From: Gloeocapsa sp. DLM2.Bin57
GTDB lineage: Bacteria > Cyanobacteriota > Cyanobacteriia > Cyanobacteriales > Gloeocapsaceae
Length of the DNA stretch: 60,627 nt
Assembly (NCBI GenBank): GCA_007693955.1
Contig: RECR01000101.1
Coordinates: 1 to 60,627, forward strand
Direction of reading: 5' to 3'
The notes under the pieces were generated by a model, which ran no database searches, was not told where the DNA came from, and saw only the letters and a program-made list of their open reading frames with translations. The translations under genes were made by a program, and so were the position numbers. This document shows, piece after piece, positions 1-60,627 of the stretch (the first letter of the stretch is position 1; each line of letters begins with the position of its first letter).

Positions 1-50
1 TCTTCCTTGTCTCACCTTCGCCAGAATCTCATTGTCAAAAACCTACACCT

Positions 51-130
51 GTGAGGAGGGGGAGAGGGGGAGTGTGGGGAGAGGGAGAAAGGAATACCGT
101 TCCACCGTTCCACCGAAACCCTTTCCTCAC
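51..130. repeat. Purine-rich intergenic repeat, copy 1
   Basis: Non-coding tract dominated by GGGGAGAG-type purines, followed by the direct repeat GTTCCACC GTTCCACC. It is bounded by the short inverted arms GTGAGGA (51-57) and TCCTCAC (124-130). Read on the minus strand it gives GGAACGGTGGAACGGT and then a long pyrimidine run. The same layout recurs at 52690-52797 and, more loosely, at 32854-32970, so this looks like a dispersed intergenic repeat. No function can be assigned. Confidence 0.45.
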
Positions 131-167
131 GTTGATATTATTCCATAAAGGAGTCTTGGTAGCGACT

Positions 168-1157
168 CTACTTATTGTTAATCCTTTTTCTTATAATTAG
201 AATCAAGCAAGCAAAAACTATCCCTAAACTAGGAGATGGTTCAGAAACAACAATATGATCATTTGAACTAGTAAGGGAACTAGAAGTATAAGCTATAATA
301 GTTAAATTAGTTGGTTGCTCAGGGAAATATTTTAATGCTCCTTTGACTTGTTGACTAGATATCTCGTCAATTGCAAAATAAGGACTACTATTTCCTAATA
401 TTTCTAAAGACTCAGATCCTGGGGTTATTGCTAATAAACCTACATTGATTTCGGGGTGATTGGAACTGATCATAGGTTTAGTATTTAAGGAAAAAGATAT
501 AATTTGGTTAACGAGACTAGCTCCAATTGGTAAGGTATAAAAATAAATAACAATGGTTTCTCGGGAATAGGGAACTTGACTAGTAAACTGTGAATTAATT
601 AAGCTAGTAAATTCAAAAAAAAACACTTCCTCTTGAGGGATAAAAAAGCTCATTTGCCAACCCGATTGACCTACAATTGAACTTACAGCCACTGGATTCT
701 CTGCTAGTTTATATTGCAATTGAGAAGTTAAATTAGCCGATAATAGTTGTCGATTTTCACTTAAAATAATCTGGCTTGTTCCTGTCACTTCACCATTGAT
801 AAAATCAAGGTCTAAAGGTAAAAAAGTACTAACACCATTAGGAAGAAGTTGCTCAACAACAGGAAGATTAATCGCGTCAGGATGAGGAATAAACGTTGGT
901 CCTGTTACAAATTGAGGATCTGATGCACCAAAAAAGGTTTGCTCAGTGGTAGAAATTAAAGCAAAAGCCGAGCTAAAAACAGAGGATTCTTGGAGTTTAT
1001 GGCTAAAACTATTAGCCTCTAGTGAGCTACTAGAGTTCACAAAAGTTGCAGCTTGACTAGAAGCAATAGTTAGATAAAGAAAACTGAAAGAAACACTAAG
1101 ACATAATATTACTGGTTGAGTTAATTGTGCAAAAAAAAACACTACAGGTAACCCCAA
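168..1157 (-). CDS. Secreted PEP-CTERM-like protein, last gene of the exporter operon
   Basis: 329-residue protein of unknown function. The first ~38 residues are hydrophobic and end in SSQAA, as expected of a Sec signal peptide. The last ~25 residues read EPSPSLG, then a hydrophobic stretch, then RKR, which fits the PEP-CTERM sorting signal read by exosortases in cyanobacteria and other Gram-negatives. The middle is rich in Ser, Thr, Gln and Phe, with no catalytic motif I recognise. The start lies only 3 bp after the stop of the prolyl-isomerase gene, so it is very likely the fifth gene of the operon starting at 7002. Being an envelope-anchored partner or a cargo of the exporter is inference. 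Confidence 0.7.
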   Translation of the reverse strand: MGLPVVFFFAQLTQPVILCLSVSFSFLYLTIASSQAATFVNSSSSLEANSFSHKLQESSVFSSAFALISTTEQTFFGASDPQFVTGPTFIPHPDAINLPVVEQLLPNGVSTFLPLDLDFINGEVTGTSQIILSENRQLLSANLTSQLQYKLAENPVAVSSIVGQSGWQMSFFIPQEEVFFFEFTSLINSQFTSQVPYSRETIVIYFYTLPIGASLVNQIISFSLNTKPMISSNHPEINVGLLAITPGSESLEILGNSSPYFAIDEISSQQVKGALKYFPEQPTNLTIIAYTSSSLTSSNDHIVVSEPSPSLGIVFACLILIIRKRINNK

Positions 1158-1160
1158 AGA

Positions 1161-1910
1161 CTAATCATGGTTGTGATCAAGTTCGGGGGTGACGACTTCG
1201 ATCATGGTCATCTCCTGTCGCAACCAATTGCTAAATAACCTATTGAGAATTTGAATTCTCAACGAATCATTTAACACTGGTTGAATAATTTCCTCAACAT
1301 AGATTAATAATACTCCAGTAGGAGTAATAATTGGTCTGAGAACTTGTGGTGGTTGAGCAGCAAAAATGGCTGAACTAACTTCTGGTCTTAGGTTTTCGCG
1401 ACTAACAATACCTTTATAACCACCTAGACGTCGTAGTTGGGGGTCAGAAATATATTGATGTGCTACTTGATTAAAAGTCAGTTCATTCTCAGTGATCGAA
1501 TAATACAAATCTAAAGCTAGATCATGATCATCTAAGAACACCTCATAAATAACCGCACCGATAAAATCCTGTTGATGTTGGTAAAAAAAAGGTTCAACTT
1601 GCTCAGAAAATAAATGTTCTCTGAGTTTTTCCGCAGTAATCTGAAAGCGAATTAATTCCTCAAAATCTTCAGGAGAAATATAGTTTTCTTCCAGCCAAGA
1701 TAAAGTATCTTCGGTTTTATAGAGTTTTTTAGCAATTCGCAGGCGATCGCAACCTTGTTGTAATTCTTGTTCACTAACTTGAATTTCTAATTCTTGAGCT
1801 TTAGTCATGACAATTTCCTGTTTAACAACGTCTTCAATTAGAGAAGAAATGCTTAAAGACAGTTGTAGATACTTAATAATTTTCTTGTTGGGGATGAGAA
1901 TAATTGACAT
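1161..1910 (-). CDS. Parvulin-type peptidyl-prolyl isomerase (PpiC/SurA-like)
   Basis: About 249 residues from the ATG at 1910. A longer frame opens at 1994 but would overlap the upstream HlyD gene by 80 bp, whereas the 1910 start lies 4 bp after the HlyD stop. The N-terminal half is helical and SurA-like (a TKAQELEIQVSEQEL segment and conserved F..LI.F.I...K). The second half fits a rotamase domain: F..VA..YI.DP.....GG..G.V....L.P....AIF and then P...P.G..LI.V.E. No signal peptide is seen, so its compartment is unclear. Prolyl isomerases of this type sit beside HlyB/HlyD exporters in many cyanobacteria. A folding or maturation role for the exported peptide is inference. Confidence 0.8.
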   Translation of the reverse strand: MSIILIPNKKIIKYLQLSLSISSLIEDVVKQEIVMTKAQELEIQVSEQELQQGCDRLRIAKKLYKTEDTLSWLEENYISPEDFEELIRFQITAEKLREHLFSEQVEPFFYQHQQDFIGAVIYEVFLDDHDLALDLYYSITENELTFNQVAHQYISDPQLRRLGGYKGIVSRENLRPEVSSAIFAAQPPQVLRPIITPTGVLLIYVEEIIQPVLNDSLRIQILNRLFSNWLRQEMTMIEVVTPELDHNHD

Positions 1911-1914
1911 ATTT

Positions 1915-3414
1915 TTAGAGTTCCAGACCAGTATTTTGTAATTTTTGAAAAGGCTCAAGAATAAAATCCATAACAGAACGTTGACGCACAACAATTTCTG
2001 CTGTCGCAGTTTGACCAGGGGTGAGGACTATTTGACCATTTTTATGGTTAATGTAGGGATGATCAATAACTATTTCTAGCTCAAAAACCTTGACTGTACC
2101 TTGAATTGTTTCTTGAATTTTTGAAGTAGGAGCAATCCAGCTAACCTCTCCTTCTACTACTCCATAATCTTGAAAAGGATAAGCATCAAATTTTAATTTG
2201 ACAGTTTGTCCTAACTTAATAAAGCCACTATCAGCAGCTGGTATTTCAGCCCTAAGAATCAAAGGACTATTTTGAGGAGCAATACTCGCAAATAATTCCC
2301 CAGTTTGAATGACAGAGCCTGGTTCTTTAACGGGTAAATTAAAAATTACTCCCTCTATAGGTGAGCGAAAAATATATTGTTCTAGTTGTTTTTCTAGAGA
2401 AAATATATTAGCTTTGGTTTCGTCAATATTAGCCCTAAGACTAGTTAAATCTCCTTCGGTTTTTTTGATTTGTTCAGTAATTTTAGCTAAAGCCAATTGA
2501 TTAGCATAAATAAGACTTTGATAACTTTGTTGTTCTTGGGCTAAAATCAGACGAGCTTCTTCAATTTTGGCTGTAGCTTCTTGCTCCATGATTTGATAGC
2601 TATTTTCTTGTTCTTTGTAGTAAATTTCTGCTTGTTCTACCTCTAATTTAGTTTGTTCTACTTCCTGTTGTCTTTCTTTTTCAGACTGGATAGTATCTTG
2701 TAAATGTTCAAATGGTAAAACTCCATTATCGAAAGCTTCTTGATAACGGGGAATTTTTTCTTGAGCTGTTTCTAATCTAATTAAAGCTGATTGATAGTTA
2801 GTGAGTTTAACTTCTACAGCGTTTCTAGCTTGTTGTAGTTGCTTCTCTCTTTCTAGTTTAGCTAATTCAAAGTTAGCGATTAAAGAATCTATTTGTTCTT
2901 GTGCTTGTTGAAGTTTTGTTTGTTTTTCTAATTCTTGAGCTTGGTTTTGTTGTACTTGAGTTTGATAAGTAATCTGCAGTTGATTCTGAAGATTGACTAA
3001 TTGTAAAAATTGTTCGTTTTGGCTCTGTAATTTTTGCTGAGTTTTAGCCAAATCGTTATTAAGTAAATCCCTATCACATTCACCTAGGATTTGATTAAAA
3101 CTAACGTATTCTCCCTCTTGTTTAGGAATAGAAACTAAAGTACAGACAATGGGAGAATCTAGTTCAATCGGTCTATTTTTAGGTTCAAGTCTGCCTTGGG
3201 CTGTACCTGTTTCATCTACTTTAGCTAGCATAGCCCAAGGGACAAGAATACTAGTAAAGAGGATAAAAGCATACAATAAACCTCTTGTCCAGGGACGTGG
3301 TAAACCTTCTAAAAACTCTAGAGTACTATCAGACCAAATCTCTCTTGTAGGCTCTGATACTAGAGAAGAAGTATCTGGAGCTTTCTTTGGGGAATTAACT
3401 ATTTCAGAAGTCAT
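1915..3414 (-). CDS. HlyD-family membrane fusion protein of a C39 ABC exporter
   Basis: 499-residue periplasmic adaptor. A cytoplasmic N-tail of ~43 residues is followed by one transmembrane helix at about 44-64. The first half of a lipoyl/barrel region comes next (GTAQGRLEPKNRPIEL). A very long Gln/Glu-rich coiled coil spans roughly 115-345, and the second half of the barrel follows (FRSPIEGVIFNLPVKEPGSV, then a beta domain ending TPGQTATAEIVV). This is the standard HlyD arrangement linking an inner-membrane ABC exporter to an outer-membrane channel. The gene starts 14 bp after the exporter stop. No TolC-like gene is present, so a channel encoded elsewhere would be needed. Confidence 0.9.
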   Translation of the reverse strand: MTSEIVNSPKKAPDTSSLVSEPTREIWSDSTLEFLEGLPRPWTRGLLYAFILFTSILVPWAMLAKVDETGTAQGRLEPKNRPIELDSPIVCTLVSIPKQEGEYVSFNQILGECDRDLLNNDLAKTQQKLQSQNEQFLQLVNLQNQLQITYQTQVQQNQAQELEKQTKLQQAQEQIDSLIANFELAKLEREKQLQQARNAVEVKLTNYQSALIRLETAQEKIPRYQEAFDNGVLPFEHLQDTIQSEKERQQEVEQTKLEVEQAEIYYKEQENSYQIMEQEATAKIEEARLILAQEQQSYQSLIYANQLALAKITEQIKKTEGDLTSLRANIDETKANIFSLEKQLEQYIFRSPIEGVIFNLPVKEPGSVIQTGELFASIAPQNSPLILRAEIPAADSGFIKLGQTVKLKFDAYPFQDYGVVEGEVSWIAPTSKIQETIQGTVKVFELEIVIDHPYINHKNGQIVLTPGQTATAEIVVRQRSVMDFILEPFQKLQNTGLEL

Positions 3415-3428
3415 GATTAAATCACCTT

Positions 3429-6407
3429 TTAAACGTTAGCGAGTTGTCTTTGATAGAGATGGAAATAAATACCCTGTTTGCTCATTAATTCCCCATGAGT
3501 GCCTTGTTCAGCTAAAATACCTTCATTGAGAACCAAAATGAGATTAGCGTGGCGTATAGTTGAGAGACGATGAGCAATAATAATGGTGGTATGATGTTCG
3601 CGAATTTTCTCTAAATTGACTTGAATGACTGCTTCTGATTCCGCGTCTAAATGACTAGTAGCTTCATCAAAAATTAGTACGGGAGGATTTCCTAACAAAG
3701 CACGAGCGATGGCAATTCTCTGACGTTGTCCACCTGATAATAAGCCACCACTTTCACCAATATTAGTGTCATAACCTTGTGGTAATTTTTTGATAAAAGA
3801 ATGTGCTCCCGCTTTAGTAGCGGCTTCTATAATCTCAGCATGAGTGGCTTCAGGACGTCCGAGAGCGATATTTTCTTCAATAGTACTACCAAAGAGAAAA
3901 GTATCTTGGTCAACCACTCCTATATGTTGACGTAGAGATTGTAAGGCTATTTCCTGAAGATCATAACCATCAATCAAGATTTTCCCTTTCGTTGGAGAAT
4001 ATAGCCCTAGGATTAACTTAGCGATCGTACTTTTTCCTGAGCCACTGTAACCAACCAAGGCGACGGTTTGACCTGGTTTAATCTCAAAGTTAATATTTTC
4101 GAGAACATTAAACTTATTTTCCAGGTGATAGCGAAAGGTTACCTGTTCAAAGCGAATATGACCTTGAATCGAGGGTAAATTCTGACGAGATTGATTTTCT
4201 AGATCTTGTTCGGGATCAGTATCAAAAATATCATTGATTCTTTCTACCGCAATAGTCACCTCTTGGAACTCATTCCATAATCCTGATAATCGCTGAAAAG
4301 GACTAATCACATTACCTACTAGCATATTGAAAGCCACTAACTGTCCAATAGTCATCTCATTTTGAATTACTAACCAAGCTCCATAGGAGAGTAAAGCGGT
4401 GGTTGAGAAGGTTTGTAAAGCTCCACTGAGTATTTGCAGTTTGTTGCCAATGATTTGAGAGTCAAACCGTTTTTTGACCAGTTTGTTTAATAGTTTTTCC
4501 CATTCCCAACGCACTGTATGTTCAACAGCCATTGATTTAATGGTGCGAATTCCTGTCAAAACTTGGATGAGATAACTACTCTCAGCTGCTCCTGCTTTAA
4601 ACATTTGACGTGATATGTTTTTCAGTATGGGAGTAGCTAACAAAGTTAGTAAGACTAAAGGGGGAACAGTCATTAACACTAGTAATGAGAGTTTAGCACT
4701 GTACCAAAACATCACCGCGATATAGACAAACACGGTAAGTAAATCCAGGATAATTGAAAGGGTTTCTCCTGTGAGAAAGCGTTGAATTTTAGTATTTTCT
4801 TGTACCCTAGCGATGATATCTCCTACGTAACGGGATTCAAAAAAGGATAAGGGGAGACGAAGGGTGTGACGAATAAAACCAACGATCAACGCTACGTCTA
4901 AACGATTGGCGGTATGTTCTAACAGATATTGGCGTAAACCACTCATGATTACCTTAAATAAGCCAAAAATCAGTAATCCTGAGCCTATTGCTACTAAGGT
5001 ACTAGTACTCCGCTGCACTACGACTCGGTCCAATAGTAATTGCGTAAAAACAGGAGTGATTAAGCCAAATAACTGTATAAACAACGAAGCAATAAATATC
5101 TCTGTTAAGATCCACCAATGGGGTTTGAGTAAGGTAAAAAATCGCCACAAAGATGATTTATCATTAACTGTTTTCTCTAGCTTGAGGGTAGGTTCAAGTA
5201 ATAATACGTAACCAGTCCAACCCGCTTGAAACTCTTTATAACTCAGGACTCGTTGTCCTTGAGCGGGATCGCCAATAATTACTTTTTTAGGGGTAATTTC
5301 ATAGACGACTAGATAATGATTTCCCTCCCAATGGGCGATCGCAGGTAGTGTTTGTTCTGCTAATTTATCTAGGGTAGCTTGTCGTGGTTTAGTTGTAAAA
5401 CCAATACCTTCTGCTGCTCTAGCTAAACTCCCCAAAGATGCTCCTTCTCTACCGACGTTGGTCATATCCCTGAGACGATTGAGGCTAAATTGTTTACCAT
5501 AGTAACGACTCACCATGACTAAACAAGCTGCCCCACAATCTGTAATACTCTGTTGATAGTAAATGGGATATTTTTTAAAGGTTTTTTGCCACCAATGAGC
5601 TAGTTTTTGCTTAGAGAGAGGAAAATAATCCTTAACTGTTGCTTGGGAAGATGGTTGACGAATTGTAACAGGTTTGGGTACTTGATGAGGAATTGTTCCT
5701 AGTGATGGTATGATAGTTAAGGCTTTAAGCCAATTTGTTTGATTTAATGTATATAACTCAGTGAAAGTTTTAACGCGCCAATGTTCAGTATTTGGTGAAG
5801 GGATCTCAATCATTCCCCCTGTTAATCTCTTTCCTGAGTTATTTTCTAATTCTCCTTGACGGATTAACCAAAAAGCCGATTTTTTCTGTAACTGTGCTGA
5901 TACATCACCTTCAACCAGTGTATGTCGCTCTAATAAGGGGACAATTTCCTTGAGTTGTAATTTTTGTTGATGATCAAGCTGAACTACTCTACACCAAAGA
6001 ATCAATAAATCTTTCAACATTGCTTGTTGATGGAGATTTTTACTAATCTGAGGATATTTCGCTATCAAGGTTTCTAGTAAATCTGCTCCGAGATAATATA
6101 ACTTTAATCTACTAGAGGCTTTGACTGAATAGTCTTGAAAATTATCTTCTCTAAACAGACTTGCTTCACCAAAACAAGAACCAGGTTTCAAGGTTAATAA
6201 TAGGTTATCACCATCAAAAAGAATCCTAGCTTGACCTTCAACTATAATGAATAGTCCTGTTTGAGGATTAGATGAGTTCCAACATAATTGATAAGGGGTT
6301 GGTTCTAGGGTTTCAATCTTAGTTAAACATTGCTCATAGTCTATAGGTGACAGTTGAAACCCAAATAATTCAGACAAGTCTTTGAGAGACAGTAAAGATG
6401 GCATCAT
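3429..6407 (-). CDS. C39 peptidase-containing ABC exporter with N-terminal cyclic-nucleotide-binding-like domain
   Basis: 992-residue one-piece exporter. Residues ~30-115 form a cNMP-binding-type fold (LFIIVEGQARIL, then PGSCFGEASLF). A second, more degenerate copy may follow (~160-215). The C39 peptidase (~283-410) has the catalytic Cys291 in TDCGAAC, the His in HWEGNHYLVV and the Asp in IGDPAQG. Six transmembrane helices span ~425-720. The nucleotide-binding domain has Walker A GYSGSGKST (Lys792), signature LSGGQRQ, Walker B VLIFDEATS and H-loop IIAHR. C39 exporters remove double-glycine leaders while exporting the peptide. All active residues look intact. It lies second in a five-gene operon. 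The small GG-leader protein at 7382 is the obvious candidate substrate. Confidence 0.93.
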   Translation of the reverse strand: MMPSLLSLKDLSELFGFQLSPIDYEQCLTKIETLEPTPYQLCWNSSNPQTGLFIIVEGQARILFDGDNLLLTLKPGSCFGEASLFREDNFQDYSVKASSRLKLYYLGADLLETLIAKYPQISKNLHQQAMLKDLLILWCRVVQLDHQQKLQLKEIVPLLERHTLVEGDVSAQLQKKSAFWLIRQGELENNSGKRLTGGMIEIPSPNTEHWRVKTFTELYTLNQTNWLKALTIIPSLGTIPHQVPKPVTIRQPSSQATVKDYFPLSKQKLAHWWQKTFKKYPIYYQQSITDCGAACLVMVSRYYGKQFSLNRLRDMTNVGREGASLGSLARAAEGIGFTTKPRQATLDKLAEQTLPAIAHWEGNHYLVVYEITPKKVIIGDPAQGQRVLSYKEFQAGWTGYVLLLEPTLKLEKTVNDKSSLWRFFTLLKPHWWILTEIFIASLFIQLFGLITPVFTQLLLDRVVVQRSTSTLVAIGSGLLIFGLFKVIMSGLRQYLLEHTANRLDVALIVGFIRHTLRLPLSFFESRYVGDIIARVQENTKIQRFLTGETLSIILDLLTVFVYIAVMFWYSAKLSLLVLMTVPPLVLLTLLATPILKNISRQMFKAGAAESSYLIQVLTGIRTIKSMAVEHTVRWEWEKLLNKLVKKRFDSQIIGNKLQILSGALQTFSTTALLSYGAWLVIQNEMTIGQLVAFNMLVGNVISPFQRLSGLWNEFQEVTIAVERINDIFDTDPEQDLENQSRQNLPSIQGHIRFEQVTFRYHLENKFNVLENINFEIKPGQTVALVGYSGSGKSTIAKLILGLYSPTKGKILIDGYDLQEIALQSLRQHIGVVDQDTFLFGSTIEENIALGRPEATHAEIIEAATKAGAHSFIKKLPQGYDTNIGESGGLLSGGQRQRIAIARALLGNPPVLIFDEATSHLDAESEAVIQVNLEKIREHHTTIIIAHRLSTIRHANLILVLNEGILAEQGTHGELMSKQGIYFHLYQRQLANV

Positions 6408-6423
6408 AACTGTTGTTCAATCC

Positions 6424-7002
6424 TTAATTGATTTCTAAATCTCTAATCACTATTCCACCAGGAGTACAAATACTTGGGGGAGGAGTGACATGATTGTCTT
6501 TTAAAGATAAATTCAGGCTTTTTAACAAACGATTAAGATGACGAGGAGAGATCTCAATAGCAAATTCTTGAGCTAAATGTTTACTTAGAGATTGTCCCGT
6601 CCAACGATTAAAAGAATAGCCATAGTTTTTCGGACCATTAGCTATTAATTCCGTCAAACGAGCTAAGTAAGCTTCATTGACTTTTCTGGGACGACCGATT
6701 AATCTTTCACCCCAAAGATGGGCTAAACCTATTCTTGCCATTGTCATCCAATAGCGAGCGGTATCGGGAGCACATTGTAAAGTCTTACATATAGTTGTTT
6801 GAGCAAATCCTTCATCAGCTAAAAGCATTATTTCAATTCTTTGACGATATGCTTTACGATGCTCTTTTTTAAGGCTTTCTTTAAGAAAATTTCGTTGAAA
6901 ATCCGTTAAATACTTGCCATTAATCGATGGATATCTATTTCTCTTGCCCGTATCTTGATTATCCTGAGACATCTTCTCATCACAAGCTTTTTGTAACATC
7001 AT
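6424..7002 (-). CDS. IS630-type helix-turn-helix protein without DDE domain, first gene of exporter operon
   Basis: 192 residues. The front part matches the N-terminal DNA-binding region of IS630-family transposases: one HTH (DEGFAQTTICKTLQCAPDTARYW), the linker GRPRKV, and a winged HTH (GYSFNRWTGQSLSKHLAQEF, then SPRHLNRLLKSLNLS). The protein stops just where the DDE nuclease would begin and ends in a ~25-residue tail containing PPPSICTPGG. There is no transposase remainder, inverted repeat or target duplication nearby. It starts a tight operon with the exporter (16-bp gap), so a domesticated regulator is more likely than a dead transposase; that is inference. ATG at 7002 is used; 6999 and 6972 are alternatives. 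Confidence 0.7.
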   Translation of the reverse strand: MMLQKACDEKMSQDNQDTGKRNRYPSINGKYLTDFQRNFLKESLKKEHRKAYRQRIEIMLLADEGFAQTTICKTLQCAPDTARYWMTMARIGLAHLWGERLIGRPRKVNEAYLARLTELIANGPKNYGYSFNRWTGQSLSKHLAQEFAIEISPRHLNRLLKSLNLSLKDNHVTPPPSICTPGGIVIRDLEIN

Positions 7003-7044
7003 GATATTAATACCATTTAATTGTTTTGCTAGGCATGTAACTGT

Positions 7045-7073
7045 ATTGTAAAGAGAAAATAATTTAATGTCAA
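7045..7073 (-). promoter_or_regulatory. Sigma-70-type promoter of the exporter operon
   Basis: On the minus strand TTGACA (7073-7068) is separated by exactly 17 bp from TACAAT (7050-7045). That is near-consensus, and it lies about 40 bp upstream of the HTH gene start at 7002. It is the only strong promoter seen ahead of the five-gene run. Confidence 0.7.
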
Positions 7074-7298
7074 CTAGATTAAAATTAAGTTTTGCTACAA
7101 ATAAAAAAAAGACATAAAACTAGTTATTGTGTCTAAAAAATAGCCCTTATTTGCTAAACCAATAGTAATAATATGACATAGAAAAATAACAAGAGTTAAC
7201 ACCTAAACCCTAACTCAACAAGATTGTTTTATTTTCTATTACCTCTAATTTAGAGACATAATTAAAGTGTTTTAGCGAAAAAAAGATTGATTTACTAC
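7074..7298. other. AT-rich divergent regulatory spacer
   Basis: Central part of the 379-bp gap between the exporter operon (minus) and the double-glycine peptide gene (plus). No open frame with a believable start was seen. It is AT-rich with runs of A and T, and it is flanked by outward-facing promoters on both sides. This is the natural place for operators shared by the two transcription units. I see no clear long palindrome. Confidence 0.5.
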
Positions 7299-7327
7299 TT
7301 GACAGCTCAAGATGAAAAATATAAAGT
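7299..7327 (+). promoter_or_regulatory. Candidate promoter of the GG-leader peptide gene
   Basis: Consensus TTGACA at 7299-7304. A 17-bp spacer leads to TAAAGT (7322-7327); the overlapping TATAAA at 7320-7325 is an alternative with a short 15-bp spacer. The predicted transcript would have a leader of about 50 nt and then a strong AGGAG ribosome-binding site at 7368-7372, 9 nt before the ATG. Confidence 0.5.
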
Positions 7328-7381
7328 TGAACTGTGAGAAATCACCTTAGTTTTCCTGAACAAATTTAGGAGTTTAAATCA

Positions 7382-7684
7382 ATGACTATTGCAATTAGAA
7401 ATATCGAAGTTAGTTATATCACCGAAGTAGAAAACACTTCTGCTATTATTGGTGGAGCTTTAATCGAAAACTTTGTTGGCTTTGCTAACCCCATGACCTC
7501 TATCGTTTTCACTCCTGTTGGTGGTAACTATCCCAACGTATTAGAAGCGTTAGAATTATCTATCGACTATGCAGGTCGCAATGGTTTTGTTAGTGAAGTT
7601 TTACATGGTGGTAGTTTTGGTTTCTTAGCTACACAAGCTGCTTTCATTCCTTTAAGTCTCTTACAACAAGCAGCTGGAGCATAG
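7382..7684 (+). CDS. Small double-glycine-leader protein, predicted cargo of the C39 exporter
   Basis: 100 residues. The first 25 look like a C39-type leader ending EVENTSAIIGG, with a hydrophobic residue two before the GG (Gly24-Gly25), which predicts a mature 75-residue peptide starting ALIENF. The mature part has no Cys and is rich in Ala, Gly, Phe and Leu, so it looks unmodified rather than lanthipeptide-like. Two internal GG pairs (47-48 and 76-77) lack a leader-like context. It has its own promoter, a strong AGGAG site and a terminator just after the stop. Small GG proteins exported by C39 transporters are known in cyanobacteria, for example the EbfG biofilm proteins of Synechococcus elongatus. 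I recognise no close family, and its function is unknown. Confidence 0.8.
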   Translation: MTIAIRNIEVSYITEVENTSAIIGGALIENFVGFANPMTSIVFTPVGGNYPNVLEALELSIDYAGRNGFVSEVLHGGSFGFLATQAAFIPLSLLQQAAGA

Positions 7685-7733
7685 ACCGATTACTTAGCTT
7701 TGCGTCATTAGAATAGTTAAATAATGAAAATTT

Positions 7734-8396
7734 TCAACAGGATCTAGTATCCTGTTTTTTTATTGAGTTAGGTTTTTGATAGACAATACGAACAAGAGAA
7801 GGAAACTTAATTTCTGTGGTTTTAGCTAAACCTAGGCTTTCTAATCGTTGTAATTCACTTTCAGACATAGCCCAAGGAGGACCAGATCTAGGTTGATTTT
7901 CTGCCCTAAAATTAGTTACCAATAACAACAACCCTCCTGGTTTAATTAAATTGGCGATCGCCTCTAAGACTTGGTCTCTAATTTCGATGGGGAGAGATTG
8001 AATAGTGCGCACTTCTACCACCAAATCAAACTGATGACGCCAATTCAGAGGTAAATCTAGTAAATCAGCTACCTGATAGTTAACCTCAGAAGCAGGAAAA
8101 CGTTGACGACACCAAGTTATAGCTGTAGAGGAGACATCAAAAGCTGTCACCGTGAAACCAACTTGAGATAACACTTCACAATCATCACCTAACCCACAAC
8201 CAATCACTAAAGCTTGTTTACCCCTACCATCGGGTTTAGCTTCATTCAACCAATCTACTAATAGGGGATGGGGGGTCAAATTTGCCCAGGGAATTTGTCG
8301 GGGATCTTGATTAGCTTGTTGATAAACCGACTCAAACCAAGCGCTAGGTTTCCCCTCTGCTAATGCTTTATTGACTAACTTTTCTATTTCAGACAT
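7734..8396 (-). CDS. Class I SAM-dependent methyltransferase (TPMT-like)
   Basis: 220 residues. The SAM-binding motif I is ALVIGCGLGDDCEVLS, with the acidic motif II at TVTAFDVSSTA. A DLLDLP segment and the post-motif FDLVVEVRTIQSLP follow, then motif III IKPGGLLLLVTNF. The N-terminal W...Y.....PW....P.P.L region resembles the thiopurine-methyltransferase superfamily. The substrate cannot be read from sequence. It is a lone gene convergent with the GG-peptide gene and sharing its terminator, so a link to the secretion locus is not supported. Confidence 0.8.
   Translation of the reverse strand: MSEIEKLVNKALAEGKPSAWFESVYQQANQDPRQIPWANLTPHPLLVDWLNEAKPDGRGKQALVIGCGLGDDCEVLSQVGFTVTAFDVSSTAITWCRQRFPASEVNYQVADLLDLPLNWRHQFDLVVEVRTIQSLPIEIRDQVLEAIANLIKPGGLLLLVTNFRAENQPRSGPPWAMSESELQRLESLGLAKTTEIKFPSLVRIVYQKPNSIKKQDTRSC
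7737..7761 (+). terminator. Intrinsic terminator after the GG-leader peptide gene
   Basis: Perfect 7-bp stem ACAGGAT/ATCCTGT (7737-7743 and 7749-7755) with a CTAGT loop, followed directly by a run of T. It lies 50 bp after the peptide stop and overlaps the 3' end of the convergent methyltransferase gene. Confidence 0.8.
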
Positions 8397-8480
8397 AAAT
8401 TAAGTATCTATACTGATGACATTTTTAAGGATTTATTATCTAAATCATAATATCATTTTAAGGCAACAGGAAATAATTGT

Positions 8481-9959
8481 ATGTCTCAAGTTAATGGCGT
8501 CATGATGCAGTATTTTCACTGGTATAATCCAGCTGATGGGCAATTATGGCAACAAGTAGCTAAAAATGCAGCGGATTTAGCTAAAGTGGGGATTACTGCT
8601 TTATGATTACCTCCTGCCTATAAAGGCAATGGAGGTGGTTATGATGTAGGTTATGGGGTATATGATTTATTCGATTTAGGAGAATTCGACCAAAAAGGCT
8701 CAGTCAGAACCAAATATGGTACAAAAGATGAATATCTCAACGCCATTAAAACCCTACACGATCATAATATCAAAGTTTACGCTGATACAGTACTCAATCA
8801 CAAAATGGGTGGAGACGCTACAGAAGAAGCCAAAGCTACACCCTATCCCCAGGACGATCGCCTCAATCCTATAGGAGATTTAGAAGACGTCAAGGTATAT
8901 ACTCATTTTTATTTTCCTGGACGTCAAGGTAAATATTCTAATTTTGAATGGCATTGGTGGCATTTTGACGGGGTAGATTATAATGATTATCATCCCTCAA
9001 GACAAAATGTGGTTTATCTTTTTGAAGGTAAACAATTTGACGATTATATTGCCCTAGAAAATGGTAACTTCGCCTACTTAATGGGAGCAGATTTAGACTT
9101 TGAGAATGAGTGGGTAAGAGGAGAATTAACCCACTGGGGTAAATGGTATCTTGATACCACAGGAGCAGATGGTTTCCGTTTAGACGCACTTAAGCATATT
9201 TCTGCTTGGTTTTTCCCCCAATGGTTAGACGAGATGGAAAAACACGCGGGTAGAGACTTATTTGTAGTCGGGGAATATTGGTCACCAGATTTAGAGAGTC
9301 TCCACTGGTATCTAGACTCCATGGGAGACAGAATGTCTTTGTTTGACGTCACCCTCCACTATAACTTTCACTACGCTAGTAAAGCAGGTGGTAACTTTGA
9401 CATGAGAAATATACTCAAAGGTACATTAATGGAGCAGAGACCATATCACGCCGTAACCTTTGTCGAAAATCATGACTCTCAACCCTTACAAGCTTTAGAA
9501 TCGGTAGTTGATCCTTGGTTTAAACCCCTAGCTTACGCCATTATTCTGCTCAGAGCCGAAGGTTACCCCTGTATCTTCTATCCCGATTACTACGGTGCTG
9601 ACTACGAAGACTACGGTAAAGACGGGAATAAATACCATATTCATTTACCCTCCCATCGTGAGATTATCGATAAATTCCTCTATGCACGCCATAATTACGG
9701 CTATGGACCTCAATACGACTACTTTGATCATTGGAATCGTGTTGGTTGGACTCGTTTAGGAGATGAAGAACATCCCAAGGCTATGGCAGTATTACTAAGT
9801 GATGGACCAGGTGGCACTAAATGGATGGAGGTGGGTAAACCCAATACTAAATTTATTGACCTGACCGAACATATCACCGAACCTATCTATACTAATGATC
9901 AGGGCTGGGGTGAATTTGCTTGTAAGGGTGGCTCTGTGTCCGTTTGGGTTGAAGCTTAA
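8481..9959 (+). pseudogene. Cytoplasmic alpha-amylase (GH13) interrupted by one in-frame UGA
   Basis: The full frame from ATG 8481 would give 492 residues of a bacterial intracellular alpha-amylase: start MSQVNGVMMQYFHWY, then KVGITAL, stop, LPPAYKG. The stop is TGA at 8604-8606 (codon 42), exactly where the family has Trp in its A(V/L)WLPPA motif, so a single G-to-A change from TGG explains it. The rest is open and undamaged. The catalytic triad is present: Asp235 in GFRLDALKH, Glu265 in VVGEYW and Asp332 in ENHDSQ. Translation restarting at ATG 8805 would lose the first barrel strands and be inactive. A recent nonsense mutation, a sequencing error or low-level readthrough are all possible. 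Confidence 0.85.
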
Positions 9960-10021
9960 TATTTAAGGTGAGTTCGAGGAGTTAATTAACTGATCGAACT
10001 TCTTTCCTCCGATTGTCGAGC

Positions 10022-10051
10022 TTGACAAATTACAAAAGTTTGCCTTACAAT
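10022..10051 (+). promoter_or_regulatory. Promoter upstream of tRNA-Ala
   Basis: TTGACA (10022-10027), an 18-bp spacer and TACAAT (10046-10051). It lies about 100 bp before the tRNA, with no credible protein start used in between. Confidence 0.55.
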
Positions 10052-10153
10052 CTTAAACAATGGGAATGTTATCTCAAGATAATACGCACAACCCAATGAA
10101 GTTAGAAGCTTTTAGCTTGGGCTTTCACCGACAGCTAAGATTACTTCACAAAA

Positions 10154-10226
10154 GGGGTTATAGCTCAGTTGGTAGAGCACCTCAATGGCATTGAGGGGGT
10201 CAGCGGTTCGAATCCGCTTAGCTCCA
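10154..10226 (+). tRNA. tRNA-Ala (anticodon GGC)
   Basis: 73-nt cloverleaf. The acceptor GGGGTTA pairs with TAGCTCC (one G-T and one T-G wobble). The D arm is GCTC-AGTTGGTA-GAGC. The anticodon stem is CCTCA/TGAGG with loop ATGGCAT giving anticodon GGC. The T arm is AGCGG-TTCGAAT-CCGCT, and the discriminator is A. The 3' CCA is not encoded. It reads GCC and GCU alanine codons. Confidence 0.97.
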
Positions 10227-10412
10227 TAAATCGTCAAAAATATCTCTAGTAAGCTTTTCAGCGATTAGGGCAGGAGTGCCTGTTGCCTCTTGCAAGAGTG
10301 CCTTTTTGGTAAGGAGGGAAAATCTGAGCAAATAAAATACCCCCAGGGGGGATTTTTGCTCGCGACTTATATTAAACTAAGTAAAGTTAAGTTAAGAATA
10401 TTAAAAATAACC

Positions 10413-11096
10413 TTGATTAATCAGACCTTAATTAATAACCCTGTCAAGCTACTATTAAGATGGTGCTCAACCTGGTCAATGTTTTGGGGTGCAGGCTTTT
10501 TAGTCTCAGTACCCGTTTTTGTCCAAGCACCCTTAGTACGCTATTATCCCGAATTTACCCTGTTATTAACCTTGGGTTGGCTATGGTTAGCCCATTATCT
10601 CTATAGCAATCAACAGAATAAAATCTGGGGAGACTTGTTATTTGGCTTCAGTTGGAGTTGGTTAACAGGTTCAATTTATTGGGGATGGTTACGCTATGAA
10701 CCCTTAGTTCATATTCCTATAGAATCATTGATGTTACCCTTAGCTTTGTGGTGTTTAGGGCGAGGAATAGGCAAAATTGGTAATTATTTCTACTTAGGTT
10801 CACTCTTAGGTACAGCTATCACCGATTTATACTTCTATATCAATGATTTAATCCCCTATTGGCGTCAAATTATGGTTACAGATACTGCTTTAGTTAGTCC
10901 TATTTTACAACAGGCGATCGCGCAGGTAGCCACTCCTTGGGGTATTAGTTGGGCGGTAGTTTTAGCCAATTTCCTTTTAGGAGTAAGTCTATGGGCTATG
11001 CAAAAAAACCAATTACACTGGTGGGCTTTTGCAGGAGCGGTTTTATGTACAATTCTGGTAGATGCTTTATTCTGGGTAGGTGCAGCTTTTGTCTAA
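10413..11096 (+). CDS. DUF3120 membrane protein
   Basis: About 227 residues of a cyanobacterial and plastid-lineage membrane protein of unknown function (DUF3120). The body begins at [18 protein letters not shown] and has five to seven hydrophobic helices, with the family's [10 protein letters not shown] and [13 protein letters not shown] stretches. The start is uncertain. The longest frame begins with a TTG at 10290 inside a GGAGTGCC...GAGTGCC direct repeat that does not look coding. TTG 10413 is the better fit in length; ATG 10479 is the shortest option. The 3' end overlaps convergent lipB by 30 bp. Confidence 0.8.
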
Positions 11097-11723
11097 ACAT
11101 ACCTGGAAAACTTCAGCAAAGACTTGAGGTAAATCATCCCTGACTTGAGTTAGAGTTAATTCGGGTAAAAACTGAGTCAAACATCCTACGGGTTTATCGC
11201 TGATTCCACAGGGAATAATACGCCCAAAACCTGCTAAATCCGGATAAACGTTGACAGCAAAACCGTGCATAGTAATCCAACGTTTAACTTTAATACCAAT
11301 AGCTGCTATTTTATAACCTTCAAGCCAAACTCCAGTAAACCCTGGTAAACGGTAGGCTTGAAGGTCATAGATTTTTAATAACTGAATAATGACTTCTTCG
11401 AGTTGACGTAAGTACCAGTGTAAATCTGTTTGATAATGGTGCAAATTCAGAATAGGATAACCCACTATTTGTCCTGGATAGTGATAGGTGACTTCTCCTC
11501 CTCTTTCAATACGATAAACTTGGTATTCACTCTGATTGAGGTCTTTTAAATAAGCTAAATTTGCACCTGTACCTAGAGTATATACGCAAGGATGTCCAAG
11601 TAACCAGAGAATATCAGTTAAATCCTGGTTGTCTAATCTAGCTTTAACTAGTTTTTGTTGTCGTTGCCAAGCGATTGGGTAAGGGATTAAATCATCTTGA
11701 ATTAGTAAACATTTTTTTAGCAT
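11067..11723 (-). CDS. lipB: Octanoyltransferase LipB
   Basis: 218 residues. It moves octanoyl from acyl carrier protein to lipoyl domains, the first step of lipoate attachment. Diagnostic motifs are [14 protein letters not shown], the [12 protein letters not shown] signature, the [16 protein letters not shown] Lys-containing motif and [11 protein letters not shown] with the catalytic Cys. The length is usual for the family. It stands alone and faces the DUF3120 gene. Confidence 0.95.
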
Positions 11724-11897
11724 TATAAAGAGACATTAAGTATCAGATGTTTTCAACTATACATAGTGCTAATCTAGAAGATAAGAAGATCACTTAATGA
11801 GGAGAAAGGTTCAAGAACTAACTCAACCACACATCAACGAGATTCTCAACCAAAAACCCCAATTTTTTTTAAGTTAAATCTAAATGGAGTAGAAACT

Positions 11898-12494
11898 ATG
11901 AAGCTTTTGATTCAGGGCAACAATATCGTCGTTACCGAAGCAATCCATGATTATGTCCAACAGAAGCTAGAAAGAGCAGTTAAACATTTTCACAGTCTTA
12001 CTACTAAGGTAGATGTTCATCTATCAGTAGCACGTAATGAAAGAATCAGTGATAAACATAAAGCAGAAGTCACAGTTTATGCCAATGGTGCAGTTATTCG
12101 TGCTCAAGAAGGTAGTGAGAATCTATACGCTAGTATAGACCTAGTGGCTGATAAAATTGCACGTCAATTGCGTAAATACAAAGAAAGAAAACTAGAGAAG
12201 AAAACCCACGCTCAAGTTAAAGCAACCGATGTAGTCGCCGAAGATCCGGTAACAGATAATTTAATCGGCGATCGCACTCCTGAATTACCCTCAGAAGTGG
12301 TCAGAATGAAATATTTCAGTATGCCAGCAATGACTATAGAAGAAGCCTTAGAACAACTACAATTAGTTGACCACGACTTCTATATGTTCCGTAATAGCGC
12401 TACCGATGAAATCAACGTTATCTATATACGCAATCATGGTGGTTATGGTGTTATTCAACCTCGTAACGGTAGCAACGGCAACGGTAATCACTGA
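11898..12494 (+). CDS. lrtA: Long-form ribosome hibernation factor LrtA/HPF
   Basis: 198 residues. The N-terminal ~100 form the ribosome-binding HPF/YfiA domain ([20 protein letters not shown]). An acidic linker leads to the C-terminal dimerisation domain ([21 protein letters not shown] through GYGVIQP). In cyanobacteria this is the light-repressed transcript product that pairs inactive 70S ribosomes. GGAG sits before the ATG. The ~170-bp leader region upstream would suit the long 5' UTR known for lrtA, but I see no definite structure. The last 7 bp overlap convergent cobN. Confidence 0.95.
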
Positions 12495-15400
12495 AAATTC
12501 TCAATGATCGCCTCTGCTTGGTGTAGGATAGCGCGTAAGCCATTAAGGGTTTTATCCTCAGCCAGAGTCCATAAACCCCTTTGTTGGGCTTCTAAGAGCC
12601 TTTCAGCGATATCTCTCAAAGCCCAGGGGTTATGCTCTTCTAAAAAAGCTTGCACCTGTGAGTCAAAGACATAAGCTTGAGCTACTCCTTCATAGAGATA
12701 GTCTTCCACACAACCAGTGGTAGCGTCATAGGCAAAGAGGTAATCTACCGTCGCTGACATCTCAAAAGCCCCTTTATAGCCATGACGCATCACCCCTTTG
12801 AGCCATTTAGGATTAACCACACGAGAGCGATAAACCTTGGTAATTTCTTCTTGTAATTTCTTAACCTTCGGCTGATGGGGTAGAGAATTATCCCCAAAAT
12901 AAACCTCGGGATTCTTACCAGTTATTGCTTTTACCGCTACGGTTAATCCCCCTTGGAACTGGTAATAATCGTCTGAATCCAATAAATCATGTTCCCGATT
13001 ATCTTGATTGTGGAGCACTATATCTAGCTGTTTTAAACGCTCGGTAAACGCTTCTGGAGCAGCTGTAGCCTTGATGCCCTGGTTATAACTATAGGCATAA
13101 CAACTCCAATTCAGATAAGCTCTGGCTAAATCCTGTTCAGATTCCCAATTTTGCGCCTCAATTAACCCTTGTAAACCCGCTCCATAAGCTCCAGGTTTTG
13201 ACCCAAAAATCCGATAAAGCGATCGCCTGGCAGCTTCTGACTCACTTAAGCCCTCTTTTTGCCAGAACTCTTGCTCTGTCTTCACTTTAGCCGCTAAAGG
13301 ATTTATTTCTTTTGCCTCATTTAAGCTTGACACAGCCTCAATTGCCTGATATAGTAAAATTAGTAAACTGGGGAAACAGTCGCGAAAAAAGCCAGAGACC
13401 CTGATTGTAACATCAACGCGAGGACGTCCTAAAGCTGACGGAGTAAGGATTTCAAAATCTACAACTCTTCCGTTAATTCCCTCCCAAATGGGGCGAACTC
13501 CGAGTAAAGCGAGGACCTCCGCGACATCATCTCCACCAGTACGCATGGTAGAAGTACCCCAAATAGAAATAGCTAAATGTTGGGGGTATTCTCCATGTTC
13601 TTGAGTATAACGTTCAATAACCGTCTCAGCAGCTTTTCTGCCTACATCCCAAGCGGTTTGGGTAGGAATAGTGCGAATATCCACGCTATAAAAATTACGA
13701 CCAGTGGGCAGTACATCAGGTCTCCCGCGGGTAGGTGCGCCTGAAGGGCCACTGTCAACGAATTTACCCTCTAAACCTAGTAAGAGATTGGTTATTTCTT
13801 GTTCAGTTGCTGTTAGAGAAGGAAGTAAAGAAGACTTAATCCATTGTAAAACTAGGGCTGTTTTTGCACCAGGTACAGGGTTGAAGGGTTGTTGTTGCAA
13901 TAATTGTGCTAACCAGATGGCAGCTTGATCCTCTAACTCGGCTACAACGGCACTAGGGATAAGGGGGTCACAATCTAAGCCTAAATCTTCAACCATAGCT
14001 TGGGTTAATCCAGGACGATTGCCACTAGGAAAACGTGCAATTGCCTGTAATAAATCCCGCAATTGTTCACCTTGAGGACAACGACCAAAGATATGTAAAC
14101 CATCTCTAATTTGGGCTTCTTTCAATTCACACAGATAACCAGAAGCTTCGGTTAAAAATTGGTCAAGGGATTGAGAGAGATTTAATTCTTGATCGAGATG
14201 ATATTCTTGGACTAAACTACGAATTTTCTCGGCTATGAGGGGTAATCTAGAAGGGTTTAAACTTTGGGTTTGATCATACTCATCGAGGAGTAATTCTAAC
14301 TGTTGTAGAGGACCATATAATTGTGCACGAGTTAGAGGAGGGGTAAGATGGTCTATAATGACACCATGAGCACGTCTTTTAGCTTGAGAACCTTCACCTG
14401 GATCATTGACGATAAAAGGATAAAAATGGGGTAAAGTTCCTAAAGTAATTTCAGGATAACAGTTATTGCCTAAAGCGATACTTTTACCAGGTAGCCATTC
14501 TAAATTACCATGCTTACCTAAATGAATAATAGCATCAGCAGCAAAAACTTGCTTTAACCAGAAATAATAAGCCAAATAATGGTGAGTTGGTTCTAAATCT
14601 GGTGCATGATAATTAAGACTAGGATCTAAATCATAACCCCGAGAAGGTTGAATACCAATAAAAATATTACCCAATTGTCTCCCTGGAATCGGAATAGTTG
14701 CTTGAGTTAATTCACCCCAGCGATCGCTGATTTGTTGTTGTACTTGTTCAGGTAACCTAGTAAAATAAGCCAAATACTCTGATTGAGTGAGAAATTGATA
14801 GACTTGGCGCAACTCTCTACTTTCTGGATCATTAGTTACACCCCTGAGTAAAGCAGTCATCAACTCTTCTACGGTAGAGGGAAGTGAAGGAAGATAATAA
14901 CCTTGTTGTTGTAAAGCTTCTAAAATAATCAAACAAGAAGCAGGAGTATCTAAACCCACACCATTAGCGATTCTACCATCACGATTAGGATAATTAGCTA
15001 GAATTATGGCTATTTTTCTTTCTTGGGGGGATTTAGCCCGTAATTTTAACCAATTATTCGTCAAATCAGCGATAAAATCTACCCTATCTTGAACAGGTTG
15101 ATAGACGACGACTTCTGTTTCTAATTCTGGTTGCCAATTTTGTACTGATTTAAAAGAAATCGCCCTAGTAATAATCCTACCATCTATTTCAGGAAGAGCA
15201 ACATTGATCGCCACATCTCGGGGATTTAAACCAGAAAAACCACTTTCCCACTCTTGATAAGTACTGCTACTGAGAATAACTTGGAATATCGGGACATTTA
15301 AACGTTGAGAGTATTTTTTTTCTGTGGAGAAACTAGTGGTATTCAAAATTAGTTGTACATCTGCTAAATACTCTAACAAAGGAATCTGTATCTCTGTATC

Positions 15401-16096
15401 CCGTAGAGAAGAGAGAAAAATAGCTACCACCGAGATACCTTTAGAGATAATAGATTCACAAAGACTATCTATAGGTAAAAGATTACCCGCTAAATAATGA
15501 GCGCGATAAAATAAGATAGCTACTTTATGATTAGAATTAGCCTCTAGACTACGATAAACCCCTATTTTCGGTACAACTTCAGGGGAAGGAGGATGATAGG
15601 TAGTCTTAAAGATATAATCAGTTAGATACTGTAAACCATTAGCAAAATTAATAACTCCACCTTCGACTAGATAACGCCAAAAGCGATTAACTATAGTTAA
15701 AGAAACCGTAGAATGACTGATTAACTCCCCATCTGGTTGATCATCTCCTGGTAAAACCAATAATTTAGCTTGGGTATTAGCAGCTATTTCCTTAACCACT
15801 TCTAAACCATAAGACCAGTAAGAGCGTCCCCCCAATAAACGCAGTATAATTATCTTAGCCTGGGATAACACTGTGTCTGCATAACTATCGATGCTAATCT
15901 GTTGTTGCAACCCTAAAAGATTAACCACTCGTAACTCAGGAAAATCAACAGGAAGTAAACTCAAACAACTAGCTAGAGTTTGAATATCGGTATCAGCCGC
16001 CGTTAGCATGACTATAGGTGCAGGAGTTTGTGTTACTATAACCACTCCCTCTCCCGAGGAATTATTACCACTTTGGATACTAGCGATTCTGTGCAT
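12488..16096 (-). CDS. cobN: Cobaltochelatase subunit CobN
   Basis: About 1202 residues from ATG 16096 ([10 protein letters not shown], the usual cyanobacterial CobN beginning). A longer frame to 16216 would overlap the divergent kinase gene and adds only an unrelated hydrophobic stretch. It is the large metal-inserting subunit for the corrin ring, related to the magnesium chelatase ChlH. The core has [17 protein letters not shown] and [16 protein letters not shown], and later [15 protein letters not shown] and [14 protein letters not shown]. The MHRIA start and length separate it from ChlH, which is usually longer. No CobS or CobT partner lies nearby; cyanobacteria may use the ChlI/ChlD motor, which is inference. 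Confidence 0.92.
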
Positions 16097-16214
16097 AATG
16101 TAAAGAAATGTAAAGGGGATATCTTTAAAAAAAATAATAGAAACATCAGTTAGCCAATTTATGGGTGATGCTATAAGTAAGAGGGTTTTACCTGCATAAA
16201 TAGCAGTAGCTACC

Positions 16215-18491
16215 ATGTCTCAAACATCTATTTTAAGTCGAACTTTACCTAGAGAAAAATTTCAGCAATTATGTGATCTTTGGGATCAAATGCTAGAAAA
16301 TGCTCAACAACAGGGTCAAAATGCTGTTTTAATCACAGAAGAAGATATTTTAACTCCCAATCCAGAAGATCAAGGAACTTTTGGACAAAAAGAACGCTTA
16401 TCTATCTTAGTCTGTCAGGAGTTTAGCGCTTTTTTACTAGGTAATCCTCAAAATGATGATCTAGCCAACTGTCAAGTAACAATAACTCTCGAACCTAAAG
16501 CAATTGGTACTATTTTAGACCAACTCGAACAGCAGTTACGACATAATTCTGGATTGCGTCAACGTCTCAAAGAAATCAACCTCACTCAACTCAATTACGA
16601 GACCAATCTACATAACCAATTCATCGTACAGCTATTAGATATTTTAACTCCCCAAGGAAATCAAGACAATCAGACTCCTAGTGATTATCCTCGCTTTTTA
16701 AGTAATCAGGTTGATCAAGTCTTGCATCATCAACTCGAACAAGAAAGAATACTCAATCAAGTTAGCTTACAAATCAGTCAAAATCAAGATTGGTTAGTCA
16801 TCGTCAAAAAAACCCTCGAACAAGTACAACGGTTATTAAAATTAGATCGTTTAGTGGTGTATCAGTTAGACGTAGAAATACCCTCAACCCTGATTGGAGA
16901 GAAAACTACTGTTGACACAGTAACCTATGAAGCAAAGTCTTCCCAAGAGATTGAGTCAATTTTATACTTTCAAGATGAATCCTGTTTCTCAGAAATGTTG
17001 GACTATAGAAATAAATATCGTCATGGTTTTAGTTTAGCTATAGATAATGTTGAGACAACTTCTCGTCTATCTCCTTGTTTAAAAACATTGATGGAAAAAC
17101 TACAGGTCAAGGCTAAACTAGTTATACCCATTTTAGTACAAGACCAATTATGGGGATTTTTAATCGCACATCAGTGTCTTTCTCCGAGATGTTGGAAAGA
17201 AAACGAGATTCAATTTTTGCGTTATGTCGCGGATCATCTGGCGATCGCCATTTATCAAGACCAAAGTTACCAACAACTACAAGAACAAAAAAAACGTCTC
17301 GAATCTCAAGTAAATCAAAGGGCAAAAGAATTACAAGAAGCTTTATTAGCAGCCCAAATAGCCCATCAATCTAAAAGTGAATTTCTCGATAATATGAGTC
17401 ATGAGTTACGTACTCCCCTAACCTGTGTAATTGGCTTGTCAAATACATTGCTACATTGGACGGGGGGAAAATCCCCCTTGACTCAAGAAAAACAACGACA
17501 TTATCTAGAAATTATCCAAGAAAACGGTAAAAAACTACTGAATCTGATTAATGATTTATTAGACTTCTCCCAAGTAAACGCGGGTAAATCGGTATTGAAT
17601 ATCAAACAATTTTCCTTGCGTCATATTTGTCGTATGGTAGTGGATTATCTCGCCGAAAAAGCCAAAAATCAAAACGTTATCTTAGAATTAGACTTACAAG
17701 TTCATCTAGAAAGCGATCGCTTTTGGACAGATCCAGAAAGAGTAGAACAAATTTTATTACACTTACTCGATAATGGCATTAAATTTACCCAACCCCAAGG
17801 AAAAGTAATTCTCAGGGTATGGAGAGAAGAAGATCAAGCTATTTTTCAAATAGAAGATACCGGAATTGGTATCCCAGAGAATTCCCTACCCCAATTATTT
17901 GAAAACTTTCAACAGCTAGAAAGTGCTAGAGTACGTAGTTATAGTGGAACAGGATTAGGTTTAGCTTTTACTAAACAACTAGTAGAGTTATTAGGGGGTA
18001 CTATTGAAGTAGAATCAAGTCTAGGACAAGGTTCATTGTTTACCGTTTGTTTACCCAATCAATTTAATTCTCTATCTCAAACATCTATGCAACATCCAGG
18101 AGGTTTATTCATCAATCAACAAAGAACTATAGTTTTAGTGGAACAAGACGATGAAATTGCTACACTAATCTGTGAATTGCTAACCGCAGCTGATTATCAG
18201 ATTATCTGGTTAGTTGATAGTGCAACAGCAATAGAACAGATGGAAGTATTAGAACCATTTATGATTATTCTCAACCAGGATTTACCAGATATCTACGAAA
18301 TTAGTCAACTATTAAAAAGCATACCCGCTTTATCTCTAGTCAAAATATTAGTTTTAAGCAATCAAATGGAAACAAAAGACTGGGAATACCTCTCTCGTCA
18401 GATTATTGATGATTATGTAGCTAAACCCATCGAAGCGGATTTATTTTTAGAGAAAATAAACACTTTAGCAGGTAATGTTCATGACACCTGA
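16215..18491 (+). CDS. GAF-domain hybrid histidine kinase with substituted receiver
   Basis: 758 residues. The N-terminal ~160 are unassigned and Gln-rich. A GAF domain follows (~190-355, ending WKENEIQFLRYVADHLAIAI), then a coiled linker. The HisKA domain has phospho-acceptor His396 in NMSHELRTPL. The HATPase domain has N box HLLDNGIKF, G1 IEDTGIGIP and G2 GTGLGLAF. A C-terminal receiver (~635-755) has the acidic pair QDDE and the Lys of AKPIE, but Asn687 stands where the phospho-Asp should be. No bilin-binding Cys is evident. The last 11 bp overlap nanE. The signal and partner are unknown. Confidence 0.88.
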   Translation: MSQTSILSRTLPREKFQQLCDLWDQMLENAQQQGQNAVLITEEDILTPNPEDQGTFGQKERLSILVCQEFSAFLLGNPQNDDLANCQVTITLEPKAIGTILDQLEQQLRHNSGLRQRLKEINLTQLNYETNLHNQFIVQLLDILTPQGNQDNQTPSDYPRFLSNQVDQVLHHQLEQERILNQVSLQISQNQDWLVIVKKTLEQVQRLLKLDRLVVYQLDVEIPSTLIGEKTTVDTVTYEAKSSQEIESILYFQDESCFSEMLDYRNKYRHGFSLAIDNVETTSRLSPCLKTLMEKLQVKAKLVIPILVQDQLWGFLIAHQCLSPRCWKENEIQFLRYVADHLAIAIYQDQSYQQLQEQKKRLESQVNQRAKELQEALLAAQIAHQSKSEFLDNMSHELRTPLTCVIGLSNTLLHWTGGKSPLTQEKQRHYLEIIQENGKKLLNLINDLLDFSQVNAGKSVLNIKQFSLRHICRMVVDYLAEKAKNQNVILELDLQVHLESDRFWTDPERVEQILLHLLDNGIKFTQPQGKVILRVWREEDQAIFQIEDTGIGIPENSLPQLFENFQQLESARVRSYSGTGLGLAFTKQLVELLGGTIEVESSLGQGSLFTVCLPNQFNSLSQTSMQHPGGLFINQQRTIVLVEQDDEIATLICELLTAADYQIIWLVDSATAIEQMEVLEPFMIILNQDLPDIYEISQLLKSIPALSLVKILVLSNQMETKDWEYLSRQIIDDYVAKPIEADLFLEKINTLAGNVHDT

Positions 18492-19158
18492 GTTAATAGC
18501 TTCCCTACAATCTAAGCTGATTGTATCCTGTCAAGCCCCTTCTGACTCACCCCTTCACCAACCCGAAATCATCGCGGCGATCGCCAAAACTTGTATACAA
18601 CGAGGGGCGATCGGCGTCAGAATCGATACTCCTAGTCATATTCTCGCGGTTAAAAAGCTTTTACCAAATGTACCCGTGATTGGTTTATGGAAGCGTATTT
18701 ATCCTAACTCCCCAGTTTATATTACCCCTACTCTAACAGAAGTTAAAGAGATAATCAGCGCAGGTGCAGATATTATCGCTATCGACGCAACCTCTAGACA
18801 ACGTCCCCAGGAATCCTTAGCAGAATTGATTAACTATATCCATCAACAAGATAAACTAGCCATGGCTGATATTGACACTGTAGAAAACGCGATCGCCTCA
18901 GAAGAGTTAGGGGTTGATCTCATCGCTACCACTCTCTACGGTTATACAGAAGCAACCTGTGGATTAACCCCTCCAGGATTTTCTTTACTATCCACATTAT
19001 CACAACGACTGATTACCCCCCTTATCTGTGAAGGAGGAATTAATTCCCCCATCATGGCTAAACAAGCTTTAAGCCTCGGTGCTTATAGTATAGTAATAGG
19101 TACAGCAATTACTGGTATTGACCAAAAAGTTACAGACTTTCTTAGCCATTCTTGTTAA
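18481..19158 (+). CDS. nanE: N-acylglucosamine-6-phosphate 2-epimerase NanE
   Basis: 225 residues. It interconverts N-acetylmannosamine-6-P and N-acetylglucosamine-6-P. TIM-barrel family motifs are present: IVSCQAP near the start, GAIGVRIDTP, VIGLWKR, ADIIAIDAT, MADIDTVENAI, TTLYGYT and the C-terminal ICEGGI with ALSLGAYSIVIGTAIT. ATG 18481 has GG about 8 nt upstream; ATG 18475 is the alternative. It overlaps the end of the kinase gene, so the two are probably co-transcribed. It may feed the sialic-acid-like pathway hinted at by the NeuB homologue at 55372; that link is inference. Confidence 0.88.
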   Translation: MTPELIASLQSKLIVSCQAPSDSPLHQPEIIAAIAKTCIQRGAIGVRIDTPSHILAVKKLLPNVPVIGLWKRIYPNSPVYITPTLTEVKEIISAGADIIAIDATSRQRPQESLAELINYIHQQDKLAMADIDTVENAIASEELGVDLIATTLYGYTEATCGLTPPGFSLLSTLSQRLITPLICEGGINSPIMAKQALSLGAYSIVIGTAITGIDQKVTDFLSHSC

Positions 19159-19365
19159 AATGCTCCTATACTTAGTCCAACCCGAAAAATTGAGTAAAAC
19201 AGCTACTGAAGCGATCGCTGCTTTTACTAATTACGATGTTAAGACTTTGTGGTGAAATAAAAAGCTAGCTGCGGAAGTTAAATCAGTTTATCTCAACGTG
19301 GTATGAGAGACATAGAAACACTTTAAATTTATAGATTAGCACAAGCCTTGAGTCCCTACTCACAC

Positions 19366-20436
19366 TCAACCAAGTAAAACCCTAGCAGTAGTCTCTCCCG
19401 TTTTCGCCCAACTAAACTGACTAGCTTGTCTTAAACTTAACTTAGCTAAACGCGATCGCCTTTTCTCGTCAGTAGCTAATAACTCCATCGCTGCAGATAC
19501 ATCCTCCACCTGATAGGGATTAACTAAAATAGCTGCATCTTGGGTTATTTCTGGTAAAGAAGATAGATTAGAAGTAATAACTGGTGTACCACAAGCCATA
19601 GCCTCTACCACTGGTAACCCAAATCCTTCCCAAAGACTCGGAAAAACTAAAGCAGTAGCTTGATTAAATAATCTAGGTAACTCTGAATAAGGCGCATAAT
19701 CGATAAATTTAACCCGAGAAGCTATATCTAAGGCGATCGCCAGTCGTTGCAATTGTGGTGTATAACGGCGATCAAACGGTCCTACTAACCAGAGTTCTTC
19801 CTGACAATTATCAGCTATTTTCGCAAAAGCACTCACCAACCGAGCCAAATTTTTATGTGGATCATGACGTCCTAAATAGATAAAATAGGGAATATCCAAT
19901 GGGGGTAAATTCTCCAAAGGTTGAAAATGTTGCGCGTCATAACCAAGATGAATTGGGGTAATCCGCTGTGGATTTATGCCCCAAAACTCTTGTATATCTT
20001 CTGCCGTAGCTAAAGAATTACAGATAATATGTTCAGCATTTTTAACTACTCTAGGTATATAGTAACGAAAATAAGGAGTCAAAGGTGAAAACCAACGGGG
20101 AAAGCGTAAAGGTATCAAATCATGTACCATAACTATATAGGGAAGCTTTCTGGTAATTGGTGCTTCAGGAATCGGTGAAAATAGTAAAGAAGCCTTCTCC
20201 TGGTGATATATTCTCGGTAATTCCCTCTCTGTCCAAATTAATCGCCGCAAATGTCCCTTACTACCATGATTTGGTCCTAAATTATCAGCAATTAAACGAC
20301 AATTATACCCCTGTTTGGCTTTCCCTACCAATAACGTAGGTTCTAATGGTTTTAAATAAGGTAGAATATTCAGGGCATAGTTGCTAATACCCGTTGGTTT
20401 ATCTAGCAACATCCCTAGGTTAATTAATATTTTCAT
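19366..20436 (-). CDS. GT4-family glycosyltransferase
   Basis: 356 residues with a GT-B fold. The N-terminal domain carries [14 protein letters not shown]. The nucleotide-sugar-binding C-terminal domain has [11 protein letters not shown] and the GT4 E-x7-E motif in [19 protein letters not shown], followed by TPVITSN. It is mannosyltransferase-like, probably acting in cell-envelope or exopolysaccharide assembly; donor and acceptor are not readable. Its start lies only 10 bp from the divergent GTG of dcd, so the two promoters must overlap the opposite genes. Confidence 0.85.
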
Positions 20437-20446
20437 TTATAGACAA

Positions 20447-21028
20447 GTGATTAAAAACGATATATGGATCGCTAATATGGCTAAAGAAGGGATGATCACA
20501 CCCTTTGAATCACAATTAATTCGTAAACTTGATAACTTACCAGTGATTTCCTACGGTTTAAGTAGCTATGGCTATGATATCCGTCTTTCTCCCTCAGAAT
20601 TTCGTATTTTTAGACATATTCCCGGAACAGTAGTTGACCCTAAACATTTTAACCCAGAAAATCTCGAACCTACTCAACTCCATACTGACTCCAACGGTTC
20701 TTATTTTATCTTACCCGCTCATTCCTACGGTTTAGGAGTCGCCAAAGAAAAATTAAGCGTACCTGAAAATATTACTGTACTTTGTATAGGTAAAAGTACT
20801 TATGCACGCGTAGGGTTAATCGCCAATCTAACCCCCGCTGAAGCGGGATGGAGAGGACATCTTACGCTAGAATTTTCTAATTCTTCTAGTGCAGATTGTC
20901 GAATTTATGCTAACGAAGGTGTGGTACAATTGCTCTTTCTAGAAGGTGAACCCTGTAGCATTAGCTATCAAACTCGTCTAGGTAAATATCAAGATCAACC
21001 CGAAGAAGTTATCGTCTCTAGAGTATGA
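20447..21028 (+). CDS. dcd: dCTP deaminase
   Basis: 193 residues from GTG 20447, giving (V)IKNDIWIANMAKEGMI, the normal family start. The frame is open to 20381 but that part overlaps the divergent glycosyltransferase gene and is not family-like. It deaminates dCTP to dUTP. The motif SYGLSSYGYDIRLS, the nucleotide-binding GKSTYARVGL and the catalytic Glu of PAEAGWRGHLTLEFSN are present. The stop overlaps the thyX start (ATGA), so the pair forms a dTMP-supply operon. Confidence 0.93.
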   Translation: MIKNDIWIANMAKEGMITPFESQLIRKLDNLPVISYGLSSYGYDIRLSPSEFRIFRHIPGTVVDPKHFNPENLEPTQLHTDSNGSYFILPAHSYGLGVAKEKLSVPENITVLCIGKSTYARVGLIANLTPAEAGWRGHLTLEFSNSSSADCRIYANEGVVQLLFLEGEPCSISYQTRLGKYQDQPEEVIVSRV

Positions 21029-21753
21029 ATAATCAAGTAACTTTATTAGGTTATTATGGCAGTGATCAAACCCACTGTCTTTCCGCTTGGCAATCTACTA
21101 ACCTAGATTTAGGCGTAGAATTACCCGAAAAAGTACAAGATAGAATCGCCTTTTTATACAACGAAACCATTAAAAATAAACAAAAAAGTTCTGCTGAATT
21201 ATTGCACTTTTTAGCAGAACATGAACACCATACACCATTTGAAAAAAGCTGTTTACACTTCCAAATCAGAGCAGATATCGCTAGTCATATTCATTTAATT
21301 AAACATAGAATAGCAGTTAGTATTAATAGTGAATCAGCTCGTTATAAAGAGTTAGAAGATAAATGGTATCTCCCTGAAGATTGGTTAAATTTACCCGTAG
21401 AAAACGAAGAATTACTCAAGCAAGAATTATTTAAAAATGCTAATAGTTGGCAAGATATTCTCAATAATTATACAGTCTTAGGACATAATTTATATCATTT
21501 AGCTTGTGAAGAATTAAGTCAAAAAATAGGGAGAAAAAGAGCCAAAGAAACAGCGAGATATTTCTTACCATATAACAAACAGTTAGACTTTGATGTTATG
21601 TTTAACTTTCGCAGTTTTATGCACTTTCAGAAATTAAGAAATAGTCCCCAAGCCCAAAAAGAAATAAAAGAAATAGCCAGTCAAATGTTATCATTAGTCA
21701 AAGAAATAGAAGGAAATCCCTTTCAAGAATCATTGCAAGCTTTTGGTTACTAA
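21025..21753 (+). CDS. thyX: FAD-dependent thymidylate synthase ThyX
   Basis: 242 residues. It methylates dUMP to dTMP using folate and FAD, replacing ThyA. The ThyX signature appears as KHRIAVSINSESARY (family R-H-R-x5-S-x3-S-x-R) and is preceded by HHTPFEKSCLHF. Later RAKETARYFLPYNKQLDFDV and RSFMHFQKLR match the nucleotide-binding part. It is translationally coupled to dcd by a 4-bp overlap. Confidence 0.95.
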   Translation: MNNQVTLLGYYGSDQTHCLSAWQSTNLDLGVELPEKVQDRIAFLYNETIKNKQKSSAELLHFLAEHEHHTPFEKSCLHFQIRADIASHIHLIKHRIAVSINSESARYKELEDKWYLPEDWLNLPVENEELLKQELFKNANSWQDILNNYTVLGHNLYHLACEELSQKIGRKRAKETARYFLPYNKQLDFDVMFNFRSFMHFQKLRNSPQAQKEIKEIASQMLSLVKEIEGNPFQESLQAFGY

Positions 21754-21754
21754 A

Positions 21755-22489
21755 ATGGTAGAAATTAATACAAAAACAGTCCAAATCAAAAACGGTGATT
21801 TACGCATAGATGCTTATCTAGCCATACCCCAAACAGCAGAGAAATTACCAGCAGTAATCGTCATACAAGAAATCTTCGGGGTTAACAACCATATACAGGA
21901 CGTAACCAGACGCATAGCCCAAGCAGGATACGTAGCGATCGCCCCTGCTATTTATCAACGTCTAGCCCCTGGATTAGCTCTAGGATATACACCAGAAGAT
22001 ATCACTATAGGCAAAGAATATAAAAATCAAACCCAAGCTACAGAACTAATCAGCGATATTCAAGCAACCATAGACTATCTCTATAGCTTACCCCAAGTCA
22101 AAACCACAGGAGTAGGAACGATTGGCTTCTGTTTTGGTGGTCACGTTACCTATCTAACCGCTACAATAGAAGCAATCAAAGCCACGGCGTCTTTTTATGG
22201 TGCAGGAATTACCACTTGGACACCTGGAGAAGGAGAACCTACCCTAAGCAAAACTAAAGATATCAAAGGTACTATATACACTTTTTTTGGCTTAGAAGAC
22301 GCTTCGATACCAGTAGCAGAAGTAGATCAAATCCAACAGGAATTAGAAAAATATCAGATTCCTCACCAAGTATATCGTTATCCGAATGCAGATCACGGTT
22401 TTTTCTGTGACCAAAGGGCTAGTTATAATCAACAAGCAGCCGAAGACGCCTGGCAACAAGTATTAAAACTGTACGCTCAAGTATTATAA
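21755..22489 (+). CDS. Dienelactone-hydrolase-family alpha/beta hydrolase
   Basis: 244 residues from ATG 21755, 1 bp after the thyX stop (TTG 21743 would extend into thyX). The DLH fold has the characteristic Cys nucleophile in GTIGFCFGGH, the Asp in FGLEDASIP and the His in YPNADHGFFCD, plus PAVIVIQEIFGVN with the conserved Glu. Family members cleave lactones and carboxylic esters; the real substrate in cyanobacteria is not known. Co-transcription with dcd-thyX is likely from spacing. Confidence 0.88.
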   Translation: MVEINTKTVQIKNGDLRIDAYLAIPQTAEKLPAVIVIQEIFGVNNHIQDVTRRIAQAGYVAIAPAIYQRLAPGLALGYTPEDITIGKEYKNQTQATELISDIQATIDYLYSLPQVKTTGVGTIGFCFGGHVTYLTATIEAIKATASFYGAGITTWTPGEGEPTLSKTKDIKGTIYTFFGLEDASIPVAEVDQIQQELEKYQIPHQVYRYPNADHGFFCDQRASYNQQAAEDAWQQVLKLYAQVL

Positions 22490-22579
22490 TGAAGAGCGAT
22501 CGCGGTTTTTAGTAGTCTAGGCTACTCTACATTATTCTTAGGTAAGTTAGCGTCAAAATATATCTATAGGTTAACAGAT

Positions 22580-23749
22580 ATGACAGTTTGCGAATATAGT
22601 CCAGGTTTAGAAGGTATTCCCGCTACAAAATCGAGTATTAGTTACGTCGATGGCAAAAACGGAATACTAGAATATAGAGGCATTGCGATCGAAGAATTAG
22701 CCGCAAAAAGTACCTTTTTAGAAACAGCCTACTTATTAATTTGGGGAAAATTACCAACTCAAGCAGAATTAACCGAGTTTGAAACAACCATACGTTATCA
22801 TCGTCGGATTAAATACAGAATTCGGGACATGATGAAATGTTTCCCCGAAACAGGTCACCCCATGGATGCTTTACAAACATCAGCTGCAGCTTTAGGCTTA
22901 TTCTACTCCCGTCGCGCCCTGGATAACCCCGTTTATATCAGAGAAGCGGTAGTCAGATTACTCGCCAAAATACCCACCATGGTAGCTGCATTTAAACAAA
23001 TGCGCAAAGGAAACGATCCAGTGCAACCTAACGACGAGTTAGACTACTCAGCTAACTTCTTGTATATGCTAACAGAACGCGTTCCTGACCCCATAGAAGC
23101 CCATATCTTTGACATTTGTTTAACTCTCCACGCGGAACACACCATTAACGCTTCTACCTTCTCAGCCATGGTGACAGCTTCTACCCTAACAGACCCCTAC
23201 GCGGTTATAGCCTCAGCTGTAGGCACTCTCGCCGGACCACTCCACGGTGGCGCTAACGAAGAAGTCTTAACTATGTTAGACGAAATAGGTTCAAAAGAAA
23301 ATGTCCGTCCTTATATAGAAAAATGTATCGCCAATAAAGACAAAATTATGGGCTTTGGACATCGAGTTTATAAAGTTAAAGATCCTCGCGCTACAATCTT
23401 ACAAAATCTCGCTGAACAACTCTTTGCTACTACAGGTGGTGAAGATGACTATTATCAGTTAGCAGTAGAAGTAGAAAAAGTAGTGGAAGAAAAACTCGGT
23501 AGCAAGGGTATTTATCCTAATGTTGATTTTTATTCCGGTTTGGTTTATCAAAAATTAGGTATCCCTAGAGACTTGTTTACTCCAGTCTTCGCGATCGCCC
23601 GCGTCGCAGGTTGGTTAGCCCACTGGAAAGAACAACTAGGAGTTAATCGCATCTTTCGTCCTACACAAATATACACGGGAGAACATAAGCTCAGTTATAT
23701 TCCTATTGACGAGAGAATCTGCGACAGGGAACGCAACGGCGACAGCTAA
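22580..23749 (+). CDS. gltA: Citrate synthase
   Basis: 389 residues, type II-like short bacterial form. Catalytic histidines lie in GPLHGGANEEVL and GFGHRVYKVKDPR, with the Asp in YPNVDFYSGL. The N-terminal ISYVDGKNGILEYRGI matches the family. It condenses acetyl-CoA and oxaloacetate at the entry of the cyanobacterial TCA cycle. It is monocistronic, convergent with the NifU-like gene; a hairpin (23818-23836) lies between them. Confidence 0.97.
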   Translation: MTVCEYSPGLEGIPATKSSISYVDGKNGILEYRGIAIEELAAKSTFLETAYLLIWGKLPTQAELTEFETTIRYHRRIKYRIRDMMKCFPETGHPMDALQTSAAALGLFYSRRALDNPVYIREAVVRLLAKIPTMVAAFKQMRKGNDPVQPNDELDYSANFLYMLTERVPDPIEAHIFDICLTLHAEHTINASTFSAMVTASTLTDPYAVIASAVGTLAGPLHGGANEEVLTMLDEIGSKENVRPYIEKCIANKDKIMGFGHRVYKVKDPRATILQNLAEQLFATTGGEDDYYQLAVEVEKVVEEKLGSKGIYPNVDFYSGLVYQKLGIPRDLFTPVFAIARVAGWLAHWKEQLGVNRIFRPTQIYTGEHKLSYIPIDERICDRERNGDS

Positions 23750-23817
23750 TATCAAGGGTTCGTAGGAAGTAGAAAGGAGTTATTCCTAATTCCTAATTCT
23801 TAATTTTTCCCTTATAT

Positions 23818-23836
23818 CCCACGGTTAAACCGTGGG
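23818..23836. repeat. Perfect palindrome between gltA and nfu
   Basis: CCCACGGTT-A-AACCGTGGG is a perfect inverted repeat. It lies between convergent genes and could end both transcripts, but no strong T-run follows on either strand. It may instead be a small dispersed palindrome of the REP kind. The adjoining 23785-23815 stretch is made of AATTCCTAATT-type repeats. Confidence 0.55.
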
Positions 23837-23848
23837 TTAACTAATTTA

Positions 23849-24088
23849 CTAGAAAGCTTGTTCTACTTCAGCTATTTCAGGAATAAACTCACGTAAACGA
23901 CGCTCAATACCCATTTTTAGAGTCATAGTTGAACTAGGGCAAGTACCACAAGCGCCTTGAAGACGTAATCTGACGATCGGTCCATCAATTTCCACAAGCT
24001 CCACATTACCACCATCAGCCATTAAATAAGGGCGCATTTCATCTAAAACTTTTTCGACATTATCAGGAGTAAGGGCTAAGGTTGACAT
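23849..24088 (-). CDS. NifU C-terminal-domain Fe-S scaffold (Nfu)
   Basis: 79 residues, a stand-alone NifU C-terminal domain. [19 protein letters not shown] and GACGTCPSS carry the CxxC pair that holds a transferable [4Fe-4S] cluster. This is the form that supplies photosystem I and ferredoxin clusters in cyanobacteria (NifU-like, Synechocystis ssl2667 type). The length is typical, and the gene is monocistronic. Confidence 0.94.
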
Positions 24089-24166
24089 ATTCTGGTTCTC
24101 TCCATTATCTGAATTATCTGAACATATAATTACTGTAACAAAAAATAAATAAACAAAAAGTTAATC

Positions 24167-24195
24167 TTGTCAAAATAGCTGATTTTAAGTATAAT
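24167..24195 (+). promoter_or_regulatory. Strong promoter giving the pentapeptide gene a ~270-nt leader
   Basis: TTGTCA (24167-24172), a 17-bp spacer and a perfect TATAAT (24190-24195). The next gene on this strand starts at 24474, so the transcript would have about 270 nt of untranslated leader unless a small RNA is made. Confidence 0.65.
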
Positions 24196-24343
24196 AAACC
24201 CATTAACGTCAAGCTGATGGTTGCTTCGTATCAAGTTTAACCAATCACATTTGTATGATACCCAGGCAAGACTTAGGTAAAAAATTAATCGTCTGTATCA
24301 AAAAAATGAACGTAGTTAGAGACTTCTCTAGCTTAATGCCCAG

Positions 24344-24368
24344 ACCTGGTTGGTAAAGTAAACCAGGT
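24344..24368 (+). other. Hairpin in the leader of the pentapeptide gene
   Basis: Perfect 8-bp stem ACCTGGTT/AACCAGGT with a 9-nt loop. It is about 105 bp before the start codon and has no T-run, so it looks like leader structure rather than a terminator. The AACCAGGT half recurs at 24451-24458 just before the gene, so the 5' arm could pair with either copy. The rest of the 385-bp gap shows no credible gene. Confidence 0.5.
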
Positions 24369-24473
24369 AGAAGGCTATAGGTAAGATTTACCCAAGATTT
24401 AAGACAATTTAGAACACAAAAAACAACAACATCAACTTGGTCAAGGAAAAACCAGGTAAAATTTAACATTTTT

Positions 24474-25475
24474 ATGAGTACTACAAAGCTAGAAAGCGTT
24501 AACCAACTCTTGAGTTTGTATCAGCAAGGAGAACGTAACTTTACAGAGGTTAGCCTAGAATTAGCCAATTTTAACCAAGCTAATCTTAATCAAATTAACC
24601 TCAAAAAAGCTAGACTAGGACGAGGAAAATTTATCGAAGTCAAATTAATTAGCGCTAATCTTTCTGAAGCAGATTTAGTAGAAGCTAACTTGAGTAAAAG
24701 CTTATTAATAGAAAGCAATTTAGCTAAAACCAATTTAAGCAAAGCTCAACTAACTTTAGCAGACTTGAGCGGAGCAAATCTGAGCAACGCCATCTTAACC
24801 TCAGCTGATTTGTCCGAAGCTTGTTTAATCGGTACTAGTATGATCAGCTGTAACTTAGCCTATGCTAACCTACAATCAGCTAATCTTACCAGTGCAGTTT
24901 TAGCTAAAGCTATCTTAGCAGAAGCTCAATTAACTCAAGCTAACTTGACTCGTGCTATCCTCACTGAAGCTAATCTGAGGGGAGCTTCTTTAAGCAAAGC
25001 TAGATTAATTCGTACCTACCTAACCCGAGTTAATCTACGTGGAGCTAATTTAACAGGTTGTGATTTAAGTTTAGCCGATTTACGTCACGCCGACCTCAGA
25101 GAAGCTAATTTGAGGGGAGCTTCTTTAGTAGGAGCAAATTTATCCGATGCTAATCTCACTAACGCTAATCTCCATAAAGCTAACCTAGAAGGAGCAGAAT
25201 TAGCCCGCGCTAATCTCAGAAACGCTAGACTCAGTTACGCTAACCTCAGAGGAAGTAACCTACTCAAAGCTGACTTATCAGAAGCAAATCTAGCACAAGC
25301 TAACCTTACCCAAGCAGGATTATTACTCTGTTACCTCACAGGAGCAAATCTAGCCTATGCTAACCTCGATGAAGCTAACCTAATTGGAGTCAATCTCAGG
25401 GGAGCAAATTTTTTAGCTACCTCCGTAGAAAACACCATTTTACCCAACGGAACAAAAACTCAGGGTAAAATGTAG
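24474..25475 (+). CDS. Pentapeptide-repeat protein
   Basis: 333 residues. After ~25 residues (LLSLYQQGERNF, a short helical cap), nearly the whole length is tandem A(N/D)LxX repeats such as ANLSEADLVEANLSK, more than 50 units. These form a right-handed four-sided beta-helix. Cyanobacteria carry many such proteins, and most have no known job. There is no signal peptide, kinase or other domain, so it is probably cytoplasmic. Confidence 0.93.
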   Translation: MSTTKLESVNQLLSLYQQGERNFTEVSLELANFNQANLNQINLKKARLGRGKFIEVKLISANLSEADLVEANLSKSLLIESNLAKTNLSKAQLTLADLSGANLSNAILTSADLSEACLIGTSMISCNLAYANLQSANLTSAVLAKAILAEAQLTQANLTRAILTEANLRGASLSKARLIRTYLTRVNLRGANLTGCDLSLADLRHADLREANLRGASLVGANLSDANLTNANLHKANLEGAELARANLRNARLSYANLRGSNLLKADLSEANLAQANLTQAGLLLCYLTGANLAYANLDEANLIGVNLRGANFLATSVENTILPNGTKTQGKM

Positions 25476-25494
25476 TCTAGAATACATAAAATCC

Positions 25495-25523
25495 TTGAGC
25501 AATCAGAAAATTTATGTTATATT
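25495..25523 (+). promoter_or_regulatory. Promoter of speD
   Basis: TTGAGC (25495-25500), a 17-bp spacer and TATATT (25518-25523), about 40 bp before the speD start. GGAG then lies upstream of the ATG at 25565. Confidence 0.55.
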
Positions 25524-25564
25524 AGAGTGTCTGATAACTTGAATATTGCGGAGTATTGAAAAGA

Positions 25565-25945
25565 ATGAACAAAGTGGGGACTCATATAGTAGTAGATGCC
25601 TGGCAATCACCCGCTGACCTTCTCAACGATCCAGAAAGAATTCGTCGTGCTTTACTCGAAGCCGTGGAAGCAGGAGAGGCAACATTGATTGATATGTGCG
25701 TCCACCAGTTTAGTCCTCACGGCGTAACAGCCACAGTTACCTTAGCTGAGTCCCATATTGCTATTCATACCTGGCCAGAATACGGCTACTTTGCTGCAGA
25801 TTTATTTTTCTGTGGTAGAGGAAAACCAGAAGAAGCAATGAGAATTTTACGCATAGCTTTACAAGCGAAAGAATTTAAGTCTCAACAAATAGACAGAGGC
25901 TTTCCAGGAGTAACAGCTAATACTTCTCTGCAAGGAGTAGCATAA
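25565..25945 (+). CDS. speD: S-adenosylmethionine decarboxylase proenzyme
   Basis: 126 residues from ATG 25565 (TTG 25556 is possible). It makes decarboxylated AdoMet for spermidine synthesis. It is a small class-1 proenzyme: self-cleavage at the Glu-Ser bond in LAESHIAIHTWPEYG creates the pyruvoyl group. The catalytic His is in HQFSPHGVTATVTL, and the catalytic Cys is in LFFCGRG. The next two plus-strand genes are close behind and may be co-transcribed. Confidence 0.95.
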   Translation: MNKVGTHIVVDAWQSPADLLNDPERIRRALLEAVEAGEATLIDMCVHQFSPHGVTATVTLAESHIAIHTWPEYGYFAADLFFCGRGKPEEAMRILRIALQAKEFKSQQIDRGFPGVTANTSLQGVA

Positions 25946-25966
25946 AGTAACCAACTCGGCGCAACA

Positions 25967-26239
25967 ATGACCACTGTCTTCGTAATTTTGCTAATTAGCT
26001 TAACACCTTTGCTACTATCTCTGCTATTGCTGCCCAAAGCTAAGCAGAGATGGGAAACAAGATTAAGACAAGCAAGAAATCGAGCTAGAATAACCCCTAA
26101 CCAAACCAGGGTAAATCGTTATCCTACTCAGATCATAGGTGATATTAGTTGTGTCTATAACGCTCGTTCACCCTATATCCGTTGCGCCGTTAATCCAGCA
26201 GGTCCATGTCAAAATTGCCTAGATTATCAACCGAGGTAG
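25967..26239 (+). CDS. DUF6464-type small membrane-anchored protein
   Basis: 90 residues with one N-terminal transmembrane helix (residues ~3-23), then a basic stretch, then a conserved Cys-bearing tail: ISCVYNARSPYIRCAVNPAGPCQNCLDY. The four Cys with CAVNP and CxxC suggest metal or cluster binding, but this is unproven. It matches the cyanobacterial family I know as DUF6464. It lies between speD and the DUF4079 gene. Confidence 0.75.
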   Translation: MTTVFVILLISLTPLLLSLLLLPKAKQRWETRLRQARNRARITPNQTRVNRYPTQIIGDISCVYNARSPYIRCAVNPAGPCQNCLDYQPR

Positions 26240-26244
26240 AGAAA

Positions 26245-26733
26245 ATGTCGGATTTTTTAACTGAAAAATTAACACCCATCGCCGACTGGTTTAGCTCCCT
26301 GGGTACTCCTGAGCCAATCGTACATTGGGGACATCCCTTAATGATGGCGATCGTCATCTTTATCATGGGCACTTTTGTAGGGATAGCAGGATGGAAAGGG
26401 AGAATTTTAAGAGAAACAGATAAGGAAGCAGCCCTACAAAGTAGTTCAGCTCATCGTAAATTAGCTCCCTGGTTATTTTTATTCCTAGCTTCGGGTTATA
26501 CAGGAGGGATTCTCTCTCTATTAATGCAAGGAAAACCGATTCTCGAAAGCCCCCATTTTTGGACAGGTTCGCTTGTTTTAGGATTTTTAGCCCTTAATGG
26601 TAGTATTTCCTTATTAGGTTTTAAAACTGGACAACCTATCTGGAGAACGGTTCATGCCTACTTAGGAACTCTTGCTTTAGGGTTATTGGTAGTTCATGCT
26701 ATCTTAGGACTAAAATTAGGTTTAAGCATTTAA
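26245..26733 (+). CDS. DUF4079 multi-helix membrane protein
   Basis: 162 residues from ATG 26245, which has GAGGTAGAG just upstream. The frame is open from 26206 but overlaps the preceding gene. Four transmembrane helices are seen, with conserved His in VHWGHPLMM, SSAHRKLAPW, RTVHAYLG and LVVHAILG, a pattern reminiscent of cytochrome b561-type membrane proteins. Haem binding is inference. It is 5 bp after the DUF6464 gene, so the two likely form an operon. Confidence 0.8.
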   Translation: MSDFLTEKLTPIADWFSSLGTPEPIVHWGHPLMMAIVIFIMGTFVGIAGWKGRILRETDKEAALQSSSAHRKLAPWLFLFLASGYTGGILSLLMQGKPILESPHFWTGSLVLGFLALNGSISLLGFKTGQPIWRTVHAYLGTLALGLLVVHAILGLKLGLSI

Positions 26734-26744
26734 ATGTAATCTAC

Positions 26745-26760
26745 AGGCGCGGAAGCGCCT
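26745..26760. terminator. Hairpin between convergent DUF4079 and GNAT genes
   Basis: AGGCGC-GGAA-GCGCCT is a perfect 6-bp GC stem closed by a GNRA tetraloop, 11 bp after the DUF4079 stop and 6 bp from the GNAT stop. The T-run is weak on both strands, so it is a probable but not classic terminator. Confidence 0.5.
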
Positions 26761-26766
26761 CTAACT

Positions 26767-27249
26767 TTAGATATTAGCTAAACTAGTTAAATTATCTCCA
26801 GTAACCCTACAAATACGCCAATCAGGTAAAATCGCCGCACCAATACTCTGATAAAAGGCGATCGCTGACTCATTCCAGTCAAGTACACTCCATTCTAAAC
26901 GACCAGCTTCACGTTCCACTGCTAACTTAGCTAGATAAGTCAGTAATTGTTTACCTATACCTTGACGACGGTATTCGGGTAAAATAAATAAATCTTCTAA
27001 ATAGATACCGCGACGGGTTAAAAAAGTAGAATAATTAGTAAAAAATAAAGCAAAACCAACTATTACTTGATTTACTTCAGCAACGATAATCTCAACACAG
27101 GGATCATCACCAAAAACATCTTGAGCTAGATTACTAGCATTTCCCGTCACTGCATCACTAAGGTTTTCATAAGCAGCTAAAGCTTGAATCAAACTAAAAA
27201 CAGTGGGGATATCTTCAACTTGTGCAGGACGTATTTGAGAATTAAGCAT
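26767..27249 (-). CDS. GNAT-family N-acetyltransferase
   Basis: 160 residues. The GNAT fold has the acetyl-CoA loop EYRRQGIGKQLL, the preceding beta4 YLEDLFILP, and the end WNESAIAFYQSIGA. The overall pattern (RPAQVEDIPTVFSLI and YLEDLFI) resembles spermidine/spermine or thialysine acetyltransferases. The nearness of speD makes a polyamine substrate attractive, but that is inference. It is a single gene. Confidence 0.85.
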   Translation of the reverse strand: MLNSQIRPAQVEDIPTVFSLIQALAAYENLSDAVTGNASNLAQDVFGDDPCVEIIVAEVNQVIVGFALFFTNYSTFLTRRGIYLEDLFILPEYRRQGIGKQLLTYLAKLAVEREAGRLEWSVLDWNESAIAFYQSIGAAILPDWRICRVTGDNLTSLANI

Positions 27250-27401
27250 TAGTATAAGTATATCAAGAGAGGACGAAAAAAATAAAAAAATCCAGATTTT
27301 AGTGTTATCATTTCCCTATCAAAGGATAATAGTAAATGAAAACTAACCTCTAAAGAGATTACCATAATAATAAAATTAAACTAATCTCCCAATCATGGAT
27401 T

Positions 27402-28655
27402 ATGACTATAAATAATGATACATATACACCATTAATGACTTCATCTTCTAACTCATCGGAAACACCTAGTAATAATCGTAACCTAAATAATAGTATCCTG
27501 TCTCTGCCGAATAACAGCGATAATCGCACCTATAGTCAGGACAAATCTCGTAGTAACCAAATTCTCCCTAGTAATATAGCTCAATTAAAAGTAATTGGGG
27601 TTGGTGGTGGTGGTTGTAACGCCGTTAACCGCATGATCGAAAGAGAATTAAGCGGTGTAGAATTTTGGGCGATTAATACAGATGCTCAAGCATTAGCCCA
27701 CGCTTCTGCCTCATGTCGCTTGCAGGTAGGTAAGAAAATTACCCGAGGTTTGGGCGCGGGAGGAAATCCAGCCATTGGTCAAAAAGCAGCCGAAGAATCC
27801 CGGGAAGAAATAGCCAACGCCCTAGAAAATACCGATATGGTTTTTATTACCGCAGGTATGGGGGGAGGAACTGGTACAGGTGCAGCACCCATTGTAGCGG
27901 AAGTAGCTAAGGAAATGGGTTGCTTGACAGTGGGAGTAGTCACCAGACCATTTACATTTGAAGGAAGAAGACGGACAAGCCAAGCCGAAGAGGGAATCAA
28001 CGCCCTGCAAACACGAGTAGATACCTTGATCGTGATTCCTAATAATCAGTTACTAGAGGTGATTAATCCAGATACCCCTATGCAGGAAGCCTTTAGAACC
28101 GCAGATGATATACTACGTCAAGGTGTGCAGGGTATATCCGATATTATTACTATCCCTGGTTTAGTTAACGTAGATTTCGCCGACGTTAGAGCCATTATGG
28201 CAGATGCAGGCTCAGCTTTAATGGGAATTGGTCTAGGATCTGGAAAATCTCGCGCTAAAGAAGCAGCAGTAGCAGCTATTTCTTCACCCTTATTAGAATC
28301 TTCGATCGAAGGTGCAAAAGGGGTAGTCTTAAATATAACTGGTGGTAGAGACTTAACCCTTCACGAAGTTAACTCAGCCGCAGAAACAATCTACGAGATA
28401 GTAGATCCTAATGCTAATATTATCTTCGGTGCGGTTATTGATGAGGATCTTCAAGGAGAAATCAGAGTAACCGTCATCGCTACTGGTTTTACAGGGGAAG
28501 GTAAAACACCAACTAAGAGTACAACCACCAGAACTTCTGTACGTTCAACAACTCCACCTCCCCCAACACGTCCTCTCCCTAAACCAGAATCATCCTCGGG
28601 GTTAGATATCCCCGATTTCCTGCAAAAACGCCGTTTTCCTAATTCTGATAGTTAG
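27402..28655 (+). CDS. ftsZ: Cell division protein FtsZ
   Basis: 417 residues. An Asn/Ser-rich N-tail of ~58 residues, common in cyanobacteria, is followed by the GTPase core: [16 protein letters not shown], the tubulin signature [12 protein letters not shown], and the synergy loop GSALMGIG. A Pro/Thr-rich linker then leads to the C-terminal peptide [12 protein letters not shown], which binds membrane tethers such as SepF. It is monocistronic, not in a dcw cluster, as usual for cyanobacteria. ATG 27435 is an alternative start. Confidence 0.97.
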
Positions 28656-28717
28656 CTTAACCGCGATTTTATTGTATAATGAAAGAAGTCAACAAAGCTT
28701 AAAATGCTGGTTGAACC

Positions 28718-28828
28718 AAAAAAAAGTGGGGATGGGCATCGCCTCACTCAAAAACGGCTAATTCTTTACTATCAGAAAAGGTAAGATGCCTACATCGTAA
28801 TCTTTGATTAGCTGTATCAGTATGTCAC
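28718..28828 (+). repeat. ~110-bp repeat element, copy A
   Basis: It runs from an A-tract through GTGGGGATGGGCATCGCCTC, ACTCAAAAACGG, GCCTACAT and TAATCTTTGATT to AGTATGTCAC. The reverse complement of 60514-60627 matches over the whole length with small differences. Two hairpin-forming segments can be seen. It ends exactly where a yjbQ remnant resumes, so it behaves like an inserted element. The layout resembles the structured end of an IS200/IS605-type element without its genes; that identity is inference. Confidence 0.7.
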
Positions 28829-28911
28829 GTACTTGGCAAGGTATTTATCTTTGGGAACATCGCGATCGCGGTAATCACAGAGAAATTGTCGTTCATATCC
28901 AAGGAATCTAA
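28829..28911 (+). pseudogene. C-terminal remnant of a YjbQ-family protein
   Basis: The frame reads RTWQGIYLWEHRDRG and EIVVHIQGI, then stop. It corresponds to the last ~27 residues of YjbQ (family end: TWQG....EHR and a closing ...V...QG). The rest of the gene is missing; the 110-bp repeat lies directly before it. It is a broken gene, probably truncated at the repeat. Confidence 0.75.
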
Positions 28912-28931
28912 AAAGGGTGCAAAAGCACCCT
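28908..28931 (-). terminator. Intrinsic terminator of hemA
   Basis: Read on the minus strand: AGGGTGC-TTTT-GCACCCT, a perfect 7-bp stem, followed by TTTTT. It lies 7 bp beyond the hemA stop. Confidence 0.85.
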
Positions 28932-28937
28932 CTCACT

Positions 28938-30224
28938 TTAACTATATTGCTCAGTAGTATCAAGATTGAACAACATCTGTAGAGACTCAAGACAGAGACG
29001 ACGAGATTCTACATCTTGAAGTCCTCTTAATTGTACCATAGGTTCGTGGAGAATTTTATTAACAATCCCTCTGGTGAGAGCTTCGATAACTTCTTGATGC
29101 TTTTCGCCGAATTCTGCACCTAAACGAGATAAAGCTTTTTCTAACTCTTGTTCGCGAATGTCTTCTACTTTACTGCGCAAACAAACGATAGTTGGTACAG
29201 TTTCTAAAGATTGATACCATAACTCAAATGCTGCTACCTCTTCCTCTAACAAGTTTTCTGCTTCTATTGCCATTTGACGACGGGTTTCGTGATTAGCAGC
29301 CACCACCGCTTTAAGATCATCAACGTTATAAGACTCTAAATTAGGGATAGCACTAACATCAGCAGCAACGTTACGAGGTACAGAAATATCTACAATCATT
29401 AATTGCTGTTCAGGTGTTAACACCCCTTGCAATAATTCTTGGTTAAGTATCGGTTGAGTTGCTCCAGTACTAGTAAAAGCTACATCACAATTAGCGATCG
29501 CTTCTAACATAGCTGAGAGTGGTTGAATTTTGAGAGTAGCGTTGGGGAATTGTTGAGCTAATTCTTGAGCGCGTCTTTCCGAGCGATTAACGATGGTAAT
29601 ATCTTCTGTTCCCTTAGAGAGGAGATGTTGTACCAGTAAACGGGACATTTTACCCGCACCAATAATGGTAACCCTAGTACTCCTGAGATCACTAAGTTTA
29701 TTAAAGACTAATTCTACCGCAGCCGAGCTAATAGAAACCGCACCTGTACCGATATTAGTCTCACTTCTAACTCGTTTTCCCGCTGTCATCCCTTGTTTAA
29801 ACAAACGGTCTAATAATTGTCCAATTCCCTGGTACTTCTGGGCTAATTTGTGAGCAGTTTTAACTTGAGCGAGAATTTGTCCTTCTCCGAGTACGAGACT
29901 TTCTAAACCTGCAGCTACGCGCATCAGGTGTCTAACTGCGTCTTGATGAAGTAAGATAAATAGGTGTTTGCGTAAATATTGGTGAGGTATTTCTCCTGTT
30001 TCAGCAAGAAATTGGATGATTTCTACTACCCCTTGTTTGCTATCTCTAGTAACTGCATAGATTTCTAAGCGATTGCAAGTACTAATGATGCTTACTTCTA
30101 AAACGTGGGGATAGTTACGTAAACGATTAATCGCTTCTTCGATTCTCGCTTCAGGTATGCTGAGTTTCTCACGAATTTCTACTGGTGCTGTTTTGTGACT
30201 TAAACCTACAACTACAATATTCAT
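28938..30224 (-). CDS. hemA: Glutamyl-tRNA reductase
   Basis: 428 residues from ATG 30224, with GGGAGA 4 nt upstream; TTG 30236 only adds four residues. It reduces Glu-tRNA(Glu) to glutamate-1-semialdehyde, the committed step to haem and chlorophyll. The catalytic Cys is in [24 protein letters not shown] and the NADPH fold [11 protein letters not shown] follow, then the C-terminal dimerisation helices. An inverted repeat lies 26 bp upstream of the start (30250-30269), and a clear terminator follows the gene. Confidence 0.97.
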
Positions 30225-30249
30225 GTGTTCTCCCAAGTGTTTATTATCT

Positions 30250-30269
30250 GCAATGTAAACTCACATTGC
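30250..30269. promoter_or_regulatory. Inverted repeat in the hemA leader
   Basis: GCAATGT-AAACTC-ACATTGC is a perfect 7-bp inverted repeat with a 6-bp spacer, centred ~35 bp upstream of the hemA start. It could be an operator for a dimeric regulator or a hairpin in the leader RNA. I cannot name a binding protein. Confidence 0.4.
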
Positions 30270-30343
30270 GGTTGAAAAAATATTTTGCTAAAAAAATTCA
30301 TATTTATCCTAGAGATGGCAATAATACCACCTCTAGTTAGATC

Positions 30344-31381
30344 TTACTTCAATTGTAAGGCTTTTGGTTCATCAAACAGATGGATTGTATCTACAAAGCG
30401 AGCGGTTTTTGACTGAGTAGAGATAACTAAACTTTGTGTTCTCGCTCCACCATGAAAGAAGCGTACACCCTCCATTAGTGTACCAGGAGTAATCCCACAA
30501 GCCGCGAACAATACGGTATTACCGCTAGCTAGTTCTTCACAACTGTAAACGCGATCTGGATCGGTGATACCCATTTCTTGGAGTCTGGCGATATTTCCTT
30601 CTTTGCTTTCACCGATTAAACCAGTTTTGACAACTTCGGGATCATAGATTAATTGTCCTTGGAAATGACCACCTAAACAACGCATAGCAGCTGCGCTAAT
30701 AACTCCTTCTGGTGCTGCACCAATACCCATGAGAGCATGAATATTAGTTCCTGAAAAAGCACAAGAAATAGCTGCAGAAACGTCTCCATCGCTGATTAAT
30801 CTGACTCGTGCTCCTGCTTCACGAATTTCTTGGATTAATTCTTGGTGACGGGGGCGATCCATCACCACTACTACTAATTCTTCAATGGTGCGATTCATGC
30901 AATCAGAGAGAATTTTAAGGTTTTCTGTAGCGGATTTGTTAATATCTACGTGGTTTTTAGCTACAGCAGGTGCTGCGAGTTTTTTCATGTAGAAATCCGG
31001 CGCTCTGAATAAGCCACCTTTTTCAGAAATAGCTAAAACAGCCATCGAGCCATTTTGTCCATAAGCTACTAAGTTTGTACCTTCACAAGGATCTACAGCG
31101 ATGTCTATTTCTACTAGTTCATCGGGATTGCAGTATAATCCAGCGTTTTCTTGAGTACAAATACCTACTTCTTCCCCAATGTAGAGCATTGGCGCTTCGT
31201 CTCTTTCACCTTCACCGATGACGATACGACCACGCATATGAATTTTATTCATTCTCTCGCGCATTGCTTCTACTGCTACATGGTCGGCGGTATTTTTGTC
31301 ACCTTTTCCCATCCATTTAGAAGACGCGATCGCTGCTTGTTCTACAACTTCTATGATTTCTAAGCTGAGAGTACTATCCAC
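30344..31381 (-). CDS. glpX: Fructose-1,6/sedoheptulose-1,7-bisphosphatase, class II (GlpX)
   Basis: 345 residues from GTG 31381, chosen because a perfect AGGAGG sits 6 nt before it and the protein then starts (V)[16 protein letters not shown] like its homologues. The frame extends to 31426 without support. It is the bifunctional Calvin-cycle phosphatase of cyanobacteria. Metal and phosphate motifs are present: [30 protein letters not shown] and the C-terminal [13 protein letters not shown]. The pedR gene lies immediately upstream on the same strand. Confidence 0.96.
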
Positions 31382-31504
31382 TGATTCCTCCTGATTGAGT
31401 TTTTGCTGTTCTAATCTACCTCTCAACTCAAAAGTCTATCAGAGTAGGGGATCGCGTTGATTGTTGTCTTAAGTTAGTTTATGTTAAGTTTTGTTATGAA
31501 CTTT

Positions 31505-31780
31505 TTAAGTTTCTGATTCTTGAGCCGATTCGGGGATCGTACAACAGTTTACCTCATCAATACAGATTTTCCCCCATTGCAGCGCCCAACGCACTAATTC
31601 TACGCGATTATCTGTACCTGTTTTGGTTAAGATATTGCTAATATGATTATCAACTGTTCTTTTGCTGATCTCTAGATTTTCCGAAATCTGTTGATTGGTT
31701 AAGCCACTAGCTACTAATTCTAATATTTCTAATTCTCGATCAGAAAGAGTCGCATAACTCGGACTTTTTTTATTATTCAT
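31505..31780 (-). CDS. pedR: Redox-responsive LuxR-type regulator PedR
   Basis: 91 residues, almost only a LuxR/FixJ HTH domain: LSDRELEILELVASGLTNQQ and ISKRTVDNHISNILTK. The C-tail carries CIDEVNCCT, matching PedR of Synechocystis (ssl0564), where a conserved Cys lets thioredoxin switch the protein off on electron-transport activity. PedR controls light-response genes in tetrapyrrole and carbon metabolism. It lies between glpX and a divergent PfkB-family kinase gene. Confidence 0.9.
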   Translation of the reverse strand: MNNKKSPSYATLSDRELEILELVASGLTNQQISENLEISKRTVDNHISNILTKTGTDNRVELVRWALQWGKICIDEVNCCTIPESAQESET

Positions 31781-31887
31781 AGGTATTTATTCAGTAGTAT
31801 AATTACTTAATCTTTGGCTATATTGTAGATGATGTTCTTTAAACCTAGGCAAAAATTACAGTTTTTTTTTAATTAAGGCAATTAATC

Positions 31888-32853
31888 ATGAAAACAATTC
31901 AGGTTTTGTGTTTGGGAGAAATTCTCATTGACTATTTAGCAGATCAAGTAGAAACTAATCTAGAGCTAGTTAAATCATGGACGGCTTATCCTGGAGGAGC
32001 ATTGGCTAATGTAGCCTGTTCTTTGGTCAAATTAGGCACAAAATCAGCTTATATTGGCTGTATTGGTGCAGATGAGTTGGGTAAAGAACTAGAAAAAGTC
32101 TTGTTAGCAGTAGGAGTAGATACAACGGGGTTAGTAATCCTGCCTAGTGCTCCAACTCGTCGAATCTATGTGTTGCGATCGCCCGATGGAGAGCGCACCT
32201 TCGCAGGATTTGGGGATTATTCCCCCGATGCTTTTGCTGATGCTTATTTACAACCAACTAACCTACGTGAAGATTTATTTATCAATGCAGATTTTTTGGT
32301 ACTCGGAACATTAGAATTAGCTTACCCTATAACTCGTAAAGCAATTTGGCGAGCTTTAGAATTAGCCGATTATTATAACCTCAAAGTAGTTGTTGATCTT
32401 AATTGGCGTAAGTGTTTTTGGCTTAACCCTGATGAAGCTAAACCACTGATTAAGCAGTTATTAAAGTCTGTAGATTTTCTCAAACTATCTCAAGAAGAAG
32501 CAGAATGGTTATTCAATAGCACAGATGCAGGAGCAATCGCCCATCGTGGGGGTGATTTTGAAGGAGTATTAGTCACCGCAGGAGCAAATCAAGTTAGTTA
32601 TTGTTTAAGAGATAACGAAGGTAAAGTTACACCCAAAAGTTTTACAGTAGTAGATACCACGGGAGCAGGAGATAGTTTTCTCGCGGGTTTTATTCATCAA
32701 TTAACTCAACAAGGTATTAATGCTCTCGACAATCCCGATACAGCTAAAGATATAGTTAATTATGCTTGTTTAATAGGGGGTTTAACCACCACTAAATTAG
32801 GAGCGATTTCTGCTCAACCAACCCTAGCAGATGTACAACGGTTAATATGTTAG
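31888..32853 (+). CDS. PfkB-family carbohydrate kinase (fructokinase-like)
   Basis: 321 residues, ribokinase fold. The N-terminal GEILIDYLAD and SWTAYPGGALANVACSL are followed by the lid region. The C-terminal PfkB signature DTTGAGDSFLAGF has the catalytic Asp, and LVTAGANQ precedes it. The pattern (GE.L.D, G.ApaNVA) matches bacterial fructokinases best. The gene is divergent from pedR. Confidence 0.88.
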   Translation: MKTIQVLCLGEILIDYLADQVETNLELVKSWTAYPGGALANVACSLVKLGTKSAYIGCIGADELGKELEKVLLAVGVDTTGLVILPSAPTRRIYVLRSPDGERTFAGFGDYSPDAFADAYLQPTNLREDLFINADFLVLGTLELAYPITRKAIWRALELADYYNLKVVVDLNWRKCFWLNPDEAKPLIKQLLKSVDFLKLSQEEAEWLFNSTDAGAIAHRGGDFEGVLVTAGANQVSYCLRDNEGKVTPKSFTVVDTTGAGDSFLAGFIHQLTQQGINALDNPDTAKDIVNYACLIGGLTTTKLGAISAQPTLADVQRLIC

Positions 32854-32970
32854 GTTGAACGGTTTTAGGGGTTATTCCAAATGCGCAAATTAAGAATTAA
32901 GAATTAATTATTTTTTCGCGCATTCGCTCATTCTACATTCTTCATTTCCCTCTTACCCCTCTCCCTCTAA
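32854..32970 (+). repeat. Intergenic repeat, copy 2 (looser)
   Basis: Begins TTGAACGGTTTTAGG, contains AAGAATTAAGAATTAA and a CGCGCATTCGCTCATTC segment, and ends in a pyrimidine tract (CCCTCTTACCCCTCTCCCTC). It shares the order 'GAACGGT, AT-rich, pyrimidine tract' with 52690-52797 and the reverse of 51-130. It fills most of the gap before the metal ATPase gene. Confidence 0.4.
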
Positions 32971-33027
32971 GTTTTACTTATCAACATAGATACAACAAAA
33001 TCTGTTAGTTTTTTTACCTGAATTAAG

Positions 33028-34911
33028 ATGATTACAAAGTTTAATTGGTTTAATCAACAATCAGAAGCCATTGCCGCTTTTATCTGTGCTTTATTATTAA
33101 TCCTCGGTTGGCAAAGTTATCAACAAGATTGCTTAGTTTTATCTTTAATATTATTATTTAGTGCTTATATTATTGGGGGTTATGCTAGCACGATTTCGGG
33201 GATAAGTACCCTGATTGAAGAAAAAGAGTTAGACGTTGATTTGTTGATGATTGTAGCTGCTATTGGTGCTGCAGGTTTAGGTATTTGGCAAAATAATTAT
33301 AGTCTGATTCTCGATGGGGGAATCTTGATTCTGGTATTTGCTATTAGTGGAGCATTAGAAACTATAGCAATGCAACGCACAGAACGTAATATCCGCTCTT
33401 TGATGGAAAATACACCCGAAACAGCTAGAGTAATTAATAACCATCAAGAAAAAATTATCGATGTTAATCAATTAGAATTGGGCGATCGCGTTTTGGTGAA
33501 ACCAGGAGAGTTAATACCTATTGATGCTAAAGTAGTTTCAGGTCAAAGTACGGTTAATCAAGCACCAATTACCGGTGAGTCTATCCCTGTAGATAAAGAC
33601 GCTGGAGATGAAGTCTTCGCAGGAAGTTTAAATGGTAATGGTGTACTTACTTTAGTTGTGACAGAATTAGCAGAAAATAGTCTGATTCAACGAGTAGTTA
33701 AATTGGTAGAGTCAGCTACTCAAGAATCTCCCCCTAATCAGTTATTTATCGAAAAATTTGAGAAAATCTACGCTCGGGTAATTATTATTGCTAGTATCTT
33801 TTTAGCTAGTTTACCACCAGTTTTATTAGGGTGGAGTTGGACAGATACTATTTATCGTGCTTTAATTTTTCTAGTGGTAGCTTCTCCTTGTGCTCTCATG
33901 GCTGCGATTATGCCTACACTACTTTCAGGTATCGCTAATGGCGCTAGAAATGGTATTTTATTTAAAAATGGTGCTCAATTAGAAAAAATTGGTAATATTG
34001 AGGCGATCGCTTTTGATAAAACTGGTACTTTGACTACGGGAGAGTTACGGGTAGTTGAGGTTATCCCTACTGAAAATTATACCCCTGAACAAGTATTAGC
34101 TTTAGCTGCTTCTTTAGAAACATATTCGGAACATCCTATCGGTGCAGCAATTGTGAAAGCAGCGCACAATCAAGCTTTAACCCTACAAAGAGCAACTCAG
34201 ATTCAAGCCTATACAGGTCAGGGAATTACTGGTTATATTCAAAATAAGTCTGTTAGTGTGGGTAAAGTCCAATTTATCGCTGATTTACTGAAGATATCTT
34301 TAGATAGCGATGATTATCACACCTCAACTCAAGTTTTAGTCATTCAAGAAGAACAAATTATCGGAAAAATTCTCTTGGCTGATACTATACGTTTAGAAGC
34401 TACTAATATTGTCCAACAATTGCGGGATCGAGGTATAAAAGAGATAGTTATGCTCACAGGTGATAGTAAAACTACCGCACTTAATGTCGCTCAAGCAGTG
34501 GGTATTACCGATGTTTACCATGGATTAATGCCAGAAGATAAACTAGCTATCATACGTGGACTACAAACTAAATATGGTAAGGTAGCTATGGTGGGAGATG
34601 GTATTAATGATGCTCCCGCTTTAGCTTTAGCTGATGTAGGAATAGCGATCGGTGGAGTTAGTACAGATGTAGCCTTAGAAACCGCAGATATTATTCTCAT
34701 GGCTAATAGTTTGGAAAAACTTCCCCTAGCTTTAAAATTAGGTAAGCGAGTTAATAGGGTAGTTAAACAAAATATCATTTTTGCTCTTAGTTTTATCGTA
34801 ATTTTACTCTTGGCTAATTTTTTAGGTCAAATTAATATGACTACAGGAGTAATTGGTCATGAAGGTTCAACTTTAATCGTGACTCTCAGTGGAATGCGTT
34901 TATTAAAATGA
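33028..34911 (+). CDS. P1B-4-type heavy-metal-exporting ATPase (CoaT-like)
   Basis: 627 residues with no N-terminal metal-binding domain. The transmembrane metal motif is SPC in VVASPCALMAA, and the last helix carries HEGST; this SPC plus HEG(G/S)T pair defines subgroup P1B-4 (Co2+, sometimes Zn2+ or Fe2+ export). The phosphorylation site is DKTGTLTTGE, the actuator is ITGESIPVDK and the hinge is MVGDGINDAPALA. The HP motif is in SEHPIGAA. No CoaR-like regulator is adjacent. It overlaps recJ by 4 bp (ATGA). Confidence 0.9.
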   Translation: MITKFNWFNQQSEAIAAFICALLLILGWQSYQQDCLVLSLILLFSAYIIGGYASTISGISTLIEEKELDVDLLMIVAAIGAAGLGIWQNNYSLILDGGILILVFAISGALETIAMQRTERNIRSLMENTPETARVINNHQEKIIDVNQLELGDRVLVKPGELIPIDAKVVSGQSTVNQAPITGESIPVDKDAGDEVFAGSLNGNGVLTLVVTELAENSLIQRVVKLVESATQESPPNQLFIEKFEKIYARVIIIASIFLASLPPVLLGWSWTDTIYRALIFLVVASPCALMAAIMPTLLSGIANGARNGILFKNGAQLEKIGNIEAIAFDKTGTLTTGELRVVEVIPTENYTPEQVLALAASLETYSEHPIGAAIVKAAHNQALTLQRATQIQAYTGQGITGYIQNKSVSVGKVQFIADLLKISLDSDDYHTSTQVLVIQEEQIIGKILLADTIRLEATNIVQQLRDRGIKEIVMLTGDSKTTALNVAQAVGITDVYHGLMPEDKLAIIRGLQTKYGKVAMVGDGINDAPALALADVGIAIGGVSTDVALETADIILMANSLEKLPLALKLGKRVNRVVKQNIIFALSFIVILLLANFLGQINMTTGVIGHEGSTLIVTLSGMRLLK

Positions 34912-36866
34912 ATAAAAAGATACCCCAATCCCGTTGGTTATTCGCTAAACCAGACTTAGCCAAAATAGAATTATTGACTCAATCATTAGCTATCTCTAGT
35001 TTAATGGCGCGAGTAATCATTAATCGAGGTTTTGATAACCTAGAAGATGCTCAATTTCATCTACAACCCCAATCGGTATCTTTACCCTTACCTTTAGCAG
35101 AATTTCCCGATTTAAGTAAAAGTGTGACTCTCCTAGTAGAAGCGATCACCAATCAAGACAAAATAGCTATTTGTGGAGACTACGACGCTGATGGAATGAC
35201 GAGTACAGCTCTATTATTGCGCACTTTACGTTATTTAGATGCAAAAGTTGATTATGCTATCCCTAGTAGGATGAATGATGGTTATGGTATAAATGAACGT
35301 ATAGTCAGAGAATTTGCTGAAGAAGGAGTTAGTTTAATTATTACAGTAGATAATGGTATCTCAGCTTATGGAGCGATCGCTTTAGCCAAAGAATTAAATC
35401 TAAAAGTCATTATTACAGATCATCACGATTTACCCGAAACTTTACCTCCTGCTAATGCTATCTTAAATCCTAAGTTAATATCTACTCAATCACCCTATTA
35501 TGGTTTAGCAGGAGTCGGTGTAGCTTATCTTCTCGCGAGTAATTTAATGGCTAATTATGATAACTCTAGAGAATTAGAATCAGAATTATTAGCTTTATAT
35601 ACTCTAGGTACTATAGCTGATTTAGCTCCTCTGATTGGTGTAAATCGTCGTTGGTTACAACAGGGTTTAAGGTTACTTCCTCAATCCTCAATTAAAGGTA
35701 TTCAAGCTTTGATGCAAGTAGCGGGAGTTAGTGATACACTTAAACAACTTCGCCCTGAAGATATAGGATTTAGATTAGGACCACGTATCAACGCGATTGG
35801 AAGGATAGATAATCCCCAAATAGTGATTGATTTACTTACCACCGAAGATGAGGGATTAGCTTTAGAGTTGGGGATGAAATGCGAACAAGTGAATCAACGA
35901 CGTCAACAACTTTGTAGTGAAATCGAACAACAAGCGATCGCCCTGATTGAAACTAAACCCATTCCTTGGCGAGAGAAACGGGTTTTAGTCATTGTACAAT
36001 CAGATTGGCATCATGGTGTTATTGGTATTGTAGCATCTCGTTTGGTTGAACGTTACGGAGTCCCCGTATTTATTGCTACCTATGAAGAAGATAACCCAGA
36101 ATTGATTAGAGGCTCAGCTCGTGGTATTGAAGAATTTAATATCTTTCAAGCCTTAGAATTTGCTCAAGAATGCTTGATTAAATACGGTGGACATAAAGCA
36201 GCGGGAGGATTTGGCTTATATACAGCTAATTTAGCAGCTTTTGAGGAGAAATTAAGTTTATTTGCCCATCAATGTCTGCAACCTCATCATCTCAAACCTT
36301 TAGTGAAAATCGACGCAGCAGCAAATTTTAGGGAACTTAATCAACAATTGTATCAAGAAATAGATCGTTTACATCCTTGGGGTATCGCTAATGATTATCC
36401 TATCTTTTGGACTCCGAGAGTAAAAGTTTTAGAACAACAAATAGTAGGTAAACAACATCTCAAACTAACCCTAGCTCAAGAAGATGATACCATCAAAGCG
36501 ATCGCCTGGCGTTGGCGCGAATATTTTCCTCTACCACCAGAAATAGATATAGCTTATCAACTCAGAGAAAATAATTATCAAGGACAAATCAATATTCAAT
36601 TAGAATTAGTCAGTATTCGTCTTCCTGAAATGGCTACTATTAAGGCTAATTTTACCTATAGAGATCATCTTTATTATTGCAGTTATTGGGCATCTGTACA
36701 AGAAATCAGAATAAAAAGTCCCACAGGTAAAATTTTAGTGGTCAATATGGTTAAAAATCAAGGTATATTAGGAACTTCTAGAGATAATGCTTACTCTGTA
36801 GATATCACTCAACCACCCTACCCTGAAATTATCCATCTCGCTAAACAAGTTTTAGGTCAACAATGA
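34908..36866 (+). CDS. recJ: Single-strand DNA 5'-3' exonuclease RecJ
   Basis: 652 residues. The DHH-family core has ICGDYDADGMTSTA (motif I), TVDNGI, IITDHHDLPE (the DHH motif, metal ligands) and LYTLGTIADLAPL. The DHHA1 region carries WHHGVIGIVASRL and KYGGHKAAGGFGL, and an OB-like C-terminal domain follows. It acts in recombination and mismatch repair. Its stop overlaps the next gene's start, so ATPase, recJ and the fusion gene form a translationally coupled run, though their functions are unrelated. Confidence 0.95.
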   Translation: MNKKIPQSRWLFAKPDLAKIELLTQSLAISSLMARVIINRGFDNLEDAQFHLQPQSVSLPLPLAEFPDLSKSVTLLVEAITNQDKIAICGDYDADGMTSTALLLRTLRYLDAKVDYAIPSRMNDGYGINERIVREFAEEGVSLIITVDNGISAYGAIALAKELNLKVIITDHHDLPETLPPANAILNPKLISTQSPYYGLAGVGVAYLLASNLMANYDNSRELESELLALYTLGTIADLAPLIGVNRRWLQQGLRLLPQSSIKGIQALMQVAGVSDTLKQLRPEDIGFRLGPRINAIGRIDNPQIVIDLLTTEDEGLALELGMKCEQVNQRRQQLCSEIEQQAIALIETKPIPWREKRVLVIVQSDWHHGVIGIVASRLVERYGVPVFIATYEEDNPELIRGSARGIEEFNIFQALEFAQECLIKYGGHKAAGGFGLYTANLAAFEEKLSLFAHQCLQPHHLKPLVKIDAAANFRELNQQLYQEIDRLHPWGIANDYPIFWTPRVKVLEQQIVGKQHLKLTLAQEDDTIKAIAWRWREYFPLPPEIDIAYQLRENNYQGQINIQLELVSIRLPEMATIKANFTYRDHLYYCSYWASVQEIRIKSPTGKILVVNMVKNQGILGTSRDNAYSVDITQPPYPEIIHLAKQVLGQQ

Positions 36867-38695
36867 ACAAAATCTTGATTACCCATCCTATTCATGAAAG
36901 CACAATTACTGAATTAGGATTGGTCAACTCTGTAGTCACTAAAGTTGATAATCATATCTATTTATATCTTCCCGAAATTGGCGCTAACCAAATTCCTGAT
37001 GAACAAAACGACCCCACTATTACTCAATTATGTCAAACTCTTAGAGATTTTCAACCCCATGTTTTGATAGTTGGTAGTAATGCAGTGCCTAAACGAGCTA
37101 TGATAAGTTGGCGCGAAGCAGTAGGTAACCAACCAAAACTCCTAATCATTCGCAGAGGAGTAGATACAAGAGCTATTGACGTAGTAGCAGCAGGAACACA
37201 AAATATTCAAGTAACTAACCTTCCTGGGATTAACTCTCCCTACGTTGCACAACATTTATTAAAATATTTACAACTTGACCAAGCCCAAGAACATAGTAAA
37301 ATAGCTATTATTGGTGTAGGTAATATCGGTAAGGAAATCGCTATTGAAGCTATTAATTACCAACTTAATGTACATCTCTTTAGTCCCTCTTTACAAGACG
37401 TCAATAAACGTTTAGAAACCTTAAATAAGCGCGGAATTGACTCCACACAAGTAACTTGTGCTTCGAGTCTTACCGCAGCTATTCAAGGCGCAAAATATGT
37501 AGCTATAGCTATACCCTGGTTAAATGAGTCAGGCATACCCAACGCTAATTTAATTACTGCAGAGCATATAAATAGTTTAGCAGCAAATGCTATTATAGTC
37601 TCAGCTTCAGTACCTGGTATCTTCTCCCCTACAGCTTTAGCAGCAATGGCTAATTTAGCCCAACAAGAATGTTTAACCCTGCGTATCGATACCGCTAAAC
37701 GTCATGCCGAGTCTGCTAAAATTAAGTATCCACACCTGGATATCGCCCATAATCAAGCTTTTGCTAGCCCTGAATGTCAACAAGCCCTAGATAAGGCTAT
37801 GCTAGCTAAAGCCAGGAATTTTGGACTAAAACCTAGTTATCGTCTTTATAATGGCTTCAGGATGCCCCTAGGCTTCCCTCCTGAAGGATTTACTAGTGGT
37901 ATCCAATATCAGGCAACCCCTGAAGATACTTTTATCGTTACTTATCCTAAATGCGGTACAACCTGGACACAGTATATTATCTGGTTACTGATTCACGATG
38001 GACAACCTATGGATGGTAATCAAACTCTTAGTCAAGATCTACCCCATTTAGAGGAAGTAGGTAAAGAAATAGTCAGCGCATTATCTCCTCCAAGATTCAT
38101 TAAAACTCATTTACCCTATCATCTCACTCCTCATCATCCTGAAGCTAAATACATCTACGTCGCGCGCAATCCTTTTGATTGTGTGGTTTCTTTTTATCAC
38201 CATACCCGCGGTTTTGTCCAACATTATGATTTTGCTGAGGGTAGTTTTGCTGAGTTTTTTGATTGTTTTTTAGCAGGAGAGGTAGATTTTGGGGATTATT
38301 TTGAGCACTTGTTATCTTGGTATGAGCATTATGATGATGATAATCTTCTGTGGTTAACTTATGAAGAGTTAAAGGCTAACCCCAAGGATAAGATTAAAGA
38401 TATTGCCCAATTTTTAGGGGATAATTATCTAAAAAAACTGCAAAATTCGGAAATATTATCTAAAGTTATTGAATATAGTAGTTTTAATCAGATGAGTCAA
38501 CAACAACAAAGATGGTGTAGTCAAAGACCACAAAATATGCCACCTTTTATCCGTAAAGGAGAGGTAGGAGATTGGCGTAATTATTTGTCTGAGCAACAGT
38601 TAACCTTACTTAAACAAAAATTAATCACCAAAACTCAAGGTACAGAATTAGCCAAACTTTGGTCTATTCCCGATGCTAAAATCCTACTAGATTAG
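36863..38695 (+). CDS. Fusion of a 2-hydroxyacid-dehydrogenase-like domain and a PAPS sulfotransferase
   Basis: 610 residues, two domains. Residues ~1-325 follow the D-2-hydroxyacid dehydrogenase fold: RRGVDTRAIDVVAAG, NLPGINSPYVAQHLL and the NAD-binding IIGVGNIGKE (~149-158). The usual catalytic Arg region (family N-T-A-R-G-G) reads SASVPGIFS, so the Arg seems lost. Residues ~345-605 are a cytosolic-type sulfotransferase: YPKCGTTW with Lys363 (5'-phosphosulfate loop), IKTHLPYHL, the 3'-phosphate motif ARNPFDCVVSFYHH, and RKGEVGDWRNYLS. No stop or restart separates them. It presumably sulfates a small molecule or lipid; substrate unknown. It overlaps recJ by 4 bp and thrC by 20 bp. Confidence 0.88.
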   Translation: MNKILITHPIHESTITELGLVNSVVTKVDNHIYLYLPEIGANQIPDEQNDPTITQLCQTLRDFQPHVLIVGSNAVPKRAMISWREAVGNQPKLLIIRRGVDTRAIDVVAAGTQNIQVTNLPGINSPYVAQHLLKYLQLDQAQEHSKIAIIGVGNIGKEIAIEAINYQLNVHLFSPSLQDVNKRLETLNKRGIDSTQVTCASSLTAAIQGAKYVAIAIPWLNESGIPNANLITAEHINSLAANAIIVSASVPGIFSPTALAAMANLAQQECLTLRIDTAKRHAESAKIKYPHLDIAHNQAFASPECQQALDKAMLAKARNFGLKPSYRLYNGFRMPLGFPPEGFTSGIQYQATPEDTFIVTYPKCGTTWTQYIIWLLIHDGQPMDGNQTLSQDLPHLEEVGKEIVSALSPPRFIKTHLPYHLTPHHPEAKYIYVARNPFDCVVSFYHHTRGFVQHYDFAEGSFAEFFDCFLAGEVDFGDYFEHLLSWYEHYDDDNLLWLTYEELKANPKDKIKDIAQFLGDNYLKKLQNSEILSKVIEYSSFNQMSQQQQRWCSQRPQNMPPFIRKGEVGDWRNYLSEQQLTLLKQKLITKTQGTELAKLWSIPDAKILLD

Positions 38696-39767
38696 CTACT
38701 ACCTCTAAATCAGGAATTACACCAGATTTGACGCTATTATTACTGTATTTAATCGCTGCGTCGGGATCTTTTAAACCATTTCCAGTAAGTACACAAACTA
38801 CCGTACTCTCAGAAGGAACTTGATCTCGACATTTCAGTAATCCTGCTACTGAAGCTGCACTAGCGGGTTCACAGAAAATACCTTCTTTACTAGCTAATAA
38901 TCTATAAGCTTCCAGAATTTCTGCGTCTGTAACGGCGTTAAATTCTCCCTGACTAGATTCTTGCGTAGCGATCGCCTTATCCCAATTAGCGGGGTTACCG
39001 ATACGTATAGCGGTAGCGACGGTATCTGGGGAAGCGATAGGATGACCTGCGATTAAAGGAGCAGATCCCGCGGCTTGAAATCCCATCATTTTGGGTAATT
39101 TTTGACATTTACCCAGTTGATGATATTGACAGAATCCCATCCAATAAGCGGTAATATTACCCGCGTTACCTACTGGTACACAGAGCCAATCGGGAGCATC
39201 TCCTAGGGTATCCACCACCTCAAAGGCTGCTGTTTTTTGTCCTTCGAGACGATAGGGGTTGAGAGAATTAACCAAAGTTACTGGATAATTCTCGGCGAGT
39301 TGTTTAACAACGGTTAAAGCTTGGTCGAAATTACCATCAATAGCGATTACTTCTGCTCCGTATAGTAAAGCTTGTGCTAATTTTCCCAAGGCTACGTAAC
39401 CATCAGGGATAATTACCAGAGCGCGCATTCCACAACGACGGGCGTAGGCTGCTGCTGCTGCCGATGTATTACCAGTACTGGCACAGATTACGGCTTTTGC
39501 TCCTGCTTCTTTGGCTTTAGAGATTGCCATAGTCATCCCCCTGTCTTTAAATGATCCTGTGGGATTGAGACCATCGTATTTAACATATACCTGGACTTGG
39601 CGACCGATTTGGGCTGCTATTTGAGGTACTGGTATCAGGGGGGTATTCCCTTCGAACAGGGTGACCACAGGGGTGGTTTCAGTTACGGGGAGATAAGGGC
39701 GATAGGCTTCGATGATACCAGACCGGCCCTGGGTTAGAGAGGTTGGGTTATTAGCTAGCTTGACCAC
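38676..39767 (-). CDS. thrC: Threonine synthase
   Basis: 363 residues, the short PLP fold-type II form. The PLP-binding Lys lies in LNPTGSFKDRGM. ASTGNTSAAAAAYA and the phosphate loop VPVGNAGNITAYW are present, and the end has CEPASAASVAGL. It converts O-phosphohomoserine to threonine. It is convergent with the sulfotransferase fusion, the coding ends overlapping by 20 bp. Confidence 0.95.
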   Translation of the reverse strand: MVKLANNPTSLTQGRSGIIEAYRPYLPVTETTPVVTLFEGNTPLIPVPQIAAQIGRQVQVYVKYDGLNPTGSFKDRGMTMAISKAKEAGAKAVICASTGNTSAAAAAYARRCGMRALVIIPDGYVALGKLAQALLYGAEVIAIDGNFDQALTVVKQLAENYPVTLVNSLNPYRLEGQKTAAFEVVDTLGDAPDWLCVPVGNAGNITAYWMGFCQYHQLGKCQKLPKMMGFQAAGSAPLIAGHPIASPDTVATAIRIGNPANWDKAIATQESSQGEFNAVTDAEILEAYRLLASKEGIFCEPASAASVAGLLKCRDQVPSESTVVCVLTGNGLKDPDAAIKYSNNSVKSGVIPDLEVVANLVGF

Positions 39768-39793
39768 TGGAGACTATTGACTTATAACAACAA

Positions 39794-41200
39794 TTAACGT
39801 GACTGATTAGATGCGGGGGTTTTTTTAAAAACGCGCCCGTTAGATTTGCCTTTGATAATGGGTTTAGAAACACCTTTTTCTGGTACTTCCCAATCTGTTT
39901 TCAGCCAGCTAGGACAGTTTTGGTCATAAATCATTTGTAAAGCCGCCGCGGCGATCGCTTGAGAATCGTATTCACTGCTTAATTCATTAACTATGGATAG
40001 GAATGATGCCATTCTTTCTCCTGCTAGGGCTTCTTTGATTTGTTCTTGCAGTTTAGCGATGCGATGAGCTTCTACTTGAGCGCGGGTGGGTATTTCACTA
40101 ATAGTGATCGTTTGTCTGAGTCTGCGTTCTATTTGACGCAGTAAACGGCGATCAATCGGTTGTACTAGAGATATTGCTTTACCTGATTTTCCAGCGCGAC
40201 CTGTACGACCTATTCTGTGGATATAGGTTTCTGCGTTATCTGGTAGGTCGTAGTTGAATACGTGGCTGAGATTTTCTACGTCTAATCCTCGGGCGGCGAT
40301 GTCTGTTGCTACTACTAGACGGATGCTACCATCACGAAAACGTTGTACTAATCTTTCTCGTTGTACTTGAGATAGGTTACCATGGTATTCATAAATATTT
40401 TGTCCGTTTTCTTGCAGTTTTTGACAGAGTTCTGCTGCGGTCTTTTTGGTACGCACGAAGACAATCGCTGCTTCTGGTTCCTCTAGTTCTAGAATTAGTT
40501 GCAGTACCTGGACTTTTGACCAGCTACGGGGAATCATATACACTTGCTGCTCGATTTTTGTCGGTGCTGCTTTGGGTTGTGATACTCTTACGGTAACGGG
40601 ATCTTTGAGGAAGTTTTGTACTAGTTCTTTAATCGCTGGGGGCATGGTAGCCGAGAAACAAGCTGTACTACGTTCTGTGGGAGCTTGTTTGAGGATTTTT
40701 TTGACATCATCGATGAACCCCATACTCAGCATCTCATCTGCTTCGTCTAGTACTACCCATCTTAATTCCGATAGGTCTAGTTTTCGGCGTTCTAACAGGT
40801 CAATGATTCTTCCTGGTGTCCCTACCACAACTTGTATTCCTCTTTCGAGACTACGAATTTGTCTTTCTAGGGATTGTCCACCACATACTGTTAAAACTCT
40901 TAGTTTTCTGTTTATTTTAAAGTCTTCGATCGCTTGGGCTACTTGTTGAGCTAATTCGCGAGTTGGTGCTAAAATCAGGGCTTGTACAGCGGGATTATCT
41001 ACTGATATTTGTTCTAACAGAGGTAGAGAATAAGCTGCGGTTTTTCCTGTCCCTGTTTGGGATTGACCTACTACATCTTGTCCTTGTAATAGTTGGGGTA
41101 TAGCTTGGATTTGTATTTCAGTTGGTTCTGTAAACCCTAATTCTTCTAGGTGTTCTACACGAGCGTCTGATAATCCTAAATTTTTGAAAGAAATGGTCAT
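39794..41200 (-). CDS. crhR: DEAD-box RNA helicase CrhR
   Basis: 468 residues. All DEAD motifs are present: Q motif with FTEPTEIQIQAIP, Walker A SQTGTGKTAAY, PTRELAQQ, TPGRIIDL, VLDEADEM, SAT, IVFVRTK, VATDIAARGLDV and HRIGRTGRAGK. The C-terminal GERMASFL, SEYDSQAIAAAALQM and WEVPE match cyanobacterial CrhR, the redox- and cold-induced helicase. The gap to rimO upstream is short (58 bp), so the two may share a transcript. Confidence 0.92.
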   Translation of the reverse strand: MTISFKNLGLSDARVEHLEELGFTEPTEIQIQAIPQLLQGQDVVGQSQTGTGKTAAYSLPLLEQISVDNPAVQALILAPTRELAQQVAQAIEDFKINRKLRVLTVCGGQSLERQIRSLERGIQVVVGTPGRIIDLLERRKLDLSELRWVVLDEADEMLSMGFIDDVKKILKQAPTERSTACFSATMPPAIKELVQNFLKDPVTVRVSQPKAAPTKIEQQVYMIPRSWSKVQVLQLILELEEPEAAIVFVRTKKTAAELCQKLQENGQNIYEYHGNLSQVQRERLVQRFRDGSIRLVVATDIAARGLDVENLSHVFNYDLPDNAETYIHRIGRTGRAGKSGKAISLVQPIDRRLLRQIERRLRQTITISEIPTRAQVEAHRIAKLQEQIKEALAGERMASFLSIVNELSSEYDSQAIAAAALQMIYDQNCPSWLKTDWEVPEKGVSKPIIKGKSNGRVFKKTPASNQSR

Positions 41201-41258
41201 ATAGTTTTGATTGATTTTTGTTTGCTTTTTCTAGTTTTCTCTACTTAACGTAGATTGG

Positions 41259-42578
41259 TTAATTGACTACAACCTCTCCATAGAGGTCATAGATATCAGC
41301 TCCGGTGATAGTCACTGGTACTATACTTCCGAGTGATGCTTGACCTTGAACATAAACTAGCCCGTCTACCTCGGGAGCAAACCTGCTTGAGCGTCCTATC
41401 AACTCTCCCGTAGATGGGTTTTCCTGTTCAATTAGAACCTCAACCGTTTGACCAACACAGGCTTGATTTTTCTTAGCCGCTATCGGTTGTTGTCTTGCCA
41501 TTATTTTACTGTGGCGTAACTCTTTGATTGCTTCTGGTACTTGGTTGGGAAGATTATAAGAGGGTGTTTCAGACTCTGGCGAGAACTTAAAAACCCCCAC
41601 ATGATCAAACTGATGAGTTTCTACAAATTTTTCCAAATGCTCGAAGTGGGTTTCTTCTTCTCCTGGAAATCCTACAATGAACGTTGTTCTTAATATAGCA
41701 TCCGGCAGAGCATTTTTGAGCTTTTCTATTATTCTATCATTAACTTGCCCTTGCCAGGGTCGATTCATTTTTTTGAGAATCTCTGGGTGGGAATGTTGTA
41801 GGGGTAAATCCAGATAGGGTATAACGTTTGGCGTTTCTTGAATTGCTTTTATTACTTTATCTGTTAATCCTGTGGGATAGGCATAGTGTATCCTAATCCA
41901 GGGGACATCTACTTTCCCTAACTCTTTAAGTAATTCGGCTAGTTTTGGTTCTCCGTATAGGTCTAGACCATAATTGGTGGTAATTTGAGAAATTAAGATT
42001 ATCTCTTTTACCCCTTGATCTGCTAGTGTTTCTGCTTCTTTGACGATTGATTCGATGGAGCGCGATCGCTGTTTCCCGCGCAATTGAGGTATAATACAAA
42101 AAGAACAACCATAGTCACAGCCTTCGGCTACTCTGAGGTAGGCTACTGCTTCTGTGGTAGTCCGATAGCGAGGTAAATTCTCATCAGCTATATATACTGG
42201 TTGCTTAGATACTGCTTGGACTCTTTCTCCTTGTTCTACCGCCTCGATCACTTCGACAATTTTATAGTAATCTCCTGTACCCACCACCGCTTTAGCTTCT
42301 GGCAATTCTGCTAGTAGCTCTGACTGGAAGTGTTGCGCCATACAACCTGCTATAATTATTTTCTTATCAGCTTCTGCTAGTTCTACCAGGGTTTTTACTG
42401 ATTCTGTTCTAGCAGCTTCGATAAAGCTACAGGTATTGACGATGACATAATCGGCTATTTCTTCATTTGCATCTACTTGATAGCCTGCTTGTATTAGCAA
42501 GCCTAACATATGTTCTGAATCTATGCGATTTTTTTCACAGCCTAAGTGAGATATAGCGATGATTGGCTTTTTGCCCAT
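41259..42578 (-). CDS. rimO: Ribosomal protein S12 methylthiotransferase RimO
   Basis: 439 residues, a radical-SAM enzyme adding a methylthio group to an Asp of ribosomal protein S12. The N-terminal UPF0004 domain has three cluster Cys ([24 protein letters not shown]). The radical-SAM CxxxCxxC lies in [17 protein letters not shown]-terminal TRAM domain follows. The LGCEKN and GCDYGCSFC wording favours RimO over MiaB. Confidence 0.94.
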
Positions 42579-42648
42579 AGGTAATGGTTACAGGTTTTAC
42601 TCATGCAGTTTTAATTATCTTTTAAAAATCTTAACATATTAATTTAAG

Positions 42649-43908
42649 TTATAGTGAAGATGTTTGCAGATTTTCTCTGACAGGTAAGTGGGCTACTTGT
42701 TCTGGAGCATCAAGATAGGTTCTCATGATTTTGGCTAACCAATTAGCTTCTTGATTAAGATTAAAGTCTGTGGCTACTTTTTTTCTACCTGCTGTCCCTA
42801 ATTCCTGTCTCAATTGGGCGTCTTTAATCAGTAGGGTCAATTTTTCTGTTAAGCTGTTTACATCTCCTGCAGGTACTATATAACCACTAACCCCATTTTC
42901 TACCAATTCATTTACTCCTGCAATTTGAGTAGTTACTACTGGTACTCCCCCGGCCATTGCTTCCATTAAGGATACTGAGACTCCTTCAGCAAAACTTGGC
43001 AGTACATAAATATCGGTTTGTTGTAATTGTTCTCTGACTTGGGCTTGAGATTTATAACCAAGAAATTTGACGTTATCTTCTATCCCTAATTCTTGCACTA
43101 AAGATTCTAATTTAGCTCTTTCTGGACCGTCTCCGATTAAATTGAGACATAATTCGGGAAAAATGGTTTTCAGTTGGGCGATACTGGCAAAGAGTATGGG
43201 TAAACCTTTAACTGAAGCTAATCTGCCTAAATACAGTAGATTTAACCCTAACCCCTCATGAGTAACGGGAGTAAATAACTCTGGATCTACTCCACAATGA
43301 ACGATATACATTTTCTTCCAGGTATCTGTAGAGCCAAAAATCATGCCTTGACTGCGACAATAGTTACTGATACAAGCAACAAATAAAGCGCGCTCAATTT
43401 TGGCGTCAAGTCTCCAAACATAGGGATTAAAAAAAATATAAGGACCATGTAGAGAAAAACTAAAGCTAAAATCTCCTAAAGCAGCAGCCAACATCGCTAC
43501 AGTACAACTCGAATCACCAAAATGATTGTGTAGATGCTGTATTTGCTTTTGGCGAATTTGTTGAGCGACTATCCCTGCTTCGAGAAAATAAAATAATTGA
43601 TAGATTGTCCCTATAACTCCATAGCGACGAGTACTCCAAGCTAAACCTAGGGTTTGTAAATATTTCCCAGGACGAGTAAATAATAGGCTCAGATGGGCTA
43701 ATAGTAACTGTATAGGCTTAATTGGTAAGATATAAAAGGTGTTATCTCTTTCTTGTTGTTGTTCAGGTCCTACTATATGTTCATCACCTGTGGGACGAAT
43801 GGAAAAAGTATAAACTTGAGCGCCTTGATTGCGCAATGCTGCTATTTCTCGTTGTATAAAGGTATCTGTTGCTCTAGGGTATTCACCCGTCATATAAGCG
43901 ATACGCAT
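42649..43908 (-). CDS. GT4-family glycosyltransferase (colanic-acid WcaL-like)
   Basis: 419 residues. It begins MRIAYMTGEYPRATDTFIQREI, typical of the WcaL/AmsK-like branch. HLHNHFGDSS and SFSLHGPYIFF are in the acceptor domain. YLGRLASVKGLPIL and the E-x7-E motif in PSFAEGVSVSLMEAMAGG are in the donor domain. It is probably an exopolysaccharide or lipopolysaccharide sugar transferase. It lies 18 bp downstream of the epimerase gene on the same strand, so the two form a likely two-gene envelope operon. Confidence 0.85.
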   Translation of the reverse strand: MRIAYMTGEYPRATDTFIQREIAALRNQGAQVYTFSIRPTGDEHIVGPEQQQERDNTFYILPIKPIQLLLAHLSLLFTRPGKYLQTLGLAWSTRRYGVIGTIYQLFYFLEAGIVAQQIRQKQIQHLHNHFGDSSCTVAMLAAALGDFSFSFSLHGPYIFFNPYVWRLDAKIERALFVACISNYCRSQGMIFGSTDTWKKMYIVHCGVDPELFTPVTHEGLGLNLLYLGRLASVKGLPILFASIAQLKTIFPELCLNLIGDGPERAKLESLVQELGIEDNVKFLGYKSQAQVREQLQQTDIYVLPSFAEGVSVSLMEAMAGGVPVVTTQIAGVNELVENGVSGYIVPAGDVNSLTEKLTLLIKDAQLRQELGTAGRKKVATDFNLNQEANWLAKIMRTYLDAPEQVAHLPVRENLQTSSL

Positions 43909-43926
43909 ATTTATCTTTTTTACTCC

Positions 43927-44916
43927 TTAGTTATGGTAGATTTTGGCTAAAGCTTCTTCTAGAGAGTAACTCGGTTGCCAATTTAAAACTTGTTTAGCTT
44001 TTTGGTTACTGTAGTTTAAGGGTTTAAAGCGAGCATTAAGACGAGATGGTATGAGAATTCCTGGTATTTTAGCTTTGCCTTGTAGTAATTTTTGCTGAAT
44101 AAACCAAGCTAAATTGGCGATCGCCAACATAACAGGAAGTGGCATAACGATACTAGCGGGATTTTGAGATGATATTTGTTGCAGTTTTTGAACGTAAACT
44201 TTTTGGGTAGGTAAATCATCATCAACTAGATTAATGGTTTCCCCAATAGCTGTATCACTTTCTACAGCGAGAATGATTGCTTCGGCGCAGTTTTCTACAT
44301 AAATCAAAGGCATAATACTATTATTGCCAATACGTAGCCATAGTTTCTCAGAAACAGGATTACCTAAACAAGCATTCCAGAGATAATCTTTACCATAAAT
44401 CATTCCAGGACGAATAATGGTGACTTGACCTCCTGCTTGAGCGAATTCTCGATATTTTTCTTCTTGGATAAGTTTAGTTTGAGCGTAGATATCTCTGGTT
44501 TGGGGATTTGTTTCTCTAGGTGAGTTTTCGTCTAGGGTTGTTCCCACAGGGATTGACAAATAGTCGTAAACGGAAAAAGTACTAATAGCGATTAGTCTTG
44601 TGACACCTGTTTGGCTCATTGCTGCTAGTAAATTTTCTGTAGTAACAACAGTTCCTTGATATTGAGTAGCATAGTCACCGGTTTTAGCAGCAGCAAGATG
44701 AATCACTGCGTCTATTTGGTCTAATGCTGTTACTATCCCCTGGTTTTGAGTTAAATCTAGAGTAATAATTTCTCTAGCTGGATGATTAGTCCAGGATAGG
44801 TTATTTAAGTTTGTTTGTGGTCGCACTACGGCTTTAACTTGGTGTCCTTGCTCTAGAGCCTTTGAGACTACGTAACTACCGAGAAAACCTGACGCACCTG
44901 TAACTAATAATTTCAT
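43927..44916 (-). CDS. NAD-dependent epimerase/dehydratase (extended SDR)
   Basis: 329 residues. The extended SDR nucleotide-binding motif TGASGFLGSYV is at the start. DAVIHLAA, an active-site YAQTK (YxxxK) with an upstream Ser, and a C-terminal substrate region are present. The proline-rich NSPRETNPQT and LIYVENCAEAI are common in sugar-nucleotide epimerases. Exact activity is unknown. It precedes the GT4 gene, suggesting sugar-nucleotide supply for a polysaccharide. Confidence 0.82.
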   Translation of the reverse strand: MKLLVTGASGFLGSYVVSKALEQGHQVKAVVRPQTNLNNLSWTNHPAREIITLDLTQNQGIVTALDQIDAVIHLAAAKTGDYATQYQGTVVTTENLLAAMSQTGVTRLIAISTFSVYDYLSIPVGTTLDENSPRETNPQTRDIYAQTKLIQEEKYREFAQAGGQVTIIRPGMIYGKDYLWNACLGNPVSEKLWLRIGNNSIMPLIYVENCAEAIILAVESDTAIGETINLVDDDLPTQKVYVQKLQQISSQNPASIVMPLPVMLAIANLAWFIQQKLLQGKAKIPGILIPSRLNARFKPLNYSNQKAKQVLNWQPSYSLEEALAKIYHN

Positions 44917-45018
44917 AAACTATTTTTCCTAGGTTCTCTTGTACAATTGAATTTTTGGCATGATACTGCATTATGAATAGTATTTTTAAACAATGATAGG
45001 TTATTAGGTAAATAGAGA

Positions 45019-45822
45019 GTGGATTTAAATCAAATTTTCCAAACTGCAAACCCCATTATTGGTGTTGTTCATTTGTTACCCCTACCTACCTCTCCTCGTT
45101 GGGGAGGTAATTTAAAGACTGTGATTGAAAGAGCAGAACAAGAAGCCGCCGCTTTAGCCGCGGGTGGAGTAGATGCTATTATCGTAGAGAATTTTTTTGA
45201 TGCTCCTTTTACTAAAGGTAAAGTCGATCCCGCGGTAGTGAGTGCGATGACTTTGGTTATTGAACGCTTAATGAATTTAATTATGTTGCCAGTAGGAGTC
45301 AATGTCTTAAGAAATGATGCTCAAAGTGCTTTAGCGATCGCTAATTGTGTGGGTGCGCCTTTTATTAGAGTTAACGTCTTAACGGGTGTGATGGCGACAG
45401 ATCAAGGCATAATCGAGGGTTGCGCCCATGAGTTATTACGCTATAGAAGAGAATTAGGCAGCAATAGTGCGATTTTAGCCGATGTTTTAGTCAAACACGC
45501 TCACCCCCTCGGGACAACTGATTTAAAAACAGCGATCCAAGAAACCATTGAGCGAGGTTTAGCCGATGGAGTAATTATCTCAGGACCTGCGACGGGAATT
45601 CCTCCTAGTTTAGAAGATTTACACTTAGCTGCAGGAGTAGCTAACAATACCCCTATCTTCATAGGAAGTGGCGCTACTTGGCAAAATGTGAGCCAATTGA
45701 TGAAAGTGGCTGATGGTGTGATTGTGGCTAGTTCTTTAAAACGTAATGGCAAAATTACTGAACCAATCGACCCCTTACGAGTGTCTCAATTTGTAGAAGC
45801 TTTCCCCAGAAATGAAGACTAA
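45019..45822 (+). CDS. btpA: Photosystem I biogenesis protein BtpA
   Basis: 267 residues from GTG 45019. The TIM-barrel BtpA family has IIGVVHLLPLPTSPRWGG, GVDAIIVENFFDAPF, PFIRVNVLTGVMATDQG, DVLVKHAHPLG and GSGATWQNV. In Synechocystis it is a thylakoid-associated protein that stabilises the photosystem I reaction-centre proteins. The next gene on the strand, 46 bp on, is VKOR, also linked to photosystem biogenesis. Confidence 0.93.
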   Translation: MDLNQIFQTANPIIGVVHLLPLPTSPRWGGNLKTVIERAEQEAAALAAGGVDAIIVENFFDAPFTKGKVDPAVVSAMTLVIERLMNLIMLPVGVNVLRNDAQSALAIANCVGAPFIRVNVLTGVMATDQGIIEGCAHELLRYRRELGSNSAILADVLVKHAHPLGTTDLKTAIQETIERGLADGVIISGPATGIPPSLEDLHLAAGVANNTPIFIGSGATWQNVSQLMKVADGVIVASSLKRNGKITEPIDPLRVSQFVEAFPRNED

Positions 45823-45867
45823 AGTTTTAAAATGAACAATAAACCAATTATTTGAGTTACTAAGAAA

Positions 45868-46851
45868 ATGATTAGTCGTAAACGTTCTACACCTTGGATT
45901 CACCGTTGGTCTCGTTGGTTAATCGGGGCGATCGCTATAGCAGGAGCTATTTTGACTGCCTATCTTACTATTGTTAAATTACAACAAGGAGATGTTGGCT
46001 GTGTTGTTGGTGGTAGTGGAGGTAGCTCTAATTGTAATGATGTACTGAATAGTCGTTATGGAGAAGTTTTTGGTCTTCCCTTGAGTTTATTTGGTTTTTT
46101 AGCTTATCTAGCTATGTTCAGTTTTGCTCTAGGACCTTATCTGTTAAAGGGAGAAACCAGTAAAACCCTAAAAAGAGAGGTTGATAATTGGACTTGGTTA
46201 TTTTTATTGATTGGGTCTGTTGCTATGGCTGTATTTAGCACTTACCTAATGTTTATCCTCTTTTCTGAGTTAAAAGTTCCTTGTTTATATTGCATTACCT
46301 CGGCTATTTTTGCTTTTAGCTTACTAACTTTAACCATTGTGGGTCGAGACTGGGATGATCTCGGTCAAATTTGGTTTACAGGAATTATTGTAAGTTTGAT
46401 TACTTTGATTGCTACTTTGGTTATTTTCAACAATTCTAGTCAAATAGCAGAGCAACCAGACCCAACGGGGAGAATTGCTATTCCTGTAATTACTACACAA
46501 CCTCAACCACCCGAAGGATGGGAAGTTACTACCACTTCTGGTGAAGCTGAAATTGCTTTAGCCGAACACCTTACAGCAATTGGGGCTAAGTTTTATGGTG
46601 CTTTTTGGTGTCCACATTGCCATGAGCAAAAACAACTTTTTGGTGCAGCAGCGCTTAAAAAAATCAATTATCTAGAATGCGATCCCAATGGGGTTAATCC
46701 TCAATCCCAAGCTTGTGTTGATGCTCAAATTCAATCTTATCCAAGTTGGGAAATTAACGGAGAAATTTATAGGGGTACGCAAACTCTAGAAAATCTTGCT
46801 CAATTCTCGGGTTATGAAGGTCAAACCGATTTTAAATATAGTTTACGTTAG
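45868..46851 (+). CDS. VKOR-thioredoxin-like fusion, disulfide-forming enzyme
   Basis: 327 residues. Four or five transmembrane helices form the vitamin K epoxide reductase domain, with the loop Cys pair in GCVVGGSGGSSNCNDVL and the active CLYC near residue 142. The C-terminal periplasmic or lumenal thioredoxin-like domain (~215-320) has FWCPHCHEQ (CPHC) plus a second Cys pair (LECDPNG, ACVDAQIQSYPSW). It oxidises thiols in exported proteins and passes electrons to quinone, replacing DsbB/DsbA. The 3' end overlaps the next, convergent gene by 20 bp. Confidence 0.94.
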   Translation: MISRKRSTPWIHRWSRWLIGAIAIAGAILTAYLTIVKLQQGDVGCVVGGSGGSSNCNDVLNSRYGEVFGLPLSLFGFLAYLAMFSFALGPYLLKGETSKTLKREVDNWTWLFLLIGSVAMAVFSTYLMFILFSELKVPCLYCITSAIFAFSLLTLTIVGRDWDDLGQIWFTGIIVSLITLIATLVIFNNSSQIAEQPDPTGRIAIPVITTQPQPPEGWEVTTTSGEAEIALAEHLTAIGAKFYGAFWCPHCHEQKQLFGAAALKKINYLECDPNGVNPQSQACVDAQIQSYPSWEINGEIYRGTQTLENLAQFSGYEGQTDFKYSLR

Positions 46852-47218
46852 TTTCTGTGGCTAAAGTTCTAACCCAACCGCGAAATAAGAGCATTTCAGT
46901 ACGAGTACTTAAACTAGTCACGAAAATTCCTTCTTGCTGTTGGGGAGGAGAAACAATCCAAATACCTTTGATAATAATTTCTACAGAATCACTGAGATGA
47001 CCGTCAATTTCTAAGTTGTTTTCGAGTTCTACCATAGCTTCTATTTCTTCAGTAAGTTCGGAATCTTTAGGGATATTAAAAGAAGCGATAGTAGGTTCAA
47101 AGTTAATAGGAATACTAGCGGAAACCGAGAGAATTAGTCGAGCATAGAGCCAATTATTTAAGGAATCTTCGAGTAATTCTAGGTTAACGTTATCTTCTGT
47201 GTAGGTAAGTTTGAGCAT
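46832..47218 (-). CDS. Conserved cyanobacterial protein (alr0857-like)
   Basis: 128 residues, soluble. The start LKLTYTEDNVNLELLEDSLN, a middle WLYARLILSVSASIPINFEP and the end GIFVTSLSTRTEMLLFRGW match a small protein found across cyanobacteria (the family I recall as alr0857-like). There are no catalytic motifs. It is convergent with VKOR. Function unknown. Confidence 0.65.
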   Translation of the reverse strand: MLKLTYTEDNVNLELLEDSLNNWLYARLILSVSASIPINFEPTIASFNIPKDSELTEEIEAMVELENNLEIDGHLSDSVEIIIKGIWIVSPPQQQEGIFVTSLSTRTEMLLFRGWVRTLATETNVNYI

Positions 47219-47339
47219 GATTCTAACGAGTCTCCTTAATTATTGCTTACGAAAGTTGTTTGAACTTGACAATAATTAGCTACATTTTTTGTCCAACAAT
47301 TTTCGGAAAATTTTTTAAGGAGACTAAATTTTTTTGAAA

Positions 47340-48215
47340 CTAGTAATAACTAGGGACAAAAAACTGTTCATTGAGGGGTGGACGCACGTAATCACTAGGA
47401 GCTGCTTCACGTGGTGGTAACTCTATTGCATCAGGGGTGAGATCTTCGTAGGGTATTTTACTAAGAATATGTCTGATACAGTTGAGTCTTGCTCTTCTTT
47501 TGTCGTCAGCATCTACTGTAAACCAGGGGGCTTCAGGAATGTTGGTATGAGCAAACATTTTATCTTTAGCTTGAGAATATTCTACCCAACGTTCACGAGA
47601 AGCTAAGTCCATGGGGCTGAGTTTCCAACGACGCACGGGATCGGTTAAACGAGAATGAAATCTAGCGTCTTGTTCGCGATCGCTCACTGAAAACCAGTAT
47701 TTAAGTAAGACTATTCCCGATCGCACTAACATTCTTTCTAATTCAGGACAAGAGAGCAGGAATTCTTGATATTCTTCTTCAGTACAATAACCCATTACTC
47801 GTTCAACTCCTGCGCGGTTATACCAACTTCTGTCAAAGAGAACTAGTTCACCTGCTGAGGGAAAGTGGGTTACATAACGTTGAAAGTACCATTGAGTTTT
47901 TTCTTGGTCTGAAGGTACACCAAGGGCGACGACGCGACAACCACGAGGATTAAGAGGCTCGGTGATGCGTTTGATTGTACCACCTTTACCCGCTGCGTCT
48001 CGTCCTTCAAAAACGATTATTACGCGCAAACCAACGTGTTTAATCCAATATTGCATCTTGACTAATTCTACGTGGAGTCTGCGCAATTCTTTTTCGTAGA
48101 ATTTTTTATCTAGTTTGCTTAATTCTTCTTCGCTGATATTATAGCCATTATCAAGCAATAGAGATGGTTCGTAAAGGTCTTCATTATCAAGTTTTTTCTT
48201 CTTTTTTTTACCCAT
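47340..48215 (-). CDS. ppk2: Polyphosphate kinase 2
   Basis: 291 residues. A Lys-rich start (MGKKKKKK) is followed by the PPK2 kinase core: Walker A IIVFEGRDAAGKGGTIKR, NPRGCRVVALG, WYFQRYVTHFP, the lid FDRSWYNRAGVERVMG, and LTDPVRRWKLSPMD. A single-domain (class I-like) enzyme using polyphosphate to phosphorylate nucleoside diphosphates, or the reverse. It is monocistronic. Confidence 0.94.
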   Translation of the reverse strand: MGKKKKKKLDNEDLYEPSLLLDNGYNISEEELSKLDKKFYEKELRRLHVELVKMQYWIKHVGLRVIIVFEGRDAAGKGGTIKRITEPLNPRGCRVVALGVPSDQEKTQWYFQRYVTHFPSAGELVLFDRSWYNRAGVERVMGYCTEEEYQEFLLSCPELERMLVRSGIVLLKYWFSVSDREQDARFHSRLTDPVRRWKLSPMDLASRERWVEYSQAKDKMFAHTNIPEAPWFTVDADDKRRARLNCIRHILSKIPYEDLTPDAIELPPREAAPSDYVRPPLNEQFFVPSYY

Positions 48216-48329
48216 ATGCTATACCTTGGTTATTTTTGACTATTGTATTTTACTATACTTGACTCTCCCCACCAGAATTGTCAAGTACAGACATTATGGG
48301 AGGCTTTAAGAAAGCACCTAAAGGTTATC

Positions 48330-49289
48330 TTAACGTTGAATTTCGGCAAAAATAGCCGCGAGAATCTCTCCTGCTCCTTTTTGGCGGAGTTTTTGGGCTA
48401 ATTCTACTCCTAGGGCTTCTGCTGAACTTGTTTTTCCCGTAACTTGGTCTTTAATCAGGGTTTGACCGTCTAAACTAGCTACCATTCCCATCAGGGTAAG
48501 ATTCTCTTCTGTGATACTGGTATTGACACCGATGGGAACTTGACAACCTCCTTCTAATTCTCTTAAAAATGCTCTTTCTGCTAAAGTGCGATCGCGTGTG
48601 GGGATGTCTTCGAGGACTTTAATGACTGGGAGAATTTCTTGATCACCTTGACGACATTCGATCCCGAGGGCTCCTTGTCCGACAGCGTGTAGGGATATTT
48701 CAGCTGGTATAACCTGATGAATGCGATCGCTCATCCCGAGACGTTCTAAACCTGCTACGGCTAGAATAATGGCGTCATATTCTCCCGCGTCTAATTTGGC
48801 TAGTCTGGTATTAACATTACCGCGCACATCTTTAAAAGCTAGATGAGGGTAGTAATGTCTTAGTTGTGCTAATCTCCGTAAAGAGGATGTACCGATTACT
48901 GCTCCTTCGGGGAGGGTGTCTAGTTGTTTATCCTGGTGTTTAGCGTTAACTACCAGAGCATCTGCTGGGTTGACTCTTTCGGTAACACAACCAAGAATTA
49001 AACCATCGGGAAGTTTAGTGGGTAAGTCTTTAAGAGAATGTACCGCAAAGTCTATGTCTTGATTGAGCATTCCTTGCTCTAATTCTTTGGTAAATAAACC
49101 TTTATCGCCTATTTTAGCTAGGGCTACATCTAAGATTTTATCCCCTTGGGTACTCATCTCTATTACTTCAAAGGAGATATTGGGAAAGTTTTTGGCTAAT
49201 TCTCCTTGTACCCAATGAGTCTGTACTAAAGCTAATTGACTTTTACGTGAACCGATACGAATCGTACGAGAAGGGCTAGAAACGGTCAT
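48330..49289 (-). CDS. hemC: Hydroxymethylbilane synthase (porphobilinogen deaminase)
   Basis: 319 residues. [14 protein letters not shown] and STQGDKILD are at the start, with [12 protein letters not shown] and [12 protein letters not shown] in the middle. The dipyrromethane-cofactor Cys lies in [11 protein letters not shown]. It joins four porphobilinogens on the way to haem, chlorophyll and bilins. The upstream gap (49290-49463) is a purine-rich intergenic stretch without genes. Confidence 0.96.
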
Positions 49290-49463
49290 TTTTATCTTAA
49301 TGTTTATACTAAATGGCTGATTGAGGGGGAAGTAAATCTTAGCTCAAATGGGGATAGGGAATAGGAAAGTGAAGAATAAGGCAAGAGATGTAATAATTAA
49401 TTAACTCATTCGATATCTTAACCCCTTTCTTCGGAACTCTGATTCCTCTTACTCCCCTGGAAT

Positions 49464-51575
49464 TTAGACTTGAACTGGTTCGTAAGCTGTGGTTAGCTGT
49501 TCGAGTTGGTTAATTAGTAAGCTCAAGAATAAACCTACGTCGGTAACGATTCCAATGGATTCAATTGAGCCGCGATCGCTTAATTTAGTCACAACTGCTG
49601 GGTTAATATCTACACAAACCATTTTTACACCAGCCGGAGTCATATTACCTACACCTATGGAGTGGAGCATAGTAGATAGCATTAATACCATGTCTGCTCC
49701 TTCTAATAGTCTGGCGTATTCTGTTTGGGCTTTGATTAAATCCATTTCTGTATCCGGTAGAGGACCATCATCACGAATTGAACCGGCTAAACAGAAGGGT
49801 ACTTGATTGCGGACGCATTCATACATTACCCCTTGAGTAATTACTCCTGCTGCTACTGCTCCTGCTATGCTACCGTAGCGACGGATGCTATTAATTACCT
49901 TGAGATGGTGACGATGTCCACCTTTAACGGGTATTCCCCGCTGCATATCTACACCGAGAGAAGTTCCCATCATCGCTTGTTCGATATCATGAACGGCGAT
50001 CGCGTTTCCGCCTAGTAAAGCTTGGACATAACCTTCTCTAATCAGTCTAGAGAGGTGTTGTGCTCCTCCTGTATGAATTACTACAGGTCCTGCTGTTACT
50101 ACTACTTTACCTCCCTGGTCGCGAATATGGCGCATTTCCCAGGCTATTTGTTCTACTAATAACTCAACGCGACGTTCACTGGATACACCTGCTCCCATGA
50201 AGCTAAATTCTTGATTTGATTGAGTTTCTCTAGTCAAGTTTTTACGACCGCTTCTAATACCTTCGACACCGACTATAACTTGATCTCCTACTTGTAAGTC
50301 GCGCAGAATTTTACAAGTTGCTTCTAGTCCTGATGGGGTTTGACTTACTACTATAGCTCCATCCATGCGTTGATTTTGGACTTTTACCCACTGACAATTG
50401 ACTCTGACTTCTGTGGGATAAATCGTAGTAACATAAAAATCATCTGGGGCTACACCATCTTTAGTCACTACTTCTAGGTTGGTATCGCATATTTCAGCGG
50501 GAGGAGCTACCGCACCTAAATCGATTAATTGAGTCATAATGTCTTCCATTATGTCGTGAGAAGGAGCTGATATGCGCACATCCGCTACAGAAGTACTCGC
50601 TCTTTGTTCTCCGAGATGGAAGTTAAGAACTTGGAAACTTCCCCCTGATTCTACAATTAAATCTAGAGCTTGATTCATAATTCCCGCGTCGAGTAAATGT
50701 CCTTCCATGCGTATGGTGCGACTTTCTACCGCTGTGGTTGCGTGGACATCGGGTAGTCTAGGTTCAGTTACTCTCAGGGTTAGACATTTAGCAGCACCAC
50801 CTGCTTTGAGAAATTCGGTTAAAGGAGTCTCAATTACTTGGAATCCACGAGCATTTAATCTTTGTTTTAAGTTATCACTGACTTGGTTCATAATCACCAA
50901 GCTATTGATATTTACCGCGTTACAAGCAAAGTTCACGGCGTCTGCTTCGGCGATCGCTATTCTTTTTTCTGCAGGAATGCGCATCTCAATCAAGCGATTA
51001 GAATAACTATCAAAAGCGGGAGGATAATAGAGCAGATAACCTCCACTCAAAGGACAAAAACAAGTATCGAGATGATAAAATCGTTCATCCACTAACCGTA
51101 GTGATAGTACCTCTGTGTCTAACCATTTGGCTAAATAGGGGTGTGAGTCTAATTCTGAGCGGAAACCATAACCGGCCCATAACCAACGCCCTTCTCTGTC
51201 AAAGAGTGCGTCTCCTGCTCCTTCAAAGGGTAAATCTTTAGGTAATTCTTGTACTGTAAAACCTTTGGCGGCGAACCATTCTTTAAAATAGGGTTCTTCT
51301 CCTTGACGCTCGGGGTGAAAGAAGCGACTGATAACTACGTTATCACCTAATACTAGTCCCGCGTTAGCGGTAAATACCATATCGGGCCAACCCTTGGCAG
51401 GCTCTACCAAATCTACTATAGCGTGTTCTTTAATTACGTGATATAGTTTTTCCCATTGCTCTACTGCTTTTTCTGGTGATGATTTATGTATGTTCCCTTC
51501 CATCCAGGGGTTAATTACGTAGTCAACGTCGTAGTGCTTTGGTGCGCACATCAGAAAACGAATCGGTTCAGTCAT
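49464..51575 (-). CDS. argZ: Arginine dihydrolase / ornithine cyclodeaminase-like bifunctional protein (ArgZ/AgrE)
   Basis: 703 residues. The N-terminal ~285 are a guanidino-group-modifying domain with FLMCAPKHYDV, NAGLVLGD, the His of RFYHLDTCFCPL and the catalytic Cys of GGAAKCLTLR. The C-terminal ~400 form the LOR/SDH-type domain seen in TIGR00300 proteins, with GGHRHHLK and an NAD-binding MVCVDINPAVV. In cyanobacteria ArgZ/AgrE turns arginine into ornithine and ammonia, and the second half makes proline from ornithine in some species. It draws nitrogen from arginine and cyanophycin. It is divergent from the asparaginase gene. Confidence 0.95.
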   Translation of the reverse strand: MTEPIRFLMCAPKHYDVDYVINPWMEGNIHKSSPEKAVEQWEKLYHVIKEHAIVDLVEPAKGWPDMVFTANAGLVLGDNVVISRFFHPERQGEEPYFKEWFAAKGFTVQELPKDLPFEGAGDALFDREGRWLWAGYGFRSELDSHPYLAKWLDTEVLSLRLVDERFYHLDTCFCPLSGGYLLYYPPAFDSYSNRLIEMRIPAEKRIAIAEADAVNFACNAVNINSLVIMNQVSDNLKQRLNARGFQVIETPLTEFLKAGGAAKCLTLRVTEPRLPDVHATTAVESRTIRMEGHLLDAGIMNQALDLIVESGGSFQVLNFHLGEQRASTSVADVRISAPSHDIMEDIMTQLIDLGAVAPPAEICDTNLEVVTKDGVAPDDFYVTTIYPTEVRVNCQWVKVQNQRMDGAIVVSQTPSGLEATCKILRDLQVGDQVIVGVEGIRSGRKNLTRETQSNQEFSFMGAGVSSERRVELLVEQIAWEMRHIRDQGGKVVVTAGPVVIHTGGAQHLSRLIREGYVQALLGGNAIAVHDIEQAMMGTSLGVDMQRGIPVKGGHRHHLKVINSIRRYGSIAGAVAAGVITQGVMYECVRNQVPFCLAGSIRDDGPLPDTEMDLIKAQTEYARLLEGADMVLMLSTMLHSIGVGNMTPAGVKMVCVDINPAVVTKLSDRGSIESIGIVTDVGLFLSLLINQLEQLTTAYEPVQV

Positions 51576-51691
51576 AACTTAATTCGGAACTCAAAATAAC
51601 AATATGTCTAAAATTTTAATAGACCAACTTACTAATATAACATTAACTCTTATAATTTAAGAAAGTGAATCAGCAAAATTAATCAAATTCC

Positions 51692-52639
51692 ATGGTCAAA
51701 AGAACAGAAATACCAACAATAGAAGTGCGTTTACTCCGAGAGGGTATCACTGAGTCTGTACATCAGATTGAAGCAAGTGTCTGTGATCAACGAGGGAGAG
51801 TATTATTAGCAGCGGGAAACCCTGAAAAGGGTGCTTTTATTCGTTCTGCTCTCAAACCATTTCAAGCTCTCGCTGTTGCTGCTAATGGTACTTTAGAACG
51901 TTATAATCTCTCTGACCAAGATTTAGCGATTATTTGCGGTTCGCATCAGGGAACAATTGAACAAGCTAGACAAGTCTTTCACATTCTCTGGAGGGCTGAA
52001 ATTGAACCAGATAGATTACAATGTCCTGTGGGGGAAAACCAGAATAGTCCTCTACAACATAACTGCTCAGGTAAACACGCGGGAATGTTGGCTGTAGCCA
52101 AACAATGCAATTGGCCCTTAGAAACCTATTTAAACCCTTCTCACCCTGTACAACAGTTGATCTTAAAAAAAATAGCTGAACTTTTGGAAATGCCAGGAGC
52201 AGAGTTGATTTGTGCTCATGATGACTGTGGTGCACCTACTTATTTTATGCAGTTACGACAGATGGCTCTTCTCTATGCTCAACTCGCTTCAGGTAACAAT
52301 CTAGAGTTAGAAAGAATCGTTAGAGCTATGACTCGTCATCCTCATATGGTAGCTGGTGAGGGAGCTTTTGATACAGAGTTAATGCGCTTAACTGAAGGAG
52401 AATTAGTTAGTAAATCTGGTGCAGAAGGAATACAATGTATTGGTCGCGTTGGTGAGGGTATGGGTTTAGCTATTAAAGTACTTGATGGCTCTAAACGCGC
52501 TAAACATGCCGCTGCTATCCATCTACTTAAACAAATGGGCTGGATTACTCCGACTTTGGCAGAATCTTTGACTGATAAGTTTATGAATCTGGGTAATTAT
52601 AAGCGTTTAGAAGCAGTAGGTGAGTTAGTTTATCCTTAA
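51692..52639 (+). CDS. L-asparaginase II-family (thermolabile type) asparaginase
   Basis: 315 residues of the asparaginase II family related to the Rhizobium AnsA type. Motifs: FIRSALKPFQALA, AIICGSHQGT, LQHNCSGKHAGMLA, AHDDCGAPTY, HPHMVAGEGAFD and SKSGAEGIQ. It hydrolyses asparagine to aspartate and ammonia. Divergent from argZ, it gives a nitrogen-release gene pair sharing a 116-bp promoter region. No clear NtcA box was seen there. Confidence 0.88.
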   Translation: MVKRTEIPTIEVRLLREGITESVHQIEASVCDQRGRVLLAAGNPEKGAFIRSALKPFQALAVAANGTLERYNLSDQDLAIICGSHQGTIEQARQVFHILWRAEIEPDRLQCPVGENQNSPLQHNCSGKHAGMLAVAKQCNWPLETYLNPSHPVQQLILKKIAELLEMPGAELICAHDDCGAPTYFMQLRQMALLYAQLASGNNLELERIVRAMTRHPHMVAGEGAFDTELMRLTEGELVSKSGAEGIQCIGRVGEGMGLAIKVLDGSKRAKHAAAIHLLKQMGWITPTLAESLTDKFMNLGNYKRLEAVGELVYP

Positions 52640-52656
52640 GGATTGCTGTTAAATAT

Positions 52657-52671
52657 TGATAACGGTTATCA
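52657..52671. promoter_or_regulatory. Zur-type operator palindrome upstream of the COG0523 gene
   Basis: TGATAAC-G-GTTATCA is a perfect 7-1-7 palindrome in an AT-rich surround. It fits the Zur box of cyanobacteria (TGATAAT-N-ATTATCA type) in all but the two innermost base pairs. The next gene is a COG0523 metal GTPase with a His-rich segment, a known target of Zur. A pyrimidine repeat (52690-52797) lies between the box and the ATG at 52806. Confidence 0.7.
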
Positions 52672-52689
52672 TTATAAACAGTTTGGAGT

Positions 52690-52797
52690 TAGGTTTTAGG
52701 TGGAACGCTAGAACGGTAGAACGGTTTTATTATTACTATATATCATACTCCCCATCTCCCTACTTCCTACTCCCCCTCTCTTCCCTCTTCCCTTAAT
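52690..52797 (+). repeat. Intergenic repeat, copy 3
   Basis: Begins GTGGAACGCTAGAACGGTAG and AACGGTTTT, then AT-rich, then a long pyrimidine tract (CTCCCCATCTCCCTACTTCC, CTCCCCCTCTC). It mirrors the reverse complement of 51-130 and resembles 32854-32970. It lies between the Zur-type box and the COG0523 start codon. Confidence 0.5.
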
Positions 52798-52805
52798 TAA
52801 TAATC

Positions 52806-53750
52806 ATGAAACAATTGCCCGTAACAGTAATTACAGGATTTCTCGGGAGTGGTAAAACTACTCTACTTAATCATATTCTCAGTAATAATAAGTTAAAAGT
52901 AGCGGTTTTAGTCAACGAATTTGGGGATATTGATATAGATAGTCAATTATTGGTATCCGTTGATGAAAATATGATTACTCTTAGTAATGGCTGTATTTGT
53001 TGCAGTATTAATGAGAGTTTGATAGAAGCTATTGAGCAAATTTTAGACCTAGAACAACCTGTTGATTATTTAATAGTAGAAACAACGGGAGTAGCAGATC
53101 CTTTACCTATTGCTTTAACTTTTTTAAGTACTCATTTACGTGAACTTATTAGACTTGATTCTATCTTAACTGTTGTAGATGCAGAAAGTTTTACATCAGA
53201 ACATTTTGATAGTGATGCTGCTTTAAAACAAATAATTTATGGGGATATTATTATCTTAAATAAAACGGATTTAGTCACAGCAACTAAATTAAAATCTTTA
53301 GAGGGAGATATTCAATTAATCAAACCAGGAGCAAGAATTATTCACTCTGAATATGGTAAAGTTCCCTTACCTTTATTACTAGATATAGATTTATGTGAGC
53401 CTAGTATTTATGAGAATATAAAGCAAGAGCATCATGATCACGATCATCCTTCTCACCATCTGGAAATAGATGATTTTGTGTCTATTTCTTTTGAAAGCGA
53501 TCGCCCCTTTAATTTGGCAAAATTTCAGAATTTTTTCGCTGATGCTAAAGTTAATCAAGTTTTTCGTGCTAAAGGTATTCTCTGGTTTGCTGAGAGTCAA
53601 TTACGTCATATTTTCCAACTCAGTGGTAAACGTTATGATATTCATACTGACCAATGGAAAACTCAGAAAAAGAATCAATTAGTCTTAATTGGTCGTAATT
53701 TGAACGTTGCAGAAATTAATCAAGGACTTGAAGAATGTTTGTTAGGCTAA
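52806..53750 (+). CDS. COG0523 (CobW-like) GTP-dependent zinc metallochaperone
   Basis: 314 residues. G1 GFLGSGKTTLLNHIL, the switch NEFGDIDIDSQLL, the metal-binding CxCC in LSNGCICCSINES, ETTGVADP and the NKTD base motif are all present. A His/Asp-rich patch (EHHDHDHPSHH, ~207-217) suggests zinc handling. The C-terminal CobW domain ends FNLAKFQNF and GLEECLLG. The perfect Zur-type palindrome upstream supports expression in zinc shortage. It is unlikely to be CobW proper. Its last ~60 bp are duplicated downstream at 53937-54000. Confidence 0.9.
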   Translation: MKQLPVTVITGFLGSGKTTLLNHILSNNKLKVAVLVNEFGDIDIDSQLLVSVDENMITLSNGCICCSINESLIEAIEQILDLEQPVDYLIVETTGVADPLPIALTFLSTHLRELIRLDSILTVVDAESFTSEHFDSDAALKQIIYGDIIILNKTDLVTATKLKSLEGDIQLIKPGARIIHSEYGKVPLPLLLDIDLCEPSIYENIKQEHHDHDHPSHHLEIDDFVSISFESDRPFNLAKFQNFFADAKVNQVFRAKGILWFAESQLRHIFQLSGKRYDIHTDQWKTQKKNQLVLIGRNLNVAEINQGLEECLLG

Positions 53751-54023
53751 AGTTATTTAACTAGGGAAAATTATTAATAAAAAACTTATTAAGACTTGTT
53801 AAGGTAAGGATTAAAAAATATGATAGAGTTATTAGAACAAGCTATCGCACTCTTAAAAAATTATCTGGTTATTTAAGTATGGTTAACTACATAAAGTCGC
53901 TTGATTCGAAAGGATTCTCAAAGTTATCTAGTCTTAATTGGTCGTAATTTAAACGTTGCAGAAATTAATCAAGGACTTGAAGAATGTTTGTTAAGCTAAA
54001 GTTATTTAACTAGGGAAAAAATT
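53751..54023 (+). pseudogene. Scar of a tandem duplication (COG0523 3' end, hydroquinone-reductase 5' fragment, antitoxin-like start)
   Basis: This gap is a mosaic. From 53937 to ~54018 it repeats the last ~60 bp of the COG0523 gene and the ~25 bp after it (same as 53688-53770) with only a few changes. Just before, TCGCTTGATTCGAAAGGATT at 53897 copies the stretch TCGCTTTATTCGAAAGGATT at 54084 inside the next gene. At 53820 a short frame MIELLEQAIALLKNYLVI resembles the start of a small antitoxin and stops. The order suggests a former duplicated COG0523-reductase unit, mostly deleted. Confidence 0.7.
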
Positions 54024-54956
54024 ATGGGACTACTGATAGAAGGAGTTTGGCACGACCAATGGTACGATACCACTAGTACAGGAGGTCGCTTTATTCGAAA
54101 GGATTCTCAATTTCGCAACTCAATAACTCCTCAAGGAAAATTCCCACCCGAAGCTAATCGTTATCATCTTTATGTTTCTTATGCTTGTCCTTGGGCTCAT
54201 CGTACCTTAATTTTTCGTAAGTTAAAAGGTTTAGAAAAGATTATTTCTGTATCTGTAGTTAACTGGTATATGGGGGAAAATGGTTGGACTTTTGCTCCAG
54301 GGAAAGAAGTGACACCAGATCACCTGTCTGGTTTTAGTTATCTTTATCAGATTTATACTAAAGCAGATCCCAACTATACTGGAAGAGTAACAGTTCCCAT
54401 ACTTTGGGATCAACAAACCGAGACCATAGTTAATAACGAATCATCGGAAATTATTCGGATATTTAATACTGCTTTTGACGAATTAGGAGCAATACCAGGA
54501 GATTACTACCCAGAAGCTTTGAGAGCAGAGATTGATCAGATTAACGATCGCATCTACCATACAGTCAATAATGGCGTCTATAAAGCAGGATTCGCTACTA
54601 CTCAGGAAGCTTATAACGAAGCTATTGGACCTCTTTTTGATACCTTAGATTGGTTAGAAACCCGTTTAGAAACACAAAAATACCTTATGGGAGACAACCC
54701 TACAGAAGCCGACTGGAGACTATTTACTACTTTAGTCAGATTTGATGCTGTTTATGTGGGTCACTTCAAATGTAACCTACGTCGCATCGTAGATTATCCT
54801 AATCTTTGGGCTTACCTACGACGATTATACCATACACCAGGGATAGCTGAAACCATTAACTTTCAACATATCAAAGGACATTACTATCAAAGTCATCAAA
54901 CCATTAATCCTACAGGAATAGTACCTAGAGGACCAGAAATTGACTGGAGTATTTAA
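54024..54956 (+). CDS. Glutathionyl-hydroquinone reductase (YqjG/ECM4 type)
   Basis: 310 residues. An N-terminal RFIRKDSQFRNSI and the catalytic Cys in YVSYACPWAHRTLI are followed by VPILWDQQTETIVNNESSEI (glutathione site). The C-terminal helical domain holds NNGVYKAGFATTQEAY, LMGDNPTEADWRLFTTLVRFD and FKCNLRRIVDYPNLWAY. These Xi-class glutathione transferases reduce glutathionyl-hydroquinones. The region just upstream carries a decayed copy of part of this gene. Confidence 0.94.
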   Translation: MGLLIEGVWHDQWYDTTSTGGRFIRKDSQFRNSITPQGKFPPEANRYHLYVSYACPWAHRTLIFRKLKGLEKIISVSVVNWYMGENGWTFAPGKEVTPDHLSGFSYLYQIYTKADPNYTGRVTVPILWDQQTETIVNNESSEIIRIFNTAFDELGAIPGDYYPEALRAEIDQINDRIYHTVNNGVYKAGFATTQEAYNEAIGPLFDTLDWLETRLETQKYLMGDNPTEADWRLFTTLVRFDAVYVGHFKCNLRRIVDYPNLWAYLRRLYHTPGIAETINFQHIKGHYYQSHQTINPTGIVPRGPEIDWSI

Positions 54957-54987
54957 TTAAATTTAAGACCTGGTATGAGATCTGAAT

Positions 54988-55083
54988 TTAACCTCCTGCG
55001 GCAAAAGTAACCATGACTAGAATAGATAGTAAAATGCCAGGTGAAAGTAAAGTAACAAGCAAGAGTAGTTCATGGGGTGTCAT
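54988..55083 (-). CDS. 31-residue single-transmembrane-helix small protein
   Basis: Short frame from ATG 55083: MTPHELLLLV, then TLLSPGILLSILVMVTFAAGG with one hydrophobic helix spanning most of its length and no charged residue beyond position 5. The size and composition recall the tiny thylakoid subunits of cyanobacterial photosystems and cytochrome b6f, but I cannot assign it to PsbX, PsbT, PetN, PetL, PsaM or Psb30. The ribosome-binding site is weak. It lies alone in a 415-bp gap. Real but unassigned, or chance, are both possible. Confidence 0.45.
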   Translation of the reverse strand: MTPHELLLLVTLLSPGILLSILVMVTFAAGG

Positions 55084-55205
55084 AATAGTCACAAGTCTAA
55101 AGAGAATTATGAACTATCTTTACATACCTAATGGAAGTTACTAAGGGAATTTCAGAAAAATTTAACGATTTGTGAGTGAGAAGTCCCCGTAGGACAACTT
55201 TTATT

Positions 55206-55329
55206 TTTGAAGTTCCTACTACTAAGGTAAAGCCTAGTCAAACCTGACTTCAATGCGGTCATCAAGAAAACAAACCCTTTAAATATCTCCAGATTTTAAT
55301 TGATTCAACAAATGTTGCCGATTCTTGAT
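55206..55329 (+). pseudogene. Relic of a TnpB-type protein (zinc-finger region)
   Basis: The frame reads FEVPTTKVKPSQT, stop, LQCGHQENKPFKYLQI. It resembles the C-terminal zinc ribbon of IS605/IS1341 TnpB (family S-Q-T-C-x-x-C-G-H), with the first Cys codon changed to TGA at 55245-55247. Neither a start nor the RuvC region is present. It is a fragment without function. Confidence 0.5.
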
Positions 55330-55371
55330 CCCTTATACTAATATGTACAGAGTGGTTTGAGGAGTAATGGT

Positions 55372-56445
55372 ATGAATCGGTATTTAAATATCGATGGAGT
55401 AGCGATTCACGATCAAAGTGATTGCTATGTCATCGCCGAAATTGGCAATAATCATCAGGGAAACCTAGATAAGTGTAAAGAAATGTTTCGGGTGGCTAAA
55501 GAATGTGGCGCTAATGCAGTTAAATTGCAAAAGCGAGATAATCGCAGTCTCTACACCAAAGCAGCTTTTGATAAACCCTATGAACACGAGAATAGCTTCG
55601 GAAGTACTTACGGGGAACATCGGGAATTTTTAGAATTTGGTCAAGCAGAATATCTAGAATTAAAAGAATACGCAGCACAAATAGGGATCACTTTCTTTGC
55701 AACCGCTTTTGACTTCCCTAGTGCGGACTTTTTAGAAGCCTTGGATCTACCTTTATATAAAATAGCATCAGGAGATATCAAAAATATCCCCCTAATCAAG
55801 TATATCGCTAGCTTCAACAAACCCATGATTGTTAGTACAGGAGGAGCTACCCTAGAAGATGTACAAAGGGTATATCAGGAAATCATGCCGATTAATCCTC
55901 AATTATGTATCCTCCAATGTACAGCAAGTTATCCCGCTAGTTTTGAAGAATTAGACCTCAAAGTAATCCAAACCTATCAAGAAATGTTCCCCGAGATCAG
56001 TGTGGGATTATCTAGTCATGATAACGGTATAGCTATGGCTGTAGCAGCTTATGTACTAGGAGCAAGAGTAATCGAAAAACATTTTACCCTCAATCGCGCT
56101 CTCAAAGGAACAGATCACGCCTTTTCCCTCGAACCAACGGGATTAAGAAAAATGGTCAGAGATTTGCGCAGAACAAAACAAGCTTTAGGAGATGGTCAGA
56201 AAAAAGTCTATCTCAGTGAACGTCCCGCGGTCATGAAAATGGGGAAAAAATTAGTAGCAACCCAAGATTTACCCGCAGGTCATATACTTACTAAAGCAGA
56301 TTTACAAATCAAATGTCCAGGAGATGGTATCCCTCCCTATGAATTAGATAAAGTAGTAGGAAAAATGTTAACCGAGTCTCTAGCCATAGATGAGGCGATC
56401 GCTTGGACAAAACTAACAGATAAAGTAGAAACAGCAGTACTGTGA
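55372..56445 (+). CDS. NeuB/SpsE-family nonulosonic (sialic-acid-like) acid synthase
   Basis: 357 residues from ATG 55372, with GAGGAG about 9 nt upstream. The TIM-barrel NeuB domain has VIAEIGNNHQGNLDKCKEM, AVKLQKRDNRSLYT, FATAFDFPSADFLE, YKIASGDIKNIPLI, STGGATLEDV, VGLSSHDNG, VIEKHFTLN and GTDHAFSLEP. The C-terminal SAF (antifreeze-like) domain starts at about 285 (KLVATQDLPAGHIL). It condenses phosphoenolpyruvate with an N-acyl hexosamine. It is translationally coupled to the SDR gene that follows. Confidence 0.9.
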   Translation: MNRYLNIDGVAIHDQSDCYVIAEIGNNHQGNLDKCKEMFRVAKECGANAVKLQKRDNRSLYTKAAFDKPYEHENSFGSTYGEHREFLEFGQAEYLELKEYAAQIGITFFATAFDFPSADFLEALDLPLYKIASGDIKNIPLIKYIASFNKPMIVSTGGATLEDVQRVYQEIMPINPQLCILQCTASYPASFEELDLKVIQTYQEMFPEISVGLSSHDNGIAMAVAAYVLGARVIEKHFTLNRALKGTDHAFSLEPTGLRKMVRDLRRTKQALGDGQKKVYLSERPAVMKMGKKLVATQDLPAGHILTKADLQIKCPGDGIPPYELDKVVGKMLTESLAIDEAIAWTKLTDKVETAVL

Positions 56446-57248
56446 ACTATTTTAACCTCTCAGGTGAGATAGCAATAGTAACGGGCGCTTTAGGTCGTTT
56501 AGGTCCTGTTTGGATCGAGACTTTACTGGGAGCTGGAGCAACTGTACTAGGGATAGACTTAGCCAAAGCGCCCCTCAACCCTCAATTTAACCAGTTAAGA
56601 GAACAATACCGAGAAAACCAATTATACTTGTATAGAGGAGACGTAACAGAACGCTCAAGTCTAGAACTATTGCGCGATCGCTGTTTAACAGAAATAGGAA
56701 CTCCAAGTATCCTAGTTAATAACGCAGGGATAGATCAACCCCCCGGTCAAGTTAAAACCTATACCATCGAAGATGTCCCTCCAGAAATATTTCGCCAAGT
56801 TCTAGAAGTAAACGTCTTAGGTGCTTTTCAAGTGAGTCAAGTATTTGGCGCACCAATGGTTAAAGCCAGAAAAGGTTCAATAATCAATATTGGCTCTCTC
56901 TATGGTAGCGTCTCTCCTGACTCTCGTTTTTACGACCATCTAGACTGTGTTCCCCCCTTTCTCAAACCACCCGCCTACGGCGCTTCTAAAGCGGCTTTGG
57001 CTAATCTGACTCGTTATCTAGCTACCCATTGGGGACAATATGGTATTAGAATAAACACTCTTTCTCCAGGAGGAGTATTAGGAGGACAAGACGAGACCTT
57101 TAAAGAGAAATTCTGTGCTCGTGTTCCCCTAGCTAGAATGGCTCAATCAGAAGATTTAACAGGACCATTGTTATTTCTAGCCTCAGCTGCATCAGCTTAT
57201 GTAACGGGAATAGAGTTGAAAGTTGATGGTGGTTTTACTGCTTGGTAA
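56442..57248 (+). CDS. SDR-family oxidoreductase coupled to the NeuB homologue
   Basis: 268 residues from GTG 56442, overlapping the NeuB stop by 4 bp. Classical SDR: the nucleotide motif VTGALGRLGPVW, NNAG, the active Ser in NIGSLYGSV, YGASK (YxxxK) and a C-terminal YVTGIELKVDGGFTAW. Operon partners of NeuB-type enzymes in cyanobacteria often make or modify the sugar precursor, so a role in nonulosonic acid or surface glycan synthesis is likely but inferred. Confidence 0.88.
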   Translation: MNYFNLSGEIAIVTGALGRLGPVWIETLLGAGATVLGIDLAKAPLNPQFNQLREQYRENQLYLYRGDVTERSSLELLRDRCLTEIGTPSILVNNAGIDQPPGQVKTYTIEDVPPEIFRQVLEVNVLGAFQVSQVFGAPMVKARKGSIINIGSLYGSVSPDSRFYDHLDCVPPFLKPPAYGASKAALANLTRYLATHWGQYGIRINTLSPGGVLGGQDETFKEKFCARVPLARMAQSEDLTGPLLFLASAASAYVTGIELKVDGGFTAW

Positions 57249-57324
57249 ATCAAAAAAAAGAAAAGCTAAGATAGGGATGAACTCTATCAAAAAATGTTAA
57301 ATAAAATTCTTGAGGATAATAAAG

Positions 57325-58065
57325 ATGAAATCATGGTTACGCCTTGGTATAACAGCTAGTTTAATAAGTACAACATTATTTGGCTCTGTAATGAGTCAAA
57401 ACTTACCTGCGATCGCATTACCCATGGAACAAATAGTGACTAAATTAGAACCAATTCCAGTATTTACAGTAGCAGACGAAACGGGAGCACCCCTAGTAGC
57501 TACAGGAGAAAATAATACCCAAGTAGCGGGAGTATTTATCAGTCAAGCAGATGCTCAAGAATTTGTGCAAAGATTGCAACAAGAAAACCCCGATTTAGGA
57601 AGCCAAGTCAGGGTTGTACCTGTATCCTTAAGCAAAATCTATGAACTCGCTGTTGATAGTCAAAATGACCCTACTGCCTTACAATTCGCTTATGTACCTG
57701 TTGAAGCACAAGTACAAAAAGCTGAAGAGTTAATGAGTGCATCAGGAGAAGAATTTCCAGGTGGCGTACCTTTATTCGTAGCCACCACAGGAGAAGATCA
57801 AGGTTATCTGACTATCCAACAAAATAATGAGCAGGTAATTCCCTTTTTCTTTGAAAAACAACAGTTAGATAATATGATTACTAACTTTAAACAAGAACAA
57901 CCAGAATTAGCCGACCAAGTAGCAGTAGAGGTAGTACCCCTAGAAGTAATGCTCTCAACTCTACAAAATAGTAATGATGAAGGACTCGATAAAATTGTCT
58001 TGATTCCAACCACAGAAGCGATAGAGTTTATTCGTTCCACTACCCCTACTGATGGTCAACCCTAA
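57325..58065 (+). CDS. Tic22-like family protein
   Basis: 246 residues from ATG 57325 (AGGA about 9 nt upstream). It has a signal peptide over residues ~1-33 ending AIALPM. The body carries two related halves: EPIPVFTVADETGAPLVA, GVFISQADAQEFVQRLQQ and VPVSLSKIYELA, then GVPLFVATTGEDQGYLTI and PFFFEKQQLDNMI. This fits Tic22-type proteins, which sit in the cyanobacterial periplasm or thylakoid and help outer-membrane biogenesis. The 3' end overlaps prmC by 14 bp. Confidence 0.88.
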   Translation: MKSWLRLGITASLISTTLFGSVMSQNLPAIALPMEQIVTKLEPIPVFTVADETGAPLVATGENNTQVAGVFISQADAQEFVQRLQQENPDLGSQVRVVPVSLSKIYELAVDSQNDPTALQFAYVPVEAQVQKAEELMSASGEEFPGGVPLFVATTGEDQGYLTIQQNNEQVIPFFFEKQQLDNMITNFKQEQPELADQVAVEVVPLEVMLSTLQNSNDEGLDKIVLIPTTEAIEFIRSTTPTDGQP

Positions 58066-58966
58066 GTTACGGGTAAAACTTAACGGCAAAACATTACATA
58101 AGTGGCGATACCAGGCGATCGCCACCGCTAAAACCGCGGGAATTAACCCCACAGAAGTAGATTGGTTATTAACTAGAATAACTAATTTAAGTAAGCTAGA
58201 TTTACGTCTAGAGTCTTATTTAAATCAAGATCTTGTTCTCAGCGAGAAATCTTTGACAGAATTAACTCAATTATGGGAACAAAGAATCAAAAAAAACGTC
58301 CCTGTACAATACTTGATTAACACTGTTTATTGGCGAGACTTTAAATTACAAGTGTCTCAAGACGTCTTGATTCCTCGTCCCGAAACAGAATTAATTATTG
58401 ATTTGCTAGAAAATAGCCTTAAATTTAGCGAGAATGAGGAGTTAAAAACAGGTGTGTGGGTGGATTTGGGAACAGGAAGTGGAGCGATCGCCCTAGGATT
58501 AGCTCAATTACTACCAGAAGCAACTATATACGCTGTAGATATTAGCAAAGCGGCACTGGCGATCGCTGCTACAAACGCAGCCCAATTGCATCTAGAAAAT
58601 AGAATCAAATTTCAACAGGGTGATTGGTGGTCACCCTTAAAAGAATGGAAAGGAAAAATTAGTGGGATGGTCAGTAATCCTCCTTATATTCCTACTGCTA
58701 TGATAGCACAACTTCAACCAGAAGTCACTCTCCATGAACCCCATCTCGCCCTAGATGGAGGCAAAAATGGTCTAGAGTCTTTGCTACATCTAGTAGTAAC
58801 AGCTCCCGATTATTTGTGCTCTGGTGGCATTTGGTTGTGTGAAATTATGAGTGGGCAAGGTCAACAAGTAGCTCAACTACTCTCTAATCAAGGAAGTTAT
58901 CACAAGATAAGTATCTACTCAGATTTAGCTAATCTCGAACGTTTTGTTTTAGCTTACAAAAAATGA
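58052..58966 (+). CDS. prmC: Release-factor glutamine methyltransferase PrmC (HemK)
   Basis: 304 residues. The N-terminal helical domain holds AGINPTEVDWLL and VPVQYLINTVYWRDF. The Rossmann domain has WVDLGTGSGAIALGLA, the VDISKAALAIA acidic motif and the catalytic SNPPYIP. It methylates the GGQ Gln of release factors. It overlaps tic22-like upstream and tsaC downstream (ATGA). Confidence 0.95.
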   Translation: MVNPKLRVKLNGKTLHKWRYQAIATAKTAGINPTEVDWLLTRITNLSKLDLRLESYLNQDLVLSEKSLTELTQLWEQRIKKNVPVQYLINTVYWRDFKLQVSQDVLIPRPETELIIDLLENSLKFSENEELKTGVWVDLGTGSGAIALGLAQLLPEATIYAVDISKAALAIAATNAAQLHLENRIKFQQGDWWSPLKEWKGKISGMVSNPPYIPTAMIAQLQPEVTLHEPHLALDGGKNGLESLLHLVVTAPDYLCSGGIWLCEIMSGQGQQVAQLLSNQGSYHKISIYSDLANLERFVLAYKK

Positions 58967-59553
58967 CAAAAGTTTCTCAAGAAGAATTAGTAACCAGTGC
59001 GATCGCCTCTCAAGTAATCTGTTTTCCTACAGATACAGTGCCAGCCTTAGCAGTACGACCTGATCAAGCTAACAAAATCTTTACTCTTAAGCAACGTTCC
59101 CAAGACAAACCACTGATTCTTATGGCCGCAACAGCAGAACAATTGTGGCAATTTGTCCAAGGAAGTAGCCAAGAAATGAAAATCTGGGCAGAAACAGCCC
59201 AAAAATATTGGCCCGGTGCGTTGACCTTGGTTTTACCTGCTTCTAGTCAGGTTCATCCCTCGGTAAACCCTAATGATCCCACCACCATTGGTTTACGCAT
59301 TCCTAATCATCCTCTGGCTTTGGCTATTCTAGCTCAAACTGGTCCACTAGCTACCACCAGTGTCAATCTTTCGGGTGAGCCACCTTTAGAAATTTTTGAC
59401 GAAATTGACCGCAAATTTCCCCAACTACCCATTCTTGACTATGGTAAACCAGGGGAAAAACTAGGGAGTGGTTTACCTTCTACTGTGGCTAAATGGAATC
59501 TTGGGCATTGGGAAATACTTCGTAAAGGATATATTATTAATTTGGAGCTATAG
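58963..59553 (+). CDS. tsaC: Threonylcarbamoyl-AMP synthase (TsaC/YrdC)
   Basis: 196 residues, the short TsaC form without a Sua5 C-terminal domain. ICFPTDTVPALAV, TLKQRSQDKPLILM, KYWPGALTLVLP, IGLRIPNHPLALAIL and TTSVNLSGEPPL are all family motifs. It makes the activated carbamoyl for t6A37 in tRNAs. It is coupled by overlapping starts and stops to prmC before and the kinase-like gene after. Confidence 0.95.
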   Translation: MTKVSQEELVTSAIASQVICFPTDTVPALAVRPDQANKIFTLKQRSQDKPLILMAATAEQLWQFVQGSSQEMKIWAETAQKYWPGALTLVLPASSQVHPSVNPNDPTTIGLRIPNHPLALAILAQTGPLATTSVNLSGEPPLEIFDEIDRKFPQLPILDYGKPGEKLGSGLPSTVAKWNLGHWEILRKGYIINLEL

Positions 59554-60371
59554 TGTCTATGAATCAAGAATCTATTCAATCCCAAGCTGAAATTGAACGT
59601 TTAAGACAACAACTCCTAGAAACTGAACAAGCCTATTATCTCGCTGAAGAGATGAGTAAATTTAAAGCGGGTTTTTTAGCACGCATTGCTCATGAAATTC
59701 GCTCTCCTTTAGCTAGAGTCATGAATCTAAATCAAGCTATTCTCACTAATTTATGTCTAGATCCTACTGAAGAAAGAGATTTTCTCAAACGTGGACAACA
59801 AGCTCTTAATGACTTACATCATCTTCTTGATGAAATAATTGCTATTTCTAATACGGCTAATTGCACCTGTCAATTAAAGATACAAAAGTGTGATTTAAAA
59901 GAAATTTTAGCAGAAGTTTACTGTCAAATTAATTTACAAGCTCTTTCTTCGGGTCTTAAATTTAAAACTATTATTCCTTCTACTTCTATTTATGTTTATG
60001 CAGATTATCACCGTTTATTACACGCACTGACTCTGCTAATCGATGTTGTAATCAGTTTTCAACAAAATCATCAACTAATCTTAGAAGTTATGGTTAATTA
60101 TGAGCAACTTTTAGTTAGTATTAATTTAGATTTTTGTGGAACAATAGAGTTATTGAGTGAACCAACTAATTTAATTAATAATCTCCACCAAGATTTTCTT
60201 AATAACTATCATAATCTTCCCGTGAAAATAGATATCTCACCAGGAAGTAAATTTCATCTAATCGCTGATTTACTCGAATCCATGGGAGGAAAATTAACCA
60301 TAATTGAAAACCAGTCTCAAAGAACTCTAACTAGTTTACAGTGTTTATTACCACTAGCTGAGATCATCTAA
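59553..60371 (+). CDS. Histidine-kinase-like protein with decayed ATPase domain
   Basis: 272 residues from GTG 59553, which has GGAG 5 nt upstream and shares one base with the tsaC stop. A coiled start leads to a HisKA domain with FLARIAHEIRSPLARV (phospho-acceptor His ~48). The remainder follows the HATPase layout but lacks its key residues: the N box reads HALTLLIDVV with no Asn, no DTGxG or GxGLG loop is found, and only LLESMGGKLTI remains near the end. Probably it cannot bind ATP; it may act as a scaffold or phosphotransfer partner. Coupled to prmC-tsaC. Confidence 0.8.
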   Translation: MSMNQESIQSQAEIERLRQQLLETEQAYYLAEEMSKFKAGFLARIAHEIRSPLARVMNLNQAILTNLCLDPTEERDFLKRGQQALNDLHHLLDEIIAISNTANCTCQLKIQKCDLKEILAEVYCQINLQALSSGLKFKTIIPSTSIYVYADYHRLLHALTLLIDVVISFQQNHQLILEVMVNYEQLLVSINLDFCGTIELLSEPTNLINNLHQDFLNNYHNLPVKIDISPGSKFHLIADLLESMGGKLTIIENQSQRTLTSLQCLLPLAEII

Positions 60372-60513
60372 TCTGGTAAAGCGATATGTTCTGTGCTAGA
60401 ATATAGGCATAGTTTAGACCGATTAGTAATCATCATCGTTGTATTTGAGTTAACAGAAAAAACAATTGTTGTGTAGAAATTTTCTGGCTGAGTAGTCATT
60501 AAATACACTTTTA

Positions 60514-60627
60514 GTGACATACTCCTACACCGAATCAAAGATTATGGTGTAGGCTTCTTATCTTTCACCTTAAGAGATGATTGACCGTTTTTGAGTGAGG
60601 CGATGCCCATCCCCACTTTTTTAATTA
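60514..60627 (-). repeat. ~110-bp repeat element, copy B (reaches window edge)
   Basis: The reverse complement matches copy A (28718-28828), including GTGGGGATGGGCATCGCCTC and ACTCAAAAACGG. It has a perfect terminal hairpin CCTACACC...GGTGTAGG before AGTATGTCAC. On the minus strand it may continue beyond the window. It lies ~140 bp after the kinase-like gene; the 60372-60513 stretch shows nothing else I can name. Confidence 0.7.

Follow-up and report, generated by a model that had tools for sequence, protein, structure and literature searches.

Class II microcins are made with a double-glycine (GG) leader, leave the cell through a PCAT exporter together with an HlyD protein, and have Gly/Ala-rich cores. 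The CTB family bacteriocins (NF038167) form a cyanobacterial family with GG leaders. Cyanobacterial clusters around GG precursors were grouped by Wang, Fewer and Sivonen in 2011 and, as the text of that study describes them, groups I and II bring together a long-type C39 exporter with an N-terminal nucleotide-binding domain, HlyD, a SurA-type rotamase and a nearby GG peptide (PMC3140520). The same study catalogued 290 cyanobacterial GG precursors as putative bacteriocins, the products of most of which are unknown, and its text reports very little sequence conservation among their cores (PMC3140520). In Synechococcus elongatus PCC 7942, the GG proteins EbfG1-4 are reported to depend on PteB for secretion, to be needed for biofilm formation and in part to form amyloid (PMC4997328, PMC9981879). 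The HetC protein of Nostoc PCC 7120 is described as a PCAT with an N-terminal cNMP-binding domain, and no membrane-fusion-protein gene or GG peptide is reported to have been found near hetC (PMC10986499).

We analysed a stretch of 60,627 nucleotides from Gloeocapsa sp. DLM2.Bin57 (the window), in which a small gene for a GG peptide lies close to genes for a long-type PCAT, an HlyD protein and a SurA protein, the combination that the text of PMC3140520 gives for groups I and II. The locus differs from those groups in its additional linked genes for a helix-turn-helix (HTH) protein and a PEP-CTERM-like protein, and in a peptide that falls into no Pfam or NCBIfam precursor family. It shares with HetC the cNMP-binding domain of the PCAT. 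It is likened by description to EbfG1-4 and PteB, in that small GG proteins without known mature domains accompany a C39 exporter; however, the EbfG genes form a four-gene operon whereas the window has one gene, and a biofilm function is shown there and proposed here. From class II microcins the window peptide is set apart by the lack of an evident immunity gene and by an acidic, conserved core. Neither the window peptide (up to E 10) nor its homologue matches NF038167; a peptide from L036, one of the related PCAT loci, gives a weak match of 18.3 bits, where the cut-off is 32. The core family appears to be new; the kind of system has been known since 2011.

The precursor gene and its leader

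The open reading frame (ORF) 7382-7684 (+) starts with ATG and encodes 100 residues, of which a 25-residue leader (7382..7456) ends in IIGG and a Cys-free core of 75 residues follows (7457..7681); in all these points the earlier note was confirmed. Codon log-odds are 0.45 per codon; eight window genes, divided into 43 pieces, give 0.34 +/- 0.13, and the five other frames of the ORF give negative values. By codon use and the existence of a homologue in a genome of another family of the same order (G553), the ORF looks coding and is taken as a real gene. A simple GG-leader filter passes two of the 124 window ORFs of 40-170 aa, this one and 23849-24088, which encodes a NifU-type protein instead.

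The flanking signals that had been reported were found, with differing weight. An AGGAG ribosome-binding site is read from the sequence at 7368..7372 (+), 9 nt before the ATG. The TTGACA promoter is present as a sigma-70-like match (TTGACA-17-TAAAGT, 10 of 12 positions, 7299..7327, +), but it is no evidence of a strong promoter: 2 kb of sequence holds seven promoter-like sites against 7.4 +/- 2.2 in shuffles, and since this is chance level the match carries no weight. The hairpin with a T run at 7736..7756 (+) makes a reasonable intrinsic terminator, as had been suggested (region 7685-7775, z -2.03; 6 of 200 shuffles equally stable), and stands at the 3' end of the methyltransferase ORF, which is convergent. 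A scan of 6400-8500 against Rfam gave no match.

The leader had been called textbook in its hydrophobic spacing, which is overstated, because it is two residues shorter than that of the homologue and hydrophobic at -4 alone of the four usual positions (-4/-7/-12/-15 = I/T/T/S). At -15/-12/-8/-7/-4 the window leader reads S/T/N/T/I, a register that results from the two residues missing between SYITEV and IIGG. The G553 homologue has a textbook C39 leader, which reads I/M/E/V/I, and a further GG peptide of that genome reads I/I/E/M/I. In the C39 peptidase LahT, residues -4, -7 and -12 are reported to occupy hydrophobic pockets (PMC6363468); all three are hydrophobic in the homologue (I/V/M) and only the first in the window copy (I/T/T). 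However, strictly hydrophobic residues at all three positions occur in just 11 of 26 leaders from related loci, and six of the 26 fail at both -7 and -12, so the deviation is compatible with cleavage. These six also argue against the idea that the window gene is a decaying or poorly exported copy whose shortened leader has lost its fit to the C39 groove. That idea would account for T/T/S at -7/-12/-15 where the homologue has V/M/I, but the frame is intact, codon use is gene-like and a terminator-like hairpin follows, and we consider it improbable. Judged by its residues, the window leader appears right in kind, yet not textbook, and we treat the gene as that of an exported peptide.

The leader type is that of other peptides in PCAT loci. 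A strict leader pattern, which was written after the window leader and the leaders of the unicellular cyanobacterium SU2 had been seen and is circular to that extent, finds GG peptides in 20 of 50 PCAT loci, a few of which are the same region twice. It returned 32 rows; after removal of the query and five duplicates, 26 leaders entered a profile, 23 of which make up the leader alignment A1. The consensus in PCAT loci is MxxIxISDLx...ESFLxELxxxE...GG, with which the window leader shares IxIxxI, SYITEV and IxGG. Of 279 window ORFs, the peptide ORF scores highest against this profile, which was built without the query. The result is weak, however, at 4.3 bits (E 0.7), and the runner-up follows closely at 3.7 bits; 67 of 20,000 and 51 of 20,000 shuffles score as well as the window leader. 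The profile finds no other convincing GG peptide in the source genome.

The exporter operon and related loci

The earlier note had presented the peptide as an orphan, but a divergent minus-strand operon for a C39 exporter begins 379 bp from its gene. The first operon gene (6424..7002) encodes a 192-aa HTH protein that is akin to the N-terminal part of IS630 transposases. It is followed by genes for a long-type PCAT of 992 aa with cNMP-binding, C39 peptidase, ABC membrane and ATPase domains (3429..6407), an HlyD-type periplasmic adaptor (1915..3414), and a PpiC/SurA-type peptidyl-prolyl isomerase of 249 aa (1161..1910, start taken at ATG 1910). The PCAT contains the motifs that we take to be those of the C39 and ATPase domains. 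The last gene (168..1157) encodes a predicted exported protein with a C-terminus that is PEP-CTERM-like by our own reading, there being no family match; its predicted structure reaches pLDDT 38. PEP-CTERM sorting is possible, because the source genome has two exosortase-family genes. The genome also encodes two further C39 proteins, in the stretches around which no GG-leader ORF was found; proximity leads us to infer that the PCAT at 3429-6407 is the cognate exporter.

The HTH and methyltransferase genes are 730 bp apart, and the peptide gene sits in this gap. Apart from ORFs that overlap it, the gap contains just two more of at least 20 aa: one of 25 aa at the edge and a hydrophobic one of 35 aa (7095-7202, -). 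The latter starts with GTG, lies in the intergenic region of the divergent genes and could be a chance ORF, a tiny membrane peptide or a small immunity peptide. The eight neighbouring proteins scanned include a general methyltransferase and no LanM-type enzyme, and Pfam and NCBIfam give no match to lanthipeptide, NHLP or Nif11 families, in keeping with the earlier view that the peptide is unlike lanthipeptides and nitrile-hydratase-leader peptides.

Related exporters were compared in 30 loci from named records and 20 further stretches, a few of which are the same region twice (L092, for instance, is the contig of L013). The closest exporter is 89% identical and belongs to L013, from an uncultured Gloeocapsa MAG (G002) of the window's genus. 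The contig of L013 ends inside the exporter gene. Because the peptide region of G002 is probably unassembled, the absence of the peptide there is uninformative; no HTH homologue was found in G002 either, an empty search answer that proves little. An HTH homologue occurs in 38 of 51 loci (G553 included, the window locus not counted) and mostly adjoins the exporter. As a separate observation, the short protein resembling the IS630 N-terminus in most exporter loci may be a domesticated regulator. An isomerase homologue occurs in 44 of the 51 loci, with 77% identity in G002 (where the counterpart also has 249 aa), 50% in G553 and 48% in SU2.

In G553, the genes for HTH protein, PCAT, HlyD, isomerase, PEP-CTERM-like protein, peptide and a second GG peptide form one run. 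Genes for lipB and HPF/YfiA lie not far from it, and homologues of both are found at 11067-12494 in the window; from these shared surroundings, the two loci are probably related as a block. Between window and G553, identities are 61% for the PCAT, 56% for the HTH protein, 51% for the peptide, 50% for the isomerase, 48% for HlyD and 34% for the PEP-CTERM-like protein. The peptide is about as conserved as HlyD and the isomerase, and more so than the PEP-CTERM-like protein.

Other features of the related loci vary. The window, G002 (L013), G553 (L123) and SU2 (L014:15961-16992) all have a cluster-linked exported protein with a PEP-CTERM-like end, which contains VPEP in SU2; the protein matches no family. 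In G002, a methyltransferase gene begins about 10 bp after the PEP-CTERM-like gene (L092, 2-1567), whereas the methyltransferase gene of the window is at the opposite end, past the peptide gene; the cluster has been rearranged. The SU2 locus carries two tandem pairs of near-duplicate GG peptides (82/83 aa and 90/95 aa; L014, 12838-15177), convergent to the exporter operon. Immediately downstream of the homologue in G553 comes the second GG peptide (L123, 4103-4405, -), whose leader is textbook; a search of the window yielded no counterpart of it.

The divergent arrangement bears on the possibility of a secreted signalling peptide, perhaps sensed by a regulator of the cluster. The peptide gene shares its 379-bp upstream region with the HTH gene at 6424-7002, and one PCAT, HetC, which Nostoc requires for differentiation, has been proposed as a signal exporter (PMC10986499). 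Against this, no sensor kinase is present among the eight neighbouring proteins scanned, and the peptide gene of G553 is not divergent to the HTH gene. A length of 75 aa is also long for a signalling peptide, and we regard this role as unlikely.

The core and its homologue

The core is acidic (pI 4.25; K+R minus D+E = -4), and its homologue more so, with net charges of -4 and -7, respectively. As the earlier note had supposed, it belongs to no known family: Pfam and NCBIfam give no match to the window peptide up to E 10, and at most chance-level NCBIfam matches to the homologue. Of the checks proposed in the note, the profile search accordingly returned no known family, and structure prediction gave an unusable model (pLDDT 42). 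A search of 388 genomes of the order yielded one accepted homologue, the G553 peptide of 99 aa (E 4.8e-24). No true relatives were found among 100 relatives and 388 genomes of the class, sets that overlap with each other and with that of the order, and a two-row profile run over 195 relatives of G553 and the 388 genomes of the order added no further accepted homologue. Viral contigs contained no relative, nor did genome contigs searched with exact short peptide patterns, which detect close relatives only. A genome of the same genus (G001) lacks the peptide, and its best PCAT match (E 4.1e-155) is not a close one; this single case fits with joint occurrence of the two. The core is not described in the titles and abstract openings covered for cyanobacterial GG peptides, C39 leaders, EbfG, bacteriocins and PEP-CTERM proteins, and it may be listed among the 290 precursors of PMC3140520. 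The core family would therefore comprise two members, both found in this analysis, and is apparently unnamed.

The two peptides align over 90 positions, 46 of them identical (about 51-52%). The most conserved core block comprises residues 61-79, IDYAGRNGFVSEVLHGGSF (7562..7618, +), with 17 of 19 residues identical and the consensus IDYAGxNGFVSExLHGGSF in both members. All three GG pairs are kept in the homologue. Different codons are used at 24 of 48 identical residues, and dN of 0.43 and dS of 1.79, the latter near saturation, give dN/dS of about 0.24, which points to purifying selection on the peptide. The regions upstream of the two genes share no significant similarity (p 0.07).

A match to a known cytoplasmic family, which the earlier note named as the result that would speak against it, was looked for and not found. 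The nearest approach was to ArsH. The order search matched 28 genomes besides the source and G553; among the matches of this and the other genome searches, the loci compared (L002, L004-L009, L106-L108) all contain the same ArsH-like protein, named after the annotation of one plasmid match. A cytoplasmic relative of ArsH, or of some other enzyme, with an incidental GG would explain these repeated weak matches, the best of which in the genome searches has 22.3 bits (E 7.0e-4 per genome); pairwise comparison gives up to 37.4 bits and about 35% identity over residues 27-93. However, the homologue does not share the match, ArsH reaches no more than 5.5 bits against a two-member core profile, and of three order-search matches under E 0.001 none is left with the two-row profile at the same genome number. 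ArsH homology was rejected because homologue and two-member profile do not share it; with no Pfam or NCBIfam match to the peptide, we give an enzymatic origin hardly any credence, and hold to that of an exported peptide.

Other candidates were set aside as well. The SU2 leader resembles that of the window (score 36, none of 3000 shuffles as good), but it was selected from 4221 ORFs. The A-type cores of SU2 (L014), which look good by eye, align at shuffle level (p about 0.3 to 0.6), and the B-type cores reach p 0.02 to 0.03 against the window core and 0.7 to 0.8 against the homologue, which we attribute to chance. In L126 (G068), about 40 residues of a 117-aa ORF (1420-1773, +) that neighbours a TraD-like gene and has no GG leader look like part of the core (YYG...NL.EALDLAI). 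The ORF has E 0.004 and 20 bits against the core profile, with none of 3000 shuffles as good; it is provisionally treated as chance because it is the best of 195 genomes, among which about 0.8 such matches are expected. L125 contains a long ORF with a weak match and no wider resemblance, likewise chance. The matches of the homologue to ZupT (17 bits, cut-off 252) and to a Xanthomonas plasmid (E 0.08) were treated in the same way.

Proposed export and role

The locus combines a short ORF with a GG-ending leader and a PCAT nearby. From gene content and homology, the product is very probably an acidic peptide that is processed by a PCAT and secreted by the type I route. The earlier proposal of an exported double-glycine peptide is borne out in this respect by the neighbouring PCAT operon, the homologue in a like cluster and the related leaders in PCAT loci. 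We propose that ORF 7382-7684 encodes the precursor of a secreted 75-aa peptide, that the C39 domain (about residues 279-407) of the PCAT at 3429-6407 would cut after IIGG to leave a mature peptide starting ALIENF, and that PCAT and HlyD would export the acidic core, with an outer-membrane channel encoded elsewhere. The SurA/PpiC protein would probably aid folding of the peptide in the periplasm.

What the peptide does after export is much less certain. An antimicrobial of the class II microcin or bacteriocin kind, exported by the neighbouring PCAT against related cyanobacteria, would be in line with the Gly/Ala-rich core of 75 aa (GRAVY 0.60) and with export logic that is the same as in microcin V-type systems, and clusters of this kind are termed bacteriocin clusters in the text of PMC3140520. 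Several features sit poorly with killing: no immunity gene is evident beside the peptide gene, although the hydrophobic 35-aa ORF at 7095-7202 (-) might be one; the core is acidic in both members; and, in contrast to the cores of low conservation described in PMC3140520, it is under apparent purifying selection and has stayed similar across two families of the order. An antimicrobial is in our judgement possible but rather doubtful.

We prefer a non-killing role, because the core is acidic, lacks an evident adjacent immunity gene and is conserved under apparent purifying selection. In line with this, the peptide is about as similar between the two clusters as HlyD and the isomerase, and the genome has its two exosortase-family genes. 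By analogy with EbfG1-4, we tentatively suggest that the exported peptide acts as a protein of the cell surface or matrix, where the PEP-CTERM-like protein might be a partner. The three functions listed in the earlier note are all retained, matrix protein ahead of bacteriocin and bacteriocin ahead of signal. Taken as a whole, export together with a proposed surface or matrix role is likely to be the best explanation of the locus.

We speculate, as an unlikely extension, that the conserved core defines a new family of cyanobacterial proteins, acidic and exported, which would join the PEP-CTERM-like surface protein of the cluster in a surface or matrix assembly of two parts. If so, each part would take its own route out of the cell. 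Core and cluster can be traced together across two families of one order, and since the core is conserved rather than variable, a role other than that of a bacteriocin becomes testable.
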